Below, one piece after another: positions 1 to 64,000 of a stretch of 64,000 nt of DNA. The position numbers and the translations under genes are program-made. This DNA is from Streptacidiphilus sp. ASG 303 (lineage in GTDB: Bacteria > Actinomycetota > Actinomycetes > Streptomycetales > Streptomycetaceae). The stretch spans positions 1 to 64,000 of the forward strand of contig NZ_JAJLRA010000012.1 of the NCBI RefSeq assembly GCF_020991365.1. Reading direction: 5' to 3'. The notes beneath the pieces were generated by a model. That model saw only the letters and a program-made list of their open reading frames with translations. It was not told the DNA's origin and searched no databases. Numbering within the stretch: the first letter of the stretch is position 1; each line of letters starts with the position of its first letter.

Positions 1-121
1 CATGGCCCACCGCGCCCACGCCCACACCGTCGCGGTCAACGCCTCCCACTCCGTGACCGTCTCCCACCCCGGCGCCGTCACCCGCCTCATCGAGCAGGCC
101 GCCCACGCCACCACCCGCTGA
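1..121 (+). CDS. C-terminal end of a small secreted protein (5' truncated by window edge)
   Basis: Only the last 39 codons are present, reading from base 2 to a TGA at 119-121. The tail is rich in Ala, His, Thr and Val and ends in the motif EQAAHATTR. By eye it matches the C-terminus of the 117-aa secreted protein at 37911-38264 at 26 of 39 positions, so the two are paralogues. That complete copy has a Sec-type signal peptide, so this one is probably also exported. Function is unknown. The ATG at position 2 is an internal methionine matching the FMARRAHA region of the paralogue, so the true start lies upstream of the window. Confidence 0.7.
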   Translation, partial: MAHRAHAHTVAVNASHSVTVSHPGAVTRLIEQAAHATTR

Positions 122-352
122 CCCCCCCGGCCCCACCCCCACCCCGGAAGGACACCGCGGCCCCCGCCCTCTGACCTCCCCGGCCCGCCGCACGGCCCCC
201 GCACACCGCGCGGCGGACGGCCCCGGACCGCAGGCGCACCCCGCGCCCGCGGCCGGGGCCGCGGTGTTCGCGGGCCGTCCCCCGCCCGACCACCGCCCAC
301 CGTCGCCCGCCGCGCGGGTCCCGGCCCCGGGACCCGCGCGGCGGGCGCGGGC

Positions 353-1135
353 TCAGGCCCCGGTGCCGGGCCGCAGGACGCCGAGCCGCGGTACCGAGGC
401 CTTGCCGGTGTTGGACACCGCTCCTCCCGGCCACCGCGCCGTGAGCGGAGCGGTCTCGTCGGGCGGGGTGACGTGCACGGCCGCGGGCACCACGGTGGTG
501 ACCCCCGTGAGGGCCGGGTTCGCGAACGTCATGGGCGCCCAGGCGCTCTGCCCGGGCCGCAGCCGGACGGTCACCGGCGTGGTGCCCGCCGCGCGCTCGG
601 GATCCGGTGCCACCTGCTGTCCGGCGCCGTCCACGAACGCCGCGCCGGGGAAGCCGCGGACCGTGCAGGTCCGCCCTGAGGCGTTGGTCAGCACCAGGGC
701 GAAGTTCTCCTGGCCGGCCCCCGGGCTGCCGGGCGTGACGGACGCCCTGAGGTCCTGCGTGCGGCAGCGCCCGTCCCCCGTGGGCGCGGAGGCGGCCGGG
801 GACGCGCCCGGGGCCGTGGACGCGGCGGACGGTCCGCCGGCCGGGGACGAGGCCCGGCCGTCCCCGGGCCGGGCGGACCCCCGGACCGACGGGGCGTCCG
901 ACGGCGTACCGGCCGGTCCGGCCGTGCCCGTGCCCACCCCTGCGGGCGCCGCGGAGCCGGGGAGGGTGCGCGGGGCGGACGCCTCCGTGCCGGTGCCGCC
1001 GGTGCAGCCGGCCAGGGCCGCCAGGAGGGCGGCCGCACCGCCGCACGCGGCGCCCCTCCGCAGCGCCGTGCCCCTCCGCCGGCGGCCGCCGGCCTCCGCG
1101 CCCCGTCCGCCGGCCGTGTGCTCCTGGTGTTCCAT
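353..1135 (-). CDS. DUF4232-like secreted lipoprotein
   Basis: 260 aa. The N-terminus is Arg-rich, followed by a short hydrophobic stretch ending in the lipobox ALAGC, with the lipidated Cys at residue 44. A long Ala/Pro/Ser/Gly linker (about residues 45-135) precedes a C-terminal beta-rich domain beginning near CRTQDLRAS and containing VLTNASGRTCTVRGFPG. This is the pattern of the actinobacterial DUF4232 family, small domains usually tethered outside the membrane; the family name is from memory and the function is unknown. ATG 1135 was chosen because it follows an AGGAAGG ribosome-binding site and places the lipobox correctly. It lies downstream of the kinase at 1303-2697 on the same strand with a 167-nt gap, so it may be partly co-transcribed. 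Confidence 0.8.
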   Translation of the reverse strand: MEHQEHTAGGRGAEAGGRRRRGTALRRGAACGGAAALLAALAGCTGGTGTEASAPRTLPGSAAPAGVGTGTAGPAGTPSDAPSVRGSARPGDGRASSPAGGPSAASTAPGASPAASAPTGDGRCRTQDLRASVTPGSPGAGQENFALVLTNASGRTCTVRGFPGAAFVDGAGQQVAPDPERAAGTTPVTVRLRPGQSAWAPMTFANPALTGVTTVVPAAVHVTPPDETAPLTARWPGGAVSNTGKASVPRLGVLRPGTGA

Positions 1136-1302
1136 GGTGCCTTGTGCCTTCCTGGTCCGTGCCCGCCCTCCTGCCGGAGGGGCGGGGTCGTCGGCGGGGC
1201 GCGCCCGTCGTCTGCGGGACCGCCGCCCGGTGGGACGGACGGTCCAGTCACGTGTCCGCCACTTGGTGGGACGGGGCCCGCCGCCGAAAGGTTCGCGAGG
1301 GC

Positions 1303-2697
1303 TCAGGAGGAGCCGGCGACCCGGAGGCCCTCCAGGATCCGGCCGGTCGCGTCCGGACCGCCGTCCCGCCGGATCTGCACGTAGACGAGCGGGGAGGCGC
1401 CGCCGTCCCGCCGCGCCAGGGTGATCTCCTCGACCGGGCCGCCCCCGCAGCCCGTCCACGTCCGGATGCGCCCCTCCCACACCGCGCCCCGGTACGGGCG
1501 GCTGCCGGCCGGGACGCAGCCCGGGTGCGCCAGCCGGTCCACCGCGGCGGGCAGCGCGTCCTTCTCGCTGAGGCCGACGAACACGCCCGCGGCCCCCGAC
1601 CGCAGGTCGGGCCAGCTCCCGAGGTCGGTGGCGACGGTGAGGCCCGGCTCGGCGTCCTCGTCCAGACCCAGTGCCCGGGGCGCCCACCCCGAGCCGACCG
1701 TCTCGCGGGCCCACCGCGCGGGCAGCTCCAGCCGGATCCGTCCCGTGGCGTCGCCCACGCCCGCCAGGGCCGACGCGTGCCGGGTGTCCGGGAGGGACCG
1801 CGCCGTGGCCACGGTGCCCCCCGCGGCCGCCAGCGTCACGGCGGCACCCGCGGCGAGGAGCCGCCCGCGGCGCGCGCGGAGGCGCGGCGCGGACCGCTCC
1901 CCGTCGGCCTCCGCGACCAGCCGTCCCACCTCCCGGGCGAAGCCGTCGGCGGTCGGCCAGCGCCGCCCGCGGTCGGGCTCCAGGGCGCGCAGGACCGCGC
2001 GCTCGACGCCGCGGGGCAGGTCCGGGCGCAGCCTGCGTGGGGGGACCACCTGTCCCGGCGGCCCCGGCACCGCCCCGGTCACCAGGTGGTACAGCAGTGC
2101 GCCGAGGCCGTACACGTCGGCCCGCTCGTCGATGCCGCCCTCGGGGCGGGCCTGCTCGGGGGCCGTGTAGCCGGGGGAGCCGACGGCCTGGGTGAGGCCC
2201 GACGCGTGCGCCAGGCTCTTGGCCAGGCCCAGGTCGGCCACCAGGATCCGCTCCCCGCCGCCGGGCGTGCTCGCGACCAGGACGTTGGAGGGCTTGACGT
2301 CCCGGTGGAGGATGCCCGCCCGGTGGAGGTCGGCGACCCCGCGTGCGGCCCCGGCCGCCATCCCCAGCGCCTCCGCGACGGGCAGGGGGCCGGGGGTGAT
2401 CCGGTCCTCCAGCGTTCCCCGGTCGGTGTACTCCATGACGAAGTACGGGCGCCGGTCGGGAAGCTCCCCCACGTCGAACACCCGGACCACGGAGTCCGAC
2501 GAGACGCGGCGCAGGAAGCGGGCCTCGGCCAGGAAGCGTTCCCGGAAGTCCATCCGGTGGGCCCAGTTGTCGGCCATGACCTTGACCGCCACCCGGGCGT
2601 CGAGGGCGTCGTCGTGCGCGAGCCACACGGTGGCGAAGGCCCCCGAGCCCAGGCGCCCGTCCAAGCGGTACCTGCCGATCTGCCGGACTGGGAGCAT
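1303..2697 (-). CDS. Ser/Thr protein kinase, Hanks type, with C-terminal extracytoplasmic domain
   Basis: 464 aa. The N-terminal kinase domain (about 1-265) has the glycine loop GSGAFATV (17-24), ATP-anchoring Lys39, catalytic loop HRDVKPSN with Asp133, a metal-binding DLG (Asp155) in place of the usual DFG, and the TAPE motif of the activation segment. All key catalytic residues are present, so it should be active. A single hydrophobic segment at about 285-305 (LLAAGAAVTLAAAGGTVATA) separates it from a roughly 160-aa C-terminal domain that would lie outside the cell. It is divergent from the sigma factor at 2742 with only 44 nt between starts, suggesting linked control. Substrates cannot be read from the sequence; the sigma factor or its regulators are obvious candidates (inference). 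Confidence 0.9.
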   Translation of the reverse strand: MLPVRQIGRYRLDGRLGSGAFATVWLAHDDALDARVAVKVMADNWAHRMDFRERFLAEARFLRRVSSDSVVRVFDVGELPDRRPYFVMEYTDRGTLEDRITPGPLPVAEALGMAAGAARGVADLHRAGILHRDVKPSNVLVASTPGGGERILVADLGLAKSLAHASGLTQAVGSPGYTAPEQARPEGGIDERADVYGLGALLYHLVTGAVPGPPGQVVPPRRLRPDLPRGVERAVLRALEPDRGRRWPTADGFAREVGRLVAEADGERSAPRLRARRGRLLAAGAAVTLAAAGGTVATARSLPDTRHASALAGVGDATGRIRLELPARWARETVGSGWAPRALGLDEDAEPGLTVATDLGSWPDLRSGAAGVFVGLSEKDALPAAVDRLAHPGCVPAGSRPYRGAVWEGRIRTWTGCGGGPVEEITLARRDGGASPLVYVQIRRDGGPDATGRILEGLRVAGSS

Positions 2698-2741
2698 GGG
2701 ACCATGATGCCCCAGCCGAGGAAGGGGAGAGGAGCCCGCCC

Positions 2742-3326
2742 GTGCCCGCCGATCCCGAGACGGAGTCGCTCGCCGCGAGGGCTGCCGCCGGCGACTCAGC
2801 CGCCCTCGACGCCCTGCTGGAGCGGATACGGCCCGAGGCCCTGCGCCGCTGCGGCCGCTTCCTGCCCTGCCGGGAGGACGCCGAGGAGGCGGCCCAGGAC
2901 GTCCTGATCCAGGTGGCCCGCGGGATCCGGTCGTTCGAGGGGCGCAGCCTGTTCAGCACCTGGCTCTACACGGTCGTCGCCAACTGCGCCCGGCAGAAGT
3001 ACCGGGACCTGAGGCGGCGCGCGTCCGAGACGCCCCTGGACGGCGAGGAGCTCCACCGGCCCGACCCCCGCACCACCAGCGTCGTCGCGGGCTCCCGCAT
3101 CGACCTGCTGGAGGCCCTGGAACGCCTGGAGCGCCAGAGCCCGCACCTCGTCGCGCCGCTGGTCTACCGGGACGTGTGCCAGATGGACTACGCCGAGGTC
3201 GCCGAGCGGACGGGGCTGCCCCTGGGGACCGTCAAGTCCCGGCTGCACGCCGCCCGGCGCACGGTCCGGCCCTGGCTGGCGGAGTCCTCCGGGCCTGCGG
3301 GAGGGGCTCCGCCGGTTTCGGGCTGA
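2742..3326 (+). CDS. RNA polymerase sigma factor, ECF-like (sigma-70 family)
   Basis: 194 aa, the usual length of an ECF sigma factor. Region 2 covers about residues 25-95, with DAEEAAQDVLIQVARGIRSF and the hydrophobic core STWLYTVVANCARQK. Region 4 near the end has the helix-turn-helix YAEVAERTGLPLGTVKSRL. It should direct RNA polymerase to a small promoter set. GTG 2742 is preceded by GGAAGGGGAGAGGA. The gene is divergent from a transmembrane Ser/Thr kinase (start 2697), and no anti-sigma factor with a zinc-finger HxxxCxxC motif is seen beside it. A 9-bp hairpin at 3335-3362 follows the stop. The paired kinase suggests control by phosphorylation rather than by a classic anti-sigma factor, which is inference. 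Confidence 0.88.
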   Translation: MPADPETESLAARAAAGDSAALDALLERIRPEALRRCGRFLPCREDAEEAAQDVLIQVARGIRSFEGRSLFSTWLYTVVANCARQKYRDLRRRASETPLDGEELHRPDPRTTSVVAGSRIDLLEALERLERQSPHLVAPLVYRDVCQMDYAEVAERTGLPLGTVKSRLHAARRTVRPWLAESSGPAGGAPPVSG

Positions 3327-3334
3327 CGCCGTCC

Positions 3335-3362
3335 GGTCTGCGGCGCCCGGGTTCCGCGGACC
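3335..3362 (+). terminator. Hairpin after sigma factor gene
   Basis: GGTCTGCGG (3335-3343) pairs with CCGCGGACC (3354-3362), nine pairs including one G-T wobble, starting nine bases after the stop codon at 3324-3326. There is no T tract, as is common in high-GC actinomycetes. The rest of the 3327-3669 gap holds nothing I recognise. Confidence 0.5.
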
Positions 3363-3669
3363 GTCCCCGCGGGCACGGATCGAACCCGGAAGTGCAGCCG
3401 GCCACCACGCCTGCGGCCGCCGGGCGGTACGGTCCTGCCCAGCCGCGACCGCGGGCTGTCGGGGCTGCGTGGACACCACCCCGCCCGCGGCCACCGCTTT
3501 CCGGTGCCTCCCGGGTCCGGGGCCGAGGCCGACGGAGCCGGACGGGTCCGTGCGCTCCGGGAACCGCCGGTGCGGCGCCGCTCCGCCGTCACAACACGTG
3601 CGGCGTGCCTTCCGTGGACCATCTCCGGTCGACGGCTCCGTGCAGCCTGATCAGTGAGGGCCAGATCCC

Positions 3670-4338
3670 ATGACACGCACCGCACCCCCGCCCGTCGCCG
3701 CTGCCGACGGCGCGGGAAAGTCCTCCGCCGGCATGGCGGCGTGGGCTTCCGCGACAGCGGCCGCGCTCACCGGAGGAATCCTCCTCGGCATCCTCACCAA
3801 CCTCGCTCAGGGCTGGCTGCCGAACCCCTGGAACCAGCTCGCGAACTCCGGTGCCGTGTGGACTGCAGTGGCTTTCGCCTCCGGAGCCCTCGCGGCCCGC
3901 CGGATGCCGTTCTCCGCGTCCGTCGTGGCCGGCCTCTGCTCCGAGGTGTGCCTCGTCGTGGGCTACTACGGCTATGCGGAGCTCGGGCGCGACGGGATGG
4001 GCGATCTGAGCTACCCGTTTCTCTGGCTGGGCATGGCCTTCCTCGTCGGACCGCTCTTCGGGGCCGCGGGTTCCTGGTGGCGCCGCGGGAGCACCGGGTC
4101 CCGCCGCGTCACGGGACCGCTGCTCCTCGCGGGCGTCTTCGGTGCTGAGGGACTGGACTACGTGTTCGACCTCCACTACGCCGCCCAGGCATGGGCGTGC
4201 CTGGCGGTCGTCCTCCTCGTGCCCGTACTCATGCTCCGTACCGCAAGAGAGCGTCTGACCATGCTCCTGGGCGCCGTCCTCCTCTCCCTCCTCACCTACG
4301 CCACCGTCTTCATCGGACTGCAGCACCTCGTCCTCTGA
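3670..4338 (+). CDS. Polytopic membrane protein of unknown function (DUF6518-like)
   Basis: 222 aa with about six or seven hydrophobic segments, among them AALTGGILLGILTNLA, VWTAVAFASGALAA, PFLWLGMAFLVGPLFGAA, ACLAVVLLVPVLML and LLGAVLLSLLTYATVFIGL. Short polar loops and Arg-rich stretches at segment ends fit an inner-membrane protein. The pattern recalls small actinobacterial membrane proteins grouped as DUF6518 (from memory); no catalytic motif is visible. The ATG at 3670 is the first good start in frame. No partner gene is obvious: upstream is a terminated sigma factor gene and downstream a broken epimerase gene. Confidence 0.75.
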   Translation: MTRTAPPPVAAADGAGKSSAGMAAWASATAAALTGGILLGILTNLAQGWLPNPWNQLANSGAVWTAVAFASGALAARRMPFSASVVAGLCSEVCLVVGYYGYAELGRDGMGDLSYPFLWLGMAFLVGPLFGAAGSWWRRGSTGSRRVTGPLLLAGVFGAEGLDYVFDLHYAAQAWACLAVVLLVPVLMLRTARERLTMLLGAVLLSLLTYATVFIGLQHLVL

Positions 4339-4490
4339 GCCTGATCGGCCTGCACGGCCCGGCGGCGCCCGGTCGGCCGTGATCCTTCGCCTGTCGGGGC
4401 TTCTAGGGCGGGCGTGGCATCATCGCGGGACATCCGTTCTCCCTGGCTCGGTCCGTACGTTGCGGAGCGTGACCAGGAGTCATCGCGCGC

Positions 4491-5384
4491 GTGTTCCTCG
4501 CAGGTGCGACCGGCGCCGTCGGCCGCATGCGCGTACCGCGGCTCCTGGAAACCGGGCACCAGGTGACGGGTACCACCCGCTCGGCGCCCGGCGCAGCCCG
4601 GCTGGAAGCCCGGAGGGCCGAGGCCGCGGCGGTCGACGTGCCCCGTGCGCACCCCGTCCGGCAGGCGAGGGCCGAGGCCGCCCCGGACGCGGTGATCCAC
4701 CGGCTGACAGACCTCTCGAACGCCGACGGGGGACGCCGGCAACCGCATCCGCCGCGAGGGCATCCGCAACCTGGTGGATGCGGCCCGCTCCTGTGGCGCG
4801 GGCAGGACCGTCGTCCAGTCCATCGCCTGGGTGCACGGACCCGGAGACCGCCCCGCGGACGAGCCGGCAGCCCTCGACACCGGCGCGCCGGAGCCTCGGG
4901 CCGCTCTCGTCGACGGTGTCCGGTGCATGGAGGAGGCGGCCGCGGAGCTGGGGACGGTGGTCCTGCTGCGCCACGGGGTCCTGTACGGCCCCGACACCTG
5001 GTACGCGCCCGGCGTGCCCGTGGTGGCGACCCTCGCAGGCGCCCCGGCCGTGGACCTCCCGGGTAGCGTTGAGGCGAACGACGCCGTGACCTCCTTCCTC
5101 CACGTGTCCGACGCGGCGCGGGCGGCCGTCGCCGCACTCGGCCGGCCGGCCGGCCCGGTCAACGTCGTGGACGACGAGCCCTCCCCCTCCCGTGCCCGGC
5201 TGCCGGTCCTCGCCCAGGCGGTCGGTGCATTGCCCCGCCGGTCACCGCAGGCCGCAAGGGCTGGGAGTGCGGCGCGCTCAACGCCCTGGCCTGTTCTCGC
5301 GGCTGGCGTCCGGACCGTCCGACCTGGCTGACCGGCTTCGCCGACCAGGAGGTCGCCGCCCCCAGGCGTCCCCACCACGCCTGA
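4491..5384 (+). pseudogene. NAD(P)-dependent epimerase/dehydratase-like gene with two frameshifts
   Basis: The reading frame starts at GTG 4491 with a Rossmann fold (FLAGATGAVG, the GxxGxxG motif) and continues to DLSNADG. Homologous sequence then resumes in the next frame as DAGNRIRREGIRNLVDAAR. The break falls in a run of five G at 4728-4732, and one G fewer would restore the frame. The second segment runs through VVLLRHGVLYGP and FLHVSDAARAAVAALG to about 5225. There a second shift returns to the original frame, ending APPVTAGRKGWECGALN through GWRPDRPTWLTGF to the TGA at 5382-5384. Together the pieces give a normal-length family member (about 297 codons). Two compensating breaks suggest a decayed gene, though sequencing error in G runs cannot be excluded. 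Confidence 0.75.
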
Positions 5385-5591
5385 CGGCGGCGCCGCGGGG
5401 CCCCGCCCGGGCCGGCCGCCGACGGGCCTCCGGTTCACGGGAGGGACGGAGTCCGCCCATGAGGGCAGAGACCGTGCCCTCGACGGTCGGGGGTGCGGAA
5501 TCCGCGGGACGGCTCCCCGACAATGGACGTGTCCGCACTTGTTGCCACCCGTCCAGGCCCTGTCCATGGCCGACGGGCGCGCCGTGCGGTA

Positions 5592-5654
5592 GGCGGACCG
5601 TGCCGAAGGGTCCACGGTCCGCCGCGACCCGTGCGGGGGACGCCGCACGGGTCG
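5592..5654. terminator. Two adjacent perfect hairpins
   Basis: The first has 11-bp arms GGCGGACCGTG (5592-5602) and CACGGTCCGCC (5613-5623). The second, one base later, has 12-bp arms CGACCCGTGCGG (5625-5636) and CCGCACGGGTCG (5643-5654) with a 6-nt loop. Both are perfect. They lie between convergent transcription units and can act on either strand. Confidence 0.5.
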
Positions 5655-5698
5655 GCCCGGGGCCCGCCGTTCCCCCCGTACCGGCGGGTCCCGGTGCC

Positions 5699-5734
5699 GC
5701 GGGCCCCCGCCCCACCCCGAGGGCGGGGGCCCGC
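5699..5734. terminator. Perfect 14-bp GC hairpin
   Basis: Arms GCGGGCCCCCGCCC (5699-5712) and its exact complement at 5721-5734, with an 8-nt loop CACCCCGA. All 14 pairs are G-C. It is the third strong hairpin within 145 bases and lies between convergent units. Confidence 0.5.
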
Positions 5735-5978
5735 ACGCCGTTCACCGACCTGCGCGCTGCGACGGGAAGCGGTGCAGCCGCCCCGCCCCGGCGGCCCGTG
5801 AGGCCGGGGTGTCGCACCGTTCCTGTCGGCTCCGCCCCCCTACGACCTCGTCCGCCGGACCGCACGGCGTGCACCGGCCCGCCCGCGCCGCCCGGCGGTT
5901 CCGCGCCCCGGCCTGCTGCGTTCCCGGCTGCGGTCGGCCGGTGTCCCGTCCCCCCTCGCGGCCGCTCCGGGCGCCGGC

Positions 5979-6007
5979 CCGGGCGGCGGGTCCCGCCCGC
6001 CGCCCGG
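5979..6007 (-). terminator. Terminator hairpin of the lipoprotein gene at 6051
   Basis: 12-bp perfect arms CCGGGCGGCGGG (5979-5990) and CCCGCCGCCCGG (5996-6007) with a 5-nt loop, 43 nt past the minus-strand stop codon at 6051. Confidence 0.55.
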
Positions 6008-6050
6008 ATGCCGGTGTTCCGCTGCCGCGCCCCCCGGCCCCGGCGGCTCC

Positions 6051-6752
6051 TCAGCCCCCGGCCCTGCCCCCCGCCGGTCCGACGGCGAACCACGTGCCGC
6101 CCAGCCCCTGGCCGTTCAGGTCGCCGGGCCGGCTGTCGCCCGCGTACCGGTAGACGGGCCGCCCGCCCACGGTCACCTGCACGCCGCCGTCCTGACGGCG
6201 GATCGCCCCGACCTGCCGCGGGTCCACCCCCGACAGGTAGACGTTGCCGCCCTGCCGGACGGTCACGGGGGGCCACTGCACGGCGCAGGCGTCGTTGCAC
6301 TGCGACCTGCCCGGGGTGGCGGCGTCCCCCTCGAAGCGGTACAGCGTCGAGCCGTTGACGTCCACGAGGTGGGCGGACGGGAGCGCGCGCGAGGTCACCG
6401 CCGTCAGCTGGGCCCATCGCGGCGGATCCACCTGGAGGGCGGCTCCGACGACGGTGCCTCCGGTCCCCGTGAGACCGGCCGCGGCCGCGGTGGTGTCGAC
6501 GATCTGGAGGCCCGTGTTGCCCGCCGGCGCGGCGCTTCCCGGGGCGGCGCCCCCGGGCGGCAGTGCCGACGCCGCGGTGGCGGCGGGCGGAGCGGCCGCC
6601 TGGCGCGGTCCGTCGCTGATCGTGATGGTCCTGCCGCAGGAGGCCAGGGCCGCGGTGCCGCAGACCGCGAGGACGAGGGCGGCGGCGGCACGGCGCGCCC
6701 GCCCGCCCGCAGGAACGGTGCGCACGCGAGTGCGAGGGAGAACAGCTGTCAC
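6051..6752 (-). CDS. Secreted-repeat lipoprotein (PF03640-like)
   Basis: 233 aa. A twin-Arg-flanked hydrophobic signal ends in the lipobox ALASC (Cys39). After an Ala/Pro/Gly linker, two copies of the 'secreted repeat of unknown function' occur: LYRFEGDAATPGRSQCNDAC...WPPV and VYRYAGDSRPGDLNGQG. The first carries a conserved Cys pair (CNDAC). These extracytoplasmic lipoproteins (COG4315-like) have no settled role. The C-terminal half is closely similar to the plus-strand protein at 58214-59233, which carries an extra domain. Start GTG 6752 is a choice between it and GTG 6761; AGGA lies immediately before 6752, which is too close to be decisive. It is divergent from the WXG-like gene at 6900. 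Confidence 0.82.
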   Translation of the reverse strand: MTAVLPRTRVRTVPAGGRARRAAAALVLAVCGTAALASCGRTITISDGPRQAAAPPAATAASALPPGGAAPGSAAPAGNTGLQIVDTTAAAAGLTGTGGTVVGAALQVDPPRWAQLTAVTSRALPSAHLVDVNGSTLYRFEGDAATPGRSQCNDACAVQWPPVTVRQGGNVYLSGVDPRQVGAIRRQDGGVQVTVGGRPVYRYAGDSRPGDLNGQGLGGTWFAVGPAGGRAGG

Positions 6753-6899
6753 TCCTGGCACACGGACCGGGGAGCCCGGCGGTTCAACGCACCCGGGGAT
6801 CCGTCCACCGCCGCACCCGCCGGTCCGCCGGACTGAACGCCGCGGACGGTCCGTCCGTGTGACGGGAGGGGGAGTGGGAGCACAGCACGAGGAGGCGGC

Positions 6900-7196
6900 A
6901 TGGCCGAGGACATCCAGATACCCGGGGACGAGTTGCAGGAGGCCCAGCGCACGCTGGGCTTCGTCCACGACTTCATCGACATCGGGCACCACACGTTCGA
7001 CTTCGACGCGGCGTTCGGCCGCGAACTGTCCCGGGGTGCGGCCCAGCACTTCGAGAACAGGTGGGAGGACGGCAGGCACCAGCTCCAGAAGCAGGTGAAG
7101 GGCGTCTCGGACGCCATCGGCAGCATCCTCGACGCGTTCGACCGCACGGACCGGGACGCCGTCAGCAACCTCAGTGACGGGAAGGGGGGCCGGTGA
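6900..7196 (+). CDS. WXG100/Esx-like small protein of the type VII secretion block
   Basis: 98 aa, the standard Esx length. Two helical halves flank a W-x-x-G turn (RWEDG, about residues 55-59) instead of the canonical WXG, with amphipathic heptads before (AAQHFEN) and after (QLQKQVKGVSDAIGSILDAF). Esx proteins dimerise as four-helix bundles and are exported by ESX/type VII machines. The ATG follows GAGGAGGC. Its stop overlaps the GTG start of the next gene by four bases, so the two are translationally coupled. The EccC-like ATPase is encoded 0.8 kb away on the other strand. It could instead be a chaperone-type partner rather than a substrate; the sequence alone cannot tell. Confidence 0.7.
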   Translation: MAEDIQIPGDELQEAQRTLGFVHDFIDIGHHTFDFDAAFGRELSRGAAQHFENRWEDGRHQLQKQVKGVSDAIGSILDAFDRTDRDAVSNLSDGKGGR

Positions 7197-7822
7197 ACAC
7201 CGCGGAGCGCTTCCTGCTCGACGTCCCCGACCTGTGGCGCGAGGTCGACCTGAGCGGGGAGGAGCTGGCCGCCGTCCGCGCGAAGGCGCTGGCCGCCACC
7301 TCCGACCCGCGCGAGAAGGCCCGGATCAACGACATGGTCCGCCAGGGCCGCGAGGTGGCCCGCGCCGCCCGCAGGCACGGGGCGCTGCTCGCCACGGGCA
7401 CGGCGACCCTGTACGACGACGGGCTCTTCCTGGCGTACGGCATGGTCTTCGCCGTGAGCACGCCGCAGGGCTCGGAGCTGACGCTGCCGGTGCTGTCCGC
7501 GCAGCTCGGCGCCGGGGGCGACGCCACGCCGAAGGATCGGGTCGTGACCTCGGTGGAGCTGCCCCATGCGGGGACGGCCGCGCGCGTCACCGGCACCGAG
7601 ACCGCCCGGCTGACCGGCGACGTCGAGGTCCGGCTGCTGACGATGCACACGATGGTGCCCGTGCCGGAGAGGCCCGGCGACTTCCTGGCCGTGACCCTCG
7701 CCAGCCCCAACCTGCCGCTCCGGGCCGAGGTGTACGACCTCTTCGACGCGATCACCTCCACGTTCCGCTTCGTGTCCGCCGACGGCGAGGCGGCACCGGA
7801 GGGCACCGCCCCCGGCCGCTGA
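7193..7822 (+). CDS. Hypothetical protein coupled to the WXG-like gene
   Basis: 209 aa, soluble, with no signal peptide and no membrane segment. I do not recognise the family. The N-terminus (ERFLLDVPDLWREVDL) and a central region with beta-rich stretches (GLFLAYGMVFAVST, VEVRLLTMHTMVPVP, GDFLAVTLASPNLP) suggest an alpha/beta domain. Starting at GTG 7193 it overlaps the upstream stop by four bases and has GGAAGGGG as ribosome-binding site, so it is made together with the 98-aa WXG-like protein. That coupling and the adjacent EccC gene suggest a type VII accessory such as a substrate-specific chaperone (EspG-like in position only; no sequence resemblance claimed). A 19-bp terminator (7906-7948) follows. 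Confidence 0.75.
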   Translation: MNTAERFLLDVPDLWREVDLSGEELAAVRAKALAATSDPREKARINDMVRQGREVARAARRHGALLATGTATLYDDGLFLAYGMVFAVSTPQGSELTLPVLSAQLGAGGDATPKDRVVTSVELPHAGTAARVTGTETARLTGDVEVRLLTMHTMVPVPERPGDFLAVTLASPNLPLRAEVYDLFDAITSTFRFVSADGEAAPEGTAPGR

Positions 7823-7905
7823 GGCCGGTCGGGGGCAGGTCGGGGGCAGGAAGGGCTCGCAGGCCGCGACAGCTGCGACAGCCGCGGCGGCTGCGGCGGA
7901 CAGCA

Positions 7906-7948
7906 CGGAGGGCGGCACCGGGACGAGGAGTCCCGGTGCCGCCCTCCG
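7906..7948. terminator. Bidirectional terminator, perfect 19-bp stem
   Basis: The arms at 7906-7924 and 7930-7948 are exact complements with loop GAGGA. It sits between the convergent stops at 7822 (plus) and 7955 (minus, eccC), only six bases past the latter, and can serve both strands. Confidence 0.8.
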
Positions 7949-7954
7949 CCGTTG

Positions 7955-10900
7955 TCAGAACCCGGTCCCGGTCAGCGGCACCTGGACCGACAGCAGCGTC
8001 CCGTCGCCCAGGTGCAGCAGCCCCCGGCCCGGCTGGGGGGCCTGTCCGACGACCCCGCGCGTCAGCCGCACCCCGATGACCTCGCCGTCGCCCAGGCCCT
8101 GCGGCGAGAGCAGCATGCCGGTGCGGTTGCGCTTGACCTGGCCCATCCACCCGGCCAGCGACAGCGACAGCGACTCCGCGTTGCCGGCCGCCAGCACCCC
8201 CCAGCCGTTGCCGGCGCCGCCCCGGGCGAGCAGGGCGAGGTCGGCGTCGATCTCGGCGCCCATGAACAGCTCGGCGTCGTCCACCACGACGACCGCGTTC
8301 GCCTCGGGGACGTTCCCCAGCACCTCCCGGAACTCGGCCACCGGGACCTGCGGGTCGGTGAGGACGGCGGCCACACCGGGCCGCCCCTCCAGCTCGCGCA
8401 GCGGCGACCGCCGCGGCGCGAGCACCACCAGGCCCGTCCCGGCGGCGAGCAGCGAACGGGCCGCCGTGAGCAGCGCCGTGCTCCGGCCGGTCCGCGGCGG
8501 TCCCGCGACCACGAACGTCGGGACGTCCGCGAGGTCCGGGCCGAGCGAGGCGAGGGTGTCGCCGCCGACCGCGACCAGCGGCCGCATCGGCCCGCCCTGC
8601 GTGTGCAGGGCGGCGGCGTCGTCGTAGGCGATCCGGTCGGGCAGCACGTCCAGCCGCAGCGCCCGGCGCTCCGCCGGGACGCCGGCCTCGCGCTCCGCCA
8701 GCCGCGCGCCCAGCTCGGTGAGGGCCTGCGCCTGGGCCGTGCCGGACAGGTCGGCGCCGAGCACCGCGATCTGGACCTCGCTGAGGTCCTGCGTCCGCAC
8801 ACCGCGCCCCGGGGCGGGGTCGGCGGGCGCGGACCTGCTCGGGATGCCCACGGAGGAGTAGTCCTGGCGGTCGTTCAGCCGCAGGACGACCTTGTCCTCG
8901 GTGGTGCCGGAGAACCGGCTGCCGCCCAGCACCCGGTCGCCCGCCGGCACGACGTGGATGCCGACGCCGGCCCCGTCCCGCAGCAGCCGGACCATCCGCT
9001 CCATGAAGCTGCCGTTGTCGTAGGAGGTGAACTCCCGCTCGAAGACCTCGAAGCGGTCCACCATCAGCACGATGTGGGGCAGGCGCTCCCCCGGGGCCTG
9101 GGCCCTCCGCAGTTCGGCGAGGTCCGCGGTGCCCCGGGTGCCCAGGGCGGCCTGACGGGAGGTCAGCTCCGTGTTGAGCCGGTCCAGCAGCCGGCCCAGC
9201 CGCTCCACCTGGTTGCGGTCGACCACCGCGCCGCAGTGCGGCAGCGAGGCGAGGGCGTTGAGCGCGCCGTTGCCGCAGTCGATCCCGTACAGGTGGACGT
9301 CGTCGGCGCCGTGCGCCTGCGCCAGGGCGGCGGCCAGGGTGCGCAGCGTCTGCGAGCGCCCGCTGCGGGGCGAGCCGACGACGTGCAGGTGGCCGGCGCG
9401 GTCGAGGTCGAACAGCAGGGGGGACCGGCTCTGCTGCGCCGGCAGGTCGACCATGCCGTACGCGACGGCCGGCAGGGCCGCCCCGCGCACCTCGGCGGGC
9501 GCGGGCGCCGGGGGCGCGGTCCACTCCAGCAGGTCCGGCAGCGGCGGCAGCCACGGGCTCGGCTGCGGAGGGACGCCGGCGGACCGGGCCGCCTCCGCGA
9601 CGGCCGCGGCGAGGACCGCGAGGTCGGTGACGGCCTCCGTCGGGGCGCCCGCCGGACCGCCGCGGGACCGGCCGGCCGGCAGCGGGCCGCCGAGGTCCCG
9701 CCAGGACACGGCCTCGGCGCGGACCGGCGCCTCCGTGCCCGCCGCCGGGGCGCCGCCGGGACGGCGGCCGCCGACCCGCCCGGCCTGGAAGGGCAGCAGG
9801 GCCGACGGACCGAGCCGCGCGTGGGCGCGGCCCGGCGTGGCCGGGGAGATGTCGCCCGAGTCGGGCGCGTCGATGATGTCGCGGCTCTCGGCGGTGTCGG
9901 TGGTGCGCAGGGCGATCCGCAGGTTGGTGTTGGCGCGGATGTCCGGGGTGACCGCCCCGCCCGGCCGCTGGGTCGCCAGCACCAGGTGGATGCCGAGCGA
10001 CCGGCCGCGCTGCGCGATGTTGACCAGGCCCGGGACGAAGTCGGGCAGCTCGCGCACCATGGACGCGAACTCGTCGACGACCAGCAGCAGCCGCGGCAGC
10101 GGCGGCAGTGCGTCCCCGCCGCGCGAGCGCTTGTCCAGGTAGTCCTCGATGTCCTTCGCGCCGGCCTCCGCGAGCAGCGTCTCGCGGCGGCGCAGCTCCG
10201 CGCCGAGGGAGACCAGGGCGCGTTCCACGAGGTGCGTGTCGAGGTCGGTGACCAGGCCGACGGTGTGCGGCAGGTCGGCGCACTCGGCGAAGGCGCTGCC
10301 GCCCTTGTAGTCGACGAGCACGAAGGTCATCTCGTCGGGGCGGTTGACCACCGCGAGCGAGGCGACCAGCGTCTGCAGCAGCTCGGACTTGCCGGAGCCC
10401 GTGGTGCCCGCGACCAGCGCGTGCGGGCCGTCGCGGACCAGGTCGACCGCGAACTCCCCGTCGTAGCCGCTGCCCAGGACGGCCCTGGTGCTGCGGCCCC
10501 CGAGCGCCCAGCTGCCCGCCACGGCCTCCGCGGTGGGCGGCTCCACGCCCAGCAGGTCCAGCAGCCGCACGGAGCCGGGCAGGGCGCCCTCGTCGCCGTC
10601 CCCGACGCCCCGCAGCGGCGCCAGCGCCCGCGCGAGGTGCTCGTACCAGCCGGACTCCGGCGCGTCGGTCCGCACGCCCTCCAGGGGCGCGCCGCCCCCG
10701 GTGCGGACCCGGCAGGAGCCCCCGGCCGGCGACGGGCCGGTGACGACGACGGCGCCGCACTCCTCCGGCAGCAGCCGCTCCTCGCGGTCGATGCAAATGG
10801 TGTGCACGCCCACCGAGGGCCCGTCGCGCAGCAGCCCGATCACGCCGGGCAGCGAACGGGCCCGGCGGGCCTGCTCCAGGACGACCAGGACGTCCGGGTA

Positions 10901-12367
10901 GCCGTGGACGCCGCCCCGGACCAGGTCCGGTCCGGCGGCCAGCCGGGACGCCACGAGCTGGCCGAGCTCCCCGATGCGCCGCGCCAGCGAGTCGGTGGTG
11001 CTGCCCACCAGCGCGTACGCGTCCTCGCCCTGTGCCTGGGCGTGCGGCAGCCAGCGGGTCCAGGACCAGTCCGCCTCGCCGTCGGGGCCCGCGAGCACCA
11101 CCAGGCGCAGGTCGGCGGGACTGTGGAGGGAGACGGCCTGGGCCGCCATCCACCCGGCGAGGCGGCTCGCCCCTGGTCCGGCGACGCCCGCGACGCCGAC
11201 CTTGCGCAGGGGCAGCGCGACGGGCGCCTGGTGCAGCTGCGGCACCGTGGTGCGCCGGTGCTCGTCCCGGGTGGGGTCGTCGACGCTCAGCGACGACGGC
11301 AGGTCGGCGGTGCCGACCCGGACCGTCAGGAAGTCGGGGTCCTGCCAGCGGCGCTCCCACAGCCTCTCGGAGGGCTGGACGGCCGTCAGGAGGAGCGAGG
11401 CGGGGTCCGGCAGCGACAGCCGCAGGTTCACCTGCTCCTCGCGCAGGGCGGCGTCGACGTCGGCGCCGACCCGCGCCACCGTCTCCTCGTACTCGGCCTT
11501 CTTCTCCAGGTACTTCGCCATGCCCTGCTTCCGGCTGCCGAACTGGCTCACCAGGGCGGCGATCGGCGAGAGCAGGGCGAGGAAGACGAAGGTCCAGTTC
11601 TTGGTGACGAAGATCGCGATGGCCGCGCTGCCCGCGGGCAGGAGCAGCAGCGGCAGGAGGGGGACGGGCCGCTTGTCCGGCCTGATCGGCGGCGTGGGCA
11701 GCCGGAACCGGGGGGTGCCCGTCTGCGGCAGGAAGCGCGGGGGGCGGTTGAACTCCAGTCCGAGGCCGTCCGGGGACGGCGTCAGGGGCGCCCTGGCCGA
11801 TACGGCGGACGCCAGCTCCAGCAGCGAGTCCCCCACGGCGAGCCGGCTGCCCTCGTGCCAGGGGGAGGTCCCCTCCAGCTCCCGGCCGTCGAGCGCCGCC
11901 CGTCCGGTCGCCAGCAGATCCGCGCCGCCGTCGAGCCGTACCCGCACCCGCGCCGCGGACGGCGGCACGTCTTCCCCCTCGGGGAGCCGCACACGGCAGG
12001 CCGCGGCACTGCCGATGTCGTACTCGCCGGGCAGCAGGCGGAAGACCGTCCCCGCGCCGGGCCCGGACACGACCCGGACCTCCGTGCGGCCCTCGGCCTC
12101 GGGCACCCCCGGTACGGGGGAGCCGAGCCCGAGGGCCATGCCGTCCCTCACCCCGGCCGCCTGGAGGGTGTCCTCGGGGTCGACCGGCCGCTGGCCGACG
12201 TACAGGGCCGGCCCGGGGCCCTCCGCCCCGCCCGCTCCCGGGGAGCCGACGGCGCGCGCGAGTTCCGCCGCGAGCCTGCCCGCCCGTGCGGAGGGCTCCG
12301 TGTCGACCACGACGGCCGTGGACACCCCCTCGGCATGCGGGTCGGGAACGCTGACGTTCAGTCGCAC
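7955..12367 (-). CDS. eccC: Type VII secretion ATPase, EccC/EssC family (FtsK/SpoIIIE)
   Basis: 1470 aa, the motor of the ESX/type VII machine. The N-terminus has a ubiquitin-like start (RLNVSVPDP) and an FHA-like domain at about 95-175 (EYDIGSAAACRVRLPEG). Two membrane segments follow at about 232-275 (LLPLLLLPAGSAAIAIF; FVFLALLSPIAALVSQFG), then three FtsK/SpoIIIE ATPase domains. Domain 1 has an intact Walker A, GTTGSGKS (about residue 650), and Walker B LLLVVDEF. Domains 2 (GSPRSGRS, about 995) and 3 (GPPRTGRS, about 1287) have Arg for the Walker Lys, so probably only domain 1 hydrolyses ATP well. One chain with FHA plus three ATPase domains resembles Firmicutes EssC more than the split mycobacterial EccCa/Cb. 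The GTG start has GAGAAGGA upstream. The upstream neighbour is an Esx gene. Confidence 0.95.
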   Translation of the reverse strand: MRLNVSVPDPHAEGVSTAVVVDTEPSARAGRLAAELARAVGSPGAGGAEGPGPALYVGQRPVDPEDTLQAAGVRDGMALGLGSPVPGVPEAEGRTEVRVVSGPGAGTVFRLLPGEYDIGSAAACRVRLPEGEDVPPSAARVRVRLDGGADLLATGRAALDGRELEGTSPWHEGSRLAVGDSLLELASAVSARAPLTPSPDGLGLEFNRPPRFLPQTGTPRFRLPTPPIRPDKRPVPLLPLLLLPAGSAAIAIFVTKNWTFVFLALLSPIAALVSQFGSRKQGMAKYLEKKAEYEETVARVGADVDAALREEQVNLRLSLPDPASLLLTAVQPSERLWERRWQDPDFLTVRVGTADLPSSLSVDDPTRDEHRRTTVPQLHQAPVALPLRKVGVAGVAGPGASRLAGWMAAQAVSLHSPADLRLVVLAGPDGEADWSWTRWLPHAQAQGEDAYALVGSTTDSLARRIGELGQLVASRLAAGPDLVRGGVHGYPDVLVVLEQARRARSLPGVIGLLRDGPSVGVHTICIDREERLLPEECGAVVVTGPSPAGGSCRVRTGGGAPLEGVRTDAPESGWYEHLARALAPLRGVGDGDEGALPGSVRLLDLLGVEPPTAEAVAGSWALGGRSTRAVLGSGYDGEFAVDLVRDGPHALVAGTTGSGKSELLQTLVASLAVVNRPDEMTFVLVDYKGGSAFAECADLPHTVGLVTDLDTHLVERALVSLGAELRRRETLLAEAGAKDIEDYLDKRSRGGDALPPLPRLLLVVDEFASMVRELPDFVPGLVNIAQRGRSLGIHLVLATQRPGGAVTPDIRANTNLRIALRTTDTAESRDIIDAPDSGDISPATPGRAHARLGPSALLPFQAGRVGGRRPGGAPAAGTEAPVRAEAVSWRDLGGPLPAGRSRGGPAGAPTEAVTDLAVLAAAVAEAARSAGVPPQPSPWLPPLPDLLEWTAPPAPAPAEVRGAALPAVAYGMVDLPAQQSRSPLLFDLDRAGHLHVVGSPRSGRSQTLRTLAAALAQAHGADDVHLYGIDCGNGALNALASLPHCGAVVDRNQVERLGRLLDRLNTELTSRQAALGTRGTADLAELRRAQAPGERLPHIVLMVDRFEVFEREFTSYDNGSFMERMVRLLRDGAGVGIHVVPAGDRVLGGSRFSGTTEDKVVLRLNDRQDYSSVGIPSRSAPADPAPGRGVRTQDLSEVQIAVLGADLSGTAQAQALTELGARLAEREAGVPAERRALRLDVLPDRIAYDDAAALHTQGGPMRPLVAVGGDTLASLGPDLADVPTFVVAGPPRTGRSTALLTAARSLLAAGTGLVVLAPRRSPLRELEGRPGVAAVLTDPQVPVAEFREVLGNVPEANAVVVVDDAELFMGAEIDADLALLARGGAGNGWGVLAAGNAESLSLSLAGWMGQVKRNRTGMLLSPQGLGDGEVIGVRLTRGVVGQAPQPGRGLLHLGDGTLLSVQVPLTGTGF

Positions 12368-12444
12368 GGCTTGTCGTCCTTCTCGTGGGTCGGGAGTGGG
12401 GAGGGCGGGGCGGGGCGGGCCCGCCCGGGGCGGGCCCGCGGGGG

Positions 12445-12738
12445 TCAGCCGAGGTTGGAGCCCAGCTGGTCGTCGGTCTGGGAGAAGGCGTCGCCGACGG
12501 ACTTCACGTACTGGCCGATGCCCTGCAGGCCCTGGTTGACCTGGTCGAAGCCCTTGGCGAACTCGTCGAAGAACGGCTGGAACTTCTGCTGGGCGGCGGG
12601 CGTGCTGTAGCCGTTGGCGAGCAGGTTGCTGATCTTCCCCCTGACCTCGGTCAGCTTGTCCTGCAGCTGGGAGAAGTCGTTGAGGAGGGCCTGCGAGGTG
12701 GAGGCGGTCTCCTCGGAGTTGACCTTGTAGTCGGGCAT
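12445..12738 (-). CDS. WXG100 family protein (EsxA-like)
   Basis: 97 aa, helix-turn-helix with strongly heptad-like halves (ASTSQALLNDFSQLQDKLTE and FQPFFDEFAKGFDQVNQ). The central turn reads NGYSTPAAQ, so the usual Trp of WXG is replaced by Tyr. It ends QTDDQLGSNLG. It is the likely substrate or co-substrate of the EccC ATPase encoded 78 nt downstream on the same strand; Esx proteins bind the last ATPase domain of EccC and form export-competent dimers. ATG 12738 is preceded by AAGGAGC. It shares its strand and order with the 592-aa protein at 12839-14617, suggesting an operon of large substrate, Esx and eccC. Confidence 0.88.
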   Translation of the reverse strand: MPDYKVNSEETASTSQALLNDFSQLQDKLTEVRGKISNLLANGYSTPAAQQKFQPFFDEFAKGFDQVNQGLQGIGQYVKSVGDAFSQTDDQLGSNLG

Positions 12739-12838
12739 GTCGGTGCTCCTTGCTGGTGATTCACGGTGTCCGTCCGTGTGCGGACGGAGGTCTGAGGGTC
12801 GGCGCGGTTCCCGGGCCGACCGTCCCGGGAGGGGGGGC

Positions 12839-14617
12839 CTACCGGGCGGTGCCGCCGCCGCGGCCGGACGTCTCCCGGCTCTGGGGCCCGGAGTCCTGGC
12901 CGCCGGGTCCGCCGCCGTGGGTGTGGTCGACCTGGGGGGCGGCGGGGGACGGCTGGCCGCCCCCGCCGCCCGACGGATCGGGCAGCGACCCGCCCCCGCC
13001 GGCCGGGAGCTCCGTACCCGCTCCTCCGGTGGAGGTGGTGGGGGAGGGCGGCAGGGGGATGTCCGCGGGGTGGGTGGAGGTGGTGGGGGAGGGCGGCAGG
13101 GGGATGTCCGCGGGGTGGGTGGAGGTGGTGGGGGACGGCGGCAGCGGGATGTCCGCGGGGCTTGTGGGATGTGCGCCCCCGGCCGTGCCGGATCCGACGG
13201 ACCCCTTGATCGGGATGCGGCCCGCGAGGCCGTCGACCTGCCTGCCTAGCCCGCCCTTGCCCACCGGGCCGGAGCCGAGCTTCGAGGCCGAGTTGGCGAT
13301 CTCGCCGGCCGCCACCTCGTTCGGGTCGCCGCCCTGGGCGACCCCCACGCCGATCTTGGTCCCGAGCGTCGCGCCCTCCTCCACGAAGTTGCCGGCCTGG
13401 TCGGACGCGCGCTTGCCGAGGCTGTCGTTCGCCGCGCTCGGCGTGGTGTCGCCGAACCGGCCGCCGGCGCCGTTCCCGGGCTTCGCGTTGCCGCGGGCGG
13501 AGCCGATCTTCCCCACACCCCCGCGGAAGGCGGCCCCGGCGACCGCGCCCGCGGCGGCCCCGCCGAACACCCCGGCGGCGGTCAGCTTGTCGTGGTTGGC
13601 CGCCTTGGCGGCCGCCTCCAGCGCCGAGTTGGCCGCGAACTTCCCCGTGACCTCGACGGCCGTTTTGCCGACCGGGTTGGAGAGCACGGCGCCGACGGGC
13701 CTGGACGAGAGGGCGGACTCGCCGATCTTCGTCAGGCTCGCACCGCCCTTGGTGACCAGGGCCGAGTTCTTGACCGCGGCCACGGCCGCGGGGGCGATCG
13801 CCTTGACCGCCTTGCCGCCCAGCCCCAGCAGCGCGGCACCGGGGACGATGCCGAGCAGTCCGGTGATGAAGTCGCCCGCCTTGATGCCGCCCGTGCGGCC
13901 GGCCACGACTTGGTTGAACACGAAGAGCGCCCCGGCGAGCAGGCCGCCGACGACCGGGAAGAACACCGCCGTGATGGCGATCGCGATCGCGAGGAGGATC
14001 TGAACGAACGGGAACTCCTTGAAGAAGTCCGCGATCTTCTGGAAGACGTTCCGCGGCGGGATGGCCTCGCCTGCCGCCTTGTCGAGGACATCCGAGCAGG
14101 ACCGCTGAGCCGACTCCCGCATGCTCTTCGCCTGTTCGGCGAGGCTCCGGGCCGCGCCGAGCTCGGCCCGGCCGGCGTCGACCGCCTCCTGGGCCTTCTT
14201 CGCGTCCGCCTTCTCCTGGTCGGTGGGGTTGTCGCTCAGCGGCTCGGGGGTCTGGCCGGCCTTGGCCGACGCGCTCCGGGCCTGCTCGACCGCCTTGTCG
14301 AAGGTGTCCTGTGCCTCCCGCAGCTTCGGGATGTAGTCGGCATAGGCCTGCGCGGCGTCGTGGTAGGAGTTCACGGTCTTGGCGAGCTTGTCGGGAAGAT
14401 CGCTGCCGATCTTCTCCTTCAGCTTCTCCATGGCCGAACCCCGGCCGCGGGAGACCGCGCCGTCTTTCTTGAGGACGTTCAGCGCCTTCTCCGCGGCGTC
14501 CCCGATCTCCCTGTACCGCTGGACGACGCCCTGGATCAGGTCCGGGTCGCCCGGCGTCGGGTCCTGGTCCATCCCGACCAGGTGGAAGTCCGCCGGACTT
14601 GAGTGCTGCCGTGCCAT
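12839..14617 (-). CDS. Large candidate type VII secretion substrate with C-terminal tandem repeats
   Basis: 592 aa. The N-terminal 190 residues are helical and WXG/LXG-like (GVVQRYREIGDAAEKALNVL; YHDAAQAYADYIPKLREAQD), resembling 'putative T7SS secretion signal' domains (from memory). Hydrophobic segments follow at about 215-250 (QILLAIAIAITAVFFPVVGG) and 260-290, then a Gly/Ala-rich region of repeated AGA/GVG motifs. Near the C-terminus are three copies of the 15-residue unit HPADIPLPPSPTTST, then a Gly/Pro tail. No toxin domain or catalytic motif is visible. ATG 14617 follows AGAGGA. Encoded just upstream of the Esx and eccC genes on the same strand, it is most likely exported or a membrane-inserted part of the system. 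Confidence 0.75.
   Translation of the reverse strand: MARQHSSPADFHLVGMDQDPTPGDPDLIQGVVQRYREIGDAAEKALNVLKKDGAVSRGRGSAMEKLKEKIGSDLPDKLAKTVNSYHDAAQAYADYIPKLREAQDTFDKAVEQARSASAKAGQTPEPLSDNPTDQEKADAKKAQEAVDAGRAELGAARSLAEQAKSMRESAQRSCSDVLDKAAGEAIPPRNVFQKIADFFKEFPFVQILLAIAIAITAVFFPVVGGLLAGALFVFNQVVAGRTGGIKAGDFITGLLGIVPGAALLGLGGKAVKAIAPAAVAAVKNSALVTKGGASLTKIGESALSSRPVGAVLSNPVGKTAVEVTGKFAANSALEAAAKAANHDKLTAAGVFGGAAAGAVAGAAFRGGVGKIGSARGNAKPGNGAGGRFGDTTPSAANDSLGKRASDQAGNFVEEGATLGTKIGVGVAQGGDPNEVAAGEIANSASKLGSGPVGKGGLGRQVDGLAGRIPIKGSVGSGTAGGAHPTSPADIPLPPSPTTSTHPADIPLPPSPTTSTHPADIPLPPSPTTSTGGAGTELPAGGGGSLPDPSGGGGGQPSPAAPQVDHTHGGGPGGQDSGPQSRETSGRGGGTAR
13029..13163. repeat. Three tandem 45-bp repeats inside the candidate T7SS substrate gene
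   Basis: Units begin at 13029, 13074 and 13119. Units 1 and 2 are identical over 45 bp; unit 3 differs at a few positions. The period is a multiple of three, and each unit encodes a 15-residue Pro/Thr-rich segment (IPLPPSPTTST), so copy number can change without a frameshift. Identity of two copies suggests recent expansion or gene conversion. Confidence 0.9.
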
Positions 14618-14829
14618 CCGGTCCTCTGCTGTCGTCGCTCCGATGGGGTCCGCCTCCTACACGGAGCCGCGCGCTCCGAGGTTCAGACCGTCCCCGCACT
14701 CGAACCGCTTCCCGCGCGCGGCCGTGTAGGGGGTGGGGCGCGGGGGATCCGGACGCCCCTCCCTTCCACGCAGGGGCCGCCCGCACCCCCGGCAGACGGG
14801 GCGCGCGGCGGACGACACGGACGGAGAAC

Positions 14830-16257
14830 ATGAGCAAGCCTTCCACCGCCACGGCCCGGTCCGGGCCGGGAGGGGCACCGGCGCACCGGACCGCGCGGGC
14901 CGCCGCCCGCGCCCTCGCCGCCGTCCTGCTGGCGCTCTGCGCGGCGTTCATCGGGGCCGCGACCGCGGAAGCGGCCGACGGCGGCCTCGTCAAGGTGTTC
15001 GTGGTCCAGGACCCGGCGCGGACCGGCGGCCGGCTCGCCACCCTGGAGTCCGTCGCCGCCGCCACGCTCGGCGACCCGGCCCGCGCCGGCGAGGTCTTCG
15101 CCCTCAACCGCGGCCAGGCGCAGCGGGACGGCGGCGCGCTGAACAGCCCGGCGGACCCGCTGCACCCCGGCTGGATCCTGCGCCTGCCGCAGGACGCCTC
15201 CGGAGCCGCCGTGCAGCTGGCGCGGGACACCGCCGCCCAGGGGCAGTCCTCCGGCGGCGCTGCAGGAGCGGGTGCGGCCGCAGGCGGCACGCCGGCCGCA
15301 CGCACGACCGTCCTGACCGTCCCGCTCCCCGCGGCCGCCGCCGCGCTCGGTGCGCTCCTCCTCGCCCTGGTGACGGCCGGCATCGTCGCCAGGCGGCGGC
15401 TGGGCCGGATGCTCGGCGCCGGGGCCCGCCTCGTCCACCGCCTGGGCGCGGCGGGCAGGCGGCGGCGTACCCTCCGTGCGAGGCGGTCGGCAGGGAGCGC
15501 CTTCGCGTCCGACACCTCGCCCCTCCTGCACGCCCACTCCGTCCTCGCCCGGTTCGAGGCCGCGCCGCACGCCCCCGCGACGCCTGTGCACGCGCTCACG
15601 GCCGACCGGACGGGGGTGACGGTGTGGCTGGACGCCCCCGACCTCCCCGACCCCTCCTGGCAGCACCTGGGCGGACCTCGCTGGCACCGCCCCGCCGGCG
15701 CGCCGGAGCAGGGGGCCGCGGACCCCGGCGCCCTCAGGGCCGCCGCCGAGGCCTGCCCGGTGCGGGTCGGCACCGGACCCGGCGGCGGGCCGCTCGTCGT
15801 GGACCTCAGCCGCCTCGACGGGGTCCTCAGCGTGACGGGCGACCGCGCCGTGGCCCTCGACGTGGCGCGCAACCTCCTGGCGGAGGTCGGCCGCAGCAGG
15901 CCGGGCACGCCGCTGATCGTCATGGCCGGGACGGAGGGCGGCCCCACGCCCGCGGTCCCGCCCGGCCTCCGGCAGGTCTTCGCGGAGGAGGGGCGGGCCG
16001 CTGCGGTCGAGGGGCGCCTCCACGGCCCCGTCCGCGGCGCCGCCTCCCGCCGTCCCGTCAGGGGGCTGGTCCTCGTCGCGGGCACCCCGACCGGGAGCGA
16101 GCGCGCTGCGCTCGCCGGGCTCTGCGGCCCGGACGGCAGTGGCTGGACGGGCATCGTCTGCGGCGAGGTGGACGGCGCCCACTGGCGCTGGCACGCGGAC
16201 GAGGACGGCAGCGCGGACATCCCCGTCCTGGGGGTGAGGACGACGGTTCCGGCGTGA
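14830..16257 (+). CDS. Membrane protein with LysM-like domain, type VII block
   Basis: 475 aa. The N-terminal signal/anchor is LAAVLLALCAAFIGAATAEA (about 32-52). A LysM-like segment follows (TLESVAAATLGDP; VFALNRGQ; HPGWILRLP, about 60-120). A second membrane segment at about 160-180 (VPLPAAAAALGALLLALV) precedes Arg-rich residues and a roughly 280-aa C-terminal domain likely in the cytoplasm, with beta/alpha motifs (GPLVVDLSRLDGVLSVTGD; ALDVARNLLAEVG). Streptomycete type VII loci often contain such LysM-membrane proteins, which could tie the machine to peptidoglycan (inference). ATG 14830 has GGAGA upstream. It is divergent from the 592-aa gene across a 212-nt promoter region. Confidence 0.72.
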   Translation: MSKPSTATARSGPGGAPAHRTARAAARALAAVLLALCAAFIGAATAEAADGGLVKVFVVQDPARTGGRLATLESVAAATLGDPARAGEVFALNRGQAQRDGGALNSPADPLHPGWILRLPQDASGAAVQLARDTAAQGQSSGGAAGAGAAAGGTPAARTTVLTVPLPAAAAALGALLLALVTAGIVARRRLGRMLGAGARLVHRLGAAGRRRRTLRARRSAGSAFASDTSPLLHAHSVLARFEAAPHAPATPVHALTADRTGVTVWLDAPDLPDPSWQHLGGPRWHRPAGAPEQGAADPGALRAAAEACPVRVGTGPGGGPLVVDLSRLDGVLSVTGDRAVALDVARNLLAEVGRSRPGTPLIVMAGTEGGPTPAVPPGLRQVFAEEGRAAAVEGRLHGPVRGAASRRPVRGLVLVAGTPTGSERAALAGLCGPDGSGWTGIVCGEVDGAHWRWHADEDGSADIPVLGVRTTVPA

Positions 16258-16559
16258 GCCCCGCCGCACGGCGGACCGCCGGGGGCCGCCCCGGGACGGG
16301 GGCCCCGGCTGCGAGCGGCCGGGGCCGGCCGCGTGCGGCAACCTGACCGTGGCCGTCCGGGCCGTCCGGGCCGTCCTTCCGCGCTCCTCTCCCTGGTCCG
16401 GCCGGACGGCGCGGTATCGGACGACGCGCGGGTGCACGACGGGCGGCACCGGAGGCGGTCCGCTATCGTCACCAACGGGGCTGCGGCTCCGCCCGACCCG
16501 CCGTCGGCAGGCGTCCGGGGGCTGCGGCGACCCGACGAGCGGGACGGCTCCCAAGGACG

Positions 16560-17792
16560 GTGACCGACGTGCCGGATGTCTCCTTCGGCAGCCTCTTCGC
16601 GGTCATGGTGATCGGCGTGCTGGTCCCGCTGCTGCTCGGCCTGGCACCCCGTCTGCGGGTTCCGGCCGCCGCACTGGAGATTCTCGCGGGCATCGCCGTG
16701 GGACCCCACGGCCTCGGCTGGGTCGCGATCGACCTGCCGGTGCAGATCACGGCCCTGCTCGGGCTCGCCTTCCTGCTGTTCCTGGCCGGTCTGGAGATCG
16801 ACGTCCGCGGACTGCGCGGCCCCCCGCTGGAGCTCGCCGCCGTGGGTTACGCCGTCTCCGTCGTGCTCGGCCTGCTGGCCGGCTCCTCGCTGCATGCAGC
16901 CGGATGGGTCCGCAGCCCCCTGCTGGTGGCCGTCACGCTCTCCGCCACCTCCCTCGGACTCGTCGTGCCGGTGCTCAAGGACGCCGGGCTCACCGCGGGA
17001 GCACTAGGCCGCAACGTCCTGGCGTCGTGCTCGGTTGCGGAGTTCGGGTCGGTGGTCCTGCTCTCGCTGTTCTTCTCGACCTCGGGCGGCAGCACGGGGG
17101 GCCGCGTCGTGCTGCTGGCCACCTTCGTCGGCCTGGTGTCCGTCACGGCCTCCGTCGTCATGCTCGCCGGACGGTCGACGCGGCTCGGTGAGGTGCTGCA
17201 GCGCCTGCAGGACACCACGGCCGAGATCAGGGTGCGCGCGGCCGTGGCCCTGCTGGTCGCTTTCGCCGCACTGGCCGAGAGATTCGGTCTGGAGAGCATC
17301 CTCGGAGCCTTCCTCGCAGGCGCGGTCGTCGGCCTGGTGGACCGCGACTCCTCCTCCCACCCGCGCTTCCGCGGGAAGGTGGAGGCCGTGGGGTACGGCT
17401 TCGTGATCCCGGTCTTCTTCGTCGCCAGCGGGCTGAGACTGGACCTGGGCGGCCTGTTCGCAAGTCCGGCCGCCCTGCTGAGGATCCCCTTGTTCCTCGC
17501 CGCCCTGCTGCTCGTGCGGGGGCTTCCCGCCCTGCTGTACCGGCGCTCGCTCGGCATCCGGGCCTCGCTGGCCGCAGGCATGCTCCAGGCCACCTCCCTC
17601 GCCTTCATCGTCACCGTGACCCAGATCGGCCTCGCCCTCGGCCTGATGGGGCCCGTCACCGCCGCGGCCCTGGTCTGCGCGGGAGTGCTGTCCGTGCTGC
17701 TCTTCCCCGCCGGAGCACTGACACTGCTGCGGGACCGGCGTGCGGCACCGCGGCCCACGGGTTCGGGGTCCCGCACGGACGCAGGGCTGTAG
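16560..17792 (+). CDS. Cation/proton antiporter, CPA2 (KefB/NapA-like) family
   Basis: 410 aa and highly hydrophobic, with about twelve predicted membrane segments. Typical CPA2 features include LEILAGIAVGPHGLGWV (about 40-56), the loop LFLAGLEIDVRGLRG (about 79-93), AFLAGAVVGLVDRD (about 252-265) and FGFVIPVFFVASGL-like sequence (YGFVIPVFFVASGLRLDLG). It exchanges Na+ or K+ for H+ across the cytoplasmic membrane. There is no TrkA-N nucleotide-binding domain at the C-terminus, so it is a short form. GTG 16560 follows AAGGA. It appears monocistronic; a 416-nt gap precedes the phosphatase gene. Confidence 0.9.
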   Translation: MTDVPDVSFGSLFAVMVIGVLVPLLLGLAPRLRVPAAALEILAGIAVGPHGLGWVAIDLPVQITALLGLAFLLFLAGLEIDVRGLRGPPLELAAVGYAVSVVLGLLAGSSLHAAGWVRSPLLVAVTLSATSLGLVVPVLKDAGLTAGALGRNVLASCSVAEFGSVVLLSLFFSTSGGSTGGRVVLLATFVGLVSVTASVVMLAGRSTRLGEVLQRLQDTTAEIRVRAAVALLVAFAALAERFGLESILGAFLAGAVVGLVDRDSSSHPRFRGKVEAVGYGFVIPVFFVASGLRLDLGGLFASPAALLRIPLFLAALLLVRGLPALLYRRSLGIRASLAAGMLQATSLAFIVTVTQIGLALGLMGPVTAAALVCAGVLSVLLFPAGALTLLRDRRAAPRPTGSGSRTDAGL

Positions 17793-18208
17793 CGCGGGGG
17801 TCGCAAGGGCCCTTCGCCGCCCTCGCGGGACACGGGAAGCCGACCTCTCCACGCGACCCGTCCATGGCCGCCGTGAGACGTCGGCAGGCTGCGCGGACCA
17901 TGGTCGGAGCTTCCTCGACAGGCGCTCCAAAAGGCTGCCCGAGGACGGGGGGCCTGCGGCCGTCGTGCGTGCCGCGGCAGGCCCGGGCGGCTTTGCGCGG
18001 GGCGGTTGCCGGAGGCCGGCGTGGTTGCGGGGCCACCCCTCCCGTGGTTGCCTGAGAGCGGGTCCACCGAGCTCCCCGGATACTCCCTGCCTGTCGGGAC
18101 GGGGGCCGACCCGGGTCCGGCGGGACTCCCGCTCCCCGGAACCGGAAGGCACCGTCCGGGCATGCGCTGTCAGGACGTACCCGTTCTGGGACCGCCAGGA
18201 CCCCGGCC
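17793..18208. other. Intergenic, nothing recognised
   Basis: 416 nt between the antiporter stop and the phosphatase start. No ribosome-binding site with a plausible frame and no strong palindrome were found. It presumably holds the phosphatase promoter. Confidence 0.4.
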
Positions 18209-20455
18209 GTGCTGGACTGCTCCTGTGGAGGGTCGGCCTTGGACGACAACCGCCGTGCAGACAGCGCACAGCGCCATGCGACCCCGGAGCCGGAGGCCGA
18301 CGGCTGGAACCTGGCCCTGACCGAGGTCCTGGTCGAGCTGTGCGACGGGCTCGGCGCCCACGCGGCCTCGGTCCACCTTGCCGCGTCCGACGGTCGGGAC
18401 CTGGTCTCCGTGGCCATTGCCGGCACGCCCCTCACGGTCTTCAGCCTTCCCGAGCGCACGTCCGCCGACGGGTCCCACACGGCGGCGATCGCCTATCGCA
18501 CCGGCCTGCCGGCCCACCTCGCCTCCAGCCCCTCCGAGGGCCCCGTCCGGCTGCTCCCCTCACCCTGTTCGGCCGTCTCCGTGCCGCTGACCGTCCGCGG
18601 GAGGGTCCGTGGCGTGCTGACCGGACTGTGGACGCCCCCCAGACCCGAGGCCGGGCTCGGCGCCCTCCAGTCACTCCTGGGCCTGCTCGCCGACCGGCTC
18701 ACGGAGTCGTGCGTCCCGTCCGGGCCCCCGGAGCCGGAGGTCCGCACCGCAGGGTTCCCGGCCATCATCCCGACGCGGGGGTCCCGGACCCGGGACCCTT
18801 CCTCCGCGGACCCCGGCTGGGGCCTGGCCACGGTGCCCGCGTCGCGCGGGCTCTCCCTCATGTACCAGCTGCACAAGCTCTCCATGTTCCTCAACCTCGC
18901 CACATCCTCGGAGAACGTGGTCCGGGCGGCCTTCGACCACATCGCCGCGCCCTTCGGGGCGGACGGCTGCGTGGTGGCGCTCGCCTCGGAGCGCGGGTTG
19001 CGGGTGGTCGGCCGCAGCGGAGCGCGGGAACTGGCACGCACCGTCGGCGCCGAGCATCCAGACCGGGGGCTCCCGGGCCTGCTGGCCGCGCACGGCGGGG
19101 TGCCCCTCTTCCTGGCCGACCGACCCGCAGTGCTCGACGCGTACCGGGGCGAGGAGGTGGGCTCAGTGCAGGCACTCGCCGTCCTCCCGCTGACAGGGGG
19201 CAGGACCGCCGGGGGGTGCCTCATGCTCGCCTTCGGCTCCCCGCGCCTCCTTGAGGACGACGAGCAGGCGACGCTGCTCATGATGGCGCAGCAGGTCTCG
19301 ACCGCCCTGGACAGGGCCCGGCTGGGTGAGGCGGAGCGTGCGCTCGGCGACGCCCTCCAGCGGAAGCTGCTGCCGAGGGTCCTCCCGGAGTTCCCGGCGG
19401 TCACCGTCACCGCCCGGTACGCCTCAGGTCCGGAGACCTCCGGAATGGGCGGCGACTGGTACGACGTCATCCCTCTTCCGGACGGGCACATCGGCCTGGT
19501 CGTCGGCGACGTGGAGGGCCACAGCACCGACAGCGCGGCTGTCATGGGTCAGCTCCGGAACGGCCTGCGGGCGTACGCGGCGGAGGGCCACGCACCGTCC
19601 GACGTCCTCGCCAGATCGTGTGCGCTTCTGTCGGAGCTCGACACCGACCTGTACACGACCTGCTGCTTCGTGAGCCTGGACGGCGAGTTCGGCACGGCGG
19701 AGGTGGTGCTCGCCGGCCACCCGGCCCCCCTGCTGGTCCACCCCGACGGACGGGTGTCGGCCGTCGAGGCGCCCCCGAACGTGCCGTTGGCCGTCCTGGA
19801 CGGGCAGCGGTACCTGAGCAAGGAGGTCGCCGTCGCACCGGGGACGATCCTGGTGCTGTACACCGACGGGATGTTCGCCCGCACGGACGGTGACCCCGTG
19901 GCCAGGGTCCGGGAACTGCTGGCCCGCGACATGCTTCCCGACGGTGCGTCCCTGCACGACGCCGCCGACCGGCTGATGGCCGGCACCGCCGGCGGGAGCG
20001 CCCTGCGGAGCGATGACGCCGTGCTGCTGCTGGCCAGGTACGAGGGCTCCCCCACGGGCGCCGTGCCGAGGATCGGGAACATGCTCGTCCACCGGCAGGA
20101 TCTCCGGAGCGTGGGAAGGGTGCGCCGCTTCGTGCGGGACTTCCTCCACGAGGACGGCCTGGAGAGGCTCGCCGACGACATCGAGGTCATGGCCTCGGAG
20201 ATCACCACCAACGCGCTGGTGCACGCCGACAGCGATGTGGAGGTCTGGATCAGGGAGTACGCCGACCGGATCCACCTGGAGGTCCGTGACGTCGACCTCA
20301 GGCGCCCCGTGATCACTTCCGTGGTGGAGGACGACGATGTCAACGCCACCTCCGAACACGGGCGGGGTCTGAGCATCGTGGACGTCCTGTCCCTGCGCTG
20401 GGGGACGTCCCCCAGCGGTCGCGGCAAGGCCGTGTGGATCGATGTGGCCAAGTGA
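18209..20455 (+). CDS. GAF-SpoIIE-HATPase phosphatase/anti-sigma regulator
   Basis: 748 aa, cytosolic. An N-terminal sensor region (about 15-165) and a GAF-like domain (about 215-375, FDHIAAPFGADGCVVALA) precede a PP2C/SpoIIE phosphatase domain (about 395-605) with metal-binding motifs GGDWYDVIPL (about 414), VVGDVEGH, LYTDGM (about 551) and RSDDAVLLL (about 600). The C-terminal RsbW-like HATPase domain has MASEITTNALVHA and HGRGLSIVD. Such proteins dephosphorylate anti-anti-sigma (STAS) proteins and/or bind them, setting the activity of stress or developmental sigma factors. All phosphatase Asp residues are intact, unlike in its paralogue at 51147-53390. GTG 18209 follows AGGA by eight bases. 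A bidirectional terminator (20468-20507) follows. Confidence 0.92.
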   Translation: MLDCSCGGSALDDNRRADSAQRHATPEPEADGWNLALTEVLVELCDGLGAHAASVHLAASDGRDLVSVAIAGTPLTVFSLPERTSADGSHTAAIAYRTGLPAHLASSPSEGPVRLLPSPCSAVSVPLTVRGRVRGVLTGLWTPPRPEAGLGALQSLLGLLADRLTESCVPSGPPEPEVRTAGFPAIIPTRGSRTRDPSSADPGWGLATVPASRGLSLMYQLHKLSMFLNLATSSENVVRAAFDHIAAPFGADGCVVALASERGLRVVGRSGARELARTVGAEHPDRGLPGLLAAHGGVPLFLADRPAVLDAYRGEEVGSVQALAVLPLTGGRTAGGCLMLAFGSPRLLEDDEQATLLMMAQQVSTALDRARLGEAERALGDALQRKLLPRVLPEFPAVTVTARYASGPETSGMGGDWYDVIPLPDGHIGLVVGDVEGHSTDSAAVMGQLRNGLRAYAAEGHAPSDVLARSCALLSELDTDLYTTCCFVSLDGEFGTAEVVLAGHPAPLLVHPDGRVSAVEAPPNVPLAVLDGQRYLSKEVAVAPGTILVLYTDGMFARTDGDPVARVRELLARDMLPDGASLHDAADRLMAGTAGGSALRSDDAVLLLARYEGSPTGAVPRIGNMLVHRQDLRSVGRVRRFVRDFLHEDGLERLADDIEVMASEITTNALVHADSDVEVWIREYADRIHLEVRDVDLRRPVITSVVEDDDVNATSEHGRGLSIVDVLSLRWGTSPSGRGKAVWIDVAK

Positions 20456-20467
20456 CCCCGCGAGCGG

Positions 20468-20507
20468 CCGTCCTCCGTGGCCGCCCGAGGGCGGCCCCGG
20501 AGGACGG
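20468..20507. terminator. Bidirectional terminator between phosphatase and P450 genes
   Basis: CCGTCCTCCG (20468-20477) plus GGCCGCC (20479-20485) pair with GGCGGCC (20490-20496) plus CGGAGGACGG (20498-20507): 17 pairs, one mismatch and a 4-nt loop. It sits in the 57-nt space between the convergent stops at 20455 and 20513. Confidence 0.8.
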
Positions 20508-20512
20508 ACGGC

Positions 20513-21715
20513 TCACAGGCGCACGGGCAGCCGCATCCTGCCGTTGAAGACGAACGTCGGGAGGGGCTCCAGGGCTTCCAGGGGCTCGGCGGGACCCAGG
20601 TCCGGGAAGCGTGCGAACAGGGCCGGAAGCGCGATGCCCGCCTCCAGGCGCCCCAGGGGAGCGCCGATGCAGTGGTGCACGCCGTGGCCGAAGGCCGTGT
20701 GGTCCTTGTCGGGCCGGTGGACGTCGAACTCCCCGGCTGTCGCACCGTGCCGGCGGGGGTCGCGGCCGCCCGCGCCGAAGCCCATGAGGATCGGCTCGCC
20801 GCGGGGGATCACGACGCCCTCGCCGAGGTCGAGATCCTCGACCGCGTACCTCAGCGGCATGTGCTGCACCGGGGCGTCGGCACGAAGCGTCTCCTCGACG
20901 ACCTCCGACCAGGGCACGGCGCCGCAGGTCGCGGCCTGCCGCTGCCCGGGGTGCCGGAGCAGGGCGGCCACGGCGTTGGTGATCAGGTCCGTGGTCGAGG
21001 GGATCCCGCCCGCGACGGTGACCGCCAGTGCCAGGACACGCTCCTCCTCCGTCATTTCCGCCGCAGCCACGAGGTCGCTCGCCATGTCGTCGCCCGGCGT
21101 CCCCCGCTTCACCCCGAGCAGTGCACCCAGGAACTCCAACGCCTCCTCCGTGCGGGCGGCTGCCTCGGCGGGGTCGGGCGAGGGCTCCGCGAAGGCCGCC
21201 ATCGCGCGGTCCGCATCGCTCCACAGGCCGTCCGGCACCCCGAAGAGGTCGCACAGCGTCTCCCCGGCGACCACACGGGCGTACCGGCTGCGGATGTCGA
21301 CGACGGTGCCGGAGCCCGGCTCCCCGAGGGAGGACAGGCCGGCGTCGACCCGCGCGCGCAGGTTCGCCGCCAGGGCGGCCGTGCGCTCCGGAGTGAAGGA
21401 GCGCTCCATCACCCCGCGCAGCCGGCGGTGGTCGGACCCGTAGGCGTTGAGCACGGTGGGCGAGACCAGGAACGGGGCGAGTGGCCAGTCGGCCGGGAGG
21501 CTCTCCAGTCCCGGCCAGTGCCGGTGCGCGTCCCGCGACACGCGGTCGTCGTCCGCGAGACGGCGCAGGACGTCGTGCCGCGTCACCGACCAGGCGGTCA
21601 CGCCGCCCGGCAGTTCGACGCGTACGGCCGGCCCCAGGGACTGCAGGCGTGCGGCATCCTCCTGGACGCTGCGACCGGTGAGGTCGAAGGGGGCGGTCTC
21701 CGGGTGCATGGTCAT
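20513..21715 (-). CDS. Cytochrome P450 monooxygenase
   Basis: 400 aa, standard bacterial class I length. The heme loop is FGHGVHHCIGAPLGRLE with proximal Cys349. The K-helix ExxR is E275-T-L-R278, the I-helix is AGGIPSTTD (about 235-243), and the C-helix region has DHRRLRGVMERSFTP. It needs external ferredoxin and reductase, neither of which is encoded nearby. P450s of this type oxidise secondary metabolites or cross-link aromatic residues in peptides. It is divergent from a 75-aa peptide gene (22388) across a 672-nt region, so a role in modifying that peptide is possible but unproven. ATG 21715 is used; a second ATG lies two codons downstream. Confidence 0.95.
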   Translation of the reverse strand: MTMHPETAPFDLTGRSVQEDAARLQSLGPAVRVELPGGVTAWSVTRHDVLRRLADDDRVSRDAHRHWPGLESLPADWPLAPFLVSPTVLNAYGSDHRRLRGVMERSFTPERTAALAANLRARVDAGLSSLGEPGSGTVVDIRSRYARVVAGETLCDLFGVPDGLWSDADRAMAAFAEPSPDPAEAAARTEEALEFLGALLGVKRGTPGDDMASDLVAAAEMTEEERVLALAVTVAGGIPSTTDLITNAVAALLRHPGQRQAATCGAVPWSEVVEETLRADAPVQHMPLRYAVEDLDLGEGVVIPRGEPILMGFGAGGRDPRRHGATAGEFDVHRPDKDHTAFGHGVHHCIGAPLGRLEAGIALPALFARFPDLGPAEPLEALEPLPTFVFNGRMRLPVRL

Positions 21716-22387
21716 AGTGGTGTGACTCCGATACTGCGGATGTTCCGGGATGCTGCCGTGTCCGCGCGTGCGGACCTGGACGTCTGCCGACCTCCCGGCC
21801 TTCCGGGGCGGCCGTGGACGGGCCTGCGTGCGGCTCGTCCTGCGTCCGGCGGATCGCGGTGCGGACCCGCCCTGTGAGGCGGATGGCCGCCCCGGGGCCC
21901 TGCCGACCCCCGGCGGTCGCCGGGTTCCCGGAGGAGCGACCCCCTGGGAGGGTGCGGCGGTCTTCTCCGCCACGGTTGCGGCGGCTCTGCCGGGGTGGCG
22001 GACGGGCACGGTCCCGGGAGAGGGCCGTACGGGTGTTCCGGGGGATCGAGTGGCGGTTCCCGTGCCTGTCGGCGGCGCTGACGGCAGGTTCGGGGACTAA
22101 GAAAAACGTACACCATAAAATCGCACGCAAGTAAAATGGTCGATGTGATGTTCGCCCCCTGTCGCGGCCCCGGGTGGTCCGGGCTGCGGTGAGGAGCGGG
22201 CGGCTCCAAGGGTGCCGTGCCCTTGAGGGGCGGCGGGCGAAACCCCGCGTGCGCACGGTTGTTGCCCGATCGGGCTTGTCGGCAGGCCGTGAGGGCGAGG
22301 ACCGGCCTAGGATTTCAAGGGCGTCATTCATGCCATATGCACGCCAAAAATCCACATGGGATCAGACTTCGCCGATCGGAGAGTGCA
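21716..22387. promoter_or_regulatory. Long divergent regulatory region between P450 and 75-aa peptide genes
   Basis: 672 nt without a supportable gene. An unusually AT-rich block at about 22097-22140 (for example AAGAAAAACGTACACCAT and CAAGTAAAATGG) stands out against surroundings near 75% G+C and is a probable promoter or regulator-binding zone. Another AT-rich patch lies at about 22312-22360, just before the peptide gene. I cannot assign exact -35/-10 elements. Confidence 0.5.
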
Positions 22388-22615
22388 ATGAGTGGTTTCT
22401 GGATGGAGAGCCTCCTCGCCGAGAACCCGGAGGCGGGGTGGAACCTCGCTGTCAAGCTGTCCCGGATGGGCGTCAAGGCCACGCAGCCCTCGGACGAGGT
22501 CCGGGGCCGGCTGCGCGCGATCTACGCAGAGGACGCCGACAGCCTCATCGCCTCGTCCCATGTGGTGGCCGTCAACTTCCAGACGGTCGCCGCCGCCAAC
22601 AACTACTGGCGGTGA
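22388..22615 (+). CDS. 75-aa peptide, candidate RiPP precursor or small regulator
   Basis: 75 aa starting MSGFWMESLLAENPEAGW and ending TVAAANNYWR. ATG 22388 is preceded by CGGAGAG at ideal spacing, and a perfect 12-bp terminator (22621-22650) begins five bases after the stop, so it is a discrete expressed gene. The first two thirds are charged and helical (ENPEAGWNLAVKLSRMG; SDEVRGRLRAIYAEDA), leader-like. The last roughly 20 residues are hydrophobic then aromatic (HVVAVNFQTVAAANNYWR), with no Cys and little charge until the final Arg. That shape, together with a divergent P450 and a downstream cupin, fits a P450-modified peptide precursor; this is inference. I know no family by sequence. 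It could also be a small regulatory protein. Confidence 0.75.
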   Translation: MSGFWMESLLAENPEAGWNLAVKLSRMGVKATQPSDEVRGRLRAIYAEDADSLIASSHVVAVNFQTVAAANNYWR

Positions 22616-22620
22616 GTGGG

Positions 22621-22650
22621 GGCGGCCAGGCGTCATCCCGCCTGGCCGCC
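22621..22650 (+). terminator. Terminator or attenuator after the 75-aa peptide gene
   Basis: Perfect 12-bp arms GGCGGCCAGGCG (22621-22632) and CGCCTGGCCGCC (22639-22650) with loop TCATCC, five bases beyond the stop. It would separate abundant short peptide mRNA from the downstream cupin and DUF4331 genes. A TAATAT at 22805-22810 could be the -10 of a separate cupin promoter. Confidence 0.75.
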
Positions 22651-22911
22651 GCCCTGCGGCTCCGCTGCTTCTCGGTGCATCACCCGGGAGCGGGCCCCGC
22701 GGACCGCCGGACGGCTCGCCCGCGGCGCTCCCCGTCCCCTTCCGTGCTCTGCTCCGAGGGGATCGCTCGGAGGAGTCTCCCAGGACATCCGGTCGATGTG
22801 TGCCTAATATCCCCTTATGGCATTGCCTGCCCGAATGCCGTGGCCCGAGCCGTCGAAGCGAGATGCTCCGACCGGTCCCGCCCGTCGAGTTCGCCTGTCG
22901 GAGGAAGAGCA

Positions 22912-23319
22912 GTGGACACGTTCGACACCGTCGCCGAGAGCAGTGGAAACCCCGTTCCCGACCACCTGCGGAACCTCTTCAACCACCCGGACGACGTCCG
23001 TGTCCAGAAACTGCCGTGCGAGCTGCCCGAGAAGGGCTCCATGGTGGTGTTCTTCGGTGCGGGTGCGCGCACGGTGCCCCACACCCACCACAACGGCCAG
23101 CACCTGTTCATCGTCGACGGCGTGGGCGTGGTCGGTGACGAGAACGGGGTGCACGTGGTCCGTGCCGGCGACGTCGTCAGCAGTCCGCCCGGCGGATGGC
23201 ACTGGCACGGGGCGTCCCAGGAGCACGCGATGACGCACCTGACGGTCGAGCAGCCCGGCGACTTCGACCTGGACGTCGACCGCCGAGACTGGGACAGCAG
23301 TTACGGCCCCACGGCCTGA
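22912..23319 (+). CDS. Cupin-domain protein
   Basis: 135 aa, a single small beta-barrel. Metal-binding cupin motif 1 is seen as GARTVPHTHHNGQHLFIVDG (about residues 46-65, His cluster and later acidic residues). Motif 2 is RAGDVVSSPPGGWHWHG (about 83-99). Small cupins act as dioxygenases, isomerases or sensors; the substrate is unknown. GTG 22912 has GGAGGAAGA upstream. It lies 56 nt before the DUF4331 gene on the same strand and probably forms a unit with it; the 75-aa peptide gene is upstream beyond a terminator. Confidence 0.85.
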   Translation: MDTFDTVAESSGNPVPDHLRNLFNHPDDVRVQKLPCELPEKGSMVVFFGAGARTVPHTHHNGQHLFIVDGVGVVGDENGVHVVRAGDVVSSPPGGWHWHGASQEHAMTHLTVEQPGDFDLDVDRRDWDSSYGPTA

Positions 23320-23374
23320 TCGAGGTCCTCCGATCCGCCCTGCCACGAGAGTGCACAACCCAGGAGACGCCGCC

Positions 23375-24409
23375 ATGTCCCACCACCTCGACTCCCCCCT
23401 GGCCCGGTCCGATGTCCGCCTGGACATCACTGATTTCTACGTCTTCCGCGGCGAGACGGGGACGGTGTTCGCCATCAACGTCTCCCCCTCCATCGCGGGG
23501 GAGGACGCACCCCGGGGATTCCACCCCGAGGGCCGCTACGAGTTCCGCATCGACGGCAACAGCGACCTGGTTCCGGAGCTCACCTACCGCATCTCCTTCG
23601 GGGATGAGGACGGCTCGGGCGGCCAAGGCGTGGAACTGCGGCGCCTGCGAGGGGCCGACGCAGTGGACGCCGCGGCCGACGGCACGGTGCTGGCCACCGG
23701 GACGACGGGGACCATGATTCCCGGAGAAGGAGGACTGAGACTGTGGGCCGGCAGGGCCCACGACCCTTTCTTCCTCGACGGCGTCGTCCTGGGGGCCGTC
23801 GGCAACGCCTTCGCGCAGGGCACCGTCGTCGACCTGTCCGGATGGAGCCCGGCCACCGCCACGAACGCTCCCTTCGGCAGCAACGACGTCTACGCCCTCG
23901 TGCTGGAGGTGCCCGACCCGGACCTGCTCGAGGTGGCCTCCGACCGCCGTATCGGCACCTGGGCTCTCAGCATGCTGGCCACCGATGCCGGCGGGTGGCG
24001 CCCCATCAATCGTGTCGGCCTCCCCATGATTCCGCCGATCTTCGCGCAGCACGACGAACACCTCGGCGACCACCTGAACACTGCCGACCCTGCCGAGGAC
24101 CGCAGCCTGTTCGCGGACCGGATCGCCTCGGCGGTGGCCGCCGTGGTGAAGTCCTACGGGACCGCCGACGATCCCCGCGACTACGGCCGCACTGTGGCGG
24201 ACAGGATCTTTCCGAACGTCCTGCCGTACACCGTCGGCACCCCTGCCGTCTTCGGCTTCGGCGGGTGGAACGGCCGCTCCCTGACCGACAGCGCACCCGA
24301 CGTGATGTTCTCCCTGGCCACCAACACCGCCTTCACGACGGGAGTGACCAAGGACTCGGTTCCGGTCAAGCCCACCGCGACCTTCCCCTACGTCCCGGTG
24401 TTCTCCTGA
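23375..24409 (+). CDS. DUF4331 family protein
   Basis: 344 aa. It starts MSHHLDSPLARSDVRLDITD, the characteristic opening of DUF4331 proteins (SHHLDSP followed by D-hxD-hYxF). Later motifs include DDPFFLDG-like HDPFFLDGVV, TNAPFGSNDVYALVLEVP and DYGRTVADRIFPNVLPY. There is no signal peptide, although several family members are exported. Biochemical role unknown. ATG 23375 (GGAG nine bases upstream) is preferred over an in-frame GTG at 23351 because the family motif begins directly after it. It follows the cupin gene, and the pair may share function. A 13-bp hairpin at 24751-24789 lies far downstream. Confidence 0.88.
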   Translation: MSHHLDSPLARSDVRLDITDFYVFRGETGTVFAINVSPSIAGEDAPRGFHPEGRYEFRIDGNSDLVPELTYRISFGDEDGSGGQGVELRRLRGADAVDAAADGTVLATGTTGTMIPGEGGLRLWAGRAHDPFFLDGVVLGAVGNAFAQGTVVDLSGWSPATATNAPFGSNDVYALVLEVPDPDLLEVASDRRIGTWALSMLATDAGGWRPINRVGLPMIPPIFAQHDEHLGDHLNTADPAEDRSLFADRIASAVAAVVKSYGTADDPRDYGRTVADRIFPNVLPYTVGTPAVFGFGGWNGRSLTDSAPDVMFSLATNTAFTTGVTKDSVPVKPTATFPYVPVFS

Positions 24410-25001
24410 CCTCGTCGCGCAAGGGGCCGGACGGTCGGCGACCCTTCCGTCGGTAGCGCGGGCCCGGGCTTACCGTTCCTGCGGCCGCAACGCCGTCAGA
24501 CCGGTTCTTTCGGCTCTGCCCTGGAGTGAGGATTTTCCCGGACGCAAAGGCGGACGGCCCGCCTCATCCTTGCCTGCGGCCCTCATGGAGGTTCCGCTGA
24601 AGGAATGTGTGCCAGCCGGCCGCTTCGTTGGCCGGCCGGTCCGACCGGGGCTGAAGGCTCCGGTCGTCCCTGACCGTGCGGTAGCAGGCCTGACAGGGCG
24701 GCCTCCTTGTCGGCCCGGTGCAGCCGCCCCGTTCGGGAGGCGGAGGCATCGGGCCCTCCGTGCGGGTGCGCCGCCTGCACGGAGGGCCCCCCGCCCGAGC
24801 GCCCGGCGCCGACCGTCACGGGGGTCCCGTCCACGCCGGACGGGTGACGTCCGCCTGCCGGTGCGACGCCCCTGTGCGTGCGGTGTGACGGCCGTGGGCC
24901 GGACCCCGCCCGTCCCGTCGGCGCGGGCGGTGCGACGGGCGCCGCGCGACGGGTGCGCACGACGGGGAACAGCCGACTGCCCGACCGTATGAGGAGTATC
25001 C
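24410..25001. other. 592-nt intergenic stretch with one strong hairpin
   Basis: No supportable gene. GGGCCCTCCGTGC (24751-24763) pairs perfectly with 24777-24789 (13 bp, 13-nt loop), a terminator-like structure. GCCGGCC repeats around 24617-24640 form a weaker stem. The last 30 bases carry the GAGGAG ribosome-binding site of the next gene. Confidence 0.5.
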
Positions 25002-25424
25002 ATGTCCCAGCCCTCGATCTCCGGGAGCATGAGCCCGCGGGAGACCGTCATGGCTATGTACAACGGCCTGCTCACCTCCGACCGCGAGGTGCTGCAGGCC
25101 ATCACCCATCCCGACATCGAGATCCACGTGACCGAGGAGCTGCCCTACGGCGGTGACTACCGCGGGCTCGCCGGCTTCCAGGACCTGTTCAGGAACACCT
25201 TCGGGCTGATCAGGAGCACGATCGAGATCGAGAACGTCTTCGACGCGGGGAGCCGGGTCGTCGCGGTCGGCCGCACCCGCGGCAACGGCAACGCCACCGG
25301 GCAATACTTCGACTCCGCGATCGTCCATGTGCTCACGGTGGAGAACGGCATGATCGTGCGCTTCGACGCCTTCGTGGAAGACGCCCCCATCGCCGCGGCG
25401 ATCCACGGGACCCCGGAGGGGTAG
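25002..25424 (+). CDS. SnoaL/NTF2-like domain protein
   Basis: 140 aa. The NTF2-like alpha+beta cone fold is indicated by ETVMAMYNGLLTSDREVLQAI, DIEIHVTEELPYGGDYRGLAGF and the C-terminal strands SAIVHVLTVENGMIVRFDAFVED. The family includes polyketide cyclases, ketosteroid isomerases and many orphan ligand-binding proteins; no cyclase-specific His/Asp assignment is safe here. The ATG follows GAGGAGTATCC, a strong ribosome-binding site. It is convergent with the dehydrogenase at 25497, 72 nt away. Confidence 0.85.
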   Translation: MSQPSISGSMSPRETVMAMYNGLLTSDREVLQAITHPDIEIHVTEELPYGGDYRGLAGFQDLFRNTFGLIRSTIEIENVFDAGSRVVAVGRTRGNGNATGQYFDSAIVHVLTVENGMIVRFDAFVEDAPIAAAIHGTPEG

Positions 25425-25496
25425 GGCCCGGTACGGACCCCGCCGCCCGGCGGGACGGGCGGGTCCCGGCCGCGGCTCCCGCCGGGAGCAGGCCGC

Positions 25497-26363
25497 TCAC
25501 ACGCCGGCGGCCTCCTGCCCGGCACGGGCCACCAGCCTGGCCGCTGCGACCAGGCCGTCGGCGCCGGCCAGGCCGCGTTCCAGCACCTGGGAAGGGTCGC
25601 CCCCGCCCGCGGCACGCACCGCGTCGGCGAAGTGGTGCATGTCCTTGCGCATGAGGGTGTGGACGTGCCCGGCCAGTTCGGGGGTGATGTCACCGCCGAG
25701 GGCGCGCAGCGCCGCGCTGCCGCCGCTGCTCGCGGAGACGACCTCGACGAGGGCCGGGACGTCCAGACCGACCTGTGCGGCCAGCGTGAGGACGTCCTCC
25801 GCGTTCTTCATGTTGGTGATGGTCAGGGCGTTGTTGAACAGCTTGGTGAACTGTCCCGCGCCGGCCGGTCCCATCAGCCGGACCGTGTCGCTGAACGTGT
25901 CGAACACCGGCCGCGCCGCCTCGAACGTGTCCTGCGGCCCGCCGGCGAAGGTGGTGAGGGTGCGGGCGCGGGCACCGGGGCTGCCGCCGCTGACGGGGGC
26001 GTCGAGGTAGACACCTCCGGCTTCAGCCAGGCGTGCGGCGATGCGCACGGCCTCGCCGGGGTCGCCGGTGCCGTGGTTGACGACGACCGTTCCGGGGGCG
26101 ATGGCGGCCAGGAGGCCCTGGCCGTCCAGGACGTCCCAGATGTCCGCGTCGTCCCGCAGGCACAGCCCGACCAGCTCGACGGCCGCCCCGAGCTCCGCCA
26201 CGGTGCCGTGGACGGTGTGCGGGACCTTGTCCACCGCCGCCAGGGAGGCGGGGCGCCGGGCCCACACGTGCAGGTCGAAGCCGTGCTCGCCGACGGCTTC
26301 CGCCATGGGGCCGCCCTGGTCGCCCAGGCCGATGAAGCCGACCTTCTTGATGATCGCCGTCAT
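25497..26363 (-). CDS. NAD(P)-dependent beta-hydroxyacid dehydrogenase family
   Basis: 288 aa, the normal length for 3-hydroxyisobutyrate dehydrogenase/imine-reductase-like enzymes. The N-terminal Rossmann motif is VGFIGLGDQGGPMAEAV. The substrate-binding motif is DAPVSGGSPGARARTLTTFAGG, and the catalytic Lys region is GAGQFTKLFNNALTITNM. It would oxidise or reduce a short beta-hydroxy acid or related carbonyl in the cytosol. ATG 26363 has AAGGAC upstream. It lies 74 nt downstream of the SDR gene at 26438-27361 on the same strand, so the two are probably one operon under the XRE regulator at 27495. Confidence 0.88.
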   Translation of the reverse strand: MTAIIKKVGFIGLGDQGGPMAEAVGEHGFDLHVWARRPASLAAVDKVPHTVHGTVAELGAAVELVGLCLRDDADIWDVLDGQGLLAAIAPGTVVVNHGTGDPGEAVRIAARLAEAGGVYLDAPVSGGSPGARARTLTTFAGGPQDTFEAARPVFDTFSDTVRLMGPAGAGQFTKLFNNALTITNMKNAEDVLTLAAQVGLDVPALVEVVSASSGGSAALRALGGDITPELAGHVHTLMRKDMHHFADAVRAAGGGDPSQVLERGLAGADGLVAAARLVARAGQEAAGV

Positions 26364-26437
26364 GGCGACGTCCTTTCGTCTGCCCGGCCGAGAGAATCGG
26401 CCGGGAAAAGAGGGGGAAGCGGAGGTCTGTCCGCCGG

Positions 26438-27361
26438 TCAGCGGACGATTTCGGCGGCCAGCTCCCACAGGCGCTCCGCGTTCGCGGGGTCCAGCGCGTA
26501 GGGCGCCACGCCGGGGACGCCGAGCTCGGTGGGCCGGGCATCGACGAGGGGCGCCTCGTTGACATCCTCGAAGTAGCGGCCGCCCACCCCTTCGACCAGC
26601 GGGGAGCCTGCGAGGAACACGGTGGTCGCGGCGCCCTGCTCGACCGTCTTGCGGTACGGCTCCGGGGTCCTCAGCCCGCCGGTGTGCCGCTGCAGGCCGG
26701 TCGCGATCGCCCCGGGGTGCAGGGCGTTGGCCGTGATGCCGTCGCCGGACCAGCGGCGCTGCGCCTCGACGGCCAGGAGGACCTCGGCGGTCTTGGACTG
26801 GCCGTAGGCGGTGAGGGCGTCGTACGGGCGGAAGCGGAAGTCGATGTCGTCGAAGACGACGGGGGAGAACAGGTGGCCGCTGGAGGAGACCGAGACCAGG
26901 CGGGCGCCGTCGGCCTCCGCGAGGGCGCGGTGCAGCCCCAGGCTCAGGGCGAAGTGCCCCAGGTAGTTCGTGGCGAACTGCTGCTCGTGGCCACCGATGC
27001 CGCGCCCGAGCTCCGGCGGCATCATGATCCCGGCGTTGTTGACCAGGATGTGCAGCGGCCCCTGCCAGGCGGCGGTGAACGCGTGGACCGACTCCAGGTC
27101 GGCCACGTCCAGGCGCGCGACACGGACGGCGTCGTTCCCGGTGGCCTTGCGCAGGTCGGCCGCGACCTGCTCACCGGCGTCGGGGCGGCGGACGGCCAGC
27201 GTGACCTCGGCACCGTGGGCCGCCAGGGCGCGGGCCGTCTCGACGCCGATGCCCGAGTTGGCCCCCGTGACGACCGCCCGCCTGCCGGACAGGTCGACGC
27301 CGGCGATCACCTCCGAGGCGGTGCTGTCGCGGTCGAACGGAGTGGTGAAGAGCTGGGACAT
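26438..27361 (-). CDS. Short-chain dehydrogenase/reductase (long SDR, oxidoreductase)
   Basis: 307 aa. Cofactor motif VVTGANSGIGVETAR (TGxxxGIG), NNAG as HILVNNAGIMMPP, and catalytic Tyr/Lys in TAYGQSKTAEVLL (YxxxK) with SVSSSGH as the Ser region. This WW-oxidoreductase-like subgroup reduces carbonyls with NAD(P)H. ATG 27361 is chosen over ATG 27370 because AGGAGG is at correct distance only from 27361. It is divergent from an MmyB-like XRE regulator (27495) with a 133-nt shared promoter region. The same SDR/XRE arrangement recurs at 31165-33184. Confidence 0.9.
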   Translation of the reverse strand: MSQLFTTPFDRDSTASEVIAGVDLSGRRAVVTGANSGIGVETARALAAHGAEVTLAVRRPDAGEQVAADLRKATGNDAVRVARLDVADLESVHAFTAAWQGPLHILVNNAGIMMPPELGRGIGGHEQQFATNYLGHFALSLGLHRALAEADGARLVSVSSSGHLFSPVVFDDIDFRFRPYDALTAYGQSKTAEVLLAVEAQRRWSGDGITANALHPGAIATGLQRHTGGLRTPEPYRKTVEQGAATTVFLAGSPLVEGVGGRYFEDVNEAPLVDARPTELGVPGVAPYALDPANAERLWELAAEIVR

Positions 27362-27494
27362 GTGGTGCATTCCTCCTGCTTTCGCGGACTGTGCCGCCAG
27401 ACTGCACCGAACGCCGCCCGGCGGACCAGGACAGGCTGAGACTGGGACTGGCAGGGCCACCCAGGAAACCGGAATGCCTTCGTACGCTGGGAGC

Positions 27495-28385
27495 ATGACC
27501 GCCACCGGAGACGCCAACGCACTGGGCCGCTACCTGCGCGCCCGCAGGGAGCTGGTCCTGCCCGAGGAGGCCGGCGTTCCCGACCACGGCAACCGGCGTG
27601 TTCCGGGGCTGCGCCGCGAGGAGGTCGCCTTCCTCGCGGGGATCAGCTCCGACTACTACAACCGTCTGGAGCAGGGCCGGGACCGCAGCCCCTCGGAGCA
27701 GGTCCTGCGCAGCATCGCCCGCGCCCTGCAGCTGGACGAGGAGGCGACGGCGTACCTGCTGGAGATCGCCGCGCCGAAGGGCCCCCGGCGCCGGCGGCCG
27801 CACAGTCCGGAGAGGGTCGGCGACGGCCTCCGCGCCCTCATCGCCTCCTGGCCGCTCACCCCGGCGTACGTCCACGGCCGGTACATGGACGTCCTCGCCG
27901 CCAACAGCCTCGCCGTCGCGCTCTCGCCGTTCAACGCGCCCGGGAACAACGTCGTCCTCGCCGCCTTCCTGGAGCCGGAGATGCGGGAACTCCACCGCGA
28001 CTGGGAGGAGACGACCGCCCGGGTGGTCCCCTACCTGCGCTCCGTCGCCGGCGCCGACACCGACCACCCGCGGCTCGTCGAGATCGTCGGGGAGCTCTCC
28101 CTGCGCAGCGAGCGCTTCCGGAAGCTGTGGGCCCGGCAGGACGTGAAGCACAAGACCACGGGCACCAGCCTGCTCCACCACCCCCAGGTGGGCCCGCTGG
28201 ACCTGCACTACGAGAAACTGCTGGTCCCGGGCACCGGCGGGCAGACGCTGGTCACCTACCTCGCGCAGCCGGGCAGCTCCTCCGAGGAACGTCTGCGCCT
28301 GCTCGCCAGCATGAACGCCCCCGCTGCCGCCGACGGTGCACGGGCCGCGGCGGACCGGCCCGCTCCCGGCCGGGGCATGCCGTAG
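27495..28385 (+). CDS. XRE-family regulator with MmyB-like ligand-binding domain
   Basis: 296 aa. N-terminal helix-turn-helix of the type PGLRREEVAFLAGISSDYYNRLEQGRDRSPS (written in family style; residues about 35-65). The C-terminal PAS-like MmyB domain contains YVHGRYMDVLAANSLAVALS and LHYEKLLVPGTGGQTLVTY. These are repressors that respond to small, often lipid-like, molecules. A TACGCT at 27483-27488 lies six bases before the ATG, so the transcript is probably leaderless. It is divergent from and likely represses the SDR operon at 26438-27361. CTGGG and CCCAG half-sites in the 133-nt gap are possible operator remnants. Confidence 0.9.
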   Translation: MTATGDANALGRYLRARRELVLPEEAGVPDHGNRRVPGLRREEVAFLAGISSDYYNRLEQGRDRSPSEQVLRSIARALQLDEEATAYLLEIAAPKGPRRRRPHSPERVGDGLRALIASWPLTPAYVHGRYMDVLAANSLAVALSPFNAPGNNVVLAAFLEPEMRELHRDWEETTARVVPYLRSVAGADTDHPRLVEIVGELSLRSERFRKLWARQDVKHKTTGTSLLHHPQVGPLDLHYEKLLVPGTGGQTLVTYLAQPGSSSEERLRLLASMNAPAAADGARAAADRPAPGRGMP

Positions 28386-28399
28386 GCGGGATGCCCTCC

Positions 28400-28419
28400 C
28401 CGTGCCGCCGGCGGCACGG
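28400..28419. terminator. Hairpin between convergent XRE and gap genes
   Basis: Perfect 20-bp palindrome with 10-base arms CCGTGCCGCC and GGCGGCACGG, 15 bases after the XRE stop. The remainder of 28386-28669 holds nothing recognised. Confidence 0.5.
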
Positions 28420-28669
28420 CGAGGACCGGCTCCACCCCCGGGACGCGGAACAGCCCCCGGCATCCGCTCCCCGCCCCCGGTCCGCACCGCCCGCCCCGGT
28501 GCGGAACCCCTCGGCCACGGACCTGCCCGCGTCCGGGCCCCTGCGGCGGCCGAGCCCTCCGGACGGCGCACCGGTGCGCCCTGCGTGAGGAGGCCGTCGC
28601 CCTCGCGGCAGCCCGCTGCCCCCGACCGGTCGGCGGGCGGGGGCGGGGGCCGGCGGGAGGTGCGCCGGG

Positions 28670-29668
28670 TCAGCCGGCGGCGAGGAGCTCCAGCGTGTCG
28701 ACCACGCGGTTCGAGAAGCCCCACTCGTTGTCGTACCAGGCGACCACCTTGACGTGGCGTCCGTCGACGCGGGTGAGGGCCGAGTCGAAGATCGACGAGG
28801 CCGGGTTGCCCGTGATGTCGGACGACACGAGCGGGTCGTCCGAGTACTCGAGGATGCCGGCCAGCGGCCCGTCCGCCGCGGCCCGGTACGCCGCCAGCAC
28901 CTCGTCACGCGTCACCTCGCGGGCGACCGTCGTGTTGAGCTCGACGATCGAGCCCACCGGGACCGGCACGCGGATCGAGTCGCCCGACAGCCTGCCGTCG
29001 AGGTTCGGCAGCACGAGGCCGATCGCCTTGGCGGCGCCCGTCGTGGTCGGCACGATGTTGACGGCGGCGGCGCGGGCGCGGCGGGGGTCGCGGTGCGGGC
29101 CGTCCTGCAGGTTCTGCTCCTGCGTGTAGGCGTGGACCGTCGTCATGAAGCCGTGCTCGATGCCGGCGAGCCCGTCGAGCACCGCGGCCAGCGGTGCGAG
29201 CGCGTTGGTCGTGCACGAGGCGTTCGAGACGACCGTGTGCACGGCCGGGTCGTACGCGTCGGTGTTGACCCCGAACGCGAGCGTGACGTCGGCGCCGTCC
29301 GACGGCGCCCCGACGAGCACCTTCCCCGCTCCCGCGTCGAGGTGGGCGCGGGCGGCCTTCGCCGAGGTGAAGCGGCCGGTCGCCTCGAGCACGATGTCGA
29401 CGCCGAGCTCCGCCCACGGGAGCCGCGCCGGTTCGCGCTCGGCGAGCACCCTGATGCGGCGGCCGTCGACGACGAGGGCGTCCCCGTCCGCGGCCACCGG
29501 GCGGCCGAGCCGGCCGGCCGTCGTGTCGTAGGCGAGCAGCCGCGCGAGGGTGGCGGGCTCCGCGAGGTCGTTGACGGCGACGACCTCCAGGTCGCTGCCG
29601 CGTTCGAGCAGTGCGCGCAGCACGTTGCGTCCGATGCGGCCGAATCCGTTGACGGCGATGCGGGTCAT
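28670..29668 (-). CDS. gap: Glyceraldehyde-3-phosphate dehydrogenase, type I
   Basis: 332 aa, full length. NAD-binding start RIAVNGFGRIGRNVLRALL, catalytic SNASCTTNALAP with Cys152, the active-site His in FMTTVHAYTQEQN (about 179), and the C-terminal WYDNEWGFSNRVVD. It converts glyceraldehyde 3-phosphate to 1,3-bisphosphoglycerate with NAD+ in glycolysis. It stands alone, without pgk or tpi, and next to a GlxA-type regulator, so it is probably an accessory isozyme. Extra GAPDH copies sometimes serve as resistant targets for GAPDH-inhibiting natural products; nothing here proves that. ATG 29668 follows AAGGAGACC. Confidence 0.95.
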   Translation of the reverse strand: MTRIAVNGFGRIGRNVLRALLERGSDLEVVAVNDLAEPATLARLLAYDTTAGRLGRPVAADGDALVVDGRRIRVLAEREPARLPWAELGVDIVLEATGRFTSAKAARAHLDAGAGKVLVGAPSDGADVTLAFGVNTDAYDPAVHTVVSNASCTTNALAPLAAVLDGLAGIEHGFMTTVHAYTQEQNLQDGPHRDPRRARAAAVNIVPTTTGAAKAIGLVLPNLDGRLSGDSIRVPVPVGSIVELNTTVAREVTRDEVLAAYRAAADGPLAGILEYSDDPLVSSDITGNPASSIFDSALTRVDGRHVKVVAWYDNEWGFSNRVVDTLELLAAG

Positions 29669-29771
29669 GAGCGGTCTCCTTCCGGTTCACCTCCAGGTTC
29701 GCGCGCGGCCTCCGCCCGTGACAGCGGCGTGGGCGCCCCGGTCCGCAAGGATCGCGCCACGCGGCGGCGGG

Positions 29772-30728
29772 CTACTCGCCCCGGGTGAAGGTGCGCCGGT
29801 ACTCGCTGGGCGTGGTGCCCAGGATGCGCTGGAAGTGCAGCCGCAGGTTCGCGCCGGTACCGAGGCCGGCGTCGGCGGCGATCTGCTCGACGCTCCGCCC
29901 CGAACGCTCCAGCAGCTCGCGGGCCATGTCGATGCGGGCGCGCAGGACCCACTGCATCGGCGTGTACCCGGTGTCCTCAACGAAGCGCCGAGAGAACGTG
30001 CGCGGCGACACCGCCGCGTGCCGGGCGAGCACCTCCAGGGTGAGGGGCTCGCCGAGCCGGTGCAGCGCCCAGGCGCGGGTGGCGGCGAACCGCTCGCCGA
30101 GCGGCTCGGGCACGCTGCGCGGCACGTACTGCGCCTGGCCGCCGCTGCGGTAGGGGGCCGCGACCAGGCGCCGGGCGGCGTGGTTCGACGCGGCCACCCC
30201 GAGGTCCCCGCGCAGGATGTGCAGGCACAGGTCGATGCCGGAGGCGGCGCCGGCCGACGTCAGGACGCTGCCCTCGTCGACGAACAGGACGTTCTCGTCC
30301 ACCCGGACGAGCGGGTGCCTCGCCGCGAGCGTCCGCGCGTAGTGCCAGTGCGTCGTGGCGCGCCTGCCGTCGAGCAGGCCCGTGGCGGCGAGCGCGAAGG
30401 CCCCCGTGGAGATGGCGGCGAGCCGCGCGCCCCGGCGGTGGGCGGCGGTCAGCGCGTCGACGACGGACTGCGGCGGGTCCTCGCGGTCCGGGAACCGGTA
30501 GCCGGGGACGAAGACGATGTCGGCCCACGCCAGTGCGTCCAGGCCATGGGCGACGTGGTACGACAGGCCGTCGCCGCCGGTCACGAGGCCGGGCGCCGCG
30601 CCGCACAGCCGCACCTCGTACGGCATGCTCGCGCGGGTCGTGAACACCTGCGCGGGGATGCCGACGTCGAGCGGCTTCGCCCCCTCGAGCACGAGGACGG
30701 CGACGCGGTGCAGGCGGGAGGGCGGCAC
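29772..30728 (-). CDS. GlxA-family transcriptional regulator (DJ-1/PfpI + AraC HTH)
   Basis: 318 aa. The N-terminal DJ-1/PfpI-like amidotransferase fold has VAVLVLEGAKPLDVGIPAQVF and the 'nucleophile elbow' region AAISTGAFALAATGLLDGR. The usual Cys is Thr here, so a sensor rather than an enzyme. The C-terminal AraC double helix-turn-helix has LEVLARHAAVSPRTFSRRF and GANLRLHFQRILGTTPSEYR. It lies 103 nt upstream of gap on the same strand and may control it (inference). GTG 30728 opens the DJ-1 domain; the ribosome-binding site is weak. Confidence 0.9.
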   Translation of the reverse strand: MPPSRLHRVAVLVLEGAKPLDVGIPAQVFTTRASMPYEVRLCGAAPGLVTGGDGLSYHVAHGLDALAWADIVFVPGYRFPDREDPPQSVVDALTAAHRRGARLAAISTGAFALAATGLLDGRRATTHWHYARTLAARHPLVRVDENVLFVDEGSVLTSAGAASGIDLCLHILRGDLGVAASNHAARRLVAAPYRSGGQAQYVPRSVPEPLGERFAATRAWALHRLGEPLTLEVLARHAAVSPRTFSRRFVEDTGYTPMQWVLRARIDMARELLERSGRSVEQIAADAGLGTGANLRLHFQRILGTTPSEYRRTFTRGE

Positions 30729-30949
30729 GGTGAACAGCCTACGCAGGGGTGCGGGGGCGCGGTTCCGGCAGGCCGGGTGCCGCGGCGGCCACGGCCGGCC
30801 GCCACCGGCCCGCCCGTACGGGGAACCCCGGCACCGGCCCCGCACGCCGGACCGCCCGCACGCACGGACAGCCCCGCCCGCACGGGCCGGAGCCCCCGTC
30901 CGGGGGCCAGCCCGTGCGGGCGGCGCCCCCCGGCCGGGGGGCTCCCGGG

Positions 30950-31093
30950 TCAGCGCGTGGCGAGGACGCCGTCGCGGATGACGCCCGCGACGGCCTCCGG
31001 CCGGGAGAGGGCGACGGCGTGCGAGGCGCCGTCGACCTCGACGGTGGTGGCGCCGGCCCGCTTCGCCGCGAAGCGCTCGACCTCGGGGCTGAT
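30950..31093 (-). pseudogene. C-terminal fragment of an alpha/beta hydrolase
   Basis: 47 codons ending at TGA 30950-30952 read ISPEVERFAAKRAGATTVEV and DGASHAVALSRPEAVAGVI. This is the typical C-terminal end of alpha/beta hydrolases, with the catalytic His in GASHAVALSRP. Nothing upstream continues the fold: the frame runs into a GC-rich CCCGCCCCGCC repeat and then the SDR gene. There is no start codon or ribosome-binding site. This is the remnant of a deleted gene. Confidence 0.7.
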
Positions 31094-31164
31094 GGCCCGC
31101 CCCGCCCCGCCCGGCCCTGCACGGCACCGAGTCGTGCCGCGTCGGCCCCGCCCCGCCCCGGCCG

Positions 31165-31905
31165 TCAGCCCTGGGCGGTGGGACGCACGATCAGCTCGTT
31201 GACGTCGACGTCCGCCGGCTGGTCGACCGCGAAGGCGATGGCGTCGGCGATGGCCGAGGCCGGGATCGCCAGCTGCTCGGCCGCCGCGCGGGCGGCGGCC
31301 TGGGCCTCTGCGGAGCCCCCGCGGTGGGTCAGCTCGCTCCGGGTGAAGCCGGGGCTGACGACGGTGACACGGATGTCCCGGCTCTCCTGCCGCAGCCCCT
31401 CCGACACCGCCGCCACGGCGAACTTGGTGGCGCTGTACACCGCGGCCGTCGGATCCACCCGATGCCCGGACACCGAGGACACGTTGACGATGTGCCCGCC
31501 CCCCTGGCGCTGCATCTGCGGCAGCACGGCGGCGATGCCGTAGAGCACGCCGCGCAGGTTGACGTCGATCATCTGCTCCCACTCGGCGACGTGCAGGTCG
31601 GCCATCGGCGACAGCGGCATCACCCCGGCGTTGTTGACCAGCACGTCGATGCGGCCGTACTCCTCCAGGGCGGCGGCGGCGAAGGCGCGCACGGAGTCGA
31701 GGCTGGTCACGTCCAGCTCGCGGTGGGTGGCCGTCGCCCCGCTGCCGCGCAACTCCCCGACCAGCGAGGCCAGGCGTTCGGTCCGGCGGGCGCCCAGGAG
31801 CACGCGGTGGCCGAGCCCGGCCAGACGGCGGACGGTGGCCTCGCCGATGCCGCTGCTGGCGCCTGTGACGAGGACGGTCTTCGATTCTGCTGCGGACGTG
31901 GTCAT
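31165..31905 (-). CDS. Short-chain dehydrogenase/reductase (classical SDR)
   Basis: 246 aa, classical length. TGASSGIGEATVRRL cofactor motif, VLVNNAGVMPLSP, Ser region NVSSVSGHRVDP, catalytic YSATKFAVAAVSEGL (YxxxK), PGFTRSELTH. It is an NADP-type oxidoreductase of unknown substrate, similar to YdfG/clavaldehyde-dehydrogenase-like SDRs. ATG 31905 follows GAAGGAG. It is divergent from an MmyB-like XRE regulator at 32357, with a 15-bp perfect palindrome between them (31983-32017). This is the second SDR/XRE module in the window. A hydrolase remnant lies just downstream. Confidence 0.92.
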   Translation of the reverse strand: MTTSAAESKTVLVTGASSGIGEATVRRLAGLGHRVLLGARRTERLASLVGELRGSGATATHRELDVTSLDSVRAFAAAALEEYGRIDVLVNNAGVMPLSPMADLHVAEWEQMIDVNLRGVLYGIAAVLPQMQRQGGGHIVNVSSVSGHRVDPTAAVYSATKFAVAAVSEGLRQESRDIRVTVVSPGFTRSELTHRGGSAEAQAAARAAAEQLAIPASAIADAIAFAVDQPADVDVNELIVRPTAQG

Positions 31906-31938
31906 GCGTGCTCCTTCGGAGTCTCCGGCGGCGGTCGC

Positions 31939-32039
31939 CGCCTCCTGCAACTCCAGTGCGCCGGGACGGATCCGGGAAGGGAGCGGGTACCTGGGTGTGC
32001 GGCACCCAGGTACCCGCCCCTCCCTCGTCGCAGGAGGCG
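31939..32039. promoter_or_regulatory. Nested palindromes in SDR/XRE divergent region; probable operator
   Basis: The inner repeat is perfect: 15-bp arms at 31983-31997 and 32003-32017 with core GGGTG-TGCGG-CACCC. It is enclosed by an outer repeat CGCCTCCTGC (31939-31948) and GCAGGAGGCG (32030-32039). The same core GGGTG-N5-CACCC followed by AGG recurs at 33270-33287 before the next gene. Its place between divergent genes suggests a binding site for the adjacent XRE regulator. The rest of the 31906-32356 gap shows nothing else. Confidence 0.6.
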
Positions 32040-32356
32040 GGCGGACGCCGGCACGGCCGGCGGACGCCCGTGGTGCCGGCGGCCCGAGGGCGCCCCGCCC
32101 CACCGCCCGCACAGCCCCACAGCCGCACCGCCGCACCGCCCGCGGCGGTCCCGACGCGGCGGACCGTGCCGGGCCGGCGGACCCGCGGCCGTCCGCGGAC
32201 GGGGCCGGCCTCGCATGCCGGCCGGACAGGGCGACGACCGACGGCCCGGCCTGCCCACAGCTGCGACGCGCCGGGCGGGGGAGCAGCGCGACCACGCACC
32301 CGGCCGCCCCGGACCACCGGACGGCGCAGCCCGCGAGCGCGACTAGCATCGGTGCC

Positions 32357-33184
32357 ATGACAGCACGCGACAACGAGCTCGGCGCGTTCCTCCGCGCGAG
32401 CCGCGCCCGTGTGCAGCCCGCCGACGCCGGGCTCGCAGGCGGTGTCTCGGGGCGGCGCGTCCGAGGCCTCCGCCGCGAGGAGGTCGCCGTGCTCTCCGGG
32501 GTCAGCGCCGACTACTACGCCCGCCTCGAGCAGGGGCGCGAGCGCAATCCCTCCGCCCAGGTGATCGGTGCGATCGGGCGTGCGCTCCGCCTTGCGCCCG
32601 ATGCGCGCGAGCACCTGTACCGGCTGGCGGGGCTGAACCCCGGGCTCGGGCCGGACCGCTCGCGGGACCTCGTGCACCCGTCGCTCCTGCACCTGCTGGA
32701 GGCCTTTCCCCGGGCGGCGGCCTACGTGCTCGGCCCGGCCTTCGACGTGCTCGCGGCCAACCCGGTCGCCGACGCACTGCTGTCGCCGTTCGGGGACGAG
32801 CGGAACATGCCGCGCATCCTGTTCACCCACCCCCGGGGGAAGGCGGTGTTCGCGGAGTGGGAGCTGCTGCAGCGCAGCACCGCGTCCGCGCTGCGCCTGA
32901 ACGCCGGGCGGTTCCCCGACGACAGGTCCATCACCGCTCTCGTCGCGGAGCTCGGGGAGGCCTCACCGGAGTTCCGCGCGCTGTGGGACGCCCACGACGT
33001 CGGAAGCCTGACCCGGGCCTTCAAGGTGTTCGTCCACCCCGGGGCCGGGCGCATCGAGCTGACCTACCAGACCTTCGACGTGGTGGATGCCCCGGGGCAG
33101 CTGCTGCTCGTCGGCACCCCGGAGCCCGGCAGCCGCAGCGAGGAGGCCGTCGCCCAGCTGGCCTCCGGCGCGGAACCGGCCTGA
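32357..33184 (+). CDS. XRE-family regulator with MmyB-like ligand-binding domain
   Basis: 275 aa. Helix-turn-helix at about 35-65 (RGLRREEVAVLSGVSADYY; RLEQGRERNPS). The C-terminal MmyB/PAS-like domain shows AYVLGPAFDVLAANPVADAL, ILFTHPRGKAVFAEWELL and IELTYQTFDVVDAPGQLLL. It is paralogous in design to 27495-28385. TAGCAT at 32344-32349 is seven bases from the ATG, so the mRNA is probably leaderless. It likely represses the divergent SDR gene and itself through the palindrome at 31983-32017, and perhaps the 33391 gene through 33264-33290. Confidence 0.9.
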   Translation: MTARDNELGAFLRASRARVQPADAGLAGGVSGRRVRGLRREEVAVLSGVSADYYARLEQGRERNPSAQVIGAIGRALRLAPDAREHLYRLAGLNPGLGPDRSRDLVHPSLLHLLEAFPRAAAYVLGPAFDVLAANPVADALLSPFGDERNMPRILFTHPRGKAVFAEWELLQRSTASALRLNAGRFPDDRSITALVAELGEASPEFRALWDAHDVGSLTRAFKVFVHPGAGRIELTYQTFDVVDAPGQLLLVGTPEPGSRSEEAVAQLASGAEPA

Positions 33185-33263
33185 CCTGCCCCGTCCTGCC
33201 CGGCCCTGCTCCGTTCCGTTCCGCCCCGTCCCGTCCCGCTCCGTCCTGGGCGGACCACGGCCG

Positions 33264-33290
33264 CTTCCCGGGTGCCGTACACCCAGGAAG
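33264..33290. promoter_or_regulatory. Second copy of the GGGTG-N5-CACCC operator-like palindrome
   Basis: CTTCC-C-GGGTG (33264-33274), spacer CCGTA, CACCC-A-GGAAG (33280-33290): ten of eleven arm positions pair. It shares GGGTG-N5-CACCCAGG with the element at 31983-32017 and lies 100 nt before the gene at 33391, after the XRE stop. Confidence 0.5.
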
Positions 33291-33390
33291 ACGCTGCCTT
33301 CCCGCCCGCCGGCCCGCGCCGCACGCTGGAGGGGCCGCCGGAGGGTGAGACCCGGCCGGCCACGACCACCCACCATCGGAAAGGGCCCCC

Positions 33391-33705
33391 ATGGGCGAGA
33401 TCCTGGAAGTGACCAGCCTCCGACCCGCGCCCGGCCTCACGCCGGAGGACTTCGTCGCGGCGAACGCGGACATCAACGAGTACCTCAGGCGCCGGCCCGG
33501 CTTCGCGTGGCGCCGCATCGTCGTGCGGGACGACGGCACGATCCTCGACATCGTCGCCTACGACAGCATCGAGCACGCCCGCTCCGGCGCCGCCGGGATC
33601 ACCGGCGAGATGGCCGGCTCGCCGGTGCACGACGCGATCGACCACAGCACCGTCGACTGGCAGTTCACCACCGTGCTCCAGCACGTCGAGCGACACGACC
33701 CCTGA
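33391..33705 (+). CDS. Small hypothetical protein, ferredoxin-like/ABM-type fold suspected
   Basis: 104 aa, soluble. The pattern ILEVTSLRPAPGLTPEDFVAA, YLRRRPGFAWRRIVVRDDG and TILDIVAYDSIEHARSGAAG resembles dimeric alpha-beta barrel proteins (antibiotic biosynthesis monooxygenase-like/stress-responsive), where a small unit reads a ligand or performs cofactor-free oxidation. No catalytic residue can be named. A good GGAAAGGG ribosome-binding site precedes ATG 33391. It lies 206 nt downstream of the XRE regulator on the same strand, with an operator-like palindrome between. Confidence 0.75.
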   Translation: MGEILEVTSLRPAPGLTPEDFVAANADINEYLRRRPGFAWRRIVVRDDGTILDIVAYDSIEHARSGAAGITGEMAGSPVHDAIDHSTVDWQFTTVLQHVERHDP

Positions 33706-34040
33706 CCAGCGGGAGGAGGCGGTCGCGCCCTTCGCCGGCCACCTCGCCGACGCCCGCACCGCACGGCGCCCGGCCCGGGCATCCGCACCGCGCCTCCCGG
33801 AGCGGAACCCGTCCGCTGCGGGATTCCGCGGTGCGTCCGGTGCCGCGCCGGCGGCCGCCGCGCATCCGGGGCCGCCTCCCCGGGAGCGGCGGCGGGTCCG
33901 GTTGCCCACCTTAATCGAACGTACTAGTCTGTTTTTTTAGTGAGGGTGCCCGTCCCGCGACCCCTCCCCTCACCGGCCCGGAGGCCGTTCGGGACGGGCC
34001 CGCCGACCAGGAGACGACGACCCGAGATCGAGGTGGCGCC
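33706..34040. other. 335-nt gap containing the first TetR-type operator
   Basis: Apart from the AT-rich palindrome at 33906-33945 and the GAGGTGG ribosome-binding site of the next gene, I see no gene or further repeat. Confidence 0.5.
33906..33945. promoter_or_regulatory. TetR-type operator copy 1, upstream of quinone oxidoreductase
   Basis: It is centred on ACT|AGT at 33925/33926 and contains TTAATCGAAC and AGTCTGT, flanked by AGTGAGGG. It shares the TAATC...ACTAGTCTGT core with the sites at 35381-35420 and 46414-46453. The right arm carries a run of T in place of the TGATTAG seen in the others, so this is the least symmetric copy. Confidence 0.7.
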
Positions 34041-35027
34041 ATGCGTGCGGTGATTCTGGAGGAGTTCGGGAGGCCCTTGGTCCTGGGGGAGCTGGACAGG
34101 CCCGTCGCCGGCCCCGGGCAGGTGCTGGTGAGGGTCGAGGCCAGCGGTGTGAACCCGCTGGACATCAAGATCGCCGCCGGGCAGGCGGCGCACGCCCGGC
34201 GCGGGCTTCCCGCCGTGCCGGGTCTGGACATGGCCGGTGTGGTCGAGGAGGTCGGGCCGGGGGTGGCCGGCTTCGCCCCGGGTGACGAGGTGTACGGGAT
34301 GACCGGCGGTGTCGGCGACCTGCAGGGGTCACTCGCGCAGTACGCCGCGGTGGACGCCCGGCTGCTGGCGCGCAAGCCGGAGTCGCTGGGCATGCGTGAG
34401 GCCGCGGCGCTGCCGCTGGTCGTCATCACGGCCTGGGAGGGCCTGGTGGACCGGGCGGGGGTCCGTGCCGGGCAGAAGGTGCTGGTCCACGGCGGTGCCG
34501 GCGGCATCGGCCACGTCGCCGTCCAGATCGCGCGCGCCCGCGGCGCCGAGGTCTTCGCCACCGCCTCGCGCGGGCGCATGGACGTCGTCGAGAGCCTCGG
34601 TGCGACCCCGATCGACCGCGCCGCGACGTCGGTGGAGGAGTACGTCGCCCGGCACACCGGCGGCGAGGGCTTCGACGTCGTCTTCGACACCGTCGGCGGC
34701 GCGGTCCTGGACGCCTCCTTCACCGCGGTGCGCACGTACACCGGCCACGTGGTCAGCGCCCTGGGCTGGGGCACCCACAGCATCGCGCCGCTCTCCTTCC
34801 GCGGCGCCACCTACTCCGGCGTCTTCACCCTGCTGCCGATGCTGACCGGCCGCGGCCGTGAGCACCACGGCGAGATCCTGCGCGACGTGGCCGCGCTCGC
34901 CGACGCCGGGGCCCTCAGGCCCCTGCTCGACCCCCGGCGCTTCACCCTGGCCACCGTCGCGGACGCCTACGCGGCGGTCGAGAGCGGCACCGCCGTCGGC
35001 AAGGTCGTCGTCGACGTCGAGCACTGA
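34041..35027 (+). CDS. Quinone oxidoreductase-like MDR enzyme (copy 1)
   Basis: 328 aa medium-chain dehydrogenase/reductase lacking the structural-zinc Cys cluster, as in zeta-crystallin/QOR-type enzymes. GroES-like N-terminus (PGQVLVRVEASGVNPLDIKI), NADP Rossmann motif VLVHGGAGGIGHVAVQIARA (AxxGxxG variant, about 148-167), and a C-terminal VGKVVVDVEH. It would reduce quinones or enones with NADPH in the cytosol. Nearly every motif is shared with the 328-aa protein at 46516-47502 (GDEVYGMTGGVGDLQGSLAQ is identical). ATG 34041 follows GAGGTGG. The operator at 33906-33945 links it to the TetR gene just downstream (35428). Confidence 0.92.
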   Translation: MRAVILEEFGRPLVLGELDRPVAGPGQVLVRVEASGVNPLDIKIAAGQAAHARRGLPAVPGLDMAGVVEEVGPGVAGFAPGDEVYGMTGGVGDLQGSLAQYAAVDARLLARKPESLGMREAAALPLVVITAWEGLVDRAGVRAGQKVLVHGGAGGIGHVAVQIARARGAEVFATASRGRMDVVESLGATPIDRAATSVEEYVARHTGGEGFDVVFDTVGGAVLDASFTAVRTYTGHVVSALGWGTHSIAPLSFRGATYSGVFTLLPMLTGRGREHHGEILRDVAALADAGALRPLLDPRRFTLATVADAYAAVESGTAVGKVVVDVEH

Positions 35028-35427
35028 CCCCGGCGGCGGCCCGGCCGCCGCCCGCGACAGCGACACCCGGGGCGACCGGTCCCTCCCCGCCGTGCGGAGA
35101 CCCGGGAGGGGTGCCCTGCCGAAGGGTGAGGGGATAGGGTCACACCTCCGGTCCGTGCCTGGCCGGGAAGGCAACCCCCTGCGGAGAGGGGGGTGCGCCG
35201 CGGCCGCGGGGCCCGCCGGCGCGACGGTCCGTTCCGCAGGGCCGAGGTGTTCCGCGGGGCCGTCCGGGATCCGGTCGGGGAGCCCCGCGCCGGCGGTCGG
35301 CGCACCGGAGGCCGCTCCTGCCCGGTTCGGCCCCTCCGGGTGGGGGCGGCGGACGGGGGCGGCCTGTCGGTCAGGATTGCCCTCCCTAATCAGACATACT
35401 AGTCTGTCTGATTAGGGAGGTGCGGTG
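35028..35427. other. 400-nt gap before tetR
   Basis: No gene recognised; it contains the palindromic operator at 35381-35420. The preceding roughly 350 nt show only short GC stems. Confidence 0.45.
35381..35420. promoter_or_regulatory. TetR-type operator copy 2, autoregulatory
   Basis: A 40-bp palindrome with 20-bp arms and a single mismatched pair, centred at 35400/35401 (left arm ends CAGACATACT, right arm begins AGTCTGTCTG). Its right end includes the GGGAGG ribosome-binding site of the TetR gene (ATG 35428), so binding would block both transcription and initiation sequences. Related copies lie at 33906 and 46414. Confidence 0.85.
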
Positions 35428-36024
35428 ATGGCGACGAAGATCCGCAAGACCAGGTCCGAGGAGAGGATCCTCGCGGCCGCGGCCGAGCTCTTCTACGCCC
35501 ACGGTCTGCGCGGCGTGGGGATCGACCAGGTCATCGAGGCGTCGGGCGTGGCGAAGTCCACGCTCTACGTGCACTTCCGCACCAAGGAGCAGCTCGTCGG
35601 GGAGTACCTGCGCAGGACCGACGACTCCTGGATGGCGCAGCTGTCGGACGCCGCCGAGCGGGCCGGGGACGACCCCCGCGACCGGCTCGTGGGCCTCTTC
35701 GACGCCCTGACCGGCGCCTTCGACCGCCACGGGTTCTTCGGGTGCCCGTTCGTGAGTGCCGCGGTGGAGGCCGAGACCGGCTCCGAGGCGCGGGCCGTGA
35801 CCGAGGAGCACACCCGGCGGCGGCAGGCCTGGCTGACCGAGCTGAGCGCCCGTGCCGGAGCGGCCGACGCCGCAGCCCTGGCCCAGCACATCGGACTCCT
35901 GATCGACGGGGCCCTTGCGTCGGGGCGTCTGCTGCAGGACCGGGCCGTCGTCGACCAGGCGAAGGCCGCGGCGGCGCTGCTGGTCCGCGCCCACACCGGC
36001 GACCGCGCCCCCAGCGGCGGCTGA
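35428..36024 (+). CDS. TetR-family repressor
   Basis: 198 aa. N-terminal TetR DNA-binding domain: [20 protein letters not shown] followed by [18 protein letters not shown]. The helical ligand-binding domain contains [19 protein letters not shown], a pattern seen in TetR_C_33-like regulators (from memory), with a Cys (FGCPF) that could sense electrophiles. ATG 35428 is preferred to GTG 35425 for spacing to GGGAGG. The near-perfect palindrome overlapping its start, plus copies before two quinone oxidoreductases, makes it the likely repressor of that regulon. Confidence 0.93.
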
Positions 36025-36096
36025 CGCCGCCCGCGCCGCCGGGCGGGCCCGTCGCCTTCTCCTGCGTCCTGACCCGGACCTCCTCCGTCGTGCCTC

Positions 36097-36128
36097 CCGG
36101 GGCGGGCTGCTGCAGCAGCCCGCCCCGG
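36097..36128 (+). terminator. Perfect 32-bp palindrome after tetR
   Basis: 16-base arms CCGGGGCGGGCTGCTG and its exact complement meet at 36112/36113, 72 nt past the TetR stop. It would form a long hairpin acting as terminator on either strand. The rest of 36025-36407 holds only the promoter of the next gene. Confidence 0.6.
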
Positions 36129-36371
36129 TCCGTCTCCCGGCGCCCCCTCGCCTGCCCGGCCCGACCGGGTCCGCCGTCCGCTGCGGAGCCCCGGCCGACG
36201 GTCCGGCCCGACCGTCTTCCCGCCGGTCCCGGACGTGTCCTCCGTGGCCGGGGGCGGTGCTCGGCGCCGCACCCTGCGGCCGGACCGCAGCCCGACCTGC
36301 CTGTCGCCCAGGGCTCCGGCCGGGAGGGCTCACCGGGCTGCGGCAGGCGGTGCGGCATGAGCGGAAATCCG

Positions 36372-36401
36372 TTCCGAGTGGTGCTGCGCCGCCCCTATGG
36401 T
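36372..36401 (+). promoter_or_regulatory. Probable promoter of a leaderless cpt transcript
   Basis: TTCCGA (36372-36377) and TATGGT (36396-36401) are separated by 18 nt. The -10 ends six bases before GTG 36408, which has no ribosome-binding site, so transcription would start at or next to the start codon. Confidence 0.55.
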
Positions 36402-36407
36402 GGCGCG

Positions 36408-36941
36408 GTGACGACTGACGTGATCGTTCTCAACGGCGGCTCCAGCTCGGGCAAGTCCGGGATCGCCCGGTGTCTGCAGGCGGTCCTGCCGGATCCGTGG
36501 CTGGCTCTCGGGGTCGACACGCTGGTTGAGGCGATGCCCGCGTCCATGCGGGCATCGGGTGCCGGGATCGAGTTCGCTCCGGACGGACAGGTGGCCGTCG
36601 GACCGGAGTTCCGGATGCTGGAGGCGGCATGGATCGAGGGGGTCGCCGCGATGGCCCGTGCGGGTGCCCGGATCATCGTCGACGAGGTGTTCCTCGGTGG
36701 AGCGGACTCGCAGGAGCGATGGCGGAAGGCTCTGGGCGACCTGCGGGTGCTGTGGGTCGGCGTCCGGTGTGACGGTGCGGTTGCCGCAGGCCGTGAGGTC
36801 GCACGGGGTGATCGGGTCATCGGAATGGCGGCGTCCCAGGCGGATGTGGTGCACCGGGGGATGGTCTACGACCTGGAGGTGGACACCGCGCATGCCGAGT
36901 CGATGGAGTGCGCACGGGCCATCGCCGCACATGCCGGCTGA
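36408..36941 (+). CDS. cpt: Chloramphenicol 3-O-phosphotransferase
   Basis: 177 aa, matching the 178-aa S. venezuelae enzyme in length and, from memory, in most of its sequence. P-loop [17 protein letters not shown] (Gly10-Ser17) binds ATP; Asp37 in [11 protein letters not shown] matches the catalytic Asp37. [31 protein letters not shown] and the C-terminal [19 protein letters not shown] are family signatures. It inactivates chloramphenicol by phosphorylating the primary 3-hydroxyl, giving cytosolic resistance. GTG 36408 fits the family start; an in-frame ATG at 36357 would add 17 unneeded residues. No chloramphenicol biosynthetic genes are in the window, so it is an orphan resistance gene. 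Confidence 0.93.
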
Positions 36942-37388
36942 TCGGCGGTCCGGCTGCCCGCCCCTGTGACCGCGGCGCCGGGACGGTCGGGCCGCTGCGG
37001 CCGGGGACCGCCCTCCCCGGCGGATGCCCTTCCCGCTGCGGATGCGGGCGCGCCCTCGACGGGCGCGACCCGGTCCTCGCCCGGCGACGCCGGGATCTCC
37101 GTGAGCGGAGCCCCTCCCGGGGCGGTGGGCGGACGTGGACCGTTCCGCGCGCGACGGACGGTACCCGTCCCGTCCGGCCCGTGAGTCCGTGCGGCCGTCG
37201 CGTCGGCCGGCCGGCCCTGTGGGGACCGGTGAGGTCCACGCCGCGCGGGCACCGCACCCACCACGGCGCGGGCCTGGTCCCGGGACCCCTGGCCTGTGGG
37301 CCCGCCCTGCGGGGCGGGCGGGTCACGCCGGCCCGCGGCCGCACGGCGGTGTCCCGCCTCGCGTGCAGGAGCGGCGCCCCGCCTGCTG
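36942..37388. other. 447-nt gap between convergent cpt and zinc-ribbon genes
   Basis: No gene supported. GCCCGCCC (37300-37307) and GGGCGGGC (37312-37319) form an 8-bp hairpin with a 4-nt loop, 70 nt downstream of the minus-strand stop at 37389, a likely terminator for the zinc-ribbon gene. Confidence 0.5.
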
Positions 37389-37553
37389 TCACGCGCAGGT
37401 CGGACAGTGCACGAGGCCCTCCGTCGACGACGGGTGGAAGGCCGGCTCGCCGCAGATCCCGCAGTCCGCCGTCGGCCCCTCGTCCACCGGGGCGCGCAGT
37501 GCGTCGGGGGCGCCCGGGGTGCACGTCACCTCGCGGGTCGGCCGGCCGGACAT
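37389..37553 (-). CDS. 54-aa zinc-ribbon microprotein
   Basis: 54 aa beginning MSGRPTREVTCTPGAPDAL and ending in two CxxC knuckles, DCGICGEPAFHP and VHCPTCA at the very C-terminus, spaced as a treble-clef/zinc-ribbon. It should bind one Zn(II) and may bind nucleic acid or protein. ATG 37553 is preceded by a very strong GGAGGAGGG ribosome-binding site, the best evidence that it is translated. Such tiny zinc ribbons are widespread, poorly annotated actinobacterial proteins. No partner is evident; it is divergent from the secreted protein gene at 37911. Confidence 0.7.
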   Translation of the reverse strand: MSGRPTREVTCTPGAPDALRAPVDEGPTADCGICGEPAFHPSSTEGLVHCPTCA

Positions 37554-37910
37554 CCCGCCCTCCTCCGCGTCCGGGGCTTCCGAGGTGCGGCCTCGGCGGC
37601 CTCGGGATCCGTGCCCCCGTCGGCCGGTCGGCTGCGGCCTTCCCTTCCCCGCGCCCGGTGGGCCGGCGCCCGCGGGGCGCCGGGTGTCCCGCCCGGCCTC
37701 CCCGCGCCCCGAGAGGTGATGTCCGACTCCCGGGGAACGGCTTCCGGCGGGAGTGCCCCGGCGGGTCGCGGCACGGTCGACCCCATCCCCGTTGCAGGCA
37801 ATTTGCTTGTGTGAAATTTTTATGTGCACAGTGGTGCCTGACCGGCTCCCGGCCGACGTGCTCAGACCACGGCCGGGAGCCGGAACCAGCGCCTGCCTCC
37901 GGGAGGAACG
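37554..37910. promoter_or_regulatory. Divergent region with AT-rich promoter block
   Basis: A sharply AT-rich segment at about 37795-37832 (TTGCAGGCAATTTGCTTG and GAAATTTTTATGTGCAC) contrasts with 75% G+C around it and probably holds the promoter of the small secreted protein gene at 37911. Exact -10/-35 boxes are uncertain. Confidence 0.5.
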
Positions 37911-38264
37911 ATGAACCGCACGTCCTCGCGCCGTGCCGCCTCGACGGCCGCCGCGGTCCTCGGCGTGGCCGCCGTCGCCGCCGCCGTGGTCAAGACCGCG
38001 TCCGCCTCCCCGGCCCGCCCCGCCGCCGCGCCCGAGCCCACCGTGGTCCCGGTCCACGGCGCGTCCGCCGGCTCCTCCAGCCGGAACGCCGCCACCGCCC
38101 GCCTGCAGCACGACCACCGGGTCATCCACGCCGCCCAGCGCTTCATGGCCCGCCGCGCCCACGCCCGCACCGTCGAGGCCGACGCCTCGCACGCGGCCAC
38201 CGTCTCCCGGCCCGCCACTGTCACCCGCCTCGGCGAGCAGGCCGCACGGACCACCACCCGCTGA
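37911..38264 (+). CDS. Small secreted protein of unknown function
   Basis: 117 aa. The N-terminus MNRTSSRRAASTAAAVLGVA is a Sec-type signal (positive residues, hydrophobic core to about 30, cleavage near ASA-SPA). The mature part of roughly 85 residues is Ala/Thr/His/Arg-rich (RLQHDHRVIHAAQRFMARR; ASHAATVSRPATVTRL) with no Cys and low hydrophobicity, probably helical or disordered, and cationic. Function unknown. GGGAGGA precedes ATG 37911. Its C-terminus matches the truncated gene at 1-121 (26 of 39 residues). The AT-rich promoter and tight terminator (38285-38318) suggest a strongly controlled single-gene unit. Confidence 0.85.
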   Translation: MNRTSSRRAASTAAAVLGVAAVAAAVVKTASASPARPAAAPEPTVVPVHGASAGSSSRNAATARLQHDHRVIHAAQRFMARRAHARTVEADASHAATVSRPATVTRLGEQAARTTTR

Positions 38265-38284
38265 CCCCCGTCCCCACCCGACCG

Positions 38285-38318
38285 GGAGGGGCCGTGCGGA
38301 CATCCGTACGGCCCCTCC
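38285..38318 (+). terminator. Terminator of small secreted protein gene
   Basis: The arms 38285-38300 and 38303-38318 form 16 pairs including one G-T wobble around a 2-nt tip (in practice a tetraloop), 20 bases after the stop. Nothing else was recognised in 38265-38718. Confidence 0.75.
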
Positions 38319-38718
38319 GCCCGGGGTACGGCGGACGGCGTACGGCAGACGGCGGACCGGGACGGCGCCGCGCCCGGCGGCCCGCCCCGCGCACGAAAAC
38401 CCATGTGAACCGGTTCGGGCCGGTGTCCGTGCGGTGAGTGACCGGACCTGGCCGTCAGGACCGGCCGACGCTGGAGAACCCGAGGCCCTGCACCCCGTAC
38501 CTCCCGGCACCCCGACGGTGGTCGGCTGCGCCGTCGGGGCGGTCCGCCGCCCGCGGCCCCCGGCTCGCCGTGGACACCGGGTCCGGTGCCGCCTTCATCC
38601 GGTGAGCCGACAGGACGGGCGCGGCGTCACTCCGCAACGGGGGAGCACGGGTACCACCGGGGCCGCCCGCCGTCGGCGCCCCGGGAACGACCGCAACCGT
38701 ATGCACGAAGGAACACGC

Positions 38719-39630
38719 ATGAAGTCCGATACCGTCCGCCCCTCCTCCCCGCTCCGCGTCGCCGTGATCGGCGGCGGGGCCATCGGCGGGGTCCTGGCCT
38801 CCTCCCTCCACCGGGCGGGCCACGAGGTGCTGCAGTGCGTCAGGTCGCCCTTCGACGAGCTGGTCGTCGAGGAGCGGGCCGGGGAGCACCGGGTGCCGGC
38901 ACGGATCGTCATGAGCCCGGAGGGGCTGGCCCCCGTGGCGTGGGTCCTCCTCACCGTCAAGGCGCACGACACGGGGAGCACCGAGCCGTGGCTCCGCGCC
39001 CTCGCCGGCAGCGGCACGACCGTCGTGGTGGCGCAGAACGGCATCGACCACGTGGAGCGGGTCCAGCCCCTCGCCCCGGAGGCCGAGATCCTGCCCGCCC
39101 TCGCCCTGATCGCCGCCGAGCGGGTGGCGCCCGGACGGGTCAGGCGCCACTTCGGCGGCGCCCTCGTCGTCCCGTCCGGCCGCGCCGGCTCGGCCCTGGC
39201 GGCCGTCCTCGACGGCGGCGGCCTGGACGTCCGGCTCGCGTCCGACTTCACCACCGAGGCGTGGCGGAAGCTCCTGAGCAACGTCGCCGCGAACCCGATC
39301 ACCGCCCTCACCCTCCGCCGCATGGACGTCTTCGACGATCCCGAGGTCAGGAGCCTCGCGCAGGCCCTGGTACGGGAGGCGGCGGCCGTCGGCGCCGCCG
39401 CCGGCGCGGACGTCGGGGAGCAGGACGTCCGGGACGTCTTCGCCCTCAGCGGGCTCTTCACCGCCGACAACGGGACCTCCATGCTGTACGACCGCCTCGC
39501 CGGGCTCCCGCTCGAGCACGACCTGATCAACGGGGCGGTCGTCCGGACGGCGGAGCGGCTCGGGGTCCCGGCGCCGCTCAACCGGACCATGCTCACCCTG
39601 GCGCGGGCGGTCCGGGCGGACGCGGCCTGA
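38719..39630 (+). CDS. Ketopantoate reductase-like oxidoreductase
   Basis: 303 aa. N-terminal NADP Rossmann motif VAVIGGGAIGGVLASSLHRA (GxGxxG), then LLTVKAHDT, NGIDHVE as the NGI/NGL motif, catalytic Lys in EAWRKLLSNVAANPITAL, and a C-terminal helical domain with TSMLYDRLAGLPLEHDLING (D-x-x-x-G-x-x-T-E-like). It is typical of 2-dehydropantoate 2-reductase (PanE/ApbA family), which makes pantoate for coenzyme A; many actinobacterial copies are paralogues of other substrates, so I do not name it panE. ATG 38719 follows GAAGGA. A 23-bp bidirectional terminator (39692-39744) follows. Confidence 0.88.
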   Translation: MKSDTVRPSSPLRVAVIGGGAIGGVLASSLHRAGHEVLQCVRSPFDELVVEERAGEHRVPARIVMSPEGLAPVAWVLLTVKAHDTGSTEPWLRALAGSGTTVVVAQNGIDHVERVQPLAPEAEILPALALIAAERVAPGRVRRHFGGALVVPSGRAGSALAAVLDGGGLDVRLASDFTTEAWRKLLSNVAANPITALTLRRMDVFDDPEVRSLAQALVREAAAVGAAAGADVGEQDVRDVFALSGLFTADNGTSMLYDRLAGLPLEHDLINGAVVRTAERLGVPAPLNRTMLTLARAVRADAA

Positions 39631-39691
39631 GCCCCGCCACCCGGCTCACCCCCGGACGCGGCCGCCCGCCCGGGCCGCCCCTCCCCCCGCC

Positions 39692-39744
39692 ACCGCGCCC
39701 CCCTTCCCCACGGCCGCGACAGCCGTGGGGAAGGGGGGCGCGGT
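39692..39744. terminator. Bidirectional terminator, perfect 23-bp stem
   Basis: The arms at 39692-39714 and 39722-39744 are exact complements with a 7-nt loop CGCGACA. It lies between the convergent stops at 39630 and 39767; it is the longest perfect hairpin found in the window. Confidence 0.9.
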
Positions 39745-39766
39745 CGCGGGACGGACCGCGCACGCC

Positions 39767-41704
39767 TCACACCGGGTCCAGCGCGCCCGTCCGCGGCGGT
39801 TCCGCCGTCCGGCCGGCCAGGCGCGGATCGACGGGCTGGGGGATGTGCACGGGGACCTCCGGCTGGTAGAAGATGTCGATGTCGGCCTCCTCGCCCCCGA
39901 CGACGAGCGTGTCCCACGCGCCGCTCTCCTGCAGGGTCCGCAGGGTCGACGGGGCCAGGGCGGACAGGTGGTTGCGCAGTTCCCCGTCGTCCGGCATGCC
40001 GGGCAGGCGGGGGGCGAGGCGCTCACGGATCGCCCGCATGCGGTCCAACAGGACGTCCAGGTCGGACTGCCCGGTGCCGGGTCCGGACACCCGGTCCTCC
40101 TCCGTGCTCCGGGCGATGACGTCCTTGACGGCGCGGGTCACGCCCTGTTCGTCGGTGGTGACCATGGCGTTCCAGGCCCGGCTCTTGTGCCGGTACTGGA
40201 GCATGGACATCGCCGCCTCGTGGCGGATGAAGTCGGCGTCGCGCAGCGGACGGCCCCGCCAGGTGCGGCCGAGCGAGCGGGCCAGGGAGATCGCCGAGGC
40301 GAGACCGCTGTTGAGGCCGCGTCCGGGCCAGAAGTGGATGGCGTTGGCCGCGTCGCCCAGCAGGAAGCCGTACGTTCCGGGGCTGGTGGCGGTGGGGCGG
40401 GTGAGCTGCGCCGTGAACCGGGGGCGCTGCACCATGTCCAGCCGGAACGAGGTGACGGCGCTCAGGTCCTCCTCGGCGACGCCGAACAGCCTCAGACCGT
40501 CCTGGATCCGCTTCCACAGCGGCGAGCTGCGCAGCAGGGCGGGCAGGAAGAGGGTTCCGTGGGTCGGGCAGACGAACTCGTTGTCCTCCTGGCGGCTCAT
40601 CACGCAGGGCCGGGCGGCGATGCACTCCTCGAAGACGTGCCGGACGGGGTCGATGCCGATGACGTCGCGCGCCTCGTCGCGGGTCAGCCGCATGTTGAGG
40701 AAGCCCTCGCCGTTCAGCGAGTTGAGCAGGAAGCGGTTCTGCGCCACGGTGAGCAGGACGCTCATCGGATCCGGGAGCCGGGACTTCACCCGCAGTCCCA
40801 GCACGACGTCCTGCAGGTGCTCCCCGTCGAGGGAGTAGATCGAGGCGTCGGACGCGCCGAAGCGGTCGACGAAGTGCTCGCGGGTCCGCGACCGGCCGCC
40901 TTCGCAGATCGCCAGGACGTGCTCCCGGGACAGCCGGTGCCGGTGCTCCGCCGCATCGAAACGCTCCGGCACCAGGCGGATGGCGGGACTGGCGTTGGCC
41001 AGTTCCAGCAGCTTGTCCTCGATGTAGGCGATCCGGATGTTGCGGGGCGGCCGGCCGTCCACGGAGTCCGGCCCCACCGGCCACATCTCGGAGTACTCGC
41101 CCGCGTCGAACAGGGCCGCCCGCATGGCGTCGGTGAGGGCGAGGTACTGCCGGCTCTGGACGGTGACCACCTGCTGGCGGCGGACGTTGCCGTGGGTCTC
41201 GTCCTTCCAGACCACGGTCGGGCCGTTCCTGGTCCACCGGCCGTCGTGGACGGTGACGGCCACCCTTCCGGGCAGTGCGTCCTCCAGCAGCAGGGCGAAG
41301 GCGAGCCCGACCGGGCCTCCTCCGCTCACCGTGACCCGCAGCTCGTCCGGGTTCTCCGGGGCGTCGGCGCCGGGCAGGTCGAGCTGGGAGAGGGCCATGG
41401 CCGTCTCCATGGCCTCCTGCGTCTCGAACAGGAACGTCTCGTCGCCGATGCTGATGCGGTCGCCGGGCACGAGCACGTGGCGGGTGACGCGGCGGTCGTT
41501 GACCCGGGTCCCGTTCCGGCTGTCCCGGTCGTAGAGGACGGACGCGCCGTCCTCCGTGACGATCTCGGCGTGCAGGCGGGACGCGCTGGCGCTGACGAGG
41601 ACCACGTCGTTGTCGCTCTTGCGTCCGAAGCGGATCGGAGCGCCACCCACGACGAGGCTCTGACCGGCGAAGGGACCGGTGTGTCCCACGATGACCGACG
41701 ACAA
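39767..41704 (-). CDS. FHA domain fused to FAD-dependent monooxygenase
   Basis: 645 aa. Residues 1-95 form an FHA phosphothreonine-binding domain with all key residues: FGR (Arg28), SRLH (Ser42, His45) and RNGT (Asn64). After a short linker comes a flavoprotein: FAD-binding VTVSGGGPVGLAFALLLED (about 125-141), further motifs including RFDAAEHRHRLSREHVL, and the second FAD motif FLLGDAANAIHFWPGRGLNS with Asp451. The last 150 residues are helical. It resembles class A aromatic hydroxylases; the substrate is unknown. Start is TTG 41704, positioned by AAGGAG. It lies 212 nt downstream of the transmembrane Ser/Thr kinase (41917-43953) on the same strand, so phosphorylation-dependent recruitment or gating is likely. 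Confidence 0.92.
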   Translation of the reverse strand: MSSVIVGHTGPFAGQSLVVGGAPIRFGRKSDNDVVLVSASASRLHAEIVTEDGASVLYDRDSRNGTRVNDRRVTRHVLVPGDRISIGDETFLFETQEAMETAMALSQLDLPGADAPENPDELRVTVSGGGPVGLAFALLLEDALPGRVAVTVHDGRWTRNGPTVVWKDETHGNVRRQQVVTVQSRQYLALTDAMRAALFDAGEYSEMWPVGPDSVDGRPPRNIRIAYIEDKLLELANASPAIRLVPERFDAAEHRHRLSREHVLAICEGGRSRTREHFVDRFGASDASIYSLDGEHLQDVVLGLRVKSRLPDPMSVLLTVAQNRFLLNSLNGEGFLNMRLTRDEARDVIGIDPVRHVFEECIAARPCVMSRQEDNEFVCPTHGTLFLPALLRSSPLWKRIQDGLRLFGVAEEDLSAVTSFRLDMVQRPRFTAQLTRPTATSPGTYGFLLGDAANAIHFWPGRGLNSGLASAISLARSLGRTWRGRPLRDADFIRHEAAMSMLQYRHKSRAWNAMVTTDEQGVTRAVKDVIARSTEEDRVSGPGTGQSDLDVLLDRMRAIRERLAPRLPGMPDDGELRNHLSALAPSTLRTLQESGAWDTLVVGGEEADIDIFYQPEVPVHIPQPVDPRLAGRTAEPPRTGALDPV

Positions 41705-41916
41705 AGGAACTCCTTGCGAAAGTCCGGGTGTGCGGGGGAGGGGACCGCACGCTGAAGGTGAACCACTGAGGGGGACGGGCCCGCGTCGCCGCGGAGCGGC
41801 CCGTCATCGGCGCCCGCGGCGCCGGTCGGGGCCGGATCCGGCCGGAAGCAGCCCGCTCGGCGTACGACGGACACGCGGGGACGGCCCGGGCGGACGGGGC
41901 GACCCCGCCGAACCGT

Positions 41917-43953
41917 CTAGCCGCCCGCCGTCAGGCACGTGACCGAGAACGGCACCGGGTCGGACACGGCGTGGAACGGCGACCGGATCTCCACGGCCAT
42001 CGCGCTCCGGAGCGTTCCGGCCTGCGCGTACGTCGACAGCCGCACCGTCTCCCGATGGGTGCGGGGCCCGCCCTCCGGGAACGACAGCGTCCGCCACTGC
42101 CGGTCGACCACGGAGCCGTTCGCCGAGACCCACCGGTACGAGAACCGGACGGGCACCTCGGACACCGTGAACGTCGCCGTGAAGACGGGTCCCGCGGAGT
42201 CGGCCGGGGGGCACTCCCCGACGTACGCGGTCGCGTCACCCGTCACGGTGACGGCGACACGCTGCGCGGCGGTTCCGTCCTGCCCGCTTCCCACCGCACC
42301 GGCGGCAGCGCTCTGCGTCCGTCCCGCGGGCTGGTCGCCACCCGTCCGGTCCTCGCGGTCGCCCCCGACGAGGGCATGGCTCAGGCCGCCGGCGAGCAGC
42401 GCGGTGACGACCACCGCCGCGGAGACCAGGTAACCGGTCCGCCGGCTCCGCCGCGCGGAGCCGGAACCGGACGCCCCGGTGTCCGGGGGCTCGGACGCTG
42501 CGGCAGCGGTCGGCGGCGCGGCGACGGGCGCGGGCCCCGCCGGGTCCGCCCCCACGGCGGGCGACCCGGCGGCACGCGCGGCCGGTGCCGCCGTCGGCGC
42601 TCGGCGTGGCGCGGCGGAAGGCGGCGCGGCGGAAGGTGCCACGGCGGAAGGCGGCACGGCGGAGGAGGGAGGCGCACCGGGCACGACCGGGCTGTCCACG
42701 GTGGGTGCGGAAGCGGCGTCACCAGGCAGGCGGGGTGCCGGGACGGCGGTCCCGGCGGCGGCTGCCGCCTGCCCGTCGGCGGACGCCTGCTCCGCCGTGG
42801 CGGTGGGACCGCCGAGGGGGGCGTCGACCGTGGGTGTGCCGACCGTCGCCGTCGTCATCGTCGTCGCCGCCGTCCGTGCTGCGGAGGGGCCGGGGACGTC
42901 GGCGGTGGTCCTCCCGTCCCCCGGAGCGCCGTGCCCCTGCACCGTGGGGGCGTCGACCGTGGCCGCCGTGGTCCCGGCGTCCGTACCGCCCCCCGGGACC
43001 GGCGACGGCGCCGTGGCGTCCGGTGCGGCCCTCCCGGCCGGGAACTCGACGGTGGCCGTCCCGTCGGTGACCGCTGCGTGCGGCGCGGCCGGACCGGCCC
43101 CCTCACGTCCGGCGGCCGCGGCCAGGCGCAGCTCCCGCCCGGCCTGTCCGGCCGTCATCCGCTCGGCGGGATCCTTGCGCATCAGGCTCTCGATGACGGG
43201 CGCGAGGGGGCCGGCCCGGTCCGGCGGGGGCACGTCCTCGTCGACGACGGCGCGCAGGGTGGCCAGGGGGGTGGTCCTCCGGAAGGGCGAACGTCCCTGG
43301 ACGGCCGTGTAGAGCAGTGCGCCGAGGGACCACAGGTCCGATGCGGGACCGGGGGTCCGGCCCAGTGCCCGCTCCGGTGCCACGTACTCGGGGGAGCCGA
43401 CGAGCTCCCCGGCCATCGTCAGCCCGGGGTCGCCCTCGACGCTGGCGATGCCGAAGTCGGTGAGCACCACCCTGCCGTCGTCGGCGAGCAGGACGTTGGC
43501 CGGCTTCACGTCGCGGTGCAGCACCCCGGCGTCGTGGGCCGCGCCCAGCGCGGCCAGCACCTCGGCGCCCACGTGCGCGGCCTCCCGCGGCGGGAGTGCC
43601 CCCCGGGCGGCGAGCACATCGGCCAGCGACCGGCCGCGGACGAACTCCATGACGATCCACGGCCGGCCGTCGTGGGTGGCCACGTCGTGGACGGTCACCA
43701 CCCCCCGGGCGCTGATGCGCGCCGCCGCCCAGGCCTCCCGCTCCAGGCGGGCGTACATCTGCGCGACCCGGTCGGCTGCCAGCCCGGCGGGGGTGCGCAC
43801 CTCCTTGACGGCGACCTCGCGGTGCAGCACCTCGTCGCGGGCGCGCCATACGGTACCCATGCCGCCCGCACCGAGAACGGCCAGCAGACGGTAACGCCCT
43901 GCGACGAGCCGTTCGGCGCCCGCGTCCGCCGACGCCGTGTCATGGTCGTGCAT
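41917..43953 (-). CDS. Transmembrane Ser/Thr protein kinase, PknB-like
   Basis: 678 aa. Kinase domain about 20-275: GAGGMGTV (28-35), Lys50, HRDVKPAN (Asp148), DFG (Asp166), activation-loop Thr179 and SPEYVAPE. A 225-residue Ala/Pro/Thr linker (about 280-505) carries three PTVD/PTVQ motifs at 336-339, 374-377 and 417-420 plus further TVGT/TVEF-like sites, attractive as phosphothreonine docking sites. A membrane helix at about 507-530 (GYLVSAAVVVTALLAGGLSH) is followed by a roughly 145-aa external domain with beta strands (VPVRFSYRWVSANGSVVDRQ) and two Cys (GECPP; VTCLT), Ig-like. It precedes the FHA-monooxygenase gene and probably phosphorylates and/or docks that protein. Confidence 0.93.
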   Translation of the reverse strand: MHDHDTASADAGAERLVAGRYRLLAVLGAGGMGTVWRARDEVLHREVAVKEVRTPAGLAADRVAQMYARLEREAWAAARISARGVVTVHDVATHDGRPWIVMEFVRGRSLADVLAARGALPPREAAHVGAEVLAALGAAHDAGVLHRDVKPANVLLADDGRVVLTDFGIASVEGDPGLTMAGELVGSPEYVAPERALGRTPGPASDLWSLGALLYTAVQGRSPFRRTTPLATLRAVVDEDVPPPDRAGPLAPVIESLMRKDPAERMTAGQAGRELRLAAAAGREGAGPAAPHAAVTDGTATVEFPAGRAAPDATAPSPVPGGGTDAGTTAATVDAPTVQGHGAPGDGRTTADVPGPSAARTAATTMTTATVGTPTVDAPLGGPTATAEQASADGQAAAAAGTAVPAPRLPGDAASAPTVDSPVVPGAPPSSAVPPSAVAPSAAPPSAAPRRAPTAAPAARAAGSPAVGADPAGPAPVAAPPTAAAASEPPDTGASGSGSARRSRRTGYLVSAAVVVTALLAGGLSHALVGGDREDRTGGDQPAGRTQSAAAGAVGSGQDGTAAQRVAVTVTGDATAYVGECPPADSAGPVFTATFTVSEVPVRFSYRWVSANGSVVDRQWRTLSFPEGGPRTHRETVRLSTYAQAGTLRSAMAVEIRSPFHAVSDPVPFSVTCLTAGG

Positions 43954-44542
43954 CGAGGCCCTACTCCCTGTCTTCTGCGGACGGCCGCGGAGCGGCGGCC
44001 CGACCCTCCGGTCGGCGGCCTTCCGCGCCGTCCTCCGGGCCCTTCGCGGATGGGCCGGTCCGGCGCCTGCCGGTCCGCCGGACCGTCAAGTGCTGTGACG
44101 GGACGTGCGGCGCGCGCACATCCTTCACGGACGGGACGCCCCTCCGGTTCGACCGCGGACGGACGCGTGCCGCCGGACCGCCCCGTCCCGGAGGAGGGCG
44201 CGGACCGGCGACGGTCCCGCTCCGCGGCCGCGGAGGGAACACACCTCCGACAGTATGATCAAAAACTCGTTGAATCGTGAAATGCAGTACCGGGCCGCGT
44301 GGGCGGCGGCCTTCGGCACCCGGGCCCGATCGTCCCCGTGCGGGCACCGGGCCCCGCACGGACCGCCACCGAGGCCGGCCGGGACGGCAGGAACGCTCAC
44401 CGCACCGGCCGTGAGCGCGGGATCCGACCGCGAACGGGGCCGCAGGCGGCCGACACGGCCCGGGCGGCGGCAGGCTCGTTCCGCAACCCCGCAGTGCACC
44501 GGCAACCCCGCAGTGCACCGACCCGGACCGGAGGACCCCGCC
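43954..44542. promoter_or_regulatory. 589-nt divergent region between kinase and IMPase-like genes
   Basis: No gene supported. An AT-rich patch at about 44252-44290 (CAGTATGATCAAAAACTCG and GAATCGTGAAATGCAG) is the most promoter-like sequence and could serve either direction. The direct repeat GCAGTGCACCG/GCAACCCCGCAGTGCACCG at about 44490-44521 precedes the ribosome-binding site at 44531. Confidence 0.45.
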
Positions 44543-45334
44543 ATGCCACCCACGGACCACCAGCTGCTCGGCACGATGACCGAAGCCGTCCACGCCGTCG
44601 GCGCGCTGCTGCGCGCGCTCGACCTCCCTCCCGAGCCGGCCCGGGACCGCGACGAGTTCATGCTCCGCTTCTCGGCCGTCGACGAGCCCGCGCTGGCCCT
44701 GATGCGCGAGCGCCTCGGCCCGCTGCTGCCCGCAGCCGTGTGGGCCGACGAGCTGGACACCCGGCTGCCCGAGCACGGAGAGGTGTGGCTCGCCGACGCC
44801 GTGGACGGCGCGGTGCAGCTCCTCCAGGGGCTGCCGCAGTGGTGCGTCTCGCTCACCCTGGTGCGCGAGCGCCGGGCGGTGGCCACGGTCCTGCACAGCC
44901 CGTTGCTCGGCGAGACCTGCACCGCGACGTCCGGCGGCGGCGCCCGGCGCGACGGGAGGCCGATGCGCCCCTCCGTCAAGCGCACGCTCGACGCCGCCCT
45001 GCTCGGCACCAGCCAGCCGCCGGGGATCGCCCGCGAGCCCGAGGCGGTACGGGGCGCGGGCCGGTCGCTGAGCGCGCTGCTCCCGAAGGCAGGTGCGATC
45101 CGCAACCTCGGCGCCACCTCCTGGCAGATCGCCGACACCGCGGCCGGCCGGCTGGACGGCTTCTGGCAGTACGGCACCGACGACGCCAACCTGACCGGTC
45201 CCGCCCTGATCGCCGCGGAGGCCGGCCTCGCCGTCACCGACCTCGTCGGACAGCCGTGGCTGGTCGGCGCCGACGGCTTCCTCGCGGCCCCGCAGCCACT
45301 GCACTCGCTGATGCTCGCCGCGATCCGCGACTGA
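44543..45334 (+). CDS. Inositol monophosphatase-like protein, degenerate active site
   Basis: 263 aa. The fold is recognisable from VWADELDTRLPEHGEVWLAD, GLPQWCVSLTLVRERRAVAT, GATSWQIADTAAGRLDGFWQ and ALIAAEAGLAVTDLVG. In this Mg2+-dependent phosphatase family the metal motif is DPxDGT and a later W-D; here they read DAVDGA and, by eye alignment, A-N (in GTDDANLTGPAL). The first two Asp survive, but Pro, the catalytic Thr and the third metal Asp are changed, so catalysis may be lost. ATG 44543 follows GGAGGACC. It is followed 21 nt later by a two-headed Lrp/AsnC regulator on the same strand, so it may act as a ligand sensor or partner. Confidence 0.82.
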   Translation: MPPTDHQLLGTMTEAVHAVGALLRALDLPPEPARDRDEFMLRFSAVDEPALALMRERLGPLLPAAVWADELDTRLPEHGEVWLADAVDGAVQLLQGLPQWCVSLTLVRERRAVATVLHSPLLGETCTATSGGGARRDGRPMRPSVKRTLDAALLGTSQPPGIAREPEAVRGAGRSLSALLPKAGAIRNLGATSWQIADTAAGRLDGFWQYGTDDANLTGPALIAAEAGLAVTDLVGQPWLVGADGFLAAPQPLHSLMLAAIRD

Positions 45335-45342
45335 CCCTGCGC

Positions 45343-45358
45343 CACACTGCACGGTGTG
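45343..45358. promoter_or_regulatory. CACAC-N6-GTGTG palindrome over Lrp start codon
   Basis: The 16-bp element CACACTGCACGGTGTG overlaps the GTG start (45356) of the Lrp-like gene. There is no ribosome-binding site in the 21-nt gap after the IMPase gene. It is a possible autoregulatory site; the arms are only five bases. Confidence 0.35.
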
Positions 45359-46336
45359 AAACACAGCGAAACCGGCCGCGGCGGCGTCCCCGGTCCCGGT
45401 GGCACAGCCGTCCTGTCGGCCGCCGACCAGCGCCTGGTCGCCGCCCTGCAGTGCGACGGCCGGGCGGCCGTGGAACGGCTGGCGCACGTACTCGGCATGA
45501 GCACGCACGAGGTGCACCGGCGGCTGCGGGCGCTGACCCGTGACGGCACCGTCCGCATCCGCGGCCGCCTGGAGCAGCCCGGGGACCTGGGAGCGGTGCA
45601 GCTCCGCATCCGCGTGCTGCGCGGCAGGCTCGAGCAGATCGCCGCGGTGCTCGCCGCCCGCGAGGACATCCCGTTCCTGGACGTGTCCGCCGCGGGCGAC
45701 GAGATCCACGCCGTCCAGTTCACCCGCGGCGCCACCCCGCACAACCGCCTCCTCCTCCAGCAGCTGCCCGCCACCAGCGCCGTCACCTCGGTGGAGGCGC
45801 AGACGGTGCTGCACGTCTTCCGGGAGTCCGGCCGGTGGCGGCTGGACGTGCTCGACCCGGCCGAGCGGCAGGCCCTCACCCCGGCTCCCGCCGCCGCGGC
45901 GCGGCGGGAGCCGGACGAGGCCGACCGGGCCATCGCGGCCGCCCTGGCCGAGGACGGCCGGCTGTCCGCGGCGGGCGTCGCCGAACGCACCGGCCATCCG
46001 GCCTCGACGGTCCGCCGGCGGCTTGCCGCCCTGCTCGCCGAGGGCCTGCTGCGCACGGAGGTCGTGGTCGATCCCCGGCGCCTGGGTCTGCACGTCGACG
46101 CCAACGTGTGGCTGCAGCTCCCGCCCGACCGGCTGGACGCGGTGGGCCGCACCCTCGCCGCGCACCCGGCCGTGCACGGCGCACTGGCCGGCACCGGGCG
46201 CAACAACCTCTTCCTCGCACTGTGGCTGCCGGACACCGCGGCCCTGTACCGCTTCCTCAGCGAGGACCTCACCGGCCTGGGCATCACCGCCGCCGAGACC
46301 TTCCTGGTCGGCCGCGCCGTCAAGCGCCCCGACTGA
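45356..46336 (+). CDS. Lrp/AsnC family regulator with two tandem units
   Basis: 326 aa, twice the usual Lrp length. The first half has HTH LSAADQRLVAALQCDGRAAVERLAHVLGMS (about 20-50) and an effector region (LGAVQLRIRVLRGRLEQI). The second half repeats this: DEADRAIAAALAEDGRLSAAG with HTH GHPASTVRRRLAALL (about 180-215) and a RAM/ligand domain (LHVDANVWLQLPPDRLDAVG). Lrp proteins bind amino acids or related ligands and control metabolism; double-unit forms are common in Streptomyces. The GTG start leaves 21 nt after the IMPase-like gene, so the two are co-transcribed. Confidence 0.88.
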   Translation: MKHSETGRGGVPGPGGTAVLSAADQRLVAALQCDGRAAVERLAHVLGMSTHEVHRRLRALTRDGTVRIRGRLEQPGDLGAVQLRIRVLRGRLEQIAAVLAAREDIPFLDVSAAGDEIHAVQFTRGATPHNRLLLQQLPATSAVTSVEAQTVLHVFRESGRWRLDVLDPAERQALTPAPAAAARREPDEADRAIAAALAEDGRLSAAGVAERTGHPASTVRRRLAALLAEGLLRTEVVVDPRRLGLHVDANVWLQLPPDRLDAVGRTLAAHPAVHGALAGTGRNNLFLALWLPDTAALYRFLSEDLTGLGITAAETFLVGRAVKRPD

Positions 46337-46413
46337 GGGCCGCGCCGCCCGTGCGCCCCGGCCGCCCCGAACCCGCCCGGCTCTCCCGGGCGGTCCGTTC
46401 GGCGGCCGCTTGC

Positions 46414-46453
46414 CCTCCTTAATCGAACGAACTAGTCTGTTTGATTAGTGAGG
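46414..46453. promoter_or_regulatory. TetR-type operator copy 3, upstream of second quinone oxidoreductase
   Basis: Centred on ACT|AGT at 46433/46434, with left arm CCTCCTTAATCGAACGAACT and right arm AGTCTGTTTGATTAGTGAGG. It shares the TAATC...AGTCTGT.TGATTAG pattern with 35381-35420 and CTTAATCGAAC with 33906-33945. It lies 62 nt before ATG 46516. Confidence 0.8.
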
Positions 46454-46515
46454 GTCCAGCGGTGCTGGACGCCCCCGACACGTGTTTTCGGCAACGCACA
46501 TCCGAAGGTGGCACC

Positions 46516-47502
46516 ATGCGTGCAGCAGTCCTGGAAGAGTTCGGCACCCCGATGGTGCTCAAGGAGATCGAGAAGCCCGTGGCCGGTCCCGGCCAGGTGC
46601 TGGTGCGGATCGAGGCGAGCGGGGTCAACCCGCTCGACCTCAAGATCAGCGCGGGTCAGGCCGCGCACGCCGAGCGCACGCTCCCCGCGGTGCTCGGCCT
46701 CGACCTGGCCGGCGTGGTCGAGCAGGTGGGCGAAGGGGTCACCGGGTTCGCCCCGGGCGACGAGGTCTACGGCATGACCGGCGGCGTCGGCGACCTGCAG
46801 GGCTCCCTCGCCCAGTACGCGGCGGTCGACGCCCGGCTGCTGGCGCCCAAGCCGGCGTCCCTGGACATGCGCGAGGCGGCCGCGCTGCCGCTGGTGGCCA
46901 TCACCGCCTGGGAGGGCCTGGTCGACCGGGCGCAGGTGCGCGCGGGGCACAAGGTCCTCATACACGGCGGCGCCGGCGGCGTCGGCCACGTGGGCATCCA
47001 GATCGCCCGTGCCCGCGGCGCCGAGGTCTTCGGCACCGATGCCCCCCACCGCCTGAAGGCCGTCGAGGAGTTCGGGGCCACGGCGATCGACTTCACCGCC
47101 GAGACGCCGCAGGAGTACACCGAGCGCCTCACCGGCGGCGAGGGCTTCGACGTCGTCTACGACACCGTCGGCGGGCCGGTCCTGGACGCGTCCTTCGCCA
47201 TCGCCCGGACCTACACCGGACACGTCCTCAGCTCCCTCGGCTGGGGGACGCACAGCATCGCTCCGCTGTCCTTCCGGGGCGCCACCTACTCCGGGGTCTT
47301 CACCCTGGCGCCCATGCTGACCGGCCGCGGCCGTGAGCACCACGGCGAGATCCTGCGCGAGATCACCGCCCTGGCCGACTCGGGCCGCCTCGGGCCGCTG
47401 CTGGACCCCCGCCGGTTCGGCCTCGCCGACGTCGCGCACGCGCACGCCGCGGTGGCGGACGGCACCGCCACGGGCAAGGTCGTCGTCGGCATCGACCACT
47501 AG
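46516..47502 (+). CDS. Quinone oxidoreductase-like MDR enzyme (copy 2)
   Basis: 328 aa, the same length as the enzyme at 34041-35027 and very similar throughout. GroES-like PGQVLVRIEASGVNPLDLKI, nucleotide-binding VLIHGGAGGVGHVGIQIARA, and GWGTHSIAPLSFRGATYSGV are shared almost exactly. No structural zinc Cys cluster. It should be an NADPH-dependent quinone/enone reductase. ATG 46516 follows GAAGGTGG. It carries the same TetR-type operator as copy 1 but stands 12 kb away and has no adjacent cognate regulator, so it is probably controlled in trans by the TetR at 35428. Confidence 0.92.
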   Translation: MRAAVLEEFGTPMVLKEIEKPVAGPGQVLVRIEASGVNPLDLKISAGQAAHAERTLPAVLGLDLAGVVEQVGEGVTGFAPGDEVYGMTGGVGDLQGSLAQYAAVDARLLAPKPASLDMREAAALPLVAITAWEGLVDRAQVRAGHKVLIHGGAGGVGHVGIQIARARGAEVFGTDAPHRLKAVEEFGATAIDFTAETPQEYTERLTGGEGFDVVYDTVGGPVLDASFAIARTYTGHVLSSLGWGTHSIAPLSFRGATYSGVFTLAPMLTGRGREHHGEILREITALADSGRLGPLLDPRRFGLADVAHAHAAVADGTATGKVVVGIDH

Positions 47503-47698
47503 CCGTGACCGGCCGGTCGCGCAAGGACCCCTCCTGCCCGTCGACGGACGGGAGGGGCCGGCGCGGTGCACCGCACGGCGGAGGACCGGCCCCGTGCCGG
47601 ACGGACCCGGCCGACTCCGACAGCACGGCGGGGTGGCGTGCCCGGGGGCACCTCCCGGACGGGGGCCGGGGGCGCCTGCGCCCCCCGTCGGCCGGCCC

Positions 47699-47738
47699 GC
47701 CGCCTCCCGGCGCGCCGGGATCATCCGCGGGAGGCGGC
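47699..47738 (-). terminator. Hairpin downstream of tetR at 47777
   Basis: 11-bp perfect arms GCCGCCTCCCG (47699-47709) and CGGGAGGCGGC (47728-47738) with an 18-nt loop, 39 nt past the minus-strand stop at 47777. Confidence 0.5.
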
Positions 47739-47776
47739 TCCTCGCCCGGTGCCGCACCCGCCGGTGCCGCCGGGCG

Positions 47777-48418
47777 TCAGCCGGCGTCCGGGCCGGACGG
47801 GCGCCGGTACACGCCGTACCAGTAGCAGGCGGCCAGTTCGCGGGCGACCGCCGCATCCCCGGCGGTGTCGCCGTCGAGCACCTGCCGGGCGATGACCTGG
47901 GCGCCCCCGGTGACGATCAGCCGGGCGGCGAGCAGGGGGTCGACGTCCGCCGGGGTCCGGCCGGCCTGCCGCTCCTCCGCCAGCAGCGCCTCGGTCTTCC
48001 GGGTGAAGTGGTCCTGGTGGGCCGTCCACGCCTCGCGCACGGCCGGGTCGTACGCGGCCACCTCGTTGATGGCCGCCAGCAGCGCCGCGTGCCGGCGGTA
48101 GTGCGTGATGATGCGCAGGTAGACGCGTGCCAGGCCGTCGGCCCCGCCGTCCGGACCCGAGGGGTGCCAGGCGTCGACGATCGCGTAGCTCTCCGTCTTC
48201 AGGGCGTTGCTGAGCCGCAGGAGCACGTCCACCTTGTCGCGGAAGTACAGGTAGAAGGTCGAGCGGGAGATCCCCGCCGCGTTGGCGATCTGCTCCACGC
48301 TCAGTTCCGTGTAGCCGGCGCCGCTGCCCAGCAGGTCCCCGATGACGCCCAGGATCCGCTTCTCGAGCGCGGCCCGCCGGTCCGCCGCGGCTGAGGGGCG
48401 TCGGGTGGTCGAAGGCAT
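47777..48418 (-). CDS. TetR-family regulator of the adjacent hydrolase
   Basis: 213 aa. N-terminal HTH with EKRILGVIGDLLGSGAGYTE and EQIANAAGISRSTFYLYFRD; the rest is the helical effector domain (RVYLRIITHYRRHAALLAAI; TAHQDHFTRKTEALLAEERQ). It is divergent from an alpha/beta hydrolase gene (GTG 48738). Two palindromes of the type TGGACA-N3-TGTCC at 48633-48648 and 48656-48672 lie between them and are the probable operators. ATG 48418 follows GAGGAC. Confidence 0.92.
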   Translation of the reverse strand: MPSTTRRPSAAADRRAALEKRILGVIGDLLGSGAGYTELSVEQIANAAGISRSTFYLYFRDKVDVLLRLSNALKTESYAIVDAWHPSGPDGGADGLARVYLRIITHYRRHAALLAAINEVAAYDPAVREAWTAHQDHFTRKTEALLAEERQAGRTPADVDPLLAARLIVTGGAQVIARQVLDGDTAGDAAVARELAACYWYGVYRRPSGPDAG

Positions 48419-48632
48419 CGCGTCGTCCTCGGGGGTGGGGCGGGGGTCCCGGCCGAGGGGCGTGCCGGGGCTCCGGCCGCGGGCGGGGGAGGGCGGCGGT
48501 GCGGACCGCCACTGCCAGGAGGTTAGGGGGGCGTGGACGTGATGTCCAACCATGCGCCCGGCGCCCGGCGCGCCGCCGGGGGCCTGGTCCGGAGCCGTCC
48601 GCCGGTGTCCGCCGTCCCGCACGGCGCGCTGC

Positions 48633-48672
48633 TGGACAGTGTGTCGGACGTTACGTTGGACAGTATGTCCAA
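48633..48672. promoter_or_regulatory. Tandem TetR operators
   Basis: Site A is TGGACA-GTG-TGTCGGA (48633-48648). Site B is TTGGACA-GTA-TGTCCAA (48656-48672), with perfect 7-bp arms. Their centres are 24 bp apart, between divergent tetR (48418) and hydrolase (48738). The remaining part of 48419-48737 shows no gene. Confidence 0.75.
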
Positions 48673-48737
48673 ACCGTCCTAGGCTTCTGGCACGGCGTCT
48701 CGGACGCCTCTGCCCCATCACGATCAAGGACACTGCC

Positions 48738-49427
48738 GTGACTGCTGACAACCCCCGCCCCACCCTGCTGCTGGTGCACGGTGCGTGGCACGGCTCCTGG
48801 TGCTGGGACCGGGTGAGGCCGCTGCTCGAGGACGACGGCTGGGCCACCCGCACCGTCGATCTGCCCAGTGCCGGCGGGCCCGATGCTGGCCTCCACGACG
48901 ACTCCCGGGCGGTGCTCGCGGAGATGGAGCGCATCGACGGCCCGGTCGTCGTCGTCGCGCACTCCTACGGCGGCGCCCCGGTCAGCCAGGCCCTCGCCTC
49001 CGCCCCCGGCGTCGCGCACGCGGTCTACGTGGCGGCGTTCCAGCTCGACGCCGGGGAGAGCCTCCTGGGCCAGTACGGCGCGCCCCTCCCGGAGGAGCCG
49101 CACGGCGTCCAGCCCGTGCCGGACGACCCGGTCCACCTGTTCTACGGCGGCGTGCCCGCGGCCGAGGCGGAGGAGGCCGCACGGCGGCTGGTGCCGCAGA
49201 GCACGAGGTCCTTCGCCGAGACGCTCACCGGGGCGGGATGGCACACCGTCCCCTCCACGTACGTCGTCTGCGAGCAGGACCGGGCCCTCCCGCTGCAGAA
49301 CCAGGAGGCGATGGCGGCCCGGGCCGGGGCCGTCCACCGGCTTGCGAGCCACCACTCGCCCTTCCTGTCCGCCCCCGGGGAGTTCGCCGCCCTCCTCGCG
49401 AAGATCGCTCTCGAAGCGGCCGGCTGA
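48738..49427 (+). CDS. Alpha/beta hydrolase
   Basis: 229 aa. LLLVHGAWHGSWCWDRV contains the oxyanion HG motif; the nucleophile elbow is VVVVAHSYGGAPVSQA (GxSxG variant HSYGG). A C-terminal acid/His pair is seen in VVCEQDRALPLQNQ and RLASHHSPFLSAP. It is similar to actinobacterial esterase/dehalogenase-like 'AWHG' hydrolases; substrate unknown. GTG 48738 follows AAGGACA. It is controlled, most likely repressed, by the divergent TetR through the 48633-48672 operators. It was probably followed in an operon by a flavoenzyme gene now reduced to the remnant at 49549. Confidence 0.9.
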   Translation: MTADNPRPTLLLVHGAWHGSWCWDRVRPLLEDDGWATRTVDLPSAGGPDAGLHDDSRAVLAEMERIDGPVVVVAHSYGGAPVSQALASAPGVAHAVYVAAFQLDAGESLLGQYGAPLPEEPHGVQPVPDDPVHLFYGGVPAAEAEEAARRLVPQSTRSFAETLTGAGWHTVPSTYVVCEQDRALPLQNQEAMAARAGAVHRLASHHSPFLSAPGEFAALLAKIALEAAG

Positions 49428-49548
49428 CCACCGCCGGCCCGACCCCGCCGGACGGCGGTCCGCCGTCCGCGCACACGCGTCCGGCCCGACCGTGCGCCTC
49501 CGTGACCGCGGGACCCCGCCCGGAGCACCGAACCGCACAAGGAGAACC

Positions 49549-49745
49549 GTGGACATCACCCTCAGCGACGACGCGCCCGGAACGCCGGCCGGCGGCGACC
49601 TCAGGAGGGAGCTGGTGGCGCGTGCGGTCGCGCTGCAGCCCCTGCTGCGGAAGCACGCCACGCCGGCCTGGTCCCGGCGGTCGGCCTGGAGGTGTACGGC
49701 AAGTCGCTCCTCGGCGTCGACGAGCGGGTGAGCCTCATGGTGTGA
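49549..49745 (+). pseudogene. Internally deleted acyl-CoA dehydrogenase-like gene (N- and C-termini joined)
   Basis: GTG 49549, with an intact AAGGAGA ribosome-binding site, opens a frame DITLSDDAPGTPAGG then LRRELVARAVALQPLLRKHA, a typical N-terminus of acyl-CoA dehydrogenase-like flavin monooxygenases. After about 40 codons, sequence in another frame reads GLVPAVGLEVYGKSLLGVDE and RVSLMV to TGA 49743-49745, a typical C-terminus of the same family. Roughly 300 codons between are missing and the frame is shifted. It follows the hydrolase gene and was presumably its operon partner. Confidence 0.65.
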
Positions 49746-49968
49746 CGCCCACGGTGTGACGCCCGTGGTGCGACGCCGCCGGCCACGTCCCCGAGGGGGC
49801 CGGCGCGGCGGTGAGGCGTCCTGCGGGCCGGTCCGGGCGGGGGAGGGCAGTCCTCCCCGGCCGGACCGGCCCGCGATTCCGACGGCACGCGCGTGCCGGA
49901 GCAGGGAGCGCTCCCGCCGGCGGCACGCCCGCGGCGGGGGCGCGACGAACAGGAGAGGAGGGCCGGCT

Positions 49969-50955
49969 GTGTTCTCCGGTCGTGCATGGCGGTTGGTGGC
50001 GTTCGGCGACCCCGAGGAGGGGATCGAACTCCAGGAGACGGTCTGGGCCGAGCCGCCCCCCGGACAGCTGCTGATCCGGGTGCGGACCGCGGGTGCCGGG
50101 TTCCCGGACGTGCTGATGGCGGCAGGCCGCTTCCCCCTGCTCGGCGCCCCTCCGTTCGGCCTGGGGGAGGAGGCGGCCGGGGAGGTCGTCGCCGTGCCGC
50201 CCGGCTCGCGGTTCGCGGTCGGCGACCGGGTGGCCGGCATCACCGCGTTCCTGGAGGGGTGGGGCGGGTACGCCGAGTACGCCTACCTGCGCGAGCACTC
50301 CACCGTCCGCATCCCGTCGGGCATGACGGACGAGCAGGCCGGTGGCTTCCCGATCGGCTTCCGCACGGCGTACGCCGCACTCGTCGAGCGGGCCCCGGTC
50401 GAGCCCGGGCAGACGCTGCTCGTTTTGGGCGCGGCCGGCAGCACCGGCGCTGCCGCCCTGCAGCTGGGCAGGGCGCTGGGTGCGACGACGATCGCGGTCG
50501 CGGGCGGCCCGGAGAAGCTCGCGTTCTGCGCACGGCACGGCGCGGACCACGTGGTGGACCACCGCGCCGGCGACATGACCGCCCGGATCGACGCGATCAC
50601 CCGCGGGCGCGGCGTGGACCTGGTCTACGACCCGGTGGGCGGGTCCACCGCGGCGACGGCGCTCAGGAGCATCGCGCCGCGGGGGCGCATCGCCGTCGTG
50701 GGCCTGGCGAGCGGGAGCCCCGTCCCCCTCGACCCGATGGACATGCTGCTGCGCAACTACACCGCCGTCGGCGTCCTCGCGAGCCCCGGGGAGCCGGCGG
50801 CCGAGGCCGCCGTGTGGGACCGCCTGGCGGACCTGGCGGGGCGGGGGGAGATCGCGACGCCGGTGGGCGCCGTGCACGGCTTCGGCGACGTGCCGCGGAT
50901 GATCGCCGCGCAGGCCGCCCCGGGGCCGGGCAAGTCGGTGGTGCGGGTGGCGTAG
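49969..50955 (+). CDS. NADPH:quinone oxidoreductase family MDR enzyme (third, divergent copy)
   Basis: 328 aa. GroES-like N-terminus (PGQLLIRVRTAGAGFPDVLM), LLVLGAAGSTGAAALQLGRA as the nucleotide-binding motif (about 142-161), DLVYDPVGGSTAATALRSI, and FGDVPRMIAAQAAPGPGKSV at the end. It lacks the zinc-binding Cys set. It differs clearly from the two TetR-linked copies, so it is not part of that recent duplication. GTG 49969 follows AGGAGAGGAGG. A short GGCACGG|CCGTGCC palindrome (50968-50981) separates it from the convergent phosphatase gene. Confidence 0.9.
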   Translation: MFSGRAWRLVAFGDPEEGIELQETVWAEPPPGQLLIRVRTAGAGFPDVLMAAGRFPLLGAPPFGLGEEAAGEVVAVPPGSRFAVGDRVAGITAFLEGWGGYAEYAYLREHSTVRIPSGMTDEQAGGFPIGFRTAYAALVERAPVEPGQTLLVLGAAGSTGAAALQLGRALGATTIAVAGGPEKLAFCARHGADHVVDHRAGDMTARIDAITRGRGVDLVYDPVGGSTAATALRSIAPRGRIAVVGLASGSPVPLDPMDMLLRNYTAVGVLASPGEPAAEAAVWDRLADLAGRGEIATPVGAVHGFGDVPRMIAAQAAPGPGKSVVRVA

Positions 50956-51146
50956 GGGTGCGGAGGGGGCACGGCCGTGCCGCGCGTCCGGCCGCCTGCC
51001 CTGGGCGTGCCGCGGCCCGTCGCCGTCCGTGGCCGAGAGGCCCCCGGTGCCGCTCGCGCGCCCCCGCGCACAGCCGCTCCCTCACGGGTCCCCCGGGCCC
51101 GCCGGGAGGGCCGGCCGCCGCGCCGCGCGACGTGTGCCGGGCGTGC

Positions 51147-53390
51147 TCATTTGGCGAGGTCGGCCCAGACCGTCTTGCCGCGTCCGTTGGGGGAGCTGCC
51201 CCAGGTGGTGGAGAGGTACTCCACGATGCCCATGCCCCTGCCGTGCTCGGCGACGGCGTTCGTCTCGTCGGAGTCGGTGACGGAGGTGGGGATCGGCGGC
51301 TTGGCGTCGGTGTCGCGGACCTCCAGGTGGATCCGGTCGGGGTACTCCCGGAGCCGGATCTCCACCTCGCTGTCGGCGTGGATGAGGGCGTTGGTGACCG
51401 CTTCGGACGCGATGACCTCCAGGGCGTCGGTGAGACGGGACAGACCCCGCTTCGTCAGGTAGCCGCGGACGAAGCGCCGTGCCGCCCGGACGCCCTGAAT
51501 GTCGTGGCGGGGCACGGACATCCGGTCCACCCGCTGCACCGGCCCGAGGGGGCTCCCCTCGAAGAGCGCGAAGAGCAGGGCGGTGTCGTCGGCGTGGGGC
51601 CGGGAGCGTCCCGCGGTGCCGGCGGCGATGATGTCGGCGAACCTGTCCAGTGAGCAGCGCTGCGCGCCGTCCGCCGACTCCAGCAGGGCGCCGGCGTCGG
51701 CGACCGGGTCGCAGCCGATGCCGTTGGTGTAGAGCATCAGCAGGGTTCCCGGGGGGACCGGGACCTCGGCGGTGGTGTAGGTGTGCCCGTGCGTCACGCC
51801 GAGGGGCAGGTTGGGCGGAGCGTCCGGGACGACGACGCCCCCGACGGGTCCGCGCAGCAGGGGTGGCGGGTGCCCGGCGAGGGCGATCTCGGCGACGCCG
51901 AACTCGAGGTCGATCCGCACGAGGCAGCAGGTGGCGTACAGGTCGGTGTCGAGCTCGGCGAGCAGGGCGTTCGACCGCGCCAGGACGGCCGCGGGATCGT
52001 GGCCCTCGGCGGCGTACGCGTGCAGGCCGCTGCGGAGCTGGCCCATGATCACCGCGCTGTCCGCGTGGTGGCCCTCCACGTCGCCCACCACCAGGCCGAC
52101 CTGGCGCCCGGGGAGCGGGATGACGTCGTACCAGTCGCCCCCCATCCCCGAGGCGCTCGGCGGGGACAGGTACCGGGCGGTCGTGGCCATCTCGGACCAC
52201 TCGGGCAGGATGCGGGGGAGGAGCTTCTTCTGCAGGGCGCCGGTCAGGGCGTGCTCCGTCTCGCTCAGCTGCTCGCGCTCCAGTGCGCCGCCCAGGCGTT
52301 CGGCCATCATGAGCAGCAGGGTCCGCTCCTCGGCCCCGAAGTCCCGCTCGGTGCCGAAGCCCAGCATGAGGCTCCCGACGACCTGGCCGCTTCCGGTGGC
52401 GGGCAGCACCGCCATGGCCCTGAGGTCGCCGACGTCGTCCTCGGAGTAGGACCCGAGCAGGGCGTCGCGGTCCGGGAGGAACAAGGGCTCGCCGCTGCGC
52501 TGGACGTCGGACGCCGGGATCCTCCGGTCGAGGGGGGCGCCGTGGATGCCGCCCACGAGGCCGGACGCGCCGCTGTGCCCCACCACGCGCAGCCTGCCCG
52601 CCGCCGCGACCGTCACGACGAGCGTGTCGGCGCCGAAGGACTTCGTGATCCACTCGTTCGCCGTCCTGACCACGTTGCCGGTGCCGGACGCCCGGTTGAG
52701 CGCCGCGGACAGCTGGTGGAGCTGGAACATCTGGGAGAGCGCCGAGGAGCCGGGGAGGTCGGGCAGCCCCCAGCGGTGCGCGGACGCGCCGACCGGCCGG
52801 GGGCGGACGCCCGGGCCGGGGTCGAGCACCGGGACGATCATGGGGGAGGGCCTCGTCCCGACCCCGGTCGGGGACCGGCCCAGCCGCGCCAGCCCTGCCG
52901 TCAGGGCCTCCCCCGCCCCCGTGAGGCGTTCCACCAGCCGCGGCAGCTCGGACGGCCGCGGCGGCATCCACACGGCGGTGAGCACCCCGAAGCAGTCCTT
53001 CCCCAGGGGCAGCGGCACCGAGGCTACGGAGTACGGGTGCGGGATGAGGCTCACCGGAGCCTCCTCGACCGGCGTCACGAGGGGAAGCCCGGAGCTGACC
53101 GGACGGCCGGTGCGCCAGGCGGCCGCGGAGGCGTACGGGCTGTCCCGCGGAATGCAGTTCGGCGTGGTGAAGATCTGGGGCGGTGTTCCGCCGATGGCCT
53201 CCACCGTCAGGCACGTCCCGTCGGGTCCGGCCCGGTAGACCACGGCGAACAGGGCGCCGGTGCTGCGCACGACGCGGCGGAGCGCCTCGGCGAGGAGTCG
53301 GTCCTGTCGCACGTCGACCGGCTCCTGGGCGCCGTCGACACGCTCTCGGTCTGCGATCGTGCGCTGCTTTTCCACGCCTCCCCCTGCCAT
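51147..53390 (-). CDS. GAF-SpoIIE-HATPase protein, paralogue with altered phosphatase motif
   Basis: 747 aa, the same plan and length as 18209-20455: N-terminal sensor (LLAEALRRVVRSTGALFAVV), GAF-like domain (EWITKSFGADTLVVTVAAAG), SpoIIE phosphatase domain (GGDWYDVIPLPGRQVGLVVG at about 415) and HATPase (EVIASEAVTNALIHA; HGRGMGIVEYLS). The key difference is LYTNGIG (about residue 556), where the paralogue and family have YTDG; that Asp normally binds Mn/Mg. The last Asp pair (HADDTALLF) is kept. It may bind its anti-anti-sigma partner without dephosphorylating it efficiently. ATG 53390 gives the same length as the paralogue, but its ribosome-binding site is weak. Confidence 0.9.
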   Translation of the reverse strand: MAGGGVEKQRTIADRERVDGAQEPVDVRQDRLLAEALRRVVRSTGALFAVVYRAGPDGTCLTVEAIGGTPPQIFTTPNCIPRDSPYASAAAWRTGRPVSSGLPLVTPVEEAPVSLIPHPYSVASVPLPLGKDCFGVLTAVWMPPRPSELPRLVERLTGAGEALTAGLARLGRSPTGVGTRPSPMIVPVLDPGPGVRPRPVGASAHRWGLPDLPGSSALSQMFQLHQLSAALNRASGTGNVVRTANEWITKSFGADTLVVTVAAAGRLRVVGHSGASGLVGGIHGAPLDRRIPASDVQRSGEPLFLPDRDALLGSYSEDDVGDLRAMAVLPATGSGQVVGSLMLGFGTERDFGAEERTLLLMMAERLGGALEREQLSETEHALTGALQKKLLPRILPEWSEMATTARYLSPPSASGMGGDWYDVIPLPGRQVGLVVGDVEGHHADSAVIMGQLRSGLHAYAAEGHDPAAVLARSNALLAELDTDLYATCCLVRIDLEFGVAEIALAGHPPPLLRGPVGGVVVPDAPPNLPLGVTHGHTYTTAEVPVPPGTLLMLYTNGIGCDPVADAGALLESADGAQRCSLDRFADIIAAGTAGRSRPHADDTALLFALFEGSPLGPVQRVDRMSVPRHDIQGVRAARRFVRGYLTKRGLSRLTDALEVIASEAVTNALIHADSEVEIRLREYPDRIHLEVRDTDAKPPIPTSVTDSDETNAVAEHGRGMGIVEYLSTTWGSSPNGRGKTVWADLAK

Positions 53391-53707
53391 GAGGGCCACC
53401 GTGTCCGGGTGGGTCGAGGATGTGACCCCAGCATTTCCCATTCCGGCATATCGGGCAAATCCCCTCGCCTTCCGGCACGTCCCCTCCTGGCCGGCCACCT
53501 TCCCCGGGGGCCCTGCGCGCCGGTCGGCGGGGGCGCGGCCGCCCTGCCGGAGCAGGGAGCGGGGGGCGGGAAGGCGGCGCAGGGGCCTGCGGCACCGGGA
53601 CGCCGACCGGACCCGCCGGGGAGCGCGGCGGCCGGCGCCCCGGCCGGGAGGGCCGCCGGTCCGTCCGGCCTGTGCGCACCGCCGACCGCTCCGGCAGTCC
53701 CGCCGGT
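53391..53707. other. 317-nt gap upstream of phosphatase gene
   Basis: No gene recognised. An AT-rich stretch at about 53424-53462 (GACCCCAGCATTTCCCATTC and CATATCGGGCAAAT) is promoter-like for the minus-strand phosphatase. Confidence 0.4.
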
Positions 53708-54286
53708 TCAGTCCCGGAGTGCCTGTGCCACCAGATCGGCGGCCATCCGCCGCGCCTCCCGGATCGGCTGCGCCGAGCGGGTGATCTTGGAACCGGCGAG
53801 GCCGCCGTCGTACAGCACCGCCAGCCGGTTCGCGGTGGCGGCGGGATCCTCCACGCCCAGGGCGCCCAGCTCGGCCGTCCAGGTGCGGACCAGCCACTCG
53901 CGGTGCCGCTCCACCGCAGTGTGCACGGGGTGGCCCTCGTCGGGGAACTCGGTCACGGCGTTGAGGTAGAGGCAGCCCCGGAAGTCCCTCCCCGGCGCCG
54001 CGCGGGCGGCCAGGTCGAAGGCGAGCAGGATGCGGTCGCGCGGGTCGTCCGTATCCGCCGCCTCGTGCTCGTAGGCCGTGCTGTCCTGCTCGTGGCAGCG
54101 CTCGACGTAGGCGACCACCAGGGCGTCCTTGGAGCCGTAGGTCTGGTACAGGCTCGCCCGCGCCGCGCCCGCCTCGGACAGGATGCGGTCGATGCCCACC
54201 GCCCGGATCCCCTGGCGCAGGAACAGTTCCGTGGCCGCCTGCAGGAGGCGCTCGGCGGGCAGCTGGTCGCTTCGTGTGGCGGTCAT
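53708..54286 (-). CDS. TetR-family regulator
   Basis: 192 aa. HTH: AERLLQAATELFLRQGIRAV then AGAARASLYQTYGSKDALVV. The effector domain has DFRGCLYLNAVTEFPDEGHP (an FRGC/FxGC motif shared with YP-type TetR_C regulators and with the TetR at 35428) and HREWLVRTWTAELGALG. It is divergent from the flavoprotein at 54456, and the palindrome at 54305-54324, 19 bases from its ATG, is the probable operator. The Cys in RGCLY might sense thiol-reactive compounds (inference). Confidence 0.92.
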   Translation of the reverse strand: MTATRSDQLPAERLLQAATELFLRQGIRAVGIDRILSEAGAARASLYQTYGSKDALVVAYVERCHEQDSTAYEHEAADTDDPRDRILLAFDLAARAAPGRDFRGCLYLNAVTEFPDEGHPVHTAVERHREWLVRTWTAELGALGVEDPAATANRLAVLYDGGLAGSKITRSAQPIREARRMAADLVAQALRD

Positions 54287-54304
54287 GCCCCCATGGTAGA
54301 CGAG

Positions 54305-54324
54305 CAGACCGACCGGTCTGTCTG
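54305..54324. promoter_or_regulatory. TetR operator between regulator and flavoprotein genes
   Basis: CAGACCGACC|GGTCTGTCTG, 10-bp arms with one mismatch. It resembles the centre of the 35381-35420 operator (CAGACATACT|AGTCTGTCTG), consistent with related TetR proteins recognising AGAC/GTCT half-sites. Confidence 0.8.
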
Positions 54325-54455
54325 TTAGCGTGGGGAGGCGGGCTGCGGTGGAGGAGTGCACGCGGGTGCCCCCCGGGGCGTACACGCGCACACGCGCGGC
54401 ACCGCGGCGCCGGCCCGTCCGGGCGGGGCGCCCTCGACGTGCAGGGAGGCCGGTC

Positions 54456-55838
54456 ATGACGGGCAGTACTGAGGACTTCGACCTGCTGGTCGTCGGCGGA
54501 GGCAAGGCGGGCAAGACGCTCGCCATGGACTGGGCCAGGAGCGGCAGGAGCGTCGCCATGGTCGAGCGGGGCATGATCGGCGGCACCTGCATCAACGTCG
54601 CCTGCATCCCCACCAAGGCCCTCGTGGCCAGTGCCCGCGCCGTGCGCCGCCTGCGCCGGGCCGACGAGCTCGGACTGGCGTCCCCGCCCCCGCAGGTGTC
54701 CGCCGAGTCGCTGCTCCGGCACAAGGCCGGGGTGGTCGACGGCATGGTGGCCCTCAACCACAAGCAGTTCCTCGACTCCGGCATGGACTTCGTGCTGGGG
54801 CAGGCGCGGTTCACCGCCCCCCGCACGGTCGAGGTCGCGCTCGACGGCGGCGGGACCCGGGTGCTGCGCGGTGCACAGACCGTCGTCAACACCGGCACCC
54901 GCCCCTTCGTCCCCCCCATCCCCGGCCTGGCCGACGCCGGCGCCCTCACCAGCAACTCCCTCCTCGACCTGGAGCGCCTGCCCCGGCGGCTGGTCGTCGT
55001 CGGCGGCGGCGTCGTCGGGCTGGAGTTCGCCCAGATGTTCGCCTCCTTCGGCAGCGAGGTGTCCCTCGTGGAGGCCGGACCGCGGCTCCTGCCGCGTGAG
55101 GACGAGGACATCGCCCGGGCCGTGGCCGGGTTCCTGGCCGCCGACGGGATCCGGGTCCTCACCGGGGCCTCGGTCGCATCGGTACGGCGCGACGCGGGCG
55201 GCGAGGTCACCGTGGCGCTCTCCGACGGCACCGCCCTCACCGGGGACGACGTCCTGGTCGCCACCGGGCGCGAGCCCGTCACCGCGGACCTCGGCCTGGA
55301 GGCCGCGGGCGTCCGCACCGACCGTGCCGGGTTCGTCGTCGTCGACGAGCACCTCGCCACCACGGCGCCGGGCACCTGGGCCGCAGGGGACGTCGCGGGG
55401 AGCCCGCAGTTCACCCACGTCTCCCTGGACGACTACCGCATCCTCAAGCAGAACCTCGCCGGCGGCTCCCGCAGCACCCGGGACCGCCTGATCCCCTACA
55501 CGATCTTCCTCACCCCCGAGCTCGCCCGTGTCGGCCTGACCGAGGCCCAGGCGCGCGAGGCCGGACACCAGGTGCGCGTCGCCAGCCTCCCGGTCGCCGC
55601 CATCCCCCGGGCCCGCACCATGCGGGAGACCGAGGGCCTGTGGAAGGCCGTCGTCGACGCCCGGACCGACCGCATCCTGGGCGTGTCCCTGCTCGGACCG
55701 GAGGCGGGCGAGGCCGTCACCACCGTCCAGACCGCCATGCTCGCGGGACTCCCCTCCACCGCCCTCCGCGACATGATCATCAACCACCCCACCATGACGG
55801 AGGGGCTCAACCTCCTCTTCGGCGCCCTGCAGGACTGA
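54456..55838 (+). CDS. FAD-dependent pyridine nucleotide-disulfide reductase (Lpd/MerA-like)
   Basis: 460 aa. FAD motif LLVVGGGKAGKTLAMDWARS, the redox-active disulfide GGTCINVACIP (CxxxxC), NAD(P) motif LVVVGGGVVGLEFAQMFASF, second FAD motif GTWAAGDVAG, and a C-terminal interface with the catalytic His in INHPTMTEGL. It transfers electrons from NAD(P)H to a disulfide or small thiol. The N-terminal HMA domain of MerA and its C-terminal Cys pair are absent, so mercuric reduction is unlikely. ATG 54456 follows AGGGAGG. Controlled by the divergent TetR. Confidence 0.92.
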   Translation: MTGSTEDFDLLVVGGGKAGKTLAMDWARSGRSVAMVERGMIGGTCINVACIPTKALVASARAVRRLRRADELGLASPPPQVSAESLLRHKAGVVDGMVALNHKQFLDSGMDFVLGQARFTAPRTVEVALDGGGTRVLRGAQTVVNTGTRPFVPPIPGLADAGALTSNSLLDLERLPRRLVVVGGGVVGLEFAQMFASFGSEVSLVEAGPRLLPREDEDIARAVAGFLAADGIRVLTGASVASVRRDAGGEVTVALSDGTALTGDDVLVATGREPVTADLGLEAAGVRTDRAGFVVVDEHLATTAPGTWAAGDVAGSPQFTHVSLDDYRILKQNLAGGSRSTRDRLIPYTIFLTPELARVGLTEAQAREAGHQVRVASLPVAAIPRARTMRETEGLWKAVVDARTDRILGVSLLGPEAGEAVTTVQTAMLAGLPSTALRDMIINHPTMTEGLNLLFGALQD

Positions 55839-55847
55839 TCCGCCGGT

Positions 55848-55892
55848 CCCGCCCCCGTCCGCCCTCCGGGGAGCCTGCGGACGGGAGGCGGG
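55848..55892 (+). terminator. Terminator after flavoprotein gene
   Basis: CCCGTCCGC pairs with GCGGACGGG and, past a one-base A bulge, CCCGCC with GGCGGG: 15 pairs, beginning ten bases after the stop. The remainder of 55839-56258 shows no gene. Confidence 0.75.
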
Positions 55893-56258
55893 TGCGGCGG
55901 CAGGCCCCACCCGCGGGCCGACAGGACCCGCCCCGGGCCGCGCCCGTCCCGGCCCTGAGGGCGCCGGTCTGGTCCTCCGGCGCGCCCTGCGGCGTGCGTC
56001 CGCGCCCGGCCGCGTCCCCGGGGCGGCTTCAGGACGGCCCGTGCGGACGGCCCGCCGTGGCGGACCGGTGCGGGGGAGGGGCCCGAGGCCGTCCCACGGT
56101 GTGGTGGCCGGCCGCCCCCGTTCCGCGCCATGCCCCGCCGACCGCCGTGCCGTGTTCCGCTGCGCCGCCGCCGTCCGGGGTGCAGCCCCTCCGTCAGCGG
56201 GGCCCGGCCCGCGCGGACGCAGGGCGAGGGGAGGCGGTTCGGGCACCGCGGCGCCCGG

Positions 56259-57323
56259 TCAGGCCGCCACGTCGGTGCGCCGGACGCCCGCGACCTCCAG
56301 GACCAGATCCGGGCCGTAGGCGGTGGCCGGGGTCCGGAAGCCCGCCCCGGCCCGGCCGGCCAGGACCCGTTCCATCAGCAGCCGTGCGGTCCGCGCCGAG
56401 AACTCGTAGGCCTCCGGTCCGTGCAGCGTCGCGACCGCCTCGGCGCCGGAGGCGTCCACTGCCCGTGCCCACACGCGGCTGTACCCCGCCGCGAGCTGCT
56501 CGTCGGTCGGACCGGCGGGGAGCCGCCGCACCAGTGCGCCGGTGGCGCTGCGCCACGGACGGGAGGCGAAGGGGCCCGGCAGCCGTCCGGCCAGGCGCAT
56601 CAGCGCGCCCATCGGTGCGGGTACCGCCGTGTAGGCGTCGACGGCGGCGATCCCGGTCGACAGGCCGGCGGTGAACAGGTCGGCCCGCCAGGGGTTGGCC
56701 GTCACCGTGACCGGCCCGGCGCCGAAGTCGACCCGGAGCCGCCGCTCCGCCGCCCGCTGCGGCACCAGACGGCCGCCGCTGCGCCGGACACCGCGCTGCG
56801 GCAGTCCGTCGAGCAGGGTCCCGGCGGTGCCCCGGGACAGCCCTCCGACGGCCTGGAAGGCGATCTCCAGGTGCACGGCTCCCGGGAGGCGCCCGTGCAG
56901 GTGGGCGGCGAGGCAGTCGGTGGGGACGACGCCGAACCCGGCGCCCGGCAGCAGGACGATCCCGGCGCGGACGGCCTCCTCGTGCCGGTCGTGGAGCTGC
57001 CGGAATGCGGGCACCTCCCCCGCCAGGTCCAGGTAGTGGGTGCCCGTGCGCAGGCAGGCGTCGACCAGCGGACCGGCGGTGCGCTCGAAGGGGCCCGCGC
57101 AGTTGAGCACGACGGCCGTGTCCGTGAGCGCCGCCTCGACGGCGCGGGCGTCGTCCAGGCCGAACGCCCGTGCGGGCAGCCCGAGCCCGGCGGCGACGGC
57201 CGCCAGCGCCTCCGCGTCGCGGGCCGCGAGGACGGGGCGGAGTCCGGCCTCCACGGCCCGGCGGGCGCACAGGCGGCCCATGTATCCGGTCGCGCCGTAG
57301 ATCAGGGCGGTGCGGGGCGTCAC
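56259..57323 (-). CDS. Saccharopine dehydrogenase-like NAD(P)-binding oxidoreductase
   Basis: 354 aa. N-terminal Rossmann fold ALIYGATGYMGRLCARRAVE (GATGxxG), TDTAVVLNCAGPFERTAGPL and THYLDLAGEVPAFRQLHDRH are standard for the saccharopine-dehydrogenase/trans-acting enoyl reductase group. The C-terminal half (GTAGTLLDGLPQRGVRRSGG; VRRLPAGPTDEQLAAGYS) matches uncharacterised actinobacterial members. Substrate unknown. GTG 57323 follows AGGAGGAG and overlaps the SRPBCC stop by four bases, so the two are co-translated. Confidence 0.88.
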   Translation of the reverse strand: MTPRTALIYGATGYMGRLCARRAVEAGLRPVLAARDAEALAAVAAGLGLPARAFGLDDARAVEAALTDTAVVLNCAGPFERTAGPLVDACLRTGTHYLDLAGEVPAFRQLHDRHEEAVRAGIVLLPGAGFGVVPTDCLAAHLHGRLPGAVHLEIAFQAVGGLSRGTAGTLLDGLPQRGVRRSGGRLVPQRAAERRLRVDFGAGPVTVTANPWRADLFTAGLSTGIAAVDAYTAVPAPMGALMRLAGRLPGPFASRPWRSATGALVRRLPAGPTDEQLAAGYSRVWARAVDASGAEAVATLHGPEAYEFSARTARLLMERVLAGRAGAGFRTPATAYGPDLVLEVAGVRRTDVAA

Positions 57324-57793
57324 GTCTCCTCCTGGGCGGTGCGGACCAGCCCCTCCAGCCAGTGCTGGTGCTGGACGAGCAGGCCCCGCCGCATCAGCGG
57401 GGCGGCCAGACGGGCGGCCGGGCCGCGCTGCGTCTCCTGGGTGACGACGCGGCAGCCGCCGCCGGGTGCGGGGTGCAGCTCCCAGCGGTGGTAGCCGGTC
57501 GAGCCGAGCGCGGAGCCGTCCCAGGCGAGCAGCCGGGCCGGGACGAACTCCCGGACGGTGCTGGAGACGCGCAGTCCGAACGTGGTCCACCGGAACGCGG
57601 TGCCCTCGGCGAGGCCGGCGCACCCGTCGGGCAGGCTGACCCGGCGGGCGTTGGCGTACCAGCGCGGCCAGTCGCCCGCCCGCAGCAGGACCGGCCACAG
57701 GCGCTCGGCGGGCAGGTGCGTGGTCAGTTCGTTGTGGGCGAAGACGGCCGCGCTCCCCGGGTCGAGACCGGGAGGCCATGCAGGGGAGGTCAT
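57320..57793 (-). CDS. SRPBCC (START-like) domain protein
   Basis: 157 aa. The helix-grip fold is suggested by ELTTHLPAERLWPVLLRAGD, WPRWYANARRVSL, FRWTTFGLRVSSTVREFVPA and the long C-terminal helix RGLLVQHQHWLEGLVRTAQE. These proteins bind hydrophobic ligands and include polyketide cyclases. It is first gene of a two-gene unit with the oxidoreductase at 56259-57323 (GTGA overlap), so the pair may bind and reduce one lipophilic substrate. ATG 57793 follows GGGAGC. A consensus-like promoter lies at 58045-58073. Confidence 0.88.
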   Translation of the reverse strand: MTSPAWPPGLDPGSAAVFAHNELTTHLPAERLWPVLLRAGDWPRWYANARRVSLPDGCAGLAEGTAFRWTTFGLRVSSTVREFVPARLLAWDGSALGSTGYHRWELHPAPGGGCRVVTQETQRGPAARLAAPLMRRGLLVQHQHWLEGLVRTAQEET

Positions 57794-58033
57794 GCGGGTG
57801 CTCCCTGCCGCGGGTGCCCGGGGGCGGTGCGGGGGCGGCGGGCGCCCGGGGGAGCGCCGGTGGCCGCAAGGGGGCCGGCCGCGGCTGCGCCGCCGGGTCG
57901 CGGCGGTCGCGGACCGCGGCCCCGCCGCCCTCCCGCGCGGTGCCGCCCGCCGGGGCCCTCCGTCTCCGTGCCGGGTGGCGCGGCCGTGGCCGCCTCCGGG
58001 ATGTCCGGGGCGCAGCCGCCCTCTTCCGTGTTC

Positions 58034-58073
58034 GACATAATGACAATATGTGCATTGAATGTCAGCATGTCAA
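58034..58073 (-). promoter_or_regulatory. Promoter with overlapping inverted repeat for the SRPBCC operon
   Basis: On the minus strand, TTGACA (58073-58068) and CATATT (58050-58045) are spaced 17 bp, near the housekeeping sigma consensus. Overlying it, GACATAATGACA (58034-58045) and TGTCAGCATGTC (58060-58071) form an inverted repeat matching at 10 of 12 positions, so a repressor would occlude the promoter. The surrounding 57794-58213 gap is otherwise GC-rich with no gene; no regulator gene adjoins. Confidence 0.7.
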
Positions 58074-58213
58074 GCGGCGGGATCTCCCCGCGGGCCGGGG
58101 CGTGCGGCATCCGCCGCGCTCCCCGGCCCGGGGCTGAACCGGCCGCGGCCGTGGTCCGTGTGCAGGGCGAACGGGTCCGGACCCCCCGGGTCCCGCCCAG
58201 CTCGGGAGAACCG

Positions 58214-59233
58214 ATGTTCCGCACGTACGCCATGCCTCTCGCCGTCCTCGTGACCGTCGGCACGGCAGCCCTGTCGGCCTGCAGCTCCACCGCCACCCCG
58301 GCCGCCCCGGCGGCTCCGGCCGCGTCCGCCGCCGCCCCCGCCCCGGCCGCCCCCGCCCCGGCCGTGGTGGGCGGGGCCCAGGACGGTGCGGCGGCGCTGC
58401 TGCAGGGCAGCGCGCAGTCCAACAGCGCCCCCGCGGGGACGGGCGACTGGGCGCTGCCCGGCGGAGGCGTCGCGACCGGCGCGGCCCTGCAGAAGGCGCG
58501 GAACTGGGTGCAGCTGACCGCGGGCAGCGCGGGCGTCCTCGACCCCGTGGTGGTCAACGGCGCGGGGCTGACGCTGTACCGGTTCGACAAGGACACCGCC
58601 AACCCCTCGCGGTCGAACTGCAACGATGCCTGCGCGGTCACCTGGCCGCCGGTCACCGTGCGCCCCGGCGGCAGGGTGTTCCTCGACGGTGTCGACGGCT
58701 CCCGGGTCGGGGTGGTCCGGCGCGCCGACGGGGCCCTGCAGGTCACCGTCGGCGGCTGGCCGGTCTACCGGTTCGCCAAGGACGGCAGGCCCGGTGACAC
58801 GTTCGGCCAGGGGGTGGGAGGCACCTGGTTCGGTGTCACGCCCGACGGAGGCAGGGCCGGTGGCGGCACGGGCGGCACGGGCGGCACGGGCGGCCCGGGG
58901 GCGGCGGGCCAGGCGGCGACCGGCCAGGGCACGCCGGCCCAGGGCACGTCCGCCCAGGGGGGCGGTGACGCCGGCCAGAGCGCCCCCGCGACCAGCGCGA
59001 CCCTGTTCGACGACCCCCGCTTCAGCGACAGCGGGCCCTCCCAGGGGGTGACCGGTCAGGGGTGCGCGAACCTCACGCGTCCCGGGGTGGCCTCCTCGCT
59101 GTCGGCCTCCGGGACCCTGAAGCTGTGGTCGCAGCCGGACTGCACCGGCCGGTCCGTGGTGGTCTCCGGGGACGTCGCCGACCTGTCCTCGGTCGGCTTC
59201 GACAACGCCGCCGCCTCCGTCGGCCTCGGCTGA
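58214..59233 (+). CDS. Secreted-repeat lipoprotein with C-terminal crystallin/I36-like domain
   Basis: 339 aa. Signal peptide MFRTYAMPLAVLVTVGTAAL ends in lipobox ALSAC (Cys23). After an Ala/Pro linker, two PF03640-like repeats occur: LYRFDKDTANPSRSNCNDAC and VYRFAKDGRPGDTFGQGVGG. They are very similar to 6051-6752 on the other side of the window. A Gly/Thr/Gln-rich linker (GGTGGTGG; QAATGQGTPAQ) leads to a roughly 70-aa domain (TLFDDPRFSDSG; TLKLWSQPDCTGRSVVVSGD; VGFDNAAASVGLG). This recalls beta/gamma-crystallin or peptidase-inhibitor I36 folds. ATG 58214 follows GGGAGAA. Function unknown; membrane-anchored outside the cell. Confidence 0.85.
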   Translation: MFRTYAMPLAVLVTVGTAALSACSSTATPAAPAAPAASAAAPAPAAPAPAVVGGAQDGAAALLQGSAQSNSAPAGTGDWALPGGGVATGAALQKARNWVQLTAGSAGVLDPVVVNGAGLTLYRFDKDTANPSRSNCNDACAVTWPPVTVRPGGRVFLDGVDGSRVGVVRRADGALQVTVGGWPVYRFAKDGRPGDTFGQGVGGTWFGVTPDGGRAGGGTGGTGGTGGPGAAGQAATGQGTPAQGTSAQGGGDAGQSAPATSATLFDDPRFSDSGPSQGVTGQGCANLTRPGVASSLSASGTLKLWSQPDCTGRSVVVSGDVADLSSVGFDNAAASVGLG

Positions 59234-59739
59234 ACCGCACCCGCGCCACGGGCGGGAGGACGGACCGCCCGGCCGCACCGCAGCCCTGCTGAGGCGGCCC
59301 CGGGGGGAAGCGCCGCCGCGGCCGACGGCCCCGTCCCCGACGGGGTCCGGCCCGCCTCCGTCCCGGCGGTCGCGCCCTCGGGGGGCCGCGCCTATGGTGA
59401 GAGGGATGTCCGGCCCGGACGGGAGGCCCGCGGTCGTCCCGTCGGCCTGCGGCGGGAGGCCGCAGTCCCGGGCACTCCGGACTGCGCGCCGGTCCCCGCC
59501 TCCGGGAGGCCGACGCGGCCGGGCACCGTCGACCACCTCCTCGGCAGGATCGGCTCCCCGGCAGGATCCGCCCCCGGCGGACGCGCCGAGGCGGTGAGCG
59601 TCGGCCCGCCGGACGGAGCGGCACCGCAGGGTCGGCCCCGTGCGGTCCGCGGGCGGCCCGGCCGGCCCCGGCCGTCCCGCTGCAGTGCCGCGGAACCGGC
59701 GCCGCACCCGCCGCCGGACCGTCGCGAAGGAGGACCCCC
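59234..59739. other. 506-nt gap; terminator plus one doubtful ORF
   Basis: CGGGCGG (59249-59255) and CCGCCCG (59265-59271) form a 7-bp hairpin just after the lipoprotein stop. A 63-codon frame from ATG 59406 to 59597 is preceded by TATGGT (59393) and GAGAGGG, but its product ([17 protein letters not shown]...) resembles nothing known and the ribosome-binding site touches the ATG, so I do not call it a gene. Confidence 0.4.
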
Positions 59740-60207
59740 ATGCCGGCCAGACCCCCTGTCCCGCCCTTCACGTACGAGAGCGCCGTCGAGAAGGTGCGGC
59801 GTGCCGAGGACGCCTGGAACTCCAGGGACCCCGAACAGGTGTCCCTGGCCTACACGCCCGACAGCCGCTGGCGCAACCGCGCCGAGTTCGTCCACGGCAG
59901 GGACGAGATCGTGGCGTTCCTCACGCGCAAGTGGCGCAGGGAGCTCGACTACCGGCTGGTCAAGGAGCTCTGGACCTTCAGGGAGGACCGGATCGCGGTC
60001 CGCTTCGCCTACGAGTCGCACGACGACTCCGGCAACTGGTTCCGCTCGTTCGGGAACGAGAACTGGGAGTTCGACGGGGACGGGCTCATGCGGACCAGGC
60101 TGGCCTGCATCAACGACCTCCCGATCAGCGAGTCGGAACGGTGCTTCCGCTGGCCGTCGGGGCCGCGCCCGGACGGCCACCCGGGACTCACCGAGCTGGG
60201 CTTCTGA
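59740..60207 (+). CDS. DUF1348/NTF2-like protein
   Basis: 155 aa, the normal length of this family. It contains [60 protein letters not shown] and [20 protein letters not shown], a highly conserved set in DUF1348 proteins, which adopt the NTF2/SnoaL cone fold. Enzymatic role is unknown; members are often annotated as nuclear transport factor 2 family. ATG 59740 follows AAGGAGGA, an excellent site. It stands alone between terminated units. Confidence 0.9.
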
Positions 60208-60491
60208 ACGGGTTGCCGCCGGACGGGTATCCCGCCGGCGCGGTGCGGCGGCACCCGGCCGGGCCCGGCCGCCCGGTCCGGCGCGCCGGGAGGCCGCTCC
60301 GGACGTCCCGCCGCACGCTGCGACCCGTTCTCCGGGCCGCCCCCTCCGGCAGGCGGCGCCGGTACGGGGCGCTGTCGGGTCCGGCCCGGGGCGGCGGTGT
60401 ACGGGCGCGGGTACCGGGGAGGCGTGTCCGGGGAGGGCGGGCGCGGGCGCGGGCAGCCGCCGCGCGCCGGACACGACGAAGGAGGCATGCC

Positions 60492-60911
60492 GTGCATCTC
60501 GTGCGCGATGCGATGACGACCCGGCTGGTCACCGTTCCGCCCTACACCTCGCTCACCGACGTGGCCGCCTGCATGCGCGACGCCGACGTCGGCTGCGTCC
60601 TGGTGACCTCCGACGGTGTCCTGCACGGCGTGGTCACCGACCGTGACATCACCGTCCGCATCACCGCCGAGGGCCTGATCGCGGGCAGCGCCACCGCGCA
60701 CCAGGCGGCCTCCGGATCCCTGGTGACCGTCGGACCGGACGCCACCGTGTGCGAGGCGGCCGAGCTCATGGGCGCCCATGCGCTGCACCGCCTCCCCGTC
60801 GTCGACGGGGAGGGCCGTCCGGTGGGCCTGATCTCCCTGGGGGACATCGCCGGCACCCCTCATGCCCAGGAGGTGCTCGTCGCCCTCGGCCAGGCCCAGG
60901 CCAACCACTGA
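60492..60911 (+). CDS. Tandem CBS-domain protein
   Basis: 139 aa composed almost entirely of two CBS domains. The first is VRDAMTTRLVTVPPYTSLTD to CVLVTSDGVLHGVVTDRDIT; the second is GSLVTVGPDATVCEAAELMG to RLPVVDGEGRPVGLISLGDI. Such Bateman modules bind AMP, ATP, NADH or S-adenosyl ligands and report energy or redox status to a partner. Both motif pairs (GxVTDRDI and GLISLGDI) are intact. GTG 60492 follows GAAGGAGG. Streptomycete stand-alone CBS proteins are often stress-induced; no partner is evident here. Confidence 0.92.
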   Translation: MHLVRDAMTTRLVTVPPYTSLTDVAACMRDADVGCVLVTSDGVLHGVVTDRDITVRITAEGLIAGSATAHQAASGSLVTVGPDATVCEAAELMGAHALHRLPVVDGEGRPVGLISLGDIAGTPHAQEVLVALGQAQANH

Positions 60912-61134
60912 GGCGCCGCCGCCCGCCGCCCGGACCCCGCGCCCCCCCCCCTGCGGACCGGGTCGGCCCGGCCGGTGCGCGCCTGCGGGCAGCGTCGGCC
61001 GGAAGCCGGAGGGACGGCGACGGCGGCGGCCCCGGCCGCAGAGTCCCCGACGCCGGCTGCCGTCCGCATCGGACCCCCGCGCAGGCGGCGTGCTCGGGGC
61101 ATCCCTCCGCGCCCCTTCTGGACCCGTCGCCCCT

Positions 61135-62337
61135 TCAGGCCCCCGTCCCGGAGAGCCTCATCGTGTGCAGGGCGATGTACAGCTCGGCACAGGACCCCGC
61201 GGCCGCCGTGCTGCGCCCGGTGAGCTCGCCGATGCGGTTGAGCCGGTACAGCACGGTGTTGCGGTGGCAGTGCAGGCGCTCGGCGGCCCTGGCGGTCGAG
61301 CCGCCCTCGGTGAACCACGCGTCCAGGGTGCCCAGCAGGGCCGCCCGCTCCCCGGCCGGCAGTCCGAGGAGCGGGCCCAGGACCGTGCGCGTCACCTCGG
61401 CCGCGGTGTCGGGGGAGGCCGCGGCCAGCAGGCCGACAGGGGAGGCGCCGTACACGTGGGTCCCGCTGGTGCCGGGGGGGATGCAGTGGGCCGCGAGCCG
61501 GGCCTGCCGGCGGGCGGTCGGGGCCTGGTCCGGGGACGTGAACGGCCGGCTGATGCCGATGCGCCCCAGGGCGGCCGCGTCGAGGTGCCCGTGGGCGGGC
61601 GTGACCGCCCGGTCGCTCGGCAGCGCGAGCAGTCCCACCTGGGCGTCCATCTGCTGGATCCAGCCGGAGCCGATGCCGGCGCCGCGCAGTCGGTCCTCGA
61701 CGCCGGGCAGGGGGTCGGCGCCGCCGGCGCCCTCCGAGAGGACCACGAGGAACGGTCCGCCCAGGTCGAGCTGCATCGCCCGGAGGAGGTCCCAGGCGCC
61801 GACGCCGCTCTCGGCGGTGCCGTCGAGCAGCGTCGCCAGCATCAGGCTCCGTGCGGCGACGTCGCGGCCGACCCGCTCCTGCACCGTCGCCTGGTAGGAC
61901 TCGGCAGCCGCGCTGGAGCACTGGTCGATCACCGTCCACACCTCCGAGGCCTTGCGCAGGAGGACGTCGGAGCGGCCCTCGTCGAGGGCGAGGTCCAGGA
62001 GCCGTTCCCAGATGAAGCGTCCGGTCAGCCGGTAGACCTGGAGCAGCGACTCCAGGGGGATGCCCTGCCGTGCCTTCGCGCGTCCGGCCCTCCGCGGGGC
62101 GTCCAGGACCACGGGGAGCTCCCCGCGGAGGGCCCGGAGAACGGCCCGGAGGTTGTCGAGTGTCGCGCCGTGCAGTTCCTCCCGGTCGGGGGCCGTGTCC
62201 TTCGGGAAGGGCCGGTCCCGGTCGAGCAGCTGGCCGGTCAGCTCGGCCGCGAGGGTGTCCACCCCGGCCAGCAGACGGTCGACCAGTGACGTGATGCACG
62301 CGTCCCCGTCCGCGTCGTCGTGCAGGCGTCCTCCCAT
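61135..62337 (-). CDS. PucR-family transcriptional regulator
   Basis: 400 aa. The middle region has a GGDEF-like alpha/beta domain (LVDRLLAGVDTLAAELTGQL; LESLLQVYRLTGRFIWERLL), and the C-terminus has the PucR helix-turn-helix ERLHCHRNTVLYRLNRIGEL (about 360-380) followed by AELYIALHTMRL. PucR regulators activate catabolic or redox genes in response to substrate. It is divergent from the GMC oxidoreductase at 62485, which is its likely target. ATG 62337 is chosen (GGTGG upstream); an in-frame GTG at 62376 would add 13 residues and run over the palindrome at 62364-62377. Confidence 0.9.
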   Translation of the reverse strand: MGGRLHDDADGDACITSLVDRLLAGVDTLAAELTGQLLDRDRPFPKDTAPDREELHGATLDNLRAVLRALRGELPVVLDAPRRAGRAKARQGIPLESLLQVYRLTGRFIWERLLDLALDEGRSDVLLRKASEVWTVIDQCSSAAAESYQATVQERVGRDVAARSLMLATLLDGTAESGVGAWDLLRAMQLDLGGPFLVVLSEGAGGADPLPGVEDRLRGAGIGSGWIQQMDAQVGLLALPSDRAVTPAHGHLDAAALGRIGISRPFTSPDQAPTARRQARLAAHCIPPGTSGTHVYGASPVGLLAAASPDTAAEVTRTVLGPLLGLPAGERAALLGTLDAWFTEGGSTARAAERLHCHRNTVLYRLNRIGELTGRSTAAAGSCAELYIALHTMRLSGTGA

Positions 62338-62363
62338 GTCCACCAGGGTACTTTCGCCGGTAT

Positions 62364-62377
62364 TGTGCCGCTGCACA
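62364..62377. promoter_or_regulatory. TGTGC-CGCT-GCACA palindrome in PucR/GMC divergent region
   Basis: Perfect 5-bp arms around a 4-bp centre, in the 147-nt space between divergent starts at 62337 and 62485, within its least GC-rich part. It is a possible PucR binding site. Confidence 0.4.
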
Positions 62378-62484
62378 GGGATATGGACCGCTTTTCCGCC
62401 GGGTGCCCATGGCCCGTCCGCTCCTCACCGGTGACGCTTCTACCTGCACCACCCATCGCGTCACGGCAAGCCGAGGAGACCAGG

Positions 62485-64000
62485 ATGAGCGCTTTCGACT
62501 ACGTCATTGTCGGAGCAGGTTCAGCGGGATGCGTGCTCGCTGCAAGGCTGACCGAGGACCCGGGCGTGAGCGTCGCGCTGATCGAGGCGGGCGGCCCGGA
62601 CACCGCTCAGGAGATCCACGTGCCTGCCGCGTTCAGCCAGCTCTTCAAGACGGCGCTCGACTGGGACCTGGACTCGGAGCCGGAGCCGGGCCTCGACGGC
62701 CGGCGCATGTACCTGCCCCGCGGGAAGGTGTTCGGCGGGTCCAGTTCGATGAACGCCATGATCTACATGCGGGGGAACCGGGCCGACTACGACGGCTGGG
62801 CCCGGGCCGGCGCCGAGGGCTGGTCCTACGACGACGTGCTCCCCTACTTCAGGCGAGCCGAGGACAACGAGCGGGGCGAGGACTTCTTCCACGGGGCGGG
62901 AGGGCCGCTGGCCGTCAGCGACAGCAGGTCGGACCACCCGTTGACGAGGGCGTTCGTGGAGGCCGGCGTGGAGGCCGGCCACGCCCGCAACGACGACTTC
63001 AACGGCGAGACCCAGTTCGGTGTCGGCCCCTTCCAGGTGACGCAGCGGGACGGGATGCGCTGCAGCGCGGCGGTGGCCTACCTGCGCGGTGCCCTGGACC
63101 GTCCGAACCTCGCGGTCCTGGCCGGGACCACGGCCCACCGGGTGGTGCTGGAGAAGGGGCGCGCCGTCGGTGTGGAGGTGGCCTATGCGGACGGGGCCGT
63201 CGAGGTGGTCCGTGCCGAGCGGGAGGTGGTCCTCTCCGCCGGGGCCTACGAGTCCCCGAAGCTGCTGATGCTCTCCGGTATCGGCCCCGCGGCCTCGCTC
63301 GGCCCCCTCGGCGTGGAGGTGGCAGCCGACCTCCCGGTGGGACAGGGCCTCGAGGACCACTTCTTCGCACCGCTGAACTACCGCACCGACGTCGAGACGC
63401 TGATGACGGCGGCCAGCGCGGAGAACCTGGCCCTCTTCCAGAACGAGGCGCGCGGACCGCTCACCTCCAACGTCGGGGAGGCGGGCGGGTTCATGGCCAC
63501 GCGTCCCGGCCTGGAGATTCCCGACGTTCAGCTGCTCATGTCGCCGGTCCTGTTCCACCAGGAGGCGCTGGGCGCGATCTCCGAGCACGGGATGGCCTTC
63601 GGCCCCTGCGTCCTGCACCCCACCAGCCGGGGCGAGGTGACGCTGCGGTCGCTGCGCCCGGACGCCGCCCCGCGGATCACGCACCGTTACCTGACCACGC
63701 GTGAGGACCAGGAGTCGATGGTCGCCGGTGTCCGCATCGCCCTGGACATCGCGGCCCAGGAGGCGGTGCGGTCGGTCGTCACCGGACCGTTCGACGTCCC
63801 TGCCTCCTCGTCCGACGAGGACATCCTCGCCTGGGCCCGCGGGGCCGGGATGACGCTCTTCCACCCGACGTCGACCTGCGCCATCGGCTCCGTCGTCGAC
63901 TCCGACCTGCGGGTGCTCGGCGTGGCCGGGCTGCGGGTCGTGGACGCCTCCGTGTTCCCCGCCATCCCCGGGGGGAACACCAACGCGCCCACCATCATGG
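62485..64000 (+). CDS. GMC oxidoreductase (choline dehydrogenase-like), 3' truncated by window edge
   Basis: 505 codons present and open at the edge. FAD-binding DYVIVGAGSAGCVLAARLTE (about 5-24); GMC signature 1 GKVFGGSSSMNAMIYMRGNR; signature 2 SAGAYESPKLLMLSGIGP. The active-site His lies in LFHPTSTCAIG, and the end shows DASVFPAIPGGNTNAPTIM with the second FAD/active-site Asn. Length and motifs match choline/alcohol dehydrogenases that oxidise alcohols to aldehydes and pass electrons onward. Only some 20-30 residues should be missing. ATG 62485 follows GAGGAGACC. The divergent PucR regulator suggests substrate induction. Confidence 0.93.
   Translation, partial: MSAFDYVIVGAGSAGCVLAARLTEDPGVSVALIEAGGPDTAQEIHVPAAFSQLFKTALDWDLDSEPEPGLDGRRMYLPRGKVFGGSSSMNAMIYMRGNRADYDGWARAGAEGWSYDDVLPYFRRAEDNERGEDFFHGAGGPLAVSDSRSDHPLTRAFVEAGVEAGHARNDDFNGETQFGVGPFQVTQRDGMRCSAAVAYLRGALDRPNLAVLAGTTAHRVVLEKGRAVGVEVAYADGAVEVVRAEREVVLSAGAYESPKLLMLSGIGPAASLGPLGVEVAADLPVGQGLEDHFFAPLNYRTDVETLMTAASAENLALFQNEARGPLTSNVGEAGGFMATRPGLEIPDVQLLMSPVLFHQEALGAISEHGMAFGPCVLHPTSRGEVTLRSLRPDAAPRITHRYLTTREDQESMVAGVRIALDIAAQEAVRSVVTGPFDVPASSSDEDILAWARGAGMTLFHPTSTCAIGSVVDSDLRVLGVAGLRVVDASVFPAIPGGNTNAPTIM

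Follow-up and report, generated by a model that had tools for sequence, protein, structure and literature searches.

Can protein phosphorylation be connected to oxidation chemistry within a single bacterial protein? This question is raised by two neighbouring genes in a 64,000-nucleotide stretch of the Streptacidiphilus sp. ASG 303 genome (the whole of which we refer to as the window), one joining an FHA domain to a flavin monooxygenase and the other encoding a transmembrane Ser/Thr kinase. On balance, we consider it probable that the two form a kinase–FHA signalling pair with the flavin monooxygenase as its output. Such genes stand side by side in many Streptomyces and are inherited together, which suggests a possible direct wire from phosphorylation to oxidation. 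The relevant features, in window coordinates, are the following:

39767..41704, minus strand: FHA–flavin monooxygenase fusion gene (645 aa, TTG start; Pfam and homologues)
39875..41359, minus strand: class A-type flavin monooxygenase (PHBH-fold) region, residues 116-610 (model, structural alignment, motifs)
40352..40357, minus strand: GD FAD motif, G450-D451 (invariant in 48/48)
41306..41323, minus strand: GxGxxG FAD motif, G128-G133 (invariant columns)
41402..41404, minus strand: Thr101 in the FHA–monooxygenase linker, candidate phosphosite (conservation; E-T-A-M-A here, usually E-T-V-M-D)
41420..41701, minus strand: FHA domain, residues 2-95 (Pfam, AlphaFold2 model, structural alignment; ligand residues in 48/48)
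41710..41715, minus strand: ribosome binding site AAGGAG of the fusion gene (read from the sequence)
41917..43953, minus strand: transmembrane Ser/Thr protein kinase gene, 678 aa (Pfam, sequence)
41920..42264, minus strand: presumed extracytoplasmic beta-sandwich domain, putative sensor (two invariant Cys; model)
42370..42432, minus strand: putative transmembrane helix of the kinase, approximate (hydrophobic stretch, hydropathy scan)
42439..43071, minus strand: Thr-rich, presumably disordered cytoplasmic kinase linker, approximate (sequence, composition)
43141..43893, minus strand: kinase domain, residues 21-271 (Pfam Pkinase)

The fusion gene encodes a single protein that joins a GarA-like FHA domain to a flavin monooxygenase of class A type with the PHBH fold; FHA profile, fold and FAD motifs all agree with the original prediction that one protein joins a class A-like flavin monooxygenase to an FHA domain with every pThr-binding residue in place. 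The Pfam FHA profile matched residues 24-87 (E = 5.4e-16, 59.2 bits against a cut-off of 20.7). The GR, SxxH and NG motifs, named as FHA ligand motifs in the accessible part of PMC1262709, are all present in 48/48 aligned homologues (G27 R28; S42 R43 H45; N64 G65 T66), with R28, S42, R43, H45, N64, G65 and T66 invariant, and the domain is a predicted phosphothreonine binder. By structural alignment of the AlphaFold2 model (mean pLDDT 71, pTM 0.60 for the fusion), GarA/OdhI is the closest FHA by fold (Z 16.6, rmsd 1.2 and 34% identity to GarA), as well as among the closest by sequence; the fusion scored 37.5 bits against the NCBIfam OdhI equivalog cut-off of 200. An A+G-rich site comparable to the AAGGAG of the window precedes most aligned starts of the homologues.

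The sequence of the flavoenzyme half is divergent, reaching 18.7 bits against the Pfam FAD_binding_3 cut-off of 22, and the label class A-type is therefore one of fold, outside that Pfam family. Its model (pLDDT 71) has the PHBH fold, and numerous class A flavin monooxygenases align with it across ~300–340 residues (Z 16–18) at 9–18% identity. The fusion shares this fold, GxGxxG and GD with enzymes such as HspB, PqsL, KMO, UbiH/UbiI and PHBH; it differs from them in its low identity and sub-threshold Pfam score, in carrying an FHA domain, and in having acid-Gly-Gly, in most sequences EGG, in place of the usual DG. At this last site, E268 is found in 44/48 sequences and Asp in 4/48, and G269 is invariant; E268-G269, equated by eye, is a possible counterpart of the DG motif of class A flavoprotein monooxygenases. 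The enzyme is a predicted NAD(P)H-dependent oxygenase.

Searches with the monooxygenase half gave matches in 4/396 genomes of the phylum (E ≤ 1e-12) and in 10/246 genomes of the class (E ≤ 1e-3), and nine of the latter ten were full-length family members with FHA, the tenth being a weak local match. No FHA-less relatives were found by this first-look method, which scores only 3–6 candidates per genome. The fusion is present in 44/394 Streptomycetaceae genomes as a sharply bounded family of two clades with ~225 invariant alignment columns, and the copy in the window belongs to clade A. Our literature search found no report of an FHA–flavin monooxygenase fusion; kinase–FHA pairs and FHA–enzyme fusions are already known, and it is the flavin monooxygenase as output that we did not find reported.

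The gene upstream on the same strand, separated by 212 bp, is a transmembrane Ser/Thr kinase, as originally proposed: it has a Hanks-type domain (Pfam Pkinase 3.6e-43, 148.3 bits against a cut-off of 31.7; HRD and DFG present) and a hydrophobic stretch. Co-transcription of the two genes is possible. The accompanying description 'PknB-like' fits in part. The kinase domain and single-TM layout are those of PknB-type PASTA kinases, whereas the window kinase lacks PASTA (no Pfam PASTA match at E ≤ 0.01; 237 bits against the NF033483 PASTA kinase equivalog cut-off of 450) and has one small ectodomain instead, modelled as a beta-sandwich (pLDDT 87) with no match in a PDB search at E ≤ 0.001. A reading as a defence system was set aside, PADLOC having matched the kinase alone, through generic kinase models, and the fusion not at all.

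Kinase–FHA adjacency is frequent in actinobacteria, so that adjacency by itself is weak evidence. In clade A, the kinase adjoins the fusion in 48/50 loci (window included) and in 20/21 sampled genomes. These 48 loci comprise 30 co-directional pairs, one with an amidohydrolase gene between kinase and fusion (L043), 14 divergent pairs, and four cut by contig ends, where the kinase was scored by its ectodomain beside the fusion. Two clade A fusions have truncated 5' ends (L046 and L067); the former, without the FHA stretch, is counted as one of the two rows lacking the kinase. The fusion is full-length and the kinase absent in L024 and G185. Neighbour clusters over 69 loci contained the fusion in 69/69, the kinase in 45 and the next-largest cluster in 11, making kinase and fusion the only neighbours conserved throughout clade A. 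Two copies of the ectodomain occurred in 17 genomes, all with a clade A fusion, and in 0/373 genomes without one (Fisher 2e-26, uncorrected for shared ancestry). Kinase and monooxygenase distance matrices were correlated (r = 0.88, 0/2000 permutations as high; 43/44 rows, L067 left out), and distances within the divergent group alone were not (r = 0.22, 247/2000 permutations as high). The 44 kinases of these pairs (module kinases) cluster together (SH-aLRT 92) beside 20 core paralogues, and appear to stem from a single recruitment of a core Streptomyces kinase. Kinase and fusion in clade A are an evolutionarily linked unit, inherited as a pair.

The same data bear on whether the pair might simply travel together, by plasmids or chromosome-end mobility, its proteins having no physical interaction. 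The patchy distribution of the family is in keeping with this, as are the seven Streptomyces plasmid records that carry the fusion (the kinase adjoining it in 3/3 inspected) and the transposase genes close to the pair in L099 and L100. We nevertheless regard such hitchhiking as improbable, given that the surrounding genes vary and only the pair persists, that the association survives inversion, and that the second kinase copy occurs only alongside the fusion.

Clade B, to which a Microbispora fusion belongs, tells a different story about the kinase: it adjoins the fusion in 0/19 loci and 0/23 sampled genomes, and in 18/19 loci the flank examined had no kinase match above 60 bits. In one clade B locus, L057, the fusion has three other kinase genes around it on the same strand. 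Since clade B lacks the kinase, the fusion needs no kinase neighbour and is independent of one. A search for the ectodomain kinase elsewhere in the genomes of L024, L057 and L047 gave no match in these three genomes, which included no positive control. The proposed kinase–FHA link is partly supported. The linkage and congruent distances of clade A and the invariant FHA ligand residues speak for it; clade B, L024 and G185 speak against it, and clade B supplies part of the original refuting observation, the architecture with no kinase neighbour. This division into one clade that has its own kinase and another that lacks it lends itself to a comparison of the ways in which FHA domains acquire partners.

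Under the favoured reading of a signalling pair, phosphorylation, docking and enzyme control would follow what FHA domains and Ser/Thr kinases do elsewhere. The kinase would place its putative sensor ectodomain outside and its kinase domain inside the cell, autophosphorylate, and phosphorylate threonines; the FHA domain may then dock on phosphothreonine, either in the Thr-rich cytoplasmic parts of the kinase or at Thr101 of a partner molecule, thereby placing or switching the attached FAD monooxygenase. Clade B fusions would have to read phosphothreonine written by another kinase. If phosphorylation does control the enzyme, one compact protein would tie an external signal to redox chemistry, in a system that needs just two proteins to test. 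A precedent for the pairing is the phosphorylation-dependent PknQ–MupFHA interaction of Mycobacterium ulcerans, in which a plasmid-borne transmembrane kinase and an FHA protein come from one locus; the accessible part of that report describes no flavoenzyme for MupFHA (PMC4238996).

Thr101, a candidate phospho-switch new here, is kept in 68/68 sequences that hold the linker stretch. As in GarA/OdhI, for which a phosphothreonine switch operated by Ser/Thr kinases is known, a conserved E-T motif lies outside the FHA core. According to the accessible part of PMC12321487, GarA carries an ETTS phospho-motif, and GarA and OdhI are small proteins with an FHA domain only, whose enzyme partners are separate proteins, and have ETTS before the FHA domain. 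Here the enzyme is fused, the protein starts at the FHA domain with no N-terminal ETTS, and E-T comes after it. An FHA–enzyme fusion is exemplified by the FHA-GGDEF diguanylate cyclase DgcB of Bdellovibrio, whose FHA reads a phospho-Thr of its own chain as a proposed enzyme switch; its output is cyclic-di-GMP synthesis, the threonine concerned is part of an N-terminal tail, and PMC6733907, which describes it, names no kinase for it.

It is conceivable, if rather unlikely, that the fusion works as a self-switch in the manner of DgcB, Chk2 or TIFA, with no docking on the kinase: any cellular kinase, the neighbouring one being a convenient writer, would mark Thr101, the FHA of a second molecule would bind it, and the resulting dimer or oligomer would switch the enzyme. 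Thr101 sits in a linker modelled at pLDDT < 50, is the one position between residues 92 and 123 that never varies, and is retained in kinase-less clade B. With so many invariant columns in the family, however, its invariance could be structural; the +3 Asp found in 60/68 sequences is Ala in the window; and the motif departs from that of GarA, OdhI and DgcB, which has Glu at −2, Ser at +1 and hydrophobic residues at +2 and +3 (accessible part of PMC6733907). Were Thr101 bound, binding in trans would be likelier than in cis, because only some six residues separate it from the final strand of the FHA domain, and the termini of FHA domains are on the side away from the loops that bind the ligand.

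The neighbourhood of the pair contains no conserved biosynthetic genes. This fits a quite unlikely role for the FHA domain as a substrate finder, bringing the monooxygenase to a phosphorylated protein that is itself oxidised or carries a small substrate, with the kinase writing the mark. Retention of FHA in clade B would also fit, but there is no candidate third protein, and the best structural matches are PHBH-fold enzymes, which act mostly on small aromatic molecules. A bolder version, to which we give little credence, is a phosphothreonine-directed oxidase, in which phosphorylation would single out a protein, or the cargo bound to it, to be oxidised and the mobile two-gene unit would act in two steps, kinase then oxygenase.

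Many short patterns were screened in the kinase linkers. The Thr fraction of module kinase linkers did not differ significantly from that of core paralogues (p 0.11 and 0.09), which weighs against the favoured reading, as does the lack of T[VIA]xD in the window's kinase linker. PTV was rejected as a module-specific motif, with z 10.9 in co-directional module kinases yet z 6.0 in core paralogues. T[VIA]xD, found in 17/30 co-directional linkers (shuffled mean 8.8, maximum of 1000 shuffles 17) and 0/20 core linkers, was set aside because the window's linker has none and many patterns had been tried. ET[VIA] precedes the kinase domain in 11/13 divergent kinases (z 8.1; 2/13 N-termini are clipped by the start call) and was discounted as an independent signal, being common by descent within one clade.

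As a separate observation, single loci adjoin genes read from their sequence as P450, Rieske oxygenase or methyltransferase.

The original prediction placed an FHA domain and a class A-like flavin monooxygenase in one protein, encoded beside a transmembrane Ser/Thr kinase; both observations were confirmed, the former by a Pfam FHA match, a PHBH-type model and FAD motifs. The two genes are:

39767-41704, minus strand: FHA-flavin monooxygenase fusion, 645 residues, TTG start behind AAGGAG
41917-43953, minus strand: Ser/Thr kinase, 678 aa (Pfam 3.6e-43)

The FHA domain (residues 2-95; Pfam E 5.4e-16) matched GarA structurally (Z 16.6, rmsd 1.2, 93 residues), and residues from about 116 to 610 are predicted to form a PHBH-type flavoprotein (mean pLDDT 71). 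Top structural matches of the fusion model were class A monooxygenases, among them HspB (Z 17.8, rmsd 4.2, 326 aligned), PqsL, KMO, UbiI and PHBH, at 9-18% identity. Judged by sequence, the monooxygenase half is remote, with a Pfam FAD_binding_3 score of 18.7 bits, under the cut-off of 22. GxGxxG (128-133) and GD (450-451) were invariant in aligned homologues, and the site read as the DG motif was E-G in 44/48 aligned rows and D-G in 4/48.

In the kinase protein, the catalytic domain is followed by a linker rich in Thr, a putative TM helix and, at the C-terminus, a beta-sandwich of 115 residues (pLDDT 87), presumably extracytoplasmic and hereafter the ectodomain, whose two Cys were invariant in 44 aligned sequences; a PDB search with it returned zero chains at E ≤ 0.001. 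It had been described as an upstream, same-strand PknB-like kinase: Pfam supported the kinase domain, but profile searches rejected a PASTA kinase identity. A second Ser/Thr kinase domain lies in the window at 2065-2670, and the window's own genome holds 23 Pkinase and 8 FHA matches.

One scan of genome contigs yielded 68 fusion loci, and a tree of these plus the window (69 sequences) split into clade B (support 100; 19 rows) and clade A (50 rows), which holds the window's copy. The kinase adjoined the fusion in 48/50 clade A rows, supporting the proposed link from kinase through FHA domain to oxidising enzyme, but in 0/19 clade B rows, where the fusion occurs without this kinase. Clade A arrangements were co-directional (30, window included), divergent (14), or recognised by the ectodomain alone because the contig ends there (4). 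Co-directional gaps spanned 53-1350 bp (≤301 bp in 28/30), with an amidohydrolase gene intervening in locus L043. The two kinase-less rows were L024, with an intact fusion, and L046. The broken 5' ends of two clade A loci, L046:8001-9704 (whole FHA stretch absent) and L067:7990-9725 (start inside the FHA, directly by the kinase), reflect either decay or assembly error.

Within the flanks covered, 18/19 clade B loci showed no kinase match above 60 bits. The exception, Sphaerimonospora locus L057 (5279-13426), has its fusion amid three other same-strand kinase genes of an unrelated type, one upstream and two downstream, perhaps a separate, independent association. In Microbispora (L049-L054, about 7.0-11.8 kb), an ECF-type sigma factor gene (assigned by Pfam on L051) and another shared gene follow the fusion, a conserved context other than the kinase.

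Across an unbiased sample of the family, 44/394 genomes held the fusion, every one at ≥64% identity. Matches started at residue 2-5, or residue 1 in the window's own genome, and hence included the FHA stretch in 44/44; the two other sampled genomes of the window's genus lacked both fusion and ectodomain. With clade A set at ≥76% identity (21 genomes) and clade B at ≤70% (23 genomes), the neighbourhood again divided: the ectodomain adjoined the fusion in 20/21 clade A genomes, but in 0/23 of clade B. The sole clade A exception, G185, had no kinase match in the fetched flank. Elsewhere in the genome, the ectodomain matched in 13/23 clade B genomes and not in 10/23.

Neighbouring genes were predicted with a simple home-made gene caller and clustered. 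The largest clusters were the fusion (69 loci) and the kinase (45 loci), the next comprising merely 11 loci; thus nothing besides these two is conserved across clade A, other flanks being common to small subsets of loci. Kinase and monooxygenase distances correlated at r = 0.88 (43 rows; 0/2000 permutations), at r = 0.83 in co-directional rows alone, and at 0.22, not significant, in the 13 divergent rows. The ectodomain was present in 153/394 family genomes; two copies occurred in 17 genomes, all clade A, and in 0/373 genomes that had no clade A fusion. Away from the fusion, the same ectodomain is borne by a widespread transmembrane kinase of the Streptomyces core (L075-L094; about 540-560 aa). 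Kinases paired with the fusion grouped together (SH-aLRT 92, not starred) next to these core paralogues, and the divergent kinases formed a group of their own (100) among the paired ones. The simplest history would be one core-kinase duplication and recruitment, one inversion and a few losses.

Seven Streptomyces plasmid records (292 to 939 kb) carried the fusion, which suggests transfer; NCBI annotation names the product there only 'FHA domain-containing protein'. The three inspected were all linear, with the kinase adjoining in 3/3. The eighth record comes from Nonomuraea, and this 11.9 Mb replicon is probably chromosomal. L069, labelled Actinoallomurus, fell among Streptomyces rows of the fusion tree, through either transfer or mislabelling.

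Between FHA and monooxygenase, the linker (residues 98-116; pLDDT under 50) was variable save Thr101, kept in 48/48 aligned rows and in 68/68 sequences holding the stretch (66 by pattern, L054 separately, L067 from DNA; L046 lacks it). Asp stood at +3 in 60/68 (59 by pattern, plus L067), the window's copy being among the other eight; some FHA domains prefer this spacing. Such conservation makes Thr101 a candidate phospho-switch. It follows the final FHA strand by just about six residues and so, given general FHA geometry, would more likely be bound in trans than in cis. DgcB is reported as an FHA-enzyme protein in which a Thr of the same chain serves as ligand for the FHA domain; motifs given there for DgcB, GarA and OdhI, unlike that of Thr101, carry Ser at +1 and a residue of hydrophobic character at +3 (PMC6733907).

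We infer that, once the kinase becomes active, threonines would be phosphorylated, and that the FHA domain would then dock and so place or switch the flavin enzyme. As clade B demonstrates, this neighbouring kinase is dispensable for the fusion, so other kinases must serve in that clade. Searching the literature for FHA with monooxygenase or flavin retrieved no title or abstract describing the fusion (full texts: open-licence only). The data partly support the original interpretation, in which kinase-FHA signalling, itself of a known kind, would have a flavin monooxygenase as its output.

Elsewhere in the window lie a chloramphenicol phosphotransferase-like (CPT) domain at 36378-36941, matched by Pfam at 3.4e-72 within a longer reading frame (35742-36941), and, in 2-kb steps, the G+C minimum at 22001-24000 (0.687 versus about 0.75 elsewhere).
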